Shown piece by piece: positions 1 to 33,567 of a DNA stretch of 33,567 nt. Each line of letters starts with the position of its first letter. Positions within the stretch are counted from its first letter, which is position 1. The notes below the pieces were generated by a model, which was given only the letters and a program-made list of their open reading frames with translations, was not told the DNA's origin and made no database searches. The DNA comes from an uncultured Clostridia bacterium (lineage in GTDB: Bacteria; Bacillota; Clostridia; Oscillospirales; QAMX01), in NCBI GenBank assembly GCA_944380935.1, contig CALWJF010000053.1:1-33567 (forward strand), given 5' to 3'. The translations under genes and the position numbers were made by a program.

Positions 1-551
1 ATCAGGGAAAATGCAGGTGATACCAGTAGAATAACAATGAGCCAGTTTATTCCGGGAAGCAAAAATTCGCCCATTAGAAAATAGAGCTCTGTATCAATAA
101 ACAAAAACATGGTGATAAAAGAAATCCCAGAAACCAACATGCTGAGAAGAAAAGATGCCCAAACTTTTGCCTGGAAAATCTGTTTGAGTGTTAATGGACA
201 ATACAATAAAGTTTCCAACGTGTGTCGTTCTTTTTCGCCAACAAAAGCACTGGCTGCCATAATAGAAGCTGTCATGATGGGAATCAGAAGAAAAAACATA
301 GGTAGGATATACTGCAAGATTAAATGGGTAATGGTAAGTTCCAGGCTTTCAAGTCCCACCGATTCGGGAACCAAATCCACCAGTTTTAGGATATCAGGAT
401 CATCTGGAACAAAATGAATGGAAAGCACAAAGATAGAAGGGAGAATAACCATTAGAAGTAAAGGAAGGATGAATAACGCCGGAAATAACCTACGGTTAAC
501 GGTCACACTACGAAAATCCTTTTTAATAATAGCGAACATAGCAGGATTCAT
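1..551 (-). CDS. ABC-2 type transporter permease (3' end outside the window)
   Basis: This is the membrane subunit of an ABC exporter; the substrate cannot be told. The protein begins MNPAMFAIIKKDFR. A hydrophobic segment follows at about residues 24–43. An extracellular-looking loop follows, then a second hydrophobic stretch, and then the motif GEKERHTLETLL, which is typical of ABC-2 permeases of the NatB/YhaP kind, where it sits in the cytoplasm before the next helix. About 183 codons are visible and the reading frame is still open at base 1, so the C-terminal half is missing. The start ATG overlaps the stop of the upstream ATPase gene as ATGA, which indicates translational coupling. An in-frame ATG four codons later is the alternative start. 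It belongs to the same unit as the ATPase and the XRE regulator. Confidence 0.85.
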   Translation of the reverse strand, partial: MNPAMFAIIKKDFRSVTVNRRLFPALFILPLLLMVILPSIFVLSIHFVPDDPDILKLVDLVPESVGLESLELTITHLILQYILPMFFLLIPIMTASIMAASAFVGEKERHTLETLLYCPLTLKQIFQAKVWASFLLSMLVSGISFITMFLFIDTELYFLMGEFLLPGINWLIVILLVSPAFSL

Positions 552-1465
552 AGAGTTGCATCCTCCTTTCGGCCGGTAGTTAGGGAAAAATAAATGTCTT
601 CAAGACTGGGTTCTATTAGGTTTACAGAAAAAATGTTTCCGCCAGATTCTACGATTTTTCGAACCAGATCCGGAATTTCCTCTTTTTTATGAATCTGGGT
701 TTCAAATTCACAATGTCCCCGTTCTTGAAAATTCAGATTTTCGGGGACAGAGGATGCACAAATTCGAAGCGATTTGTAGGGAAACACTTGATCTTGTAAT
801 TCTTTAAGCGTACCGGAGGCAAGAAGCGTCCCCTGTTCAATAAGCCCATAACGGGTACAGATTTGCTGTGCATAGCGCAGCTGATGCGTACATAAAAAAA
901 CGGTAACGCCTTGCTCACATGCCAGATTGTGAATCATAAGATTTACGTTTTGTGCACTTTCCGGGTCAAGACCGGAGGTGGGTTCATCCAGAAACAGGAC
1001 TTTTGGACAGTGCAGCAGCGCGCGGGCCAGAGAGAGCCGTTGCCGCATGCCGGTAGAATAGGTGGCAAGTTTTTGATCTTTGGCCTCTGTCAATGCTAAT
1101 TCCTTAAGCAAGGCTTCGGCACGTGTTTTCCCCGCCTTTTTTTCCAGTCCAAATGCACAGGCATAAAAAATAAGATTTTCCATACCGGTCAGATTATCGT
1201 ACATCTGCGCATGTTCTGTAACAATTCCGGACAAGGAATGCGCTTTCTCAGGTTGAGTAGAAGGATTGATCCCCATAATTTCACAGCAGCCGCCACTGGG
1301 TATAAGTACTCCAGTAAGCAGTTTCACGGTTGTCGTTTTTCCAGCACCGTTTGGCCCGAGAAAACCGAAAACTTCTCCTGTATTTAATGAGAGCGAAAGT
1401 GGTTTTAGTGCTTCCTTTCCATTGGAATACGTTTTTGCCAGCTGACGAGTTGTAATCGTATACAT
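548..1465 (-). CDS. ABC transporter ATP-binding protein
   Basis: This is the ATPase that drives the permease encoded next to it. It is about 305 residues, a usual size for stand-alone exporter ATPases of the CcmA/NatA type. Visible motifs in order are Walker A GPNGAGKTT, a signature region STGMRQRLSLARAL in which STGMR stands for the usual LSGGQ, Walker B VLFLDEPTSGLDP, and the switch histidine in FLCTHQ. The C-terminal ~90 residues form the extension common in this group. I chose the ATG at 1465 because AGGAGG lies 8 bases before it. The open frame extends six codons further to 1483, but that would place the ribosome binding site inside the gene. The gene follows the XRE regulator gene by one base and overlaps the permease gene, so the three should be cotranscribed. 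Confidence 0.93.
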   Translation of the reverse strand: MYTITTRQLAKTYSNGKEALKPLSLSLNTGEVFGFLGPNGAGKTTTVKLLTGVLIPSGGCCEIMGINPSTQPEKAHSLSGIVTEHAQMYDNLTGMENLIFYACAFGLEKKAGKTRAEALLKELALTEAKDQKLATYSTGMRQRLSLARALLHCPKVLFLDEPTSGLDPESAQNVNLMIHNLACEQGVTVFLCTHQLRYAQQICTRYGLIEQGTLLASGTLKELQDQVFPYKSLRICASSVPENLNFQERGHCEFETQIHKKEEIPDLVRKIVESGGNIFSVNLIEPSLEDIYFSLTTGRKEDATL

Positions 1466-1466
1466 T

Positions 1467-2582
1467 TTATTTTTCCTCCTCATGGCGCCTAAGCTGTTGC
1501 GTCATTGCCTGAAAGCGGGCGTCTGTAGAAAAAACCGTAAATATAGGATTGTTCGTGAGTGCCTGTGTGATACTCTGCCGAATTACAGAGTCTGCTCTTG
1601 GCGGATCGGTACGTAACGTCATTGTTTCAAACCAATTATCCAAAAGATAAAAATAGGCATCCCCATGAAGCCGGAGAGGGTAAATTTTGCGAATCGCCAG
1701 ATCTGTGTATGCCTTTAAGCAGTCCAGTGCTTTTTCGGATTTCCCAAGTATAGTCCATCCTTGTGCCATGTTTATGTAGCAGGATAACAGGATACCGGGA
1801 TGGAGTTCATCCAGATGGAAACACTCGGAAATGAATTTAAGTCGCCGACAACTTTCTTCAAAATGTTCCGGGTTATCTGTGCACAGTTGTATGTAGGAAG
1901 AAAGCAAGCTGATCAAGGAAAGAGTCTGCTGATACATCCCGATTTGCAATACTCTTTTTGCTTCCTCTGTTTTTCCGATCATTTGATGGGCAGAAGCCAT
2001 CAGCGGTTCAATGGGGATTTCTGTAGAAGGTTTTTCTCCTAGAATCTGCAAAACTTCAGCGGGCCGATTCAGGATCAGCAGACAATACGCTTCCATCTGA
2101 AGCGCCTCTTTTCCAAGAGTTGGATCTTCCGTCCGGTTTTTTACGTGTTGAAATATTTGTAATGCTTCCTCGATTATCATTTTTGAGTTTTCCGCACTTC
2201 CGGCTGTCGTGGAATAATGGAGCAGGAGTGTGGCAGCCTGAAACAAGAATGGATAACAGGAATAATAATTTTTGATTGCTTCGTGGCAATGCGTTAATGC
2301 TTGTGAAAAGGGGAGGTTTGCAAATTCTTCCGACATTTTTCGATACCAGCTCAAAATCTCTTTTGAATCCATTTGTGGTTTATATCCCATTAGTTCATCT
2401 AGACTGATATCAAAATAAGCGGCAATCTTAGGAAGCATAAGGATATCCGGGTAAGTGGATTCTGTTTCCCATTTGGAAACCGCCGCAGTTGAAACCCCTA
2501 GATGTTTAGCCAGTTCATCTTGTGTAATCCCACGCTTGCGCCGATTTTGAATTACAACCTGTCCAAGATGGATTTCTCGCAT
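1467..2582 (-). CDS. XRE-family transcriptional regulator with TPR-like C-terminal region
   Basis: This is a DNA-binding protein of about 371 residues. Residues 1–65 form a Cro/CI-type helix-turn-helix; the recognition region ITQDELAKHLGVSTAAVSKWE is followed by YPDILMLPKIAAYFDISLDELMGY. The remaining ~300 residues are helical, with repeated leucine-rich pairs (for example SEKALDCLKAYTDLA) that resemble degenerate tetratricopeptide repeats. In other XRE regulators such a part often binds a peptide or another ligand; that role is an inference here. The ATG at 2582 has AAAGGAGG five to six bases upstream. The longer frame to 2600 would start at TTG and include the ribosome binding site. As the first gene of the ABC cassette it probably controls that cassette and itself. 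Confidence 0.88.
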   Translation of the reverse strand: MREIHLGQVVIQNRRKRGITQDELAKHLGVSTAAVSKWETESTYPDILMLPKIAAYFDISLDELMGYKPQMDSKEILSWYRKMSEEFANLPFSQALTHCHEAIKNYYSCYPFLFQAATLLLHYSTTAGSAENSKMIIEEALQIFQHVKNRTEDPTLGKEALQMEAYCLLILNRPAEVLQILGEKPSTEIPIEPLMASAHQMIGKTEEAKRVLQIGMYQQTLSLISLLSSYIQLCTDNPEHFEESCRRLKFISECFHLDELHPGILLSCYINMAQGWTILGKSEKALDCLKAYTDLAIRKIYPLRLHGDAYFYLLDNWFETMTLRTDPPRADSVIRQSITQALTNNPIFTVFSTDARFQAMTQQLRRHEEEK

Positions 2583-2602
2583 AATATGCCTCCTTTTCAA
2601 AT

Positions 2603-2631
2603 ATTGTAAAATATTTTAAAAAAGAAAACAA
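2603..2631 (-). promoter_or_regulatory. Candidate promoter of the XRE–ABC cassette
   Basis: On the minus strand a TTGTTT –35 (2631–2626) is followed after 17 bases by TACAAT (2608–2603). The expected start of transcription falls at about 2596, so the leader would be very short and the ribosome binding site would lie almost at the 5' end. That is unusual but not impossible. A 7-bp inverted repeat (AAATATT–4 bp–AATATTT, 2599–2616) overlaps the –10. Confidence 0.4.
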
Positions 2632-2860
2632 GGGAGTGGTGTTAAAGTTTTGTTGAAAAAATCAATTGTTAGGAAAGTTTGCTTTCTCTTTTACATCGTG
2701 CTTCTCCGTAAGATGAAGCAAAATGCTAAAAATTCTCTCTTTAGATATCGCGGATAAAAAGACAGCACAGTTATATGCAGCGGCAAACGGAAAGTTTGAA
2801 TTTTTTTGCCTGGGGCAGCTGTTTTTGTTGATAGAAAGCCAGGATATATGGAAGAAACTA

Positions 2861-2889
2861 TTGAAAATGCCCCCAATATTTGCTATAAT
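2861..2889 (+). promoter_or_regulatory. Promoter of the plsX–leuS operon
   Basis: TTGAAA (2861–2866), a 17-base spacer and TATAAT (2884–2889) form a near-perfect sigma-A promoter. Transcription would begin near 2896 and give a leader of about 180 nt before plsX. No other equally good promoter was noticed inside the gene string until the one before rpsU. Confidence 0.75.
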
Positions 2890-3077
2890 ATCATGATGTA
2901 TATTTGTGTCATATTAGATTGATGTTGATAAAATCAGTGTATAGAAAAAGAACTTTTGACAAACCAGGAAAAACAGATTCGAGTGGATAGAATGTATCGA
3001 GCGTGGGAAAATGCGATGCTGTCTGATAAAATCCAAAATTTTAATTATTCTATAAAAAAAGAAAACGGAGGAAGTGC

Positions 3078-4115
3078 ATGAGGATTATCTTGGATGCCAT
3101 GGGCGGCGATCTCGGTTGTGAACCCGTGATTGTCGGTGCGGTGGAAGCACGTCGCGCAGCCGGTCATGATTATATCCTGGTTGGCGATGTGGAGCGGCTT
3201 CGGGCGGCTTTTGTGCGAAATAAGCTTTCGGAAGACGGATTTACACTTGTGCATGCGCCCGATATAATTACGATGGAAGACGATCCGACACGTGTTGTGC
3301 GGGAAAAACGCCAGTCTTCCATGGCTGTTGGTTTGATGGCGTTAAAACGTGGCGAAGGGGATGTTTTAATTTCTTCCTGCAATACAGGTGCATTGTTGAC
3401 AGGCGCAACGCTGCTGGTTGGACGTGTGCCCGGCGTACGGCGTGCGACTCTGGGCGTCCAGCTTCCGACAAAAAAAGAACATGGCGTGATTATTATTGAT
3501 ACCGGCGCAAACGCCGAATGTACGCCGGAATATTTGGAACAATTTGCATTAATCGGGTCGGCATATGCAGAAACTTTCGGTAGAGTTCGTAATCCGCGTA
3601 TCGGACTTTTAAGTAATGGGACAGAAGCACATAAGGGCAATACACTGGTAAAACAGACGCATGCGCTGCTTGAAGTTATGGGTCAAAATGGATGGATTGA
3701 TTTTGCCGGGAATATAGAGGCGCGGGAAGTTCTGTCCGGTGATGTGGATGTTGTCGTCTGTGATGGGTTTGCAGGAAATGTTTTGCTCAAATCAATTGAA
3801 GGTACGGCGTCTTTTATGCTGAGTCTACTGAAAAAAGTATTTTTTGCTAATACCATGACAAAGTTTGCCGCATTGCTTGTCAAGTCTCAGATTGAGAACT
3901 TGAAAAAGGTAATGGATTACCGGGAAGTCGGTGCGACACCGATTCTGGGTATCAGCCGTCCGGTGCTGAAAGCGCACGGTGCGTCGGATGCTGTAGCTTG
4001 GGCAGGTGCGATTCGAAGCGCTGCGAACTATGCCGGTTGCGGAACAGAAGCTCGGATTGCCGAAAAAATGGAAATATTGAAGGGATTAAAAGAAAATGGA
4101 AATGGAAATTCTTAA
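3078..4115 (+). CDS. plsX: Phosphate acyltransferase PlsX
   Basis: PlsX converts acyl-ACP and phosphate into acyl-phosphate, the acyl donor for PlsY in the first step of phosphatidic acid synthesis; it acts at the inner face of the membrane. The 345-residue length is normal. The protein begins MRIILDAMGGDLGCEPVIVGA, the family's glycine-rich N-terminus, and contains LISSCNTGALL, DTGANAEC, LLSNGTEAHKG, DVVVCDGFAGNVLLK and the C-terminal GISRPVLKAHGASDA, all characteristic of PlsX. GGAGG lies six bases before the ATG. It is the first gene of the long operon, and its end overlaps the ACP-like gene by 20 bases, so the two products are probably made together. Confidence 0.97.
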   Translation: MRIILDAMGGDLGCEPVIVGAVEARRAAGHDYILVGDVERLRAAFVRNKLSEDGFTLVHAPDIITMEDDPTRVVREKRQSSMAVGLMALKRGEGDVLISSCNTGALLTGATLLVGRVPGVRRATLGVQLPTKKEHGVIIIDTGANAECTPEYLEQFALIGSAYAETFGRVRNPRIGLLSNGTEAHKGNTLVKQTHALLEVMGQNGWIDFAGNIEAREVLSGDVDVVVCDGFAGNVLLKSIEGTASFMLSLLKKVFFANTMTKFAALLVKSQIENLKKVMDYREVGATPILGISRPVLKAHGASDAVAWAGAIRSAANYAGCGTEARIAEKMEILKGLKENGNGNS

Positions 4116-4323
4116 GCAGTTGATAGCGGACGAATTTGACGAGATAGACGTTGATGAGCAGACAGGATTTTATGATGATCTTGGTGCGGACTGGATGGAT
4201 ATGCTTGAAATGATGTTTGCGTGCGAAGAGGAATTTGAAATTGAAATCGGTGAAACGAGAATGAAGGAAATACAAACTGTAGGAGAACTTGTGGAGCTGA
4301 TTCGGCAGCTTTCTAAGGCATGA
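4096..4323 (+). CDS. Acyl-carrier-protein homologue lacking the phosphopantetheine serine
   Basis: The 75-residue acidic protein aligns end to end with bacterial acyl carrier proteins. FYDDLGADWMDMLEMMF corresponds to the segment F..DLGADSLD..E of E. coli AcpP, followed by EEEFEIEI and TVGELVELI. The serine that receives 4'-phosphopantetheine is replaced by Trp33 (codon TGG at 4192–4194), so the protein as written cannot become a normal holo-ACP. TCG to TGG is a single base change, so a recent mutation or a sequencing error is possible. However, neighbouring positions also differ from the usual pattern (Met34, Met37, Met40, Met41, Cys44). It lies in the classic acpP slot between plsX and rnc. 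The start is the ATG at 4096, with AGGG 11 bases before it; an ATG two codons later is possible. Either this is a non-carrier paralogue and a functional acpP lies elsewhere, or the gene is damaged. Confidence 0.85.
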   Translation: MEMEILKQLIADEFDEIDVDEQTGFYDDLGADWMDMLEMMFACEEEFEIEIGETRMKEIQTVGELVELIRQLSKA

Positions 4324-4337
4324 GAGCGGAGAATACT

Positions 4338-5024
4338 ATGGAAAAATTAGAAGCAAAGATCCACTATACGTTTCGGGATAAAGCGCTTTTACGCAATGCT
4401 TTGACGCATAGTTCCTATGCAAATGAAAGCCGGACCAAAGGTGTTACCTCTAACGAAAGATTGGAGTTTTTAGGAGACAGCGTTTTGGGATTAATAACCT
4501 CTGACTATATTTTCCGTCTGTATCGAGATATTCCAGAGGGGGAACTGACTAAGCTTCGGGCAGCTCTTGTATGTGAGCAGGCATTGCATGAACAGGCGCT
4601 GGCCATTGGCTTAAATGCGTTTATTCTTCTTGGCCGAGGAGAGGAAACCGGCGGAGGCCGGCAACGTGTGAGCATTCTTGCCGATGCCACGGAAGCGTTG
4701 ATCGGGGCCATTTATTTGGACGGCGGGATGGAAGAAGCACGTCGATTTGTTCTGTCTTTTGTGAAACCAAATGTAAAGAAACATGCGCACGACACGAATT
4801 TCCACGATTATAAGACCATGCTTCAGGAGATTGTTCAGAAAAATCGGGAGGAAACGCTGTCCTATCGGATGGCGGGGCAGGAAGGCCCGGATCATAACAA
4901 GACGTTCCGTATGGAGGTTCTGCTCAATTCCAATGTTGTTGCAACCGGTGTTGGGCACAGTAAGAAAGAAGCCGAACAGGCGGCGGCCGAAGCGGCGCTG
5001 CGCCTGATGGGGATTGATGTTTAA
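4338..5024 (+). CDS. rnc: Ribonuclease III
   Basis: RNase III cuts double-stranded RNA, for example in rRNA precursors. With the start at 4338 the protein has 228 residues, a normal size. The N-terminal endonuclease domain carries the signature NERLEFLGDSVLG, with the acidic metal ligands, and a second acidic cluster DATEALIGAIYLDGG. The last ~70 residues (DYKTMLQEI to AAAEAALRLMG) form a double-stranded-RNA-binding domain. The frame is open back to an ATG at 4320 that overlaps the preceding stop, but GGAG lies six bases before the ATG at 4338, and MEKLEAKIHYTF matches the usual family start. The stop overlaps the next start as TAATG. Confidence 0.97.
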   Translation: MEKLEAKIHYTFRDKALLRNALTHSSYANESRTKGVTSNERLEFLGDSVLGLITSDYIFRLYRDIPEGELTKLRAALVCEQALHEQALAIGLNAFILLGRGEETGGGRQRVSILADATEALIGAIYLDGGMEEARRFVLSFVKPNVKKHAHDTNFHDYKTMLQEIVQKNREETLSYRMAGQEGPDHNKTFRMEVLLNSNVVATGVGHSKKEAEQAAAEAALRLMGIDV

Positions 5025-5995
5025 TGGCGCGCATTATACCAGTCTTTATCCCGCATGCAGGTTGTCCACATAATTGTGTGTTTTGTAATCAGCGGCGCAT
5101 AGCTGCACCCGTATCTCCGGAGCCGGAGGAAGTACGGGAGCAGGTCTGCACGGCTTTGGATACAGCAGGCGCCGGTGCGGAAGTTGCTTTTTACGGCGGG
5201 AGTTTTACCGCATTGCCTTTGGCGCAACAGAAGGCATATTTGCAGGCCGTGTCCGGCCTGCCGGTTACAATTCGTCTGTCTACGCGCCCGGATGCGATTA
5301 ATTCGGAGGTCTTGACGCTTTTATCTCAGTTCCCGGTTCGAAGGATTGAACTGGGTGCACAGTCGATGTCCGACGCGGTGCTTGCGATGAGTGGACGCGG
5401 CCATACGGCAGAGGATACCCGCCGCGCGAGCAAACAGATTCATGAAGCGGGTTTTTCTTTGATTCTTCAGGTGATGTGCGGCCTCCCCGGCGATACGGAC
5501 ACCTGGAAATTTTCCGCGAGGGAAGTTGCGGCGCTGAATCCGGACGGGGTGCGGATTTATCCGGTTGTTGTGATTCGGGACACCCCGCTTTATGATCTCT
5601 GGAAAGCCGGGGCGTATACGCCGTTAACGCCGCAACAGGGTGCTGATGCGGCGGCAGATATGCTGGAGATCTTTTTACAGCGCAATATTCCAGTAATCCG
5701 TATCGGTCTGAATCCGACGCAGGAGCTTTCTTCGGGAGGCGCTGCTGCAGGGGCATATCATCCTGCATTGGGGGAAATGGCGCGTGCGCAAGTCTATCTG
5801 CGCCGTATGATTGCTTCTGCGGGCCCTGTACGTATGGGGAAATTGATCTTTTATGTCAAAGCGAACCGTATTTCCCGGGCGCTAGGGATTCGAAAAGGAA
5901 ATCTGCAAGCATTGCGGGAAATGGGATATACCGACGTAAGCGTTGTTGGGCGTACGGATTTGAATGAATATGAAGTGGTAAGTTTTTGGAGTTGA
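5024..5995 (+). CDS. Radical SAM protein, Elp3-like subgroup
   Basis: This 323-residue protein has the radical SAM cysteine motif near its N-terminus (Cys14, Cys18, Cys21 in GCPHNCVFCNQ), which binds a [4Fe-4S] cluster and S-adenosylmethionine. It then shows the glycine-rich strand VAFYGGSFTALP and the sequence RRIELGAQSMSDAVL–GRGHT, as in Elp3/YhcC-type enzymes. LQVMCGLPGDT follows. No acetyltransferase domain is present, unlike full Elp3. Proteins of this type are common between rnc and smc in Clostridia; I do not know a proven substrate, though a role in tRNA or rRNA modification fits the neighbours. The ATG overlaps the rnc stop by one base. Confidence 0.85.
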   Translation: MARIIPVFIPHAGCPHNCVFCNQRRIAAPVSPEPEEVREQVCTALDTAGAGAEVAFYGGSFTALPLAQQKAYLQAVSGLPVTIRLSTRPDAINSEVLTLLSQFPVRRIELGAQSMSDAVLAMSGRGHTAEDTRRASKQIHEAGFSLILQVMCGLPGDTDTWKFSAREVAALNPDGVRIYPVVVIRDTPLYDLWKAGAYTPLTPQQGADAAADMLEIFLQRNIPVIRIGLNPTQELSSGGAAAGAYHPALGEMARAQVYLRRMIASAGPVRMGKLIFYVKANRISRALGIRKGNLQALREMGYTDVSVVGRTDLNEYEVVSFWS

Positions 5996-5999
5996 TGAA

Positions 6000-8900
6000 G
6001 TGCTCTTAAAGAGTCTGGATATACAGGGGTTTAAATCTTTTCCGGATCGAACGCATATCGCCTTTAATCCGGGCGTTACGGTTATTGTTGGCCCAAACGG
6101 CAGCGGAAAGAGCAATATTTCTGACGCAATTCGTTGGGTATTGGGCGAACAATCCACAAAAGCGTTGCGCGGTGGGAAAATGGAAGATGTAATTTTTTCC
6201 GGTGCAGCGGACCGGCGGGCAATGGCGGCAGCTGAGGTGAGCCTGACGATTGACAATACATCCGGTTTTTTGAAAAGTGAGTATAATGAGGTTACAGTAA
6301 CACGCAAATATTATCGTTCCGGGGAAAGCGAATTTTTTGTGAATCGAAAGTCCGTGCGGCTGCGGGATATTCATGAACTTTTTATGGATACTGGCCTGGG
6401 ACGAGATGGCTATTCGATGATCAGCCAGGGGAAAATTGACGAAATCCTCAGTGTAAAAAGCGAACAACGCAGGGAAATTTTTGATGAGGCAACTGGAATT
6501 TCCAAGTACCGTTATCGACGGGAGGAAGCGCAGCGTCGGCTTGCCGATGCGGATGCCAATTTGATGCGAATCCAGGAAATGATCGGCGATATGTCGGTCA
6601 GACTTGAACCGATGCGGGTTGAAGCGCAACGCGAGCAGCAATACAATGACTTGCAAGCGCAATTGAAAACGCTGGATGTGAGTTTGACGGTGCAGGCTTT
6701 GGCCGGGATTGGCGACAGGCTTGCAAAAGCGAAGGCTACTGTAGAAGCGTTTGGTAGAGATTTGGACAAAAGCCGTGCGGAATCTGCGCGGCTGGATCAA
6801 ATGGCGGAAGGATTGATCCGGCAGACCGCGGAGAATCAACGGCTGCTGGAAACGCTGCGGGATGCGCTGCGAACTTTGGAACGGGAAGCAGCGCAAAAAA
6901 GTGAAGAAATTGCAGTTTGTCGTGCTCAGACGGAACACCTTACTGCGGATATTAAACGTATGGAACAGGAAAATGCAGAGAGTTCGGCGGGAGATGCAGA
7001 TGTAGATGCTCAGCTTGCCGCACACAAAACGGCTTTGTCTGACGCACAGCATCAGGCAGAATTGGAAGCAGAGCATATTTCTGTTTTATTGAAAAACACC
7101 CGGCAAATGCAGACGCAGCACAATGATGTTCGTGCACGGTATCTTGCGCAGATGGAGTCGGAATCTGCCCAAAAATCGCAGATTTTGGAAACATCTGGGA
7201 AGCTGGAAACGTCTAATTCACTGAAAACGGAGCTTGTACAGCAGCTTGACGCATTATCAAAAGACGCACAGGATCGAGAAGCGGTGCTTGCACAGGAACG
7301 GGAAACGCAACAGAAACTGGATACGGCGTTTGATGCTGCACAGGAGCATGTGCGGGATCTGGAAAATATCCGGGCAGGGTTTCAAATGAAAGTGGATGCG
7401 CGCCGTCAGCGTTTGGACGAATTGTCCCGGACGGCTGCACAGGAGAAGCTGGAGACAGCTGCGTTGGAGAACCGGCTGACAATGCTTCGGGAACTGGAAA
7501 AGGATTACGAAGGATTTAACCGTGCCGTTCGGATTGTGATGCGGGAAAGCGCATCGGGCGGCCTGCGCGGTATCCATGGACCGGTGTCCGCGCTGATGAA
7601 ATTGGAGGAAGCCTATATACCGGCAGCGGAAACTGCGCTGGGAGGCGCGATGCAATATATTGTTGTGGATGCAGAGACGGACGCACGTGCAGCAATTGGA
7701 TTGCTGAAAAACCGGGATGGCGGACGTGCGACGTTTTTACCATTGTCGACTATACGGCCCAATTTGCTGTCGGAACGCGATTTGGAAATGCAATGCGGAT
7801 TTATCGGAGTTTTGGCAGAGCTTGTGCAGTGCCGGGAATGTTACCGGCCGATTTTTGAGAATCTCCTCGGTCGTACGGTGCTGGTGGATCACTTGGATAA
7901 TGCCATTGTATTGGCAAGAAACTTCCGGCATCGGTTCCGTGTGGTTACGCTGGATGGGCAGGTGATAAATGCTGGAGGTTCGATGACCGGCGGAAGTCTG
8001 AACCGTAGTTCCGGGATTTTGAGCAGAGCCAATGAAATCAAAAAACTATCTGCGCTTCTTCCTGAAAAGCAGCAGAAATTATCTGCAATGCAAACGCAGA
8101 TAGAACAGATGCAGCGGGAAGTGGAGGGACTGGAATACAGGTTCTCACAAACTCGGCAGGAATTTCAGGAAAACCAGGAAGAAATGCTTCGCCTGTCTGC
8201 GCAGTGCACCGCACATAGGACAATTTTGGAGAATCTCTTATCCGGGGAAGAAGATCGTAGTGCGCGTGTAGAGGCTTTGCGTCTGCGTATCAAGGGGTTG
8301 GAAACCGAGCAGGAGACGCTTTCCAAAGCGCTGGAACAGGGAAATGCTGAACTTGCCGTTTGTACCCGGACACGGGAAAAGATGGAACAGGAAATGACGG
8401 TAATCGATCAGCGCGTTTCCGAAGCGGAAGCGGAGCTTCTGCAGGCCCGGATGCATTTGTCTACGCTGGAAGCGCAGGTGCATGCACAAAATGCTACAGT
8501 GGCAGCTTTGCAGCAGTCCCGGCAGCAGGCGTCCATGCGTACGTCTCGGCTTGTACAGCAAATTGAAGATGCACGCCGGAAACATCATGACTGCATGCTT
8601 CAAATTCAGCAGCAGGAATCTCAACGTGAGCAAATCCAAATGCAATGCGAAGAGAAAAGCGAGGCAATTCGAAGAGAAGTCGAAACACAGCATGCCTATG
8701 AGGTTAAGCGTATTGAAATTGAACGGCTTGCCCAGGAGGAAAACCGTCGTTGTCTGGATCTGGAACGTCAGTCAATTCGTGCACAGGCAGAGTGCGAGGC
8801 AATTGAAAATGAAGAAGCTGTGCTGGATACGCGACTTTGGGACAGTTATGAATTGACCCGTTCGCAGGCTAAAACAATCGCACAACCCGTAGAAAATCGA

Positions 8901-9569
8901 GCGGAAGCCCAACGTGAATTAGACAGATTAAAACGGGAAGTACGTGCTTTGGGTTCCATTTATCCCGGAGCAATCCAAGAATATAAGAACCTGCTTCAGC
9001 GGCATACATTTATGGATGGCCAGAAAAAAGATGCAGAAGTATCCAGAAACGAGATTCTGGAAATTATTCAGGATATTAATTGCCGGATGCGTGAAATTTT
9101 CACACAGCAGTTTGCAGTGATTTCCCGCAATTTCACAGAAATTTTCAAACGGATTTTTGGGGGAGGGACGGCAAAAATTGCATTATCCGATCCGGATGAC
9201 GTACTGCAAAGCGGCATCGATATTATGGTCCAGCCACCGGGGAAACAGTTGAAAGTACTGACCCTTTTATCTGGTGGAGAGCGTGCATTGGCGGCGATTG
9301 CGTTGTATTTTGCAATTATGACCGTTCGGCCCGCGCCGTTTTGTGTGCTTGACGAAATAGAATCGGCATTGGATGAGGCAAATGTCCGTTTATTTGGCCG
9401 ATATCTGCAGGAAATGTCAGATAAGGTACAGTTTATTGTAATATCGCACCGGCGCGGAACCATGGAAGCTGCGGATATGCTTTATGGGGTAGCAATGCCA
9501 AGACAGGGGATATCGCGTATATTGGCACTGAATGTTGCGGAAGCAGAAAAAGAATATATAAAGGACTAA
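6000..9569 (+). CDS. smc: Chromosome partition protein SMC
   Basis: SMC is the core of bacterial condensin and works with ScpA and ScpB (not in this window) to organise and segregate the chromosome. The 1189-residue length is standard. The N-terminal head has Walker A [22 protein letters not shown]. Long coiled coils occupy about residues 165–500 and 675–1020. A hinge lies between them ([10 protein letters not shown] to [11 protein letters not shown]). The C-terminal head carries the ABC signature [14 protein letters not shown] and Walker B [15 protein letters not shown]. The start is a GTG at 6000, eight bases after GGAG; no earlier start fits because the radical SAM gene stops at 5995. ftsY follows after four bases. 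Confidence 0.98.
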   Translation: [1189 protein letters not shown]

Positions 9570-9573
9570 AAGT

Positions 9574-10506
9574 ATGGGATTTTTTGATAAAATTAAATCC
9601 GGATTAACCAAGACCCGGAATAAAATCAGCGATATGATTAACTCCGTGGTATCCTCATTCCGGGAAGTGGATGAGGAGATGCTTGAAGAACTGGAAGAAG
9701 CATTGATCTTATCTGATATGGGCGCGGATGCGGCGCATGAGGTAATCGAGCAGTTGCGCCGCGAAGTTGCCGCACAGAGATTGAAAGACCCGGAACAGGT
9801 ACGGGAACAGCTGGCTTCCATTTTAGCTGGAATGTTGCGCGGCGAACCGGAGGAAGATGCAGCTTTTCGTTCGACAATGGGACTGCGTATCAATACGTGC
9901 CCGTCGATTATTCTGGTTGTCGGCGTTAACGGCGTCGGGAAGACGACGTCTATTGGAAAACTTGCCAATCTTCTGGCAAAAGAAGGCAAGCGTGTTATTC
10001 TTGCAGCGGGAGATACTTTCCGTGCAGCTGCAGCTGAGCAACTCGGGATTTGGGCCGAACGTGCAGGTGTGGAGATCGTCCGGCATGAAGAAGGATCTGA
10101 TCCGGCTTCCGTGGTCTATGATGCGATCCAGGCAGCAAAATCACGGGGGTGTAATGTAATCATCTGTGATACCGCAGGCCGACTGCATAATAAATCTAAC
10201 CTGATGCGGGAATTGGAAAAAATCAGCCGGGTAATTGACCGTGAATTGCCGGGCGCGGACCGGGAAACTTTGCTTGTACTGGATGCGACGACGGGCCAGA
10301 ATGCGTTGATGCAGGCAAAAAGCTTTAAAGAGAGCGTTTCCGTTACAGGCCTGGTATTGGCCAAATTGGATGGTACGGCGAAGGGTGGAATTGTTATTGC
10401 AATCAAGCGGGAACTGGATGTGCCGGTACGTTTTGTATGTGTAGGCGAGGGAATTGATGATCTTTTGCCGTTTGATGCGGATGATTTTGCAAAAGCATTG
10501 TTTTAG
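9574..10506 (+). CDS. ftsY: Signal recognition particle receptor FtsY
   Basis: FtsY is the membrane-associated SRP GTPase that docks ribosome–SRP complexes at the translocon. The protein has 310 residues and lacks the long acidic A domain of E. coli FtsY, as is normal for Gram-positive bacteria. Residues 1–95 form the helical N domain. The G domain shows VVGVNGVGKTTSIGKLA (P loop), DTFRAAAAEQL (the SRP-GTPase insertion), DTAGRLHNKSNL, LAKLDGTAKGG and the C-terminal VGEGIDDLLPFDADDF. A weak AAGGA lies eight bases before the ATG. It is sandwiched between smc and rph with very short gaps. Confidence 0.97.
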   Translation: MGFFDKIKSGLTKTRNKISDMINSVVSSFREVDEEMLEELEEALILSDMGADAAHEVIEQLRREVAAQRLKDPEQVREQLASILAGMLRGEPEEDAAFRSTMGLRINTCPSIILVVGVNGVGKTTSIGKLANLLAKEGKRVILAAGDTFRAAAAEQLGIWAERAGVEIVRHEEGSDPASVVYDAIQAAKSRGCNVIICDTAGRLHNKSNLMRELEKISRVIDRELPGADRETLLVLDATTGQNALMQAKSFKESVSVTGLVLAKLDGTAKGGIVIAIKRELDVPVRFVCVGEGIDDLLPFDADDFAKALF

Positions 10507-10523
10507 TGGATAGGGGGCATAAT

Positions 10524-11270
10524 ATGGCGAGAATAGATGGACGGAAATACGACCAGTTGCGTTCTTTGACCATTCTTCCGGACTTTACGCGTTATGCGGA
10601 AGGGAGCGTTTTAATTACCCAGGGGAATACCATGGTACTTTGTACTGCATCCTTTACAGAAGGAGTACCGCGTCATGTGAAGGGCACAGGACTCGGCTGG
10701 TTAACGGCGGAATACGATATGCTTCCGCGCGCGAATCGGGAGCGGTCTTCACGGGATATAGCAAAACTGAAATTGTCCGGACGCAGTGCCGAAATTCAGA
10801 GGTTGATCGGTCGAAGCCTGCGCAGTGTGACGGATATGGCAAAGCTTGGTGAAAACACGTTTGTGATAGACTGCGATGTGCTTCAAGGCGACGGCGGTAC
10901 CCGCTGCGCGTCAATAACCGGCGGTTTTGTGGCACTGTTTATTGCCTGCGCCAGGTTAATAGAACAGGGTGTGTTAACGGAAATGCCGCTGCGCGATTAT
11001 ATCGCTGCATTGGGTTGCGGGATTGTCCATATTGATGGTGCCGACCATCCGGTAGTGGATATGTCCTATGAAGAAGATAGTTGTGCCATTGTTGATTTTA
11101 ATCTTGTCGCAACTGGTACCGGCGCAATTGCAGAAATCCAGGGTACTGGAGAAGGGCGTCCATATACCCCACAGGAGCTTTCTTCCTTAGTATCAATGGC
11201 GCTTCCTGCTGTAGAAGAGGTAATTCGTGTACAAAAAGAAATTACGGATAAATATGGATATAAACTATGA
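10524..11270 (+). CDS. rph: Ribonuclease PH
   Basis: RNase PH is a phosphate-dependent 3'-to-5' exoribonuclease that trims tRNA and rRNA 3' ends. The protein has 248 residues and contains the family hallmarks RYAEGSVLITQGNTMVLCTAS, LTAEYDMLPRAN, SGRSAEIQRLIGRSLR, DCDVLQGDGGTRCASITG and the C-terminal EIQGTGEGRPYT. The frame is open from a GTG at 10506, but AGGGGG sits six bases before the ATG at 10524, and MARIDGRKYDQLR is the usual start. It overlaps the following nucleotide-pyrophosphatase gene by four bases; rph–rdgB is a common pair. Confidence 0.97.
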   Translation: MARIDGRKYDQLRSLTILPDFTRYAEGSVLITQGNTMVLCTASFTEGVPRHVKGTGLGWLTAEYDMLPRANRERSSRDIAKLKLSGRSAEIQRLIGRSLRSVTDMAKLGENTFVIDCDVLQGDGGTRCASITGGFVALFIACARLIEQGVLTEMPLRDYIAALGCGIVHIDGADHPVVDMSYEEDSCAIVDFNLVATGTGAIAEIQGTGEGRPYTPQELSSLVSMALPAVEEVIRVQKEITDKYGYKL

Positions 11271-11875
11271 ACATGAAATGGATTATTGCGACCAATAATA
11301 AGAGTAAAGTAAAAGAATTCCATAAAATCCTGCCGCCGCTGGGGATTCAGGCACAGTCGCTTGCTGAAGCCGGAATCTCGCTGGAAGTGGAGGAAACGGG
11401 AGTAAGCTTTGAGGAAAATGCGCTGCTGAAAGCACGCGCGTGTTGTGCGCGTACGGGTTTGCCCTCTGTTTCGGATGACTCTGGATTGGTTGTTGACGCG
11501 CTTAACGGCGCACCGGGGATCTATTCTGCACGATATGCAGCAACCGACGCCGAATGCAATGCGCGGGTATTGCGTGAAATGGAACAGGTGCCGGACGGTG
11601 AAGCGCGTCATGCGCGTTTTGTCTGTGTGATTGCCTGCGTACTGCCGGACGGCAGGGAATTTACCGTATATGGGGAGTGTCATGGACAGATCGCACGCGA
11701 AGAACGTGGAGAAAATGGATTCGGCTATGACCCCTTATTTTATGCGCCGGAGTATGGAAAGACCTATGGAGAGCTTACGCCGGAAGTGAAAAATGAAATA
11801 TCCCATCGTGCGGCAGCGTTGCGAGCATTTGCGGAGAAACTCAAGGAAATGGGGATCAAACAGGATGACGAGTAA
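11267..11875 (+). CDS. rdgB: dITP/XTP pyrophosphatase (RdgB/HAM1 family)
   Basis: This enzyme hydrolyses dITP, ITP and XTP to the monophosphates and so keeps deaminated purines out of nucleic acids. The 202-residue protein has the family's N-terminal IIATNNKSKVKEF, the acidic active-site region SVSDDSGLVVDALNGAPGIYSARY and the C-terminal FGYDPLFYAPEYGKTYGEL followed by ISHRAAALR. The start ATG overlaps the rph stop as ATGA; a second ATG two codons later (MKWIIATNN) is equally possible. It overlaps the CRM-domain gene downstream. Confidence 0.96.
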   Translation: MNMKWIIATNNKSKVKEFHKILPPLGIQAQSLAEAGISLEVEETGVSFEENALLKARACCARTGLPSVSDDSGLVVDALNGAPGIYSARYAATDAECNARVLREMEQVPDGEARHARFVCVIACVLPDGREFTVYGECHGQIAREERGENGFGYDPLFYAPEYGKTYGELTPEVKNEISHRAAALRAFAEKLKEMGIKQDDE

Positions 11876-12161
11876 AGAAAGGGCAATGCTTCGTTCGCGC
11901 GCCAACACGCTGCGAACAATTTTTCAGATTGGCAAGCAGGAAATTGGCGGGAATCTGATTGCACAAGTAGATGGTGCATTGGAAACACGGGAACTGATTA
12001 AACTTCGTGTATTGGAGACATCGGGCCTTACAGCTGGGGAAGCGGCAGAACAAATTGCAGCGGCGACAGCGAGTACGGTGGTTCAGGTGATTGGTACTCG
12101 CTTTGTGCTTTACCGTGAGAGCCGGACGCTGCCTGTCGATAAAAGGATTCGTCTGGAATGA
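11865..12161 (+). CDS. yhbY: YhbY/CRM-domain RNA-binding protein
   Basis: This small basic protein of 98 residues matches the YhbY family, which consists of a single CRM domain and associates with pre-50S ribosomal particles. Visible hallmarks are LRSRANTLRTIFQIGKQEI near the start, the GG in IGGNLIAQVDGALETRELIKLRVLE, and a C-terminal strand ATASTVVQVIGTRFVLYRES. The frame extends upstream to 11793, but that would overlap rdgB by more than 80 bases. The ATG at 11865 gives the normal family length and follows a GGGGA by about ten bases. It overlaps rdgB and nadD at either end. Confidence 0.93.
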   Translation: MTSKERAMLRSRANTLRTIFQIGKQEIGGNLIAQVDGALETRELIKLRVLETSGLTAGEAAEQIAAATASTVVQVIGTRFVLYRESRTLPVDKRIRLE

Positions 12162-12778
12162 GCGGGGAAAAACTTGGTATTTTTGGTGGAACGTTTAATC
12201 CGCCGCACATAGGGCATATTTATGCTGCACAGCAGGCATCTCAGGCGTTGGGACTGCGAATTCTATTCATACCGGATAATATACCTCCTCATAAGAAGAT
12301 GCCGCCACATAGCGCTTCAGCAGAAGACCGGTTGGAGATGACAAAACTGGCGGCCCGACAAGTGCCGGGCGCACAAGTTCTTGATCTGGAAATCCGGCGG
12401 GGAAGTTGTAGTTATACTGCAGATACTGTAGAGCAACTTGCCCGTCTATATCCTGGGGATGAATTGTGGTTGATCGTGGGAACGGATATGCTATGTACAT
12501 TGCATACCTGGTATCAGCCGGAACGGATTTTTGCGCATGCAAGTATAGCGGCACTTGCCCGGGATACAGGCGACCGGGGGAAAATTGAGAAGAGCGCGGC
12601 ATTCTTACGGCAAAAATATGGAGCGCAAATAGCGTTAATTGATGCACAGCCGCTTCCGGTTTCTTCATCTCAAATCCGGGATGGGTTGTATACGTCGGAT
12701 ACAGCGCGCTGGCTGCCGCAGGAAGTGTTTGCTTACATAAAAGAAAGAGGGTTATATCGACTTGACCTTAGATCTTGA
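12158..12778 (+). CDS. nadD: Nicotinate-nucleotide adenylyltransferase
   Basis: NadD makes deamido-NAD from nicotinate mononucleotide and ATP in NAD synthesis. The 206-residue protein begins LGIFGGTFNPPHIGHIYAAQ, which contains the nucleotidyltransferase motif GGTFNPPHIGH. It also has IPPHKKM and WLIVGTDMLCTLHTWY, and ends with the ISSSQIRDG-like PVSSSQIRDG that binds ATP phosphates. ATGA overlap with the yhbY stop suggests coupling. It overlaps yqeK by 17 bases; nadD–yqeK is a widely conserved pair. Confidence 0.97.
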   Translation: MSGEKLGIFGGTFNPPHIGHIYAAQQASQALGLRILFIPDNIPPHKKMPPHSASAEDRLEMTKLAARQVPGAQVLDLEIRRGSCSYTADTVEQLARLYPGDELWLIVGTDMLCTLHTWYQPERIFAHASIAALARDTGDRGKIEKSAAFLRQKYGAQIALIDAQPLPVSSSQIRDGLYTSDTARWLPQEVFAYIKERGLYRLDLRS

Positions 12779-13370
12779 AAGGCTTCGGGTATATATAGGA
12801 GAAAAGCTGTCTCGTCGTTCTGCCCATATATTCGGATGCGAACAGACAGCGGTGCTTCTTGCCGAACGATGGGGTGCAGATGCAGAAAAAGCGCGGATTG
12901 CGGCACTATTACACGATATTACAAAATATTATTCTCTGGATGAGCAGTTGAAATTGGTAGAAAAATATAGTATAATGCTGAATCAGGATGATCTGGATTC
13001 ACCCCAGGTTTTGCACGCTTATACAGCTGCCGGGGTGGCTCGCTATGTGTTCGGACTTGATGAAGAAATTGTAGGGGCAATTTACTGGCACACTACCGGA
13101 CATGCCAACATGCATCTGTTGGAGAAAATTCTTTATTTGGCAGACATGCTGGAACCGGGACGTAATTTTCCTGACGTTGAACTGCTACGCAGGAAAATGA
13201 TGGATGATCTGGATGCTGCACTTGTAGATGCGCTTGCGTCTACGGTTGCTTTTAATTTGCACAAAAAGGTATTGATTCATCCGGTAACAATAGAAGCATA
13301 TAACGACCTGCTTCGAAGTGGATGTAGGAAATATCAAACTGAGCATTTGACCCATATGGGACAGGCATAA
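12762..13370 (+). CDS. yqeK: HD-domain hydrolase YqeK (symmetrical Ap4A hydrolase family)
   Basis: The 202-residue protein is an HD-superfamily metal-dependent phosphohydrolase. The early helix SRRSAHIFGCEQTAVLLAERW carries the first histidine, ARIAALLHDITKYYS is the HD motif, and IVGAIYWHTTGHANMHLLEKILYLADMLEPGR supplies the later histidine and aspartate. Members of the YqeK family have been shown to split Ap4A into two ADP in Gram-positive bacteria; activity here is inferred. The predicted start is a TTG at 12762, ten bases after GAGGG. No ATG gives the N-terminal helix. Its place after nadD and before the LCP and rsfS genes is typical. Confidence 0.92.
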   Translation: MTLDLERLRVYIGEKLSRRSAHIFGCEQTAVLLAERWGADAEKARIAALLHDITKYYSLDEQLKLVEKYSIMLNQDDLDSPQVLHAYTAAGVARYVFGLDEEIVGAIYWHTTGHANMHLLEKILYLADMLEPGRNFPDVELLRRKMMDDLDAALVDALASTVAFNLHKKVLIHPVTIEAYNDLLRSGCRKYQTEHLTHMGQA

Positions 13371-13384
13371 AAAAAGGATGGCAT

Positions 13385-14767
13385 ATGAGAAGAGGAAAAC
13401 ATGAAGCTGGAAACCAGCATGTAAATAAACCGGCATCGGTACCCGAAAAAAGAGAAGAAACTCGATATGTACCGCAGCCTAAACCGGCCAAGCAAAAAAA
13501 ACGTCGCCGGGGATGTTTGGTAGTGCTCATAACGCTATTGATTTTGCTGATCATGGTGGTTGTTGCTGGTTTCATTTATTGGGAGACTTATGTCAAACCT
13601 CCGGTATCTAAAAATAATGATAATGCAAACGGAACAACGGTGATAGGCGGTTATGATCCGGAAAATTCGGACCAGACCGACATGCCGGATCCGGAAGACG
13701 GCGACTCGGAGTCTGACTTTGAGGAAGCAGTAAAGAATCAGGGAGAGTCAATAGAGATTGCAGGTAGTGAACGGAAAGATGAATGTTTTACGTTGTTGGT
13801 TGTAGGACTGGATGAATCGGAGCGTTTGACGGACACGATTATTGTTGCAACCTTTAATGTGCATGATAAGACGGTAGCTGTGCTCAATGTTCCCCGAGAT
13901 ACGTTGTCTTCTTATAATGGTGGTTCAATTCATAAAATCAATTCTGCCTATGGTTCTGGCGGGATTGAACGTTCGATTACAGAAATACAAAATGTTATAG
14001 GTTTTGAAATTGACCGTTATGTGATTATTACCTATGACGCTTTCAAGGAATTGATTGATGAAATAGGCGGAATCGATATCTATGTGCCGCAGGATATGTA
14101 CAAAAACACCGGCGATATGATTATTGATTTAAAAGAAGGACAGCAAACGCTTGATGGGGAACATGCGTTGATGTATATGCGTTATCGTGGATACGCTAAC
14201 GCGGATCTTGCACGTATTGAGGCGCAGCAGAGTTTCTATCAGGCGGTAATTGAAAAAATTGCTCGTCCGGCAACATTGCTAAATTTGCCGGGCCTTGCAT
14301 CTGTGGTAATGGAAAATGTTGAAACGGATTTGTCTGTTGGAGAAATGATTTGGATTGGCGTAAACTACATTTCAATGGATACAGATACAATGGTATATAA
14401 TACGCTTCCCAATACGCCTCGCTATATTAATGAAATTTCTTATGTAATCCCTAATGAACGGCAGATTTTGGAATTGGTCAATACCTATTATAATCCTTAT
14501 GTAGAGGAAATTACGTCGCTTAAACTGACGCCTGTCCCGCAAGAAACGTCAAAAGAAGAAAATAATACGGATGAAGATGAGACGCCCGAAGCGGGAGTTG
14601 AACCTGATGTAGTCGAAGATCCAAATGACGGAGACATTGAGTATCCGGATGAAGGGCAAGACGATGACGATGATATCTTCTGGATAGGTTCAGGAGGAGA
14701 AGACCTTTCAATCGTTGAAGAAACAGGGGATGAAAATTTGGATAGTGAGGGAACCTTTATAGAATGA
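13385..14767 (+). CDS. LytR-CpsA-Psr (LCP) family cell-envelope protein
   Basis: LCP proteins transfer undecaprenyl-linked polymers (teichoic acids or capsule) onto peptidoglycan outside the membrane. The 460-residue protein has a basic cytoplasmic tail (KQKKRRRG), one membrane segment at about residues 43–66, and an acidic linker. The LCP catalytic region runs from about residue 137 to 300, with LLVVGLDESERLTDTIIVATF, VLNVPRDTL (with the conserved arginine), KINSAYG and HALMYMRYRGYANADLARIEAQQ. The last ~70 residues form a low-complexity Asp/Glu-rich tail with no domain I recognise. AAGGA precedes the ATG by six bases. Placement between yqeK and rsfS is common in Clostridia. Confidence 0.93.
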   Translation: MRRGKHEAGNQHVNKPASVPEKREETRYVPQPKPAKQKKRRRGCLVVLITLLILLIMVVVAGFIYWETYVKPPVSKNNDNANGTTVIGGYDPENSDQTDMPDPEDGDSESDFEEAVKNQGESIEIAGSERKDECFTLLVVGLDESERLTDTIIVATFNVHDKTVAVLNVPRDTLSSYNGGSIHKINSAYGSGGIERSITEIQNVIGFEIDRYVIITYDAFKELIDEIGGIDIYVPQDMYKNTGDMIIDLKEGQQTLDGEHALMYMRYRGYANADLARIEAQQSFYQAVIEKIARPATLLNLPGLASVVMENVETDLSVGEMIWIGVNYISMDTDTMVYNTLPNTPRYINEISYVIPNERQILELVNTYYNPYVEEITSLKLTPVPQETSKEENNTDEDETPEAGVEPDVVEDPNDGDIEYPDEGQDDDDDIFWIGSGGEDLSIVEETGDENLDSEGTFIE

Positions 14768-14792
14768 TTAAAAAAGACGGGAAAGGATTAAT

Positions 14793-15197
14793 ATGAACGA
14801 GAATCATATGCCCAAGATCGTAGATGAGAACAATATCGGCGAATATATCCGTGCTGTGAGTACCATTTTGGAGGATCAGCGTGCAACGGATATCGAGCTT
14901 TTGCACGTTGCGAAGCTGACGACAATGGCGGATTATTTTATCATTTGTTCAGGAAATTCCGTCACCCATATTCGTGCATTAAGTGAAGCGGTTGAGCATG
15001 AACTGGAAACAAAATTCGGTCTTCGTCCGCATCATATAGAGGGTTATAGTGCGGCTAACTGGATTTTGATGGACTATGGTTTTCTTGTCGTGCATATTTT
15101 TCACCGTGAAACTCGACAGTTTTATTCGTTGTCCCGGTTATGGAATGACCCGGGGCAAGAAAATCAGGCAGAAGGAAAGCAGGGAGAAGAAATATGA
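14793..15197 (+). CDS. rsfS: Ribosomal silencing factor RsfS
   Basis: RsfS binds protein L14 of the large subunit and blocks joining of the small subunit when nutrients are low. The 134-residue protein contains the family core [35 protein letters not shown] and the closing region [33 protein letters not shown]. The last ~18 residues are a hydrophilic tail. AAAGGA lies five bases before the ATG. The stop overlaps leuS as ATGA. Confidence 0.96.
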
Positions 15198-17596
15198 AAT
15201 ACGATGCCTTGGGTATCGAAAAGAAATGGCAGAGAATATGGGAGGATCGACGTGCCTTTCATGCGGAGAATTGCAGTGAAAAGCCTAAATGGTATTCGCT
15301 GGTAGAGTTTCCGTATCCGTCCGGACAGGGATTGCATATCGGCCATCCACGGCCTTACACAGCAATGGATATCGTTTCCAGAAAACGGCGTATGCAGGGA
15401 TATAATGTCCTTTTCCCGATCGGATGGGATGCGTTCGGCCTGCCGACGGAAAATTATGCGATTCGTACTCATACGCATCCGGCAAAGGTAACGCATGACA
15501 ATATAGCCCATTTCACCGAGCAGGCCAAGGCAATTGGTTTTTCCTTCGACTGGGAACGGGAAATTTCGACTGCAGATCCGGAGTATTATAAGTGGACGCA
15601 GTGGATTTTTCTCCAGATGTTTAAGAATGGGCTTGCCTATAAGCAGAATATGACCGTCAACTGGTGTACTTCCTGTAAGATTGTACTGGCGAATGAGGAA
15701 GTAGTTGAAGGTCATTGTGAACGCTGTGGCGGGGAAGTTGTCCGTAAGGAAAAGAGCCAATGGATGTTGCGGATTACGAAATATGCGCAGCGCCTTCTGG
15801 ATGGACTGGATCATGTCGACTATGTTGAGCGTGTAAAGCTGGCAGAACGAAACTGGATCGGACGCAGCGAAGGTGCTGAGGTGGATTTTCAAACAACCGC
15901 AGGTGATCCGTTGCGTGTGTTTACGACTCGCCCGGATACATTGTTTGGCGTGACCTACATGGTTATTTCACCAGAGCATCCTTTTATCCAAAAATGGGCT
16001 AATACGATCATGAATCCAGATGCGATTGCTGCTTATCAGAAAGAAGCAGCCAAAAAATCGGATTTTGAACGTTCGGAACTCAATCATGATAAGACTGGCG
16101 TGGAGATTCAGGGCGTTCGAGCTATCAATCCGGTTAATGGTCAGGAAGTGCCGATTTTTGTTTCGGATTATGTACTTATGACTTATGGCACCGGTGCGAT
16201 TATGGCTGTGCCGGCGCATGATACTCGTGACTGGGAATTCGCCAAAACCTTTAACCTTCCAATTGTTGAAGTGGTAGCAGGCGGTAATGTAGAAGAAGCG
16301 GCTTTTACAGATGTTGCAACGGGGAAATTGGTGAATTCTGGGTTCTTAAATGGTATGGAAGTCGCGGATGCGAAACGTGCGATCGTTCAATACCTGAAGG
16401 AAAAGGGAATCGGTCAACCTAAAATTAATTATAAATTGCGCGATTGGGTTTTTGCCCGTCAGCGTTATTGGGGAGAGCCTGTACCGATTATTATTTGTCC
16501 AAAGTGTGGTTATGTTCCTTTGAAGGAGGAAGATTTGCCGCTGCGTTTGCCGGATGTAGAAAGCTACGAGCCCACTGATAACGGAGAGAGTCCGTTGGCA
16601 AAGGTCCGCAGCTGGGTTGAGGTGAAATGTCCCTGCTGCGGAGGCGCTGCTGAGCGGGAGACGGATACGATGCCCAACTGGGCTGGCTCATCCTGGTATT
16701 TCCTGCGCTATATGGATCCACACAACGATACTGCACTTGCATCAAAGGAAGCTATTAATTATTGGGGCCAGGTAGACTGGTATAACGGCGGCATGGAGCA
16801 TGCAACGCTGCATCTGCTTTATTCTCGTTTTTGGAATATGTTTCTGCATGATATTGGAGTTGTACCCAATGATGAGCCGTATGCCAAGCGTACGAGTCAT
16901 GGTATGATTTTGGGCGAAAACGGAGAAAAGATGTCCAAATCGCGCGGAAATGTTATAGATCCGATGGTAGTGATTGGGGAATATGGTGCAGATACGCTGC
17001 GTTTGTATGAAATGTTTATAGGCGATTTTGAAAAGACTGCGCCTTGGTCTACAACTGCGATTAAAGGTTGCCGCCGCTTCCTTGAGCGCGTTTGGGCGTT
17101 ATATGACGCAGTTAAGCCTGGAATGGAGTATTCTGATGAAAACCGTGCGCTGATGCATGAAACCATTCGTAAAGTGGGCGAAGATATTGAAAACATGAAG
17201 TTTAACACAGCGATCGCTGCAATGATGACGCTTGTGAATACTTTCTATGATAAAGGGTGTAATCAAGCGGAATATGCCACACTAGTGCAGTTGTTGAATC
17301 CATTTGCCCCACATATCACCGAGGAATTGTGGCAGATGCTTGGGCATAAGGATTTACTGGTCTGTCAGCCTTGGCCAGAGTATGATGAGCAGGCAACTTT
17401 GCGTGATACAGTTGAAATGCCAGTACAAGTCAATGGTCGTGTAAAATGTACGATTGTTTTACCGCGTGAAGTTAGCCGAGAAGATGCTCTTACCGCTGCA
17501 CTGGCGGAGAATCGAGTAAAATCTGCGATAGAAGGCCGAAATCTTGTAAAGACAATTGTCGTACCGGGGAAAATTATTAATATTGTCGTCAAATAA
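15194..17596 (+). CDS. leuS: Leucine–tRNA ligase
   Basis: LeuS charges tRNA-Leu in the cytosol. The 800-residue length is normal for a bacterial enzyme. The catalytic Rossmann fold has GLHIGHP (HIGH motif at about residue 48) and KMSKS at about residue 579. The editing domain CP1 shows [14 protein letters not shown] and [16 protein letters not shown]. Two CxxC pairs (CTSC/CERC) lie just before CP1 and two more (CPKC/CPCC) after it, consistent with zinc-binding inserts. The anticodon-binding helical domain ends in an [16 protein letters not shown]-type C-terminal domain. It is the last gene of the long operon. I see no T-box leader, which fits its internal position. rpsU follows with its own promoter. 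Confidence 0.98.
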
Positions 17597-17609
17597 TCCC
17601 GTTTTTGTA

Positions 17610-17638
17610 TTGACAAGATGCGTGTTTATGAGTATAAT
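17610..17638 (+). promoter_or_regulatory. Promoter of rpsU
   Basis: TTGACA (17610–17615), 17 bases and TATAAT (17633–17638) form a perfect consensus sigma-A promoter, just 13 bases after the leuS stop. Transcription would start near 17645. Confidence 0.85.
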
Positions 17639-17647
17639 ATATGAGGT

Positions 17648-17685
17648 GGTTCTTTCGAGAATCGCAATAGCGGTTGCAATACCGC
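17648..17685 (+). promoter_or_regulatory. Two-hairpin leader of rpsU
   Basis: The ~59-nt leader holds a 6-bp stem closed by a UUCG tetraloop (17648–17663) and a second stem GCGGT/ACCGC with a six-base loop (17670–17685). The second stem lies directly before the very purine-rich ribosome binding site GGGGGGAGGG. Ribosomal-protein mRNAs often carry such structures for feedback by the protein. I recognise no named leader family here. Confidence 0.4.
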
Positions 17686-17703
17686 GCGGGGGGAGGGAAA
17701 AAG

Positions 17704-17889
17704 ATGTCGGAAATTCGTGTTAAGGAGAATGAGTCCTTAGACAGTGCGCTTCGTAGATTTAAGCGTTCCTGCGCCAAAAGTGGCGTTATGTCTGAACTCC
17801 GCAAAAGGGAGCATTATGAAAGCCCCAGCGTGAAAAGACGTAAAAAGTCCGAAGCTGCTCGCGCGAAGAAAAAGAAATTTAAGTATTAA
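17704..17889 (+). CDS. rpsU: 30S ribosomal protein S21
   Basis: S21 is a small basic protein of the ribosomal small subunit, close to the anti-Shine-Dalgarno end of 16S rRNA. The 61-residue protein starts [27 protein letters not shown], continues [30 protein letters not shown], and matches S21 along its whole length. The frame is open ten codons further upstream, but GGGAGGG directly precedes the ATG at 17704. The gene has its own strong promoter and is followed by a terminator. Confidence 0.98.
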
Positions 17890-17895
17890 AAAGAT

Positions 17896-17930
17896 AAAGT
17901 CCGATGTTGAAAACACCGGACTTTTCTTTT
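17896..17930 (+). terminator. Intrinsic terminator after rpsU
   Basis: AAAGTCCG pairs with CGGACTTT, with an A·C mismatch and three more inner pairs; a short loop and then TTTTCTTTT follow. It ends rpsU and any read-through from the long operon. Confidence 0.9.
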
Positions 17931-18013
17931 ATTATTTATACATTGGTTTTCTAAGGGCTGTTAAAATTACCCGAAATTAAAATAAACTTACATACAATAT
18001 ATAGAGGTATGAA

Positions 18014-18805
18014 ATGGAAGCACAACAAGTTTTAGAAAATTTTTATGAAAACTATGACGAGGACGGTCGGTTGGCTTCTCGACGTGGAAGCGTTGAATTT
18101 TTGACAACGCTGCGTTATGTGGAGCGTTATCTCTGTGATGGTATGCAAATTTTGGAAATTGGTGCGGGGACGGGGCGCTATAGTCACTATTTTGCTAGAA
18201 AGGGCTATTGTGTTGACGCAGTTGAACTTGTAGCGCATAACATTGAACGGTTCAAAGCTAATACACAGTCTGGCGAAAGCGTTTCTGTCCGTCAGGGAAA
18301 TGCAGTAAATTTAGATGGTATTTCAGCTGACTCTTATGATCTGGTGCTTTTGCTTGGGCCAATGTATCATTTGTTTACAGAGGCTGATAAACAGGCAGCA
18401 TTGCGGGAAGCGGTACGTGTGGCTAAACCCGGTGGAATTGTGTGTGTGGCATATTGTATGATGGATGCCTCTATTCTAGACTATGGATTTCGAAGAGGAA
18501 ATGTTTTTTCTTTAATAAAGCGCGGACTTTTAAATCCAAAGACATATACTGCTGAAAGCGTGATAGAAGGAGTATTTGAACTATACCGTCAGCCACAGAT
18601 TGACGCGCTTATTGCAATGCTTCCCGTTCAACGACTGCACTTTGTTGGAACCGATATGTATACAAAATATATTCCTAATGAAATTGACCAGATGGATGAT
18701 GCTTTGTTTGCCCAGTATCTTGCTTATCATTTTATGATTTGTGAGCGGTCCGACATGGTCGGAATCAGCCATCATACCTTGGATGTTTTACGTAAAAACG
18801 GATAA
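18014..18805 (+). CDS. Class I SAM-dependent methyltransferase, substrate unknown
   Basis: The 263-residue protein has a Rossmann-type methyltransferase core: ILEIGAGTGRYSHYFARKG (motif I, residues 46–64), VDAVEL (motif II acidic residue), LVLLLGPMYHL (the region after motif III) and AVRVAKPGGIVCVAYCM (motif IV/post-IV). The last ~100 residues are variable and probably recognise the substrate. The family contains enzymes acting on small molecules, proteins and RNA, so no substrate is claimed. GAGG lies six bases before the ATG. It is a single-gene unit between the rpsU terminator and a bidirectional terminator; its last codons lie inside the left arm of that terminator. Confidence 0.88.
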   Translation: MEAQQVLENFYENYDEDGRLASRRGSVEFLTTLRYVERYLCDGMQILEIGAGTGRYSHYFARKGYCVDAVELVAHNIERFKANTQSGESVSVRQGNAVNLDGISADSYDLVLLLGPMYHLFTEADKQAALREAVRVAKPGGIVCVAYCMMDASILDYGFRRGNVFSLIKRGLLNPKTYTAESVIEGVFELYRQPQIDALIAMLPVQRLHFVGTDMYTKYIPNEIDQMDDALFAQYLAYHFMICERSDMVGISHHTLDVLRKNG

Positions 18806-18841
18806 CAGGGGGATTGTGCTTTTCCCCCTGTTATCCGTTTT
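18795..18841. terminator. Bidirectional intrinsic terminator between the methyltransferase gene and dapA
   Basis: Two perfectly complementary 19-base arms (18795–18813 and 18823–18841) flank a nine-base loop. The arms begin and end with AAAA/TTTT, so each strand has a T run after the stem. The left arm includes the last codons and the stop of the methyltransferase gene, and the right arm abuts the dapA stop at 18842. Confidence 0.93.
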
Positions 18842-19726
18842 CTAGATTAAATTTAACTCCCGCATACGTGCATATAAAACTTCACGGGTTTGCGGTTCCA
18901 TTGGCGTCAATGGAGCGCGTACAATATCATGGCAATATCCCATCGCCGCCATTGCTGCTTTGACAGGAATCGGATTGACTTCTGAAAAAAGGGCGTTGAT
19001 CAGCGGAAGATAATCAAATTGTAACTTGGCTGCTCCGGTAATATCCCCAGAAAAGAAACGCGCCGTCATTTCGTGGCATTCTGCCGGCATAAGGTTGGAA
19101 AGTACAGAAATACAGCCTTTCCCGCCTACGGATAGTAGCGGGATAATTTGGTCGTCATTGCCAGAATAAAGATCAAGTTTTCCGCGAAGACGTGCAGCTG
19201 TCTCAACAATTTGGGAAATATTGCCGCCAGCTTCTTTAATACCTCGAATATTGGGATGATTGGCGAGCGCCTCATACGTAGCAGGTAAGATATTGCAGCC
19301 GGTACGGGACGGAACATTGTATAGAATGATGGGACGGTCAACAGCGTCTGCCACAGCGGTGAAGTGTGCAATCAACCCTTTTTGTGTAGCTTTGTTATAA
19401 TATGGCGTGACAACAAGCAGCGCATCAGCACCGTCTTTGCAGGCGCTGACACTCAGGTCTATTGCATCAAGTGTACAGTTGCTTCCTGTTCCAGCAATAA
19501 CAGGAACCCGGCCAGCTGCGCGTGCAACGGTAAAGCGAATTACCTCTTTGTGCTCCTCAATTGTCAGAGTCGAACCTTCACCGGAAGTTCCGGCTGCGAC
19601 AAGTGCATCGATACCGCTGGCAATCTGCCAATCGATCAGTCGTCCGTATGCCTCGTAATCCACGCCGGTTTCTGTGAAAGGCGTAATTAATGCGGTTGCG
19701 ATACCTGTAAAAATTGTCTGTCCCAT
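18842..19726 (-). CDS. dapA: 4-hydroxy-tetrahydrodipicolinate synthase
   Basis: DapA condenses pyruvate with aspartate semialdehyde, the committed step to diaminopimelate and lysine. The 294-residue length is standard. The pyruvate-binding loop AAGTSGEGSTL lies at residues 44–54, the catalytic Tyr136 is in ILYNVPSRTG, and the Schiff-base Lys164 is in RGIKEAGG. The frame is open 22 codons upstream, but that part overlaps the attenuator hairpin; the ATG at 19726 follows AAGGAG by seven bases. Expression should fall when lysine is high, because a lysine riboswitch and a terminator precede it. It is a single-gene unit on the minus strand, ending at the shared bidirectional terminator. Confidence 0.97.
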   Translation of the reverse strand: MGQTIFTGIATALITPFTETGVDYEAYGRLIDWQIASGIDALVAAGTSGEGSTLTIEEHKEVIRFTVARAAGRVPVIAGTGSNCTLDAIDLSVSACKDGADALLVVTPYYNKATQKGLIAHFTAVADAVDRPIILYNVPSRTGCNILPATYEALANHPNIRGIKEAGGNISQIVETAARLRGKLDLYSGNDDQIIPLLSVGGKGCISVLSNLMPAECHEMTARFFSGDITGAAKLQFDYLPLINALFSEVNPIPVKAAMAAMGYCHDIVRAPLTPMEPQTREVLYARMRELNLI

Positions 19727-19748
19727 TGGAAATCTCCTTTGCCGAAAT

Positions 19749-19787
19749 GAAATAAAAAAGCGCTTACCCATTTGGGCGAGCGCTTTT
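19749..19787 (-). terminator. Riboswitch-controlled attenuator before dapA
   Basis: On the minus strand the RNA AAAAGCGCT…AGCGCTTTT forms a stem of nine to ten pairs with three further G–C pairs inside, followed by TTTTTTATTT. The 5' arm (AAGCGCTCGCC) can pair instead with GGCGGAGCGTT (19880–19870), which overlaps the 3' strand of riboswitch helix P1. That gives a plausible antiterminator. When lysine is bound, P1 forms and the terminator is free to fold. It lies 23 bases before the dapA start codon. Confidence 0.88.
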
Positions 19788-19864
19788 ACCATACCAACAG
19801 AGAATACCGGCTTATATGGAAAACCAATCCATAAACCGGATCATCGCCGATGCTGTATGCTGTA

Positions 19865-20033
19865 AAGATAACGCTCCGCCAATAGGCGACAGTCCGGCAG
19901 GTATTCGTCTGCCGGCCCAGGTCAGCCGTGCTGCGAACACAAACTGCCTTCGGCATCACAGCCCTTTCTTTCCACCAACCCTCGCAAGGTTTATCCGATG
20001 AAAATAACTCATTCTGCAATGCGCCTTTATCTT
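19865..20033 (-). promoter_or_regulatory. Lysine riboswitch (L-box) of dapA
   Basis: Read on the minus strand, the element starts with AAGATAAAGGCGC and ends with GGAGCGTTATCTT, which close helix P1 (AAGATAA/TTATCTT). Between them are the conserved stretches of the lysine class: a GAGT segment after GCAGAA, GGAAAGAAAGGGC, GATGCCGAAGG, GGCTGACCTGGG and GGACTGTCGCC. The size of 169 nt is typical. It should turn off dapA when lysine is abundant. Confidence 0.95.
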
Positions 20034-20055
20034 AACACGCTATAAACTTAGACAT

Positions 20056-20084
20056 AGGATACTATATTCTATAAAAAAATACAA
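20056..20084 (-). promoter_or_regulatory. Candidate promoter of dapA
   Basis: On the minus strand TTGTAT (20084–20079), a 17-base spacer and TATCCT (20061–20056) place the transcription start at about 20049, some 16 bases before the riboswitch. The –10 is imperfect. Confidence 0.5.
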
Positions 20085-20159
20085 GCGTTTTTATTCGTCG
20101 TTTTGAACAAATTTTGTTTATGGATCATTTTTATTTTTAATAATTCGGCGATGATCTTC

Positions 20160-21296
20160 TTATGATAACTGTTTCAGGAAAGAATCTAATTTGTCCATGG
20201 CAATTTCAATTTCCTGTGTGGAATAACAATAGGAAAAACGAATAAAGCCATCTGTGCCAAAGCAGGATCCGGGAACCGCCGCGACATGTCCCTGTTGAAT
20301 CATTCGCGTACAAAAACGCTCCGAATCCATACCATATTTTGCAATGGAAGGAAAGACATAAAACGCTCCGTCTGGTTCCGGAAAGGAAAGATCCATTGCA
20401 TGGAGACGATCACAGATTAATGCTCGTCGTGTCCGATAGGTGTCGATCATGGTTTTCGGATCGTAAGAGAGGGCAGCAATGCAAGCTTTTTGTGAAAAAG
20501 CATTGACACAGGAAACGGCAGCGGCATGCACCAGCGCTAAACTAGCAGTAATTTGCGCATCTGCCATAAGATAGCCGACACGCCATCCGGTCATCGCATA
20601 GGGTTTGGAAAAACTTTGTGCAATTAAAATTCGATCACGAAGATCAGTATAGCGGGCAAAACTGGGGGCGTGTGTATAAATCAATTGATTATAGACTTCG
20701 TCACATACAATATATATCGGCTGGTTTACAAGAATGTCATGAATGCCGGTAAGGCAAACGTCATTTAATGCGACACCAGAGGGGTTATTGGGAGAATTCA
20801 GGATAAGCGCTTTAGTACGTGGCGACAACTGTGTAGACAGGTGCTCCGGATCAATTTGAAACCCTGTCTGCGTTGTATCCAGAAATATAGGAACTGCACC
20901 GAAGAATCGGACAATAGATTCATACAGGGAGAAAGCAGGAGTAGGAATGATCACTTCGTCTCCAGGATTTAAGATTCCTCCTAATGCAATAAACAACGCT
21001 TCATTGGCACCGTTCGTTACAATAACTTCGTCCGGATTGTAAGAAAGGCGATGATGTTGCGATTCAAATGCACAAATTGCCGTACGCAATTCTAAATCGC
21101 CATTATTGGGAGGATAGTGCGTTGCGCCTTTTTCCAATGCTTCCACACAGGCGGCACGGATGGGAACAGGGGTATCAAAGTCAGGTTCTCCGATCGTTAA
21201 CATGGAACAGTCTGGAGTTGCGCGGGCAAGTGCAGTAAACCGACGGATACCACTTGGTCGGAGGGAGGAAAGATTTTGGTTCAAAGAAGGCAGCAT
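20160..21296 (-). CDS. patA: PLP-dependent aminotransferase, probably N-acetyl-LL-diaminopimelate aminotransferase
   Basis: This class I/II fold-type I aminotransferase has 378 residues. Visible are the N-terminal SGIRRFTALARATPD, IGEPDFDTP, the substrate and cofactor region TNGANEALF, NSPNNPSG, ICDEVYNQLIYTHA, the Schiff-base lysine in SFSKPYAMTGWRVGYL, and the terminal arginine in FIRFSY. The sequence alone would allow aspartate or aromatic amino acids. Its neighbours (an acetyl-DAP deacetylase in the same unit, dapH and dapA nearby) make the acetyl-diaminopimelate step the best assignment. The ATG at 21296 follows AAAGGTGATCC; a GTG at 21305 would use the ribosome binding site itself. I see no clear terminator after it. 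Confidence 0.88.
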   Translation of the reverse strand: MLPSLNQNLSSLRPSGIRRFTALARATPDCSMLTIGEPDFDTPVPIRAACVEALEKGATHYPPNNGDLELRTAICAFESQHHRLSYNPDEVIVTNGANEALFIALGGILNPGDEVIIPTPAFSLYESIVRFFGAVPIFLDTTQTGFQIDPEHLSTQLSPRTKALILNSPNNPSGVALNDVCLTGIHDILVNQPIYIVCDEVYNQLIYTHAPSFARYTDLRDRILIAQSFSKPYAMTGWRVGYLMADAQITASLALVHAAAVSCVNAFSQKACIAALSYDPKTMIDTYRTRRALICDRLHAMDLSFPEPDGAFYVFPSIAKYGMDSERFCTRMIQQGHVAAVPGSCFGTDGFIRFSYCYSTQEIEIAMDKLDSFLKQLS

Positions 21297-21317
21297 ATGG
21301 ATCACCTTTCTGTCAAT

Positions 21318-22421
21318 TTACTGCATGGCGGATATTTGAAAGTTTTCTGCTAGCTTTTCCCAGAACGCAGCACCTTTAATTAAAACTTCTTCTGGAAAAT
21401 CGAAAGTATTGGCATGCAGAGCGGGGGTATTTCCAATTCCCAAAAAGAAAAAAAGGCCGGGAATTATTTGTTGATACCAGGAAAAATCTTCGCTAATCAT
21501 GACCGGCTTTTCCAAATCAGAAAAATCCACCGCTTGTGCTGCGGCATTATAAAGAGACGGCGGGTTGATTACCGCAGGATATCCATCGCTGAAATGAACT
21601 TCACTTTGCGTACCAAACATGGTATCAGTCTGTGAAGCGGCGATTTGGATACCTTGGCGTAAAGAAAAATACACATGGTCTTGAAAAGCGCGTAAAGTAC
21701 CGTAGAATGCAGTATTTCCACTAACGGCATTGCGGACTTCTCCGCTTTCCATACGGCCAAAGTTGAGCAGACGAAAGACGGATGGTGGGAAATTACTTTC
21801 AAGTTCTCGGGCACGCTGATAAAAATCGATACCGGCAGCTAAAGCATCAATACCTGCCTCACGTTGTGCAATATGACTGGAACGACCTTTAATACGGACA
21901 GTAACTTCACAGGAACGGCTCATCATTTCGTTTTTCCGAGAAACAATCTTTCCCTGTGCAAGTCCTGGCCATAGATGCATGCCAAAAATAGATCGGACGT
22001 TATATTTCGCAAATACGCCGCTGTCACAAATCAGCTTTGCACCGCCGATTGTTTCTTCGGCAGGCTGAAATAGTAACAGGATGTTGTGAGCCATGGATTT
22101 GCGAAAGCTGATACGGCGAGCCAGTTCTAACAGCATTGCCATATGCCCGTCATGTCCGCAAGCATGCATGCATCCTATATGCTTCGAGGCAAATGGAAGG
22201 CCGGTGTGCTCTTGGATGGGCAGCGCGTCGGCATCACTACGAAAAGCGATTGTATCCTTGCATCCAAAATCGAAAAAAGCACATAGCGAACTTGGGATTG
22301 GAGAGAAGATGCGGCATGGCAGCGGTGTAAGCGCGGTACGGAGATAAGCCATCGTTTCGGGAAGATTGAGGTCGAGTTCGGCGATGGCGTGCAAGGCACG
22401 CCGGTCCTCGAAAATCTGCAT
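21318..22421 (-). CDS. dapL: M20-family amidohydrolase, probably N-acetyldiaminopimelate deacetylase
   Basis: The 367-residue protein belongs to the M20D metallopeptidases, which remove N-acyl groups. It shows AFRSDADALPIQEHTG, GCMHACGHDGHMAMLL (metal ligands), LLFQPAEETIGGAKL, GMHLWPGL and a late ISEDFSWY, all standard. Given dapH, patA, dapA and lysA around it, its likely reaction is N-acetyl-LL-diaminopimelate to LL-diaminopimelate and acetate. The symbol follows B. subtilis usage (YkuR/DapL) and should not be confused with LL-DAP aminotransferase. The ATG at 22421 has GGAGG six bases upstream; the frame continues to 22514 across the promoter and is not used. patA follows after 21 bases. 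Confidence 0.87.
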   Translation of the reverse strand: MQIFEDRRALHAIAELDLNLPETMAYLRTALTPLPCRIFSPIPSSLCAFFDFGCKDTIAFRSDADALPIQEHTGLPFASKHIGCMHACGHDGHMAMLLELARRISFRKSMAHNILLLFQPAEETIGGAKLICDSGVFAKYNVRSIFGMHLWPGLAQGKIVSRKNEMMSRSCEVTVRIKGRSSHIAQREAGIDALAAGIDFYQRARELESNFPPSVFRLLNFGRMESGEVRNAVSGNTAFYGTLRAFQDHVYFSLRQGIQIAASQTDTMFGTQSEVHFSDGYPAVINPPSLYNAAAQAVDFSDLEKPVMISEDFSWYQQIIPGLFFFLGIGNTPALHANTFDFPEEVLIKGAAFWEKLAENFQISAMQ

Positions 22422-22455
22422 GATAAGCCTCCGGCTATAGATTATATGTGGTTTC

Positions 22456-22484
22456 AGTGTAGCATAGCTAAAGGTTGTTGTCAA
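22456..22484 (-). promoter_or_regulatory. Promoter of the deacetylase–patA unit
   Basis: On the minus strand TTGACA (22484–22479), 17 bases and TACACT (22461–22456) form a strong sigma-A promoter. The start would be near 22449, giving a leader of about 28 nt. No lysine riboswitch fits in that space. Confidence 0.75.
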
Positions 22485-22535
22485 TTTATTTAGGGATCTT
22501 GGATGTATCTGCATTTTTTTTTGTTATACAAGATA

Positions 22536-22564
22536 TTGAAAGATATGCAAATGGATGATATGAT
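22536..22564 (+). promoter_or_regulatory. Promoter of lysA–dapH
   Basis: TTGAAA (22536–22541), 17 bases and TATGAT (22559–22564) suggest a start near 22571 and a leader of about 120 nt. The promoter diverges from the deacetylase promoter about 50 bases away. Just after the start, AGTCG…CGACT forms a weak hairpin followed by TTTTTT. I recognise no known riboswitch in the leader. Confidence 0.65.
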
Positions 22565-22692
22565 AAATATAGTCGCTGTTTCGACTGTGATTTTTTGCAT
22601 GACAGACTGCACGGATAGAATTGTCCAAAAATTTCCCAGGTTATAAACCCGTTTACAGAATGCAGGATGGATGCAAAGTTTTGAGGAAGATT

Positions 22693-23982
22693 ATGATTTG
22701 TGAAAATATTCAAAACCGTGAAGGAAGACTTCAGTTTGCGGGGCAAGATGTCAGTGTCTTGGCCCGTGAATATGGAACTCCTGTGTATTTTCTGGATGCA
22801 GAGCGGATTCGCAGAAATTGCCGTGTGTATAAACATGCAATGAATGTCGGTTTCGAAAGGGCACTGCCGATATTTGCTTCCAAAGCGCTTTGCATTAAGC
22901 ATGTATTGGCTATTGTTGCACAAGAAGGTTTGGGTGTCGATGTAGTTTCTGCCGGTGAATTGTATATGGCAAAGCTTGCAGGTGTTAATATGGAAAATAT
23001 ATTCTTCCATGGCTGTTCGAAATCTGACGAAGAGATTGGTTACGGCGTTGAAAATGGCGTTGGTTATTTTATTGTAGATGGGGAAGATGAGCTTTTAGCG
23101 CTTGCGCGAATTGCCGGGGAAAAAGGCGTACGTCAGAAGATTTTACTTCGTTTGACGCCGGGAATTGATCCGCATACGTTTGAGGCGGTGGCTACAGGGC
23201 AGCTGGATTCTAAATTTGGGGTTCCTATTGAAACCGGACAGGCAGAAGCCTTTTTACGTTTGGCGTTATCTCTCCCGGAAATTCAGGTTTGCGGCTATCA
23301 TGCCCATGTTGGATCGCAGGTATTTGAAAGCCAGGTGTTTCGTGATACAGCCGACGCCATGCTTGCTTTTATTGGTTCGATGCGTGATAAACTTGGTTTT
23401 GTACCGCAGATGCTGAATCTCGGTGGAGGTTACGGTGTGCGTTATGTGGAATCAGATCCATATTTGGATATTGCCTGGGAGATATCCAAGGTTGCCGGAT
23501 ATATCCGCCGGCGGTGCGCACAAGATAAGTTGCAAGTGCCGATGATCCTTATGGAGCCCGGCCGCAGTATAGTAGCAGATGCAGGATTAACGGTATATAC
23601 CGTTGAAGCGGTAAAAGCAATTCCGGGTTCAAAAAATTATCTGTGTGTCGACGGTGGTATGGCAGATAATCCACGTTATGCGCTGTATGGCGCGGCGTAT
23701 ACAGTTCTGACACCGGAAAAACTTAATATGCCGCGGGATCTTGTTTGTACGATAGGAGGCCATTGTTGCGAATCAGGTGATATGATTCAGGAGAATGTAC
23801 CGATGCCGCGTCTTTCACGTGGAGATTTGGTTGCGGTATTGACAACGGGAGCGTATAATTATTCTATGGCGTCAAATTATAATAATGTTCCGCGTCCGCC
23901 GATTGTCATGTTGGATGGCTCCCGTTCTTATGTGGCAGTGCGTCGTGAGACTTATGAGGATATTGCAGCTCGAGAATTATAA
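22693..23982 (+). CDS. lysA: Diaminopimelate decarboxylase
   Basis: LysA decarboxylates meso-diaminopimelate to lysine, the last step of the pathway. The 429-residue protein is a fold-type III PLP enzyme. The Schiff-base lysine is in IFASKALC. Also visible are GVDVVSAGELYMAKLAG, YHAHVGSQVFE, LNLGGGYGVRYV (phosphate binding), LMEPGRSIVADAG and the active-site CESGDMIQENVPMP. The frame is open to 22621, but GAGG six to seven bases before the ATG at 22693 and the usual family N-terminus select that start. It is followed after 17 bases by dapH. Confidence 0.96.
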   Translation: MICENIQNREGRLQFAGQDVSVLAREYGTPVYFLDAERIRRNCRVYKHAMNVGFERALPIFASKALCIKHVLAIVAQEGLGVDVVSAGELYMAKLAGVNMENIFFHGCSKSDEEIGYGVENGVGYFIVDGEDELLALARIAGEKGVRQKILLRLTPGIDPHTFEAVATGQLDSKFGVPIETGQAEAFLRLALSLPEIQVCGYHAHVGSQVFESQVFRDTADAMLAFIGSMRDKLGFVPQMLNLGGGYGVRYVESDPYLDIAWEISKVAGYIRRRCAQDKLQVPMILMEPGRSIVADAGLTVYTVEAVKAIPGSKNYLCVDGGMADNPRYALYGAAYTVLTPEKLNMPRDLVCTIGGHCCESGDMIQENVPMPRLSRGDLVAVLTTGAYNYSMASNYNNVPRPPIVMLDGSRSYVAVRRETYEDIAAREL

Positions 23983-23999
23983 GGAGGAAAATTTAGAGG

Positions 24000-24698
24000 A
24001 TGAACGCACAGGAAATTATTGAATATATCCGAACTTCAGAGAAAAAAACGCCGGTCAAGCTTTACATATGGGAATCTGCCCCGGTCGCTTTCCCGGAAGC
24101 AAAAGTATTTGCGGCGGGAGAAGGTTGTAAAATTGTTTTTGGAGACTGGCGTAATATTGCTCCGATTCTGGAAGCAAATGCATCCAAGATTAAAGATATT
24201 GTAATTGAAAATGATTGCCGCAATAGCGCTATCCCGCTTTTGGATCTGAAAAACATTAATGCCCGTATTGAACCAGGTGCGGTTATACGGGAACAGGTTT
24301 CTATTGGAGACGGCGCTGTTATTATGATGGGTGCGATTATCAATATTGGCGCTGAAATCGGTGAAGGTACAATGATTGATATGGGTGCTGTGCTCGGGGG
24401 CCGTGCAACGGTTGGAAAGCACTGTCATGTTGGCGCTGGCGCTGTACTTGCCGGTGTGATTGAACCTGCGAGTGCGACGCCGGTAATTATTGAAGATGAT
24501 GTGTTGATCGGGGCGAATGCGGTTATTATTGAGGGTGTACGGATAGGACGAGGAGCTGTAGTCGCCGCAGGAGCGGTCGTAATTCGCGATGTAGAACCTG
24601 GGATGGTTGTTGCGGGAGTACCGGCACGTGTAGTAAAAAAGAAGGACCAGCAGGCAGCAGATAAAACGGCATTAATTGATGCGTTGCGTGAACTGTAG
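24000..24698 (+). CDS. dapH: Tetrahydrodipicolinate N-acetyltransferase
   Basis: DapH transfers acetyl from acetyl-CoA to tetrahydrodipicolinate and opens the acetylase branch of the pathway. The 232-residue protein has a mixed N-terminal domain (about residues 1–85) and then a left-handed parallel beta-helix of hexapeptide repeats: [60 protein letters not shown] and [15 protein letters not shown]. It ends with [11 protein letters not shown] and a short helix. A strong AAGGAGG and a second AGAGG precede the ATG. Its presence shows that acetylated rather than succinylated intermediates are used, in agreement with patA and the deacetylase. Confidence 0.95.
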
Positions 24699-24772
24699 AA
24701 AACATTGTTGTGATGACGTTGAGCCGTCAGGCATGGATTTTTAACTTTTTAAGTTCGATATTTTATTTGAAA

Positions 24773-24806
24773 AAAAGAGCTTATTGCCTATGCAATAAGC
24801 TCTTTT
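24773..24806. terminator. Bidirectional terminator between dapH and the anti-sigma gene
   Basis: Two perfect 15-base arms (24773–24787 and 24792–24806) flank the loop CTAT. The minus-strand transcript ends in seven U, so termination of the sigma/anti-sigma unit should be strong. The plus strand ends in only four U before AATG. Confidence 0.92.
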
Positions 24807-24854
24807 AATGTTACGGTATTATGGTTATCCACTCAAATTAACCATGGTAAGTAT

Positions 24855-25529
24855 TTAAGATTTTATAGTAAAAATTGCCCCAACTCCGTTAAAATTCTCG
24901 GAAAATCGTATACTTCCGTCTGCTTCCATAATAATAGGAGGGGCTAAACCTTCATAAGCAGCGATGTAGATGTTTTTTCCAGAGCCTAAGTACGAATGTA
25001 TCCCGTTCATTGATATAAGACAATAATAAACGCCATCTTCTATAAAATAAGAGCTATTACCAGATTGTGTGAAAATGTTAAAATCGATAGGGGAGATATC
25101 CTGTATATAAAAAGAAGAGGTAAAATTTCTATAAATTTCGCTATCAATAGTAATTTCATTTCCATCAATACGTGCAACAGAGAGAAGGGCAAAACTACGA
25201 TGATGATTGTCGGTAATAAAACCTTGGAGGGTGATTCTATAATCTCCGCTCATGACACTTTGAGGAGCAAAATTCTCCGACAAAAGAGCATTTTCTAATT
25301 TTTCATTGCCTAAAAAAGCTGCTATCTGTGAGCCGCTTAATAGATTTCGTCCAGCGAAAACACTTGCTGTGAGTAAAATAAAGGCTGTTATAGAAGCGGC
25401 TAAAACTTTTGCGCGTTTTGTTGGTTTAGTTGATATATACGGTTGCTGCTGTAAAATTCGCGAAATGGTTTTCTCTTCAAAATCGGGAGAAAAATGGATA
25501 TGATCAAGATTTTTTTTGTATAAGTTCAT
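24855..25529 (-). CDS. Probable anti-sigma factor, single-pass membrane protein
   Basis: The protein has 224 residues: about 40 cytoplasmic, one membrane segment at about residues 41–60 (VLAASITAFILLTASVFAG), and about 160 outside. I recognise no catalytic motif. The outer part is rich in short beta-strand-like stretches and has one cysteine. Its start codon overlaps the stop of the ECF sigma gene as ATGA, the usual arrangement for a sigma factor and its membrane-bound inhibitor, and it resembles anti-sigma proteins of the DUF4179 type in architecture. The cytoplasmic part lacks the HxxxCxxC zinc motif of ZAS-type anti-sigma factors, so the binding mode would differ. What it senses cannot be read from the sequence. 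Confidence 0.7.
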   Translation of the reverse strand: MNLYKKNLDHIHFSPDFEEKTISRILQQQPYISTKPTKRAKVLAASITAFILLTASVFAGRNLLSGSQIAAFLGNEKLENALLSENFAPQSVMSGDYRITLQGFITDNHHRSFALLSVARIDGNEITIDSEIYRNFTSSFYIQDISPIDFNIFTQSGNSSYFIEDGVYYCLISMNGIHSYLGSGKNIYIAAYEGLAPPIIMEADGSIRFSENFNGVGAIFTIKS

Positions 25530-25984
25530 AATTCTTCTTCTAACCTTTCCTTTAGTTTTTTTCGAGCCCGTGCAAGACGTGTGCCCGCTGTAGCTGGACG
25601 GATGTGTAGAATACTGGCGATTTGCTCTGGTGAAAAGCCCTCATAATAATAAAGATGCAAAACCACTGCATATTTTGATGGGAGCGCACGTACAGCATCA
25701 AGTAAATCGCTTTGTGTATCGTATGTAGCTGCATCGGGTAATACCTCAAGCGAAACTGGAGCTCGAGCATGGCGACGAGCGTGATCACAGGTAAGATTAA
25801 GTGTAGTACGTATAAGCCAGGCACGTACATGGTCATCGTTTGCAAAATTCACTCCACTTTTAAACATACGTATAAATGCTTCCTGAACAATATCCTCCGC
25901 ATCGGCAGTATTGCCTGTACGAGAATAAGCAAGCCGCAGAAGCATGCGACTGTGGGTACGGACGGCATGCGTAATATTGTCCAC
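25526..25984 (-). CDS. ECF-type RNA polymerase sigma factor
   Basis: The ~152-residue protein has only the two regions of ECF sigma factors. Region 2 is LLRLAYSRTGNTADAEDIVQEAFIRMFKS with the following RAWLIRTTLNLTCDHARR. Region 4 is VRALPSKYAVVLHLYYYEGFSPEQIASILHIRPATAGTRLARARKKLKERL. A GTG at 25984 lies six bases after GGAGGG and is preferred to the TTG at 25990, which touches the ribosome binding site. It is cotranscribed with the membrane protein that overlaps it, and probably directs its own transcription. Confidence 0.93.
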   Translation of the reverse strand: MDNITHAVRTHSRMLLRLAYSRTGNTADAEDIVQEAFIRMFKSGVNFANDDHVRAWLIRTTLNLTCDHARRHARAPVSLEVLPDAATYDTQSDLLDAVRALPSKYAVVLHLYYYEGFSPEQIASILHIRPATAGTRLARARKKLKERLEEEL

Positions 25985-26014
25985 TGGCAACCCTCCTTTT
26001 GTAGCTACAATTAT

Positions 26015-26043
26015 AATACGATGAAAACCTTAAAATTTTTTCA
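26015..26043 (-). promoter_or_regulatory. Candidate ECF-type promoter of the sigma/anti-sigma unit
   Basis: On the minus strand TGAAAA (26043–26038), 17 bases and CGTATT (26020–26015) resemble the TGAAAC–N16/17–CGTA class used by Gram-positive ECF sigma factors. A sigma-A-like TATAAT lies directly downstream (26015–26010) but lacks a matching –35. Autoregulation is therefore likely but not shown. Confidence 0.45.
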
Positions 26044-26050
26044 AAAATTT

Positions 26051-26087
26051 ATAAAAAAGCGATATCTGATCAATCATCAGATATCGC
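26051..26087 (-). terminator. Intrinsic terminator after the CBS-domain gene
   Basis: Two perfect 12-base arms (GCGATATCTGAT and its complement, 26059–26070 and 26076–26087) flank a five-base loop. On the minus strand TTTTTTAT follows. It separates the CBS gene from the sigma-factor unit. Confidence 0.9.
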
Positions 26088-26144
26088 AAACATCTGTTTT
26101 ATTTTGCAGTACGCGGGAGGATAGATGTAATTTTTATATTCATC

Positions 26145-26573
26145 TTAAAATCCGTGTTCCGGCTCTGTAATTCCTGTTAAAGTTTGTGACGCTTCCATCT
26201 TATATAGATCACTGTGTACGATATCGGCTAAAGAAATCACGCCGACAATGTGTCCGCCGTTTATAACCGGAAGGCGGCGTACCTGCTCCCCAGCCATAAT
26301 ACGTGCTGCATTCCGTATATCTTCATCTGGATGCACAGATACTACGCCGCGTGTCATGACTTCACGAACGGTGGTTTTGGAAGGATCACTTCGGGTTGCA
26401 ACACAGCGGGTGACAATATCTCGATCGGTCAACATTCCAATTACAATGCCATCTGCTCCACATACAGGTGCGGAACCAATATCGTTTTTTCCTAAAATTC
26501 GAGAAGCTTCTGTAACTGGGCAATCGGGTGTAAGGGTTATTGCTTGCGTATTCATGAGATCGGAAACTTTCAT
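26145..26573 (-). CDS. Two-CBS-domain protein
   Basis: The 142-residue protein consists of two consecutive CBS motifs (MKVSDLMNTQAITLTPDCPVTEASRIL…GIVIGMLTDRDIVTR and VREVMTRGVVSVHPDEDIRNAARIM…GHIVGVISLADIVHSDL). Such tandem modules bind adenine nucleotides or related ligands between the two repeats. Stand-alone members often act as energy or stress sensors for partner proteins. No partner can be named here. The frame is open to 26624, but the ATG at 26573 begins the first CBS domain and follows AAAGGAG by 11 bases. It is a single-gene unit with its own terminator. Confidence 0.93.
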   Translation of the reverse strand: MKVSDLMNTQAITLTPDCPVTEASRILGKNDIGSAPVCGADGIVIGMLTDRDIVTRCVATRSDPSKTTVREVMTRGVVSVHPDEDIRNAARIMAGEQVRRLPVINGGHIVGVISLADIVHSDLYKMEASQTLTGITEPEHGF

Positions 26574-26665
26574 AGTAATTTTAACTCCTTTCGTTTCTAG
26601 TATTTGCAATTTTAGGGAAATCATACATCACCGGGAGAAAAAACCTTTTTGCTGGAAAAAAACAC

Positions 26666-26694
26666 TTGATTTTCAATTGGATTTGGGGTATACT
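26666..26694 (+). promoter_or_regulatory. Promoter of tRNA-Gly
   Basis: TTGATT (26666–26671), a 17-base spacer and TATACT (26689–26694) place the start about 10 bases before the tRNA. Confidence 0.7.
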
Positions 26695-26711
26695 ATAAAA
26701 GTAAGTGATGT

Positions 26712-26785
26712 GCGGGTGTAGTTCAATGGCAGAACATCAGCTTCCCAAGCTGAATACGAGGGTTCGATTCCCTTCACCCGCTCCA
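26712..26785 (+). tRNA. tRNA-Gly with anticodon CCC
   Basis: The 74-base sequence folds as a full cloverleaf. The acceptor stem is GCGGGTG/CACCCGC. The D arm is GTTC/GAAC. The anticodon stem TCAGC/GCTGA closes the loop TTCCCAA with CCC at positions 34–36. The T arm is GAGGG/CCCTT (one G·T pair) around TTCGATT. The 3' CCA is encoded. The anticodon reads GGG glycine codons. It stands alone, not in a tRNA cluster. Confidence 0.95.
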
Positions 26786-27000
26786 GTTGTGAGTCTCGGC
26801 GCGTAAGTCGCGTTCGTGGCTTTTTTGTGTTTTTCCTTGCGTCTATGGGTATAAATACAACTTTTATTTAGCCGAAGCAGTATTGTAATTTGAACTCTTT
26901 GTCTGATCTTTCTTTTTGTTTATAACATTTGGATACCTATAGTGCTTATTTTATCCTTTGTATTGTTGGGTTTCAGATAAGCGTTTACATCTAATCAAAG

Positions 27001-27126
27001 TTGAATGGCTTTTCCATACGACATAGAATTGCTGCTGTTTTTTGATCGATTGAGAAAAAGAATGTAAAATAATTTAGAAAACGGGATAAATTCCGGAGTA
27101 CAGCTGTACTCCGGAATTTTTATTTT
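27001..27126 (+). ncRNA. Candidate small RNA unit
   Basis: TTGAAT (27001–27006), 17 bases and TAGAAT (27024–27029) look like a promoter. The predicted transcript starts near 27036 and ends about 90 nt later at a strong intrinsic terminator. It contains no good open frame; a 20-codon frame begins inside the –35 and could not be fully transcribed. No known RNA family was recognised. This is a prediction from promoter and terminator only. Confidence 0.3.
27088..27126 (+). terminator. Perfect palindromic terminator
   Basis: Thirty-two bases (27088–27119) form a perfect palindrome of two 16-base arms meeting at CAG/CTG, followed on the plus strand by TTATTTT. The minus strand has no T run, so it acts on plus-strand transcripts. 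Confidence 0.85.
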
Positions 27127-27239
27127 GTAATAATAAATCCAAGCTATCCGTATGGAAAAGAATCTTAACATAGGTTATTTTGTAACACTCAAAAAACAGA
27201 TGTAAAATATGATTAATTTTTACAAATTTCGAATTTTTA

Positions 27240-27268
27240 TTGACAAATCGTGTATATGTTGATATATT
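27240..27268 (+). promoter_or_regulatory. Promoter of the kinase gene pair
   Basis: TTGACA (27240–27245), a 17-base spacer and TATATT (27263–27268) give a strong sigma-A promoter with a start near 27275 and a leader of about 83 nt. Confidence 0.75.
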
Positions 27269-27276
27269 TAAAATAT

Positions 27277-27352
27277 ATTATATATATATTAATAAAGATT
27301 ATATATATATAATTCCCGTTCCTTGCATCTACCAAATATGGGTAGAAAGGAG
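27277..27352 (+). promoter_or_regulatory. Structured 5' leader of the kinase genes
   Basis: The leader begins with an alternating T/A repeat whose two halves (27277–27288 and 27302–27313) can form a 12-bp stem of A–U pairs only. A second hairpin, TCTACC/GGTAGA around a seven-base loop (27328–27346), sits directly before the ribosome binding site AAAGGAG. A and U pairs melt easily, so temperature- or helicase-dependent translation is conceivable; this is inference. Confidence 0.4.
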
Positions 27353-27357
27353 TTTCT

Positions 27358-29112
27358 ATGACACAGGAAACTGAGTTATTTACTCTTCGATCAGGTGCGC
27401 TTATTGCAAATCGATACCAAATTTGTGATGTGTTAGGTATAGGTGGTTTCGCAATTACGTATGTTGCTTATGATTGCGTTTTGCAAGCACAGGTTGCAAT
27501 TAAAGAATATTTTCCGCAGTCATATGCAGAACGTTCAGGGCAGGATTATACAACCGTGATTTGTCGGAGCAAGGAGAGCCAAAACCATTTTGATCAAGGT
27601 TTGCTGCAATTCAAGCGAGAGGCAGCGCGTACCGCTCAGTTGAAAGGTCGGCACAATATAGTAGATGTATATGACTACTGCGAACAAAATGCAACAGCAT
27701 ATATGATTATGGAATATTTGCGTGGGACAACTTTAACTGATTATTTACGCACATTGCCTGGCGCGCGTATGCAAGATATGGAAGATGTTGCACGTATTGT
27801 ACAGGCGGTAACCGAAGGTTTGGTATATATCCATTCCAATCGAATGCTCCATCGTGACATTTCTCCGGATAATATTATTCTTTTAGACGATGGCGGTATT
27901 CGCTTGATTGATTTTGGTGCGGCACGTGAAGCCGTTGAGGATGCGCAACATTCCGTGATTGTAAAAGCGGGTTGTACACCGCCGGAACAATATCGTAGAA
28001 ATGGGCGGCAGGGGCCGTGGACAGATATATATGCATTAGGTGCAACAATGTACCGCATGGTGACCGGCAGTTACCCTGCGCCGGCACCGGATCGTCAGCG
28101 TAAAACAGAAATGGAATTGATGCTTCCTTCGGAAATGCGGGCTTATGTACCAGAATATCTCACGCTATTGATGCAGCGCTGCCTGGCACTGGATCCTCAT
28201 CTGCGCTTACGCAGTGCAGAAGCGGTATTAGAAGTATTAACCCAGAGGAGACGCGTTGCAGATGTTCAGCAGGTGGCAAAAAGCCAGCGGAATCGTCGTA
28301 TTTTCTGCATTACTGGAGTCGTTTCCCTGGTTGCCCTAATCGTAATAGGCAGCATTGCAGCGTTTTTTCGTTCACAGACTCTCTATTCTGTAAATCTTTC
28401 TCCCTGTTCGTTGATTATAGAGCTTCCAGGTGAATGGTTTGCAGAATCGGATGGACTTGATGCGTTACAGAAAGATTTTGCTACACTGTATCCAATGGTG
28501 ACGCTGCGATTTGTCAGAAATGCCGGCGCAGCACAGCCTGCGCTCTTTCCTGCTGATGAAAATCATACCGGATGTATTGCGCTGACAGAAATTCGGAGAT
28601 TGTTGCCTGATGGCGCACTTTACGAACAGGTAGTTGCGTATGATACAACTGTACTTTATATTCACGAAGCAAAAGCTGCCGCACATGGGATGACGGCGCA
28701 ATCCATTCAAGATGCTGTCCCTTTGGAGTCGAATATTACGGAAAGTTTTGAAGAATTTCTTGACTATGCCCATGCAGCATATATGTATCGCGGCAGCATA
28801 GATGAATACCGAAGGGTTCAAAGTGCCCTTAATGGTGTTTATGCGCTGCAAGAAGATCCCAAAGCGCAGGTTCAGGCAGTTGCATTGTGTATATCCGATG
28901 GCCTTTCCGATGAGCAGGAGCTTGCCGCTTTGCGTCTACTGCTGTATTTGGCAAGCGAACGTGCGCAACGTATTTTGTTTTTGGAACATGATGGGCTGGT
29001 TCCCGCAGAGCGAGTTGCGCGCGAAGCATATTTTACTACATATCCACGGATTCAGGAATTGCTTGCCGAGCCAATAGAAGCGGCAGAGCGTCTATATTAT
29101 ACGGTACAATAA
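27358..29112 (+). CDS. Membrane-anchored Ser/Thr protein kinase with a solute-binding-protein-like outer domain
   Basis: The 584-residue protein starts with a Hanks-type kinase domain (about residues 18–295). It has the nucleotide loop LGIGGFAITY, catalytic Lys49 in VAIKEYFP, the catalytic loop LHRDISPDN (Asp167, Asn172), metal-binding DFG at 185–187 and the activation-segment end TPPEQY. The residue two after the catalytic Asp is Ser169 where most Ser/Thr kinases have Lys. A basic stretch and one membrane segment (about 315–337) follow. The outer part (342–584) contains segments that resemble family 1 solute-binding proteins: LDALQKDFATLYPMVTLRFV, LLPDGALYEQVVAYDTTVLYI, YRGSIDEYRRVQSALNGVYAL and LYLASERAQRILFLEHDGLVPA. 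At about 240 residues it is much shorter than a full binding protein. It is probably a sensor kinase; the ligand is unknown. AAAGGAG precedes the ATG. A second kinase gene follows after 22 bases. Confidence 0.9.
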   Translation: MTQETELFTLRSGALIANRYQICDVLGIGGFAITYVAYDCVLQAQVAIKEYFPQSYAERSGQDYTTVICRSKESQNHFDQGLLQFKREAARTAQLKGRHNIVDVYDYCEQNATAYMIMEYLRGTTLTDYLRTLPGARMQDMEDVARIVQAVTEGLVYIHSNRMLHRDISPDNIILLDDGGIRLIDFGAAREAVEDAQHSVIVKAGCTPPEQYRRNGRQGPWTDIYALGATMYRMVTGSYPAPAPDRQRKTEMELMLPSEMRAYVPEYLTLLMQRCLALDPHLRLRSAEAVLEVLTQRRRVADVQQVAKSQRNRRIFCITGVVSLVALIVIGSIAAFFRSQTLYSVNLSPCSLIIELPGEWFAESDGLDALQKDFATLYPMVTLRFVRNAGAAQPALFPADENHTGCIALTEIRRLLPDGALYEQVVAYDTTVLYIHEAKAAAHGMTAQSIQDAVPLESNITESFEEFLDYAHAAYMYRGSIDEYRRVQSALNGVYALQEDPKAQVQAVALCISDGLSDEQELAALRLLLYLASERAQRILFLEHDGLVPAERVAREAYFTTYPRIQELLAEPIEAAERLYYTVQ

Positions 29113-29134
29113 CTGAGAAAAAGAGGGTAAGCGT

Positions 29135-32100
29135 ATGAGATGCGAGAATTGCATGGAGCCGATTCACGAAGCGCAATCGCCTTGTCCGCATTGCGGTTAT
29201 GTTCGTAAAGCTGATGAGCAAAATGAGAAGTATTTGCCCCCCGGTACAAAGCTTGGCCGGTATGAGCTTGGCCGTGTGCTGGGTGCAGGAGGCTTCGGCA
29301 TTACTTATATAGGATGGGATGATCAACTGCAACGCAAGGTTGCGATTAAAGAGTACTTCCCGAGCAATCTTGCCACCCGTATGCCTGGGCATACAGAGTT
29401 ATCGGTTTTTTCCGGGGAAAAGGAAGAAATATTCCGCAATGGGCTGAAACGGTTTTTGGAGGAAGCACGATTGCTAATGCATTTTAGTGGTCATAGTGGA
29501 ATCGTTTCAATTTATGATGTATTTGAAGCAAATGGTACTGCTTATATTGTAATGGAGTATCTTGAGGGTATTACGTTAAAACAGCAGATTTCAAAATTTG
29601 GCGTGATGGATGAAAAGATGCTTCTGGCATGTATAATGCCGGTTATGTTAACTTTAAAATTTTTACATCAAGATGGTTACATCCATCGGGATATCGCTCC
29701 GGACAATTTGATGTATCTGCCTGATGGTACGGTCAAGCTACTGGACTTTGGATCGGCTCGTTATGCAGTTATGGAAGCATCACAAACACTCTCCGTTATT
29801 GTAAAACAGGGATTTACCCCAATAGAACAATATCAGACACATGGTACGCAAGGCGCCTGGACGGATGTATATGCCGTCGGTGCAACGATGTACTATGCTC
29901 TTACAGGTAAAGTTCCGGAGGAATCGCTGGAACGGATGCATAAAGACACACTCAAAAGCCCTGCACAATTGGGTGCGAATATCTCTACCCGGGTTGATCG
30001 TGCAATTATGTCCGCCTTGAACGTACAGCCAGACGCTCGTCCGCAGGATCTGGACCATTTTATTGCCATGTTGCTTGGGTATCAGCCGGCTTTTGTTGCG
30101 AAAAAGCGCCGCAAATTTTCTCTTGCTGCTATTATTGCAAGTATTGCCGCCGGATGTGTAATGATTGCTGCTCTTATTGGCATTGCCATTCATCTCGGCG
30201 CCGAGGAACCAGAGGCAATAACGGATGGAATTTCGGTTCCGGATATTATTGGGCAACAAATAGAAGAAGCTTCTAAAACGCTTCGACAAAATCAGCTTGC
30301 ACTTTTGGTTACCGGTGGACGGTATTATGATGAAGCGCTTGTGGATACAGGTTTTGTCCTAAAAGGGCAAATCATGTCACAGGATCCGGAAAGCGGTATA
30401 TCTGTAGATATCGGCAGTACCATTGGGGCAGAAGTGAGTAAAGGAAAACAACCGGTATATATGCCGGATATAACGGATATGCTGTTAGAGAATGCGCTGC
30501 AGCAATTAGAATATGCAGGATTTAATCTTGATTTGATAGAAATCGAAACACAAGAAACCTCTGACCTGATGCCGGGAACGGTTATTTCCCAAGAAACTGC
30601 ACCGAATACGCGTACGGATTTTGATGTACCACAAAAGTTGGTGGTTGCCATTGCGCCACAGTCACATATAGATTCCGCAACTACGGAAGGACCTGTGGAA
30701 ACAACGGGGATTACATTGGAGGATCTGGTTGGGAAAGATTTTGATACGCTTCGGAATGAACTGCTTGCGCATGGGATTTTCCTTGTAAAATCCGCTGTAA
30801 TTTATTCCGAAACGGCACCCGTAAATTCAGTAGTTTTACAAGATCCAAAGCCAGGGACCCATGTAAATGTGGGTGAGGCTGTCCATGTGGCGGTTAGTTT
30901 GGGTATTGAACGGACTTTTGTTCCGGATGTACAGTATCTCCCGCTCGATGAGGCAAAGCAAGCACTGATACGCCGCGGTTTAAGCTGGTCAATCACCTAT
31001 ATCCAGAATCCCGAACTGGCTGAAAATCTGGTTGCTTCGCAGGATTTGGAACCAGATACGCAAGTGGATTTCGGAAGCGTGGTTGGATTGGAAGTAAATT
31101 GTGCGAATCCGCCCGCTGAAAATTTGGAGGAAGCGGTTCCGATGTTCTCCCAAAGCGAGCTGACACTCTATACCGATGAGACGGTAACGCTTGAATTTAC
31201 TTATGATGGAAGTGCTGAGCTTTTCTGGGCGTCGAGCAATGAGAGCATTGTTTCGGTCGATCAAGCGGGAAAGCTTATGCCGCATCGGTATGGGAGTGCG
31301 ACGATTATCCTTGCTGCGGACAGCCGTTTGGCATTTTGTAAGGTTACAGTATTGGAACGTGACGGATCTTTACTGCGGTATTCGAGAGTATTGACCAAAG
31401 GCGAAGTATGTGTGGGTACACAGTTTATTCCCGAGGAAGATCGTCTGGATGCAGAGATTTTGCAGCAACTTGTATGGCGTACGAATTCACCGCAGATTTT
31501 GCAGGTTGAGGAAAATGGGCAGATTACAGCCTTGGAAAGTGGTTTTGCAGTTGTAACTGCAACGTGGCAGGATCATGTATATCAATTTTCGATTACGGTA
31601 GAAGAAGATGTCCGTTATATAGATATCCTTCGGAGCGATTTAAATGAGCAGCGTGCTAATGGCGAAAGAATCCTGCAGGATCAAAAAATCGCTTATCAGG
31701 TTATACGGGAGTATAGCGAAACTGTACCGGAGGATCATATAATCCGTATAGAGTTTACGGGTAATTTAGATGATACCCATTATCATATTCTGGAAGGAAG
31801 TACGGTCACACTGGTTGTCAGTGCCGGTAAAGACAGTATGACCAAGCTGGAGATCACACAAAAACCAACGAAAATGCGTTATGAAAGCGGGGAAAAGCCG
31901 GATTATACCGGTATGCAGTTAACCGCAACCTATCGTAGCGGAAAAACAATAAAAATTACTTCCGGATATTCTGCGCCTTTTGCTGCCTTGACACAAAATA
32001 ACCGTACGGTTACAGTTCAATATGGGGGGATGACGGCTTCTCTTACTTTTGAAGTATACGAAAAAACATCGCTGTCCATTGCAGCTATGCCTGACAAAAC

Positions 32101-33070
32101 AGAGTATTTTATTGGCGATTCGCTTAACTTGAAAGGATTGAAGCTTCGGTATACGGGTACAGACGGAAGCGTAAAAGAAATTTCGAATGGTTATACATCG
32201 AAGGCGGATCTTTCCAAGTCCGGTACATGTACGGTAGTCGTCAGTTATGAAAATTTAAGCGTCGAGTTCTCTGTAAACGTGAAGACGCCGACGATTACAA
32301 TTGCGCATACGGAAACAAATGGAGTGCAAATCCTGCAAGCAACAACACAGCCGGCAGATCAGGAATATACCTGGAGTGTTACAGACCCATCTATGGGGTA
32401 TTTCAATGAAAATCAGGAACTTGTAGTGTTGGAAAGCGGAAAAATCACCATCGTTGCTACAATGGTTTACAATGGCATTTCCTATCAAGATTCCATTACC
32501 CTATCAGTGGAAACCAGACAGTATGTTTTTGATATTGAGTATTATGCGCAGGAACCTACGTATTGGGTTTTTAATATTTTAACGGATATTCCCGGATTAC
32601 GACTTGATAAAGTGGAATGGCAGGTTATTGGCGGACCGCAGGATCTGGATTATTATGTCGATCAGAACTACGGGAGCTTCCATGTTTACGCTAATGCCGG
32701 GGAGTATGAGCAGGCGTTTGCCGTTATGGCAGTTTACCATGACGACGGAAAAACCTATGAAAAAACAGTTTTTGTAACTATCCCAAAAGCAGAATATGAT
32801 TCAAAGGACTATGTTTTCCAGATTTATGCAAAACGCGATGAAAGCGGTTCTCCTGTCCTCGTGTTTTATGATACTACAATTCCGCAATTAGATCCCAATA
32901 GTATTGAATGGTCAATTAAGGGATTGCCGGATTCCCATGGTTGGGGAGCTTGGGAAAACGGAGGAATCTTTATTGATGTATATGGATTGGAAAATATTAC
33001 CTTAAACATTTCGGCAGCCTGTTTTTATCAGGGAAAAACCTATATCAGTTCCACGCAAATTTCTATCTAA
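29135..33070 (+). CDS. Large Ser/Thr protein kinase with zinc ribbon, PASTA and Ig-like repeats
   Basis: The 1311-residue protein has an N-terminal zinc ribbon (Cys3, Cys6, Cys17, Cys20). A kinase domain spans about residues 43–315, with GAGGFGITY, Lys72 in VAIKEYFP, IHRDIAPDN (Asp186, Asn191; Ala188 in the usual Lys place), DFG 204–206 and TPIEQY. A membrane segment lies at about 329–354. Outside are four PASTA-like units (about 366–437, 442–508, 525–590, 594–655), two Big2-like Ig units (670–823), a fifth PASTA-like unit (825–898), two units like Big group 3 with GMQLTATYRSG and GLKLRYTGTDG (902–1050), another Big2-like unit (1052–1125) and two unassigned beta-rich units to the end. PASTA domains bind peptidoglycan fragments in PknB-type kinases, so cell-wall sensing is the likely role. 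It is cotranscribed with the first kinase; AGAGGG precedes the ATG by seven bases. No partner phosphatase is visible. Confidence 0.92.
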   Translation: MRCENCMEPIHEAQSPCPHCGYVRKADEQNEKYLPPGTKLGRYELGRVLGAGGFGITYIGWDDQLQRKVAIKEYFPSNLATRMPGHTELSVFSGEKEEIFRNGLKRFLEEARLLMHFSGHSGIVSIYDVFEANGTAYIVMEYLEGITLKQQISKFGVMDEKMLLACIMPVMLTLKFLHQDGYIHRDIAPDNLMYLPDGTVKLLDFGSARYAVMEASQTLSVIVKQGFTPIEQYQTHGTQGAWTDVYAVGATMYYALTGKVPEESLERMHKDTLKSPAQLGANISTRVDRAIMSALNVQPDARPQDLDHFIAMLLGYQPAFVAKKRRKFSLAAIIASIAAGCVMIAALIGIAIHLGAEEPEAITDGISVPDIIGQQIEEASKTLRQNQLALLVTGGRYYDEALVDTGFVLKGQIMSQDPESGISVDIGSTIGAEVSKGKQPVYMPDITDMLLENALQQLEYAGFNLDLIEIETQETSDLMPGTVISQETAPNTRTDFDVPQKLVVAIAPQSHIDSATTEGPVETTGITLEDLVGKDFDTLRNELLAHGIFLVKSAVIYSETAPVNSVVLQDPKPGTHVNVGEAVHVAVSLGIERTFVPDVQYLPLDEAKQALIRRGLSWSITYIQNPELAENLVASQDLEPDTQVDFGSVVGLEVNCANPPAENLEEAVPMFSQSELTLYTDETVTLEFTYDGSAELFWASSNESIVSVDQAGKLMPHRYGSATIILAADSRLAFCKVTVLERDGSLLRYSRVLTKGEVCVGTQFIPEEDRLDAEILQQLVWRTNSPQILQVEENGQITALESGFAVVTATWQDHVYQFSITVEEDVRYIDILRSDLNEQRANGERILQDQKIAYQVIREYSETVPEDHIIRIEFTGNLDDTHYHILEGSTVTLVVSAGKDSMTKLEITQKPTKMRYESGEKPDYTGMQLTATYRSGKTIKITSGYSAPFAALTQNNRTVTVQYGGMTASLTFEVYEKTSLSIAAMPDKTEYFIGDSLNLKGLKLRYTGTDGSVKEISNGYTSKADLSKSGTCTVVVSYENLSVEFSVNVKTPTITIAHTETNGVQILQATTQPADQEYTWSVTDPSMGYFNENQELVVLESGKITIVATMVYNGISYQDSITLSVETRQYVFDIEYYAQEPTYWVFNILTDIPGLRLDKVEWQVIGGPQDLDYYVDQNYGSFHVYANAGEYEQAFAVMAVYHDDGKTYEKTVFVTIPKAEYDSKDYVFQIYAKRDESGSPVLVFYDTTIPQLDPNSIEWSIKGLPDSHGWGAWENGGIFIDVYGLENITLNISAACFYQGKTYISSTQISI

Positions 33071-33138
33071 TCTTCTTTATGTCATAATTAAAGCTTTTTA
33101 TGTCATTTTTGCGTCTGTTTTTTCTGTGTTAAAGCCGA

Positions 33139-33144
33139 TATACT
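33139..33144 (+). promoter_or_regulatory. Possible –10 element before the last gene
   Basis: TATACT lies 34 bases before the final start codon. The –35 at 17 bases is only TGTTTT, so the promoter is weak or needs an activator. Two copies of TTTATGTCAT lie upstream at 33076–33085 and 33097–33106. Confidence 0.35.
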
Positions 33145-33177
33145 AGGAATAGATCAAAAATAAAGGAGATTATTAAT

Positions 33178-33567
33178 ATGATGAATGTTGTTTCCGCTAA
33201 AGAAAAGGCAAAGGCACTTCTACGTAAGCGCTCGATCGCGGATGCGGCAGGTTTTGGCTCGATTTTAGCAGCGTTGTTTTTAACTTCGGGAGCAGGACTT
33301 CTATGGGTTTGGATTGCTTCTGTATATGCAACGTTTTCTAGCCCATTGCCAATCCCTTCTTATTATCGAACCCTTGTTATGTTAGTGGCGGTATTATTTT
33401 TGGGTGTCGGAATCTTGGTTATGGGAGCAGCCTTGTTATTCCATGGCGGCATGGTACGCGCATCTTTGCGTATGATTCGTCGCCGTTCGAATGTGCGTGT
33501 CCTGGATATTGTATTGGCGGGCGACCGGATGAAGCATACGGCGTGTGTAACGCTTTGGATTATGTTT
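33178..33567 (+). CDS. Multi-spanning membrane protein (3' end outside the window)
   Basis: The frame begins MMNVVSAKEKAKALLRKRS and remains open to the last base (130 codons). AAGGAG lies nine bases before the first ATG; the second ATG immediately after is also possible. Hydrophobic segments are seen at about residues 26–48 and 65–90, and a third begins near the right edge. A basic loop, RASLRMIRRRSNVRVLDIVLAGDRMKHT, lies between. I do not recognise the family with certainty; the layout recalls DUF975-type membrane proteins of Clostridia. It follows the kinase pair by about 107 bases with no strong terminator between, so it could be partly cotranscribed. Confidence 0.75.
   Translation, partial: MMNVVSAKEKAKALLRKRSIADAAGFGSILAALFLTSGAGLLWVWIASVYATFSSPLPIPSYYRTLVMLVAVLFLGVGILVMGAALLFHGGMVRASLRMIRRRSNVRVLDIVLAGDRMKHTACVTLWIMF

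Follow-up and report, generated by a model that had tools for sequence, protein, structure and literature searches.

An acyl carrier protein homologue with tryptophan at the phosphopantetheine serine position in a Clostridia plsX–rnc operon, and serine-less counterparts in the same slot of a distant family

The window, that is, the whole 33,567-nucleotide stretch of DNA analysed here, carries between plsX and rnc an open reading frame that, judged from its sequence, is confirmed as a real acyl carrier protein (ACP) homologue in which the phosphopantetheine serine has been replaced by tryptophan. The stronger result lies beyond the window: in another, only distantly related family of the order, labelled f10, the ACP in this operon slot is Ser-less family-wide, and this Ser-less form is selected.

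Results

The gene and its operon

The features of the operon are collected in Table 1. The first-pass annotation had recognised an ACP-like gene between plsX and rnc, and its coordinates, the gene order and the PP-binding match all agree with that description. The 75-residue product, MEMEILKQLIADEFDEIDVDEQTGFYDDLGADWMDMLEMMFACEEEFEIEIGETRMKEIQTVGELVELIRQLSKA, was matched by the Pfam PP-binding model (PF00550) at 34.7 bits against a cut-off of 20.8, with the whole domain covered (residues 5–69 of 75). The acpP equivalog TIGR00517 scored 53.8 bits (E = 1.3e-14), which is below its equivalog cut-off of 70.45, and the other NCBIfam ACP models that match the ORF likewise do so under their equivalog cut-offs.

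Table 1. Features of the plsX operon within the window
Feature	Position	Strand	Remarks
plsX (acyl-ACP:phosphate acyltransferase)	3078–4115	+	PF02504, 322.8 bits
Ser-less ACP homologue	4096–4323	+	75 aa, net charge −18; Pfam and NCBIfam matches
TGG codon (Trp33)	4192–4194	+	Phosphopantetheine Ser position, DWMD for DSLD
rnc (RNase III)	4320–5024	+	PF14622, 142.2 bits
Radical-SAM-type ORF	5024–5995	+	Named from N-terminal Cys motif CPHNCVFC; same place in relatives
smc (chromosome-condensation ATPase)	6000–9569	+	ORF with Walker A motif GPNGSGKSN; homologue also after rnc in relatives

When the protein was aligned to solved ACPs, ADWMD was found against ADSLD and Trp33 fell on Ser36 of E. coli ACP, so that the change of DSLD to DWMD and its TGG codon, as first read from the letters alone, agree with both the sequence and the alignment. 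Serine was present at this site in 115 of the 136 distinct ACPs aligned, the other 21 being the window protein and 20 proteins from f10, which argues against both a chance ORF and an alignment slip. The only serine of the window protein is Ser73, near the C terminus, and helix II contains no substitute serine or threonine attachment site; normal phosphopantetheinylation of helix II is therefore impossible, and the first-pass claim that a prosthetic group cannot be attached fits best. The acidic recognition helix II is kept, with D32, D35, E38 and E44–E46 corresponding to D35, D38, E41 and E47–E49 of the E. coli protein. A single-sequence AlphaFold model (pLDDT 56), which is too poor to support conclusions, places low-confidence helices at residues 3–15, 31–42, 53–58 and 62–74, so that Trp33 lies where helix II starts.

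The 3′ end of plsX and the start of the ACP gene share 20 bases, and the ACP stop codon overlaps the rnc start as ATGA, an overlap that makes translational coupling of these two genes likely. The order plsX–acp–rnc–radical SAM is common to relatives. The plsX–acp–rnc–smc cluster is ancestral in Firmicutes, where its canonical form is plsX–(fabD–fabG)–acpP–rnc–smc.

Other carriers in the same genome

The source assembly is a 1.8-Mb MAG of 113 contigs with a completeness of 87% and a contamination of 1.65%; the window is its contig C53. An AcpS-type PPTase (PF01648) is encoded in this genome, as are two Ser-bearing ACPs, located on contigs C65 and C101. The C65 protein carries DSL and is 83–84% identical to the copies of the sister genus, and so is clearly of this lineage. 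The first-pass annotation had counted the lack of any other acpP in the genome among the possible grounds against its own reading, and the second DSL-bearing gene on C65 removes that objection.

The C101 ACP sits in a fab operon and is 90–92% identical to ACPs of f10; the neighbouring ThiC shares 87% identity with f10 but no more than 62–63% with the window's own family. From this likeness, C101 was either acquired as an island by transfer or misplaced in binning, and the tetranucleotide composition of the contig does not discriminate native from foreign. Across positions 4600–24563 of C101, the fab operon and thiamine genes are much closer to f10 than to the window's family. With the origin of C101 in doubt, the C65 ACP alone can be taken with confidence as a carrier native to the organism.

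Close relatives

The genus of the window is represented by one genome, this MAG. The sister genus, g6, encodes the orthologue in identical gene order in three species (genomes G005, G012 and G017), with DSLDMVELALACEEEF or a close variant and the serine kept, at 46–50% identity to the window protein. The remaining plsX-linked ACPs read from the window's family all have serine, as do the best-scoring relatives in the class by profile, and when 394 genomes of the order were scanned for a W pattern, the window was the only Trp case among the ACPs read. As far as the data go, the tryptophan appears to be private to the window genome among the genomes compared; conservation of Trp in related loci, which the first-pass annotation had thought worth looking for, was not found, the three sister-genus orthologues all having serine. 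The ACP evolves fast in the window's clade even where serine is present, with identities of 52–69% against 88–91% for rnc. A wider scan of genome contigs gave one unrelated Trp case, a DWLD-bearing ACP-like ORF that lies alone and away from plsX in an uncultured alphaproteobacterial MAG (L066, 5921–6199, minus strand).

A serine-less ACP in family f10

The family f10 spans seven genera in the sample, and its first Ser-less case was found in genome G029, with the motif GDVMD. To about 1.2 kb, the region downstream of plsX was surveyed in 80 further genomes of the order, of which 41 had an ACP after plsX and 39 did not; in the ACP-less loci rnc was mostly immediately downstream. With no ACP at this position in about half of the sampled order, many lineages can dispense with the slot.

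All 14 f10 genomes within the 80-genome sample lacked the serine. Together with five fetched separately and G029, this brings the tally to 20 of 20 f10 genomes in which the ACP encoded between plsX and rnc is Ser-less (loci L168–L181, L034, L264, L268, L273, L310 and L311). The residue at the serine site is most often Glu (16 proteins), with Leu in two and Val and Phe in one each. The window protein and all 20 f10 proteins retain D(−1), D(+2), E(+5) and E(+11) of helix II, except that E replaces D(−1) once. Further ACPs bearing DSL are present in most f10 genomes. Some f10 helices II are altered further, as in L177 (G180; EIRFAIEEEL) and L169 (G136; EEEDWQEMFM, in which a Trp lies three residues past the site). 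Profile libraries annotate these Ser-less proteins as "acyl carrier protein" regardless. A search for the Glu variant across 391 genomes from elsewhere in the class found no ACP in the matched loci that were fetched, and an exact-phrase literature search for Ser-less bacterial ACPs returned nothing relevant, which is weak evidence.

Nei–Gojobori estimates of dN/dS ranged from 0.04 to 0.16 in nine pairs of f10 Ser-less ACPs and from 0.01 to 0.07, i.e. below the ACP, for rnc in the same pairs, with dS above 1 in most pairs, so that these values are rough. From these comparisons, with dN/dS far below 1, the f10 Ser-less ACPs are judged to be under purifying selection. An RNase III tree placed the window as sister to g6 (100/97) and recovered f10 as monophyletic (97/93), far from the window. 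Common descent of the Ser-less state in the window and f10 is not what the tree gives, as the window is sister to the Ser-bearing g6; with f10 distant, the serine was lost at least twice.

Discussion

On balance, the window ACP is probably a real paralogue that has lost its carrier role and now works by protein docking, most likely on PlsX. Beneath this reading are the loss of serine, the intact ORF and its overlaps, the other ACPs, AcpS, and the selected loss in the same slot of f10; against it are the single MAG of the genus, the serine in the sister genus, the fast evolution of the ACP and the 39 of 80 slots with no ACP. Three points here are inferences: a function for the window copy, docking as that function, and PlsX as the partner. 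Action by docking alone seems most likely by analogy with the Plasmodium mACP, and PlsX is favoured as partner on two grounds: its gene adjoins and overlaps that of the ACP, and PlsX handles an auxiliary ACP differently in Enterococcus faecalis. The non-carrier regulator or scaffold suggested in the first-pass annotation is thus the proposal that fits best.

Under the docking reading, the protein would descend from the ACP of the Firmicutes plsX–acp–rnc–smc cluster, acyl carriage having passed to other Ser-bearing ACPs in the cell. The window copy would have retained the acidic face by which helix II is recognised and dropped the phosphopantetheine serine. It would most likely fill the ACP-docking site of PlsX, with which it is probably co-translated, and the occupied site may tune acyl transfer between acyl-ACP and acyl-phosphate, Trp33 (Glu in most f10 members) standing where the missing arm would be.

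The change itself could be a miscalled base or an artefact of assembly at position 4193 of a fragmented MAG, the true codon being TCG. TGG is one base away from TCG, the variant is known from one genome that is 87% complete in 113 contigs, and the sister genus has serine, all of which would fit an error. The surroundings of the codon speak against it, however: Met directly after the site is absent from all 115 Ser-bearing ACPs and present in 2 of the 20 Ser-less ones, Phe at +8 is likewise absent from all 115 and present in one of the 20, and the same kind of loss is family-wide in f10, in the same slot. Altered +1 and +8 positions alongside preserved docking residues are the pattern to be expected of a helix II freed from the arm yet still partner-bound. 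The odd methionines, taken in the first-pass annotation as signs of a longer history, add modestly to this through the Met that follows Trp33, and an error is considered very unlikely. Decay is a weightier alternative, under which the plsX-linked ACP, once redundant, shed its serine and is now functionless and disappearing. This would suit an order in which 39 of the 80 loci surveyed have no ACP there, most with rnc directly downstream, a clade in which the copy evolves fast, and a radical change to Trp that is not shared. Against decay, the ORF, its start overlap and the ATGA junction are intact, the acidic face of helix II is retained, and the Ser-less state of f10 spans seven genera at the low dN/dS given above; we therefore regard decay as doubtful, although it is the likeliest of the alternatives.

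The docking partner might also be an ACP-binding protein other than PlsX, for instance the SMC protein of the cluster, as with MukB, or a cysteine desulfurase complex of the kind bound in Plasmodium, with the ACP acting as a structural partner. The order plsX–acp–rnc–radical SAM–smc in the window, which is similar in relatives, is in keeping with this, but the cluster is ancestral in Firmicutes and adjacency to smc therefore says little. For SMC proteins of Firmicutes, an ACP partner is not known to us. That the arm is not required with MukB (PMC8602292) is in favour of such a role; a partner of this kind is nonetheless held to be improbable.

It is possible, though less than probable, that the order has repeatedly made the plsX-operon ACP into a docking-only pseudo-ACP that controls PlsX, at the acyl-ACP/acyl-phosphate branch, or another partner from the operon. 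If this is true, the non-carrier ACP of Plasmodium would have a counterpart in bacteria, in which Glu or an aromatic residue substitutes for the phosphopantetheine. ACPs are usually defined by the serine that bears the arm, and a family in which a Ser-less ACP is maintained by purifying selection would separate docking from the carrier role in a bacterium; a system of the f10 type could show how an ACP with no arm benefits PlsX or another partner. The f10 family merits its own study.

Comparison with known systems

The canonical AcpP of Firmicutes has the same fold and gene position as the window protein, and the sister-genus orthologue has DSLD in identical gene order; the canonical protein has the attachment serine, whereas the window protein has Trp there. 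ACPs that serve as protein partners resemble the window protein in its proposed role. The apo and holo forms of E. coli AcpP work equally with MukB (PMC8602292), although this AcpP, unlike the window protein, is an ordinary carrier with serine, and Acp3 of Pseudomonas aeruginosa binds KatA, the importance of the prosthetic group for binding being left open in that study (PMC6158461). AcpB of E. faecalis is an auxiliary ACP that is treated by PlsX differently from AcpA (PMC6509188). Like the window protein, it is a second ACP encoded outside the fab operon, but it keeps its serine, is 4-Ppant-modified and delivers acyl chains to the FabT repressor complex, whereas the window protein has no serine for 4-Ppant.

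The mACP of Plasmodium falciparum, in which the serine has become Phe, is essential, and the Phe contributes to binding of Isd11 (PMC8547962). It differs from the window protein in being eukaryotic and mitochondrial and in binding Isd11–Nfs1, and FASII is gone from its compartment, whereas the window cell retains AcpS and Ser-bearing ACPs. Both have the ACP fold with a bulky aromatic residue in place of serine, so that no 4-Ppant is possible, and both share the cell with a normal ACP. The Plasmodium mACP is the closest precedent for the window protein.
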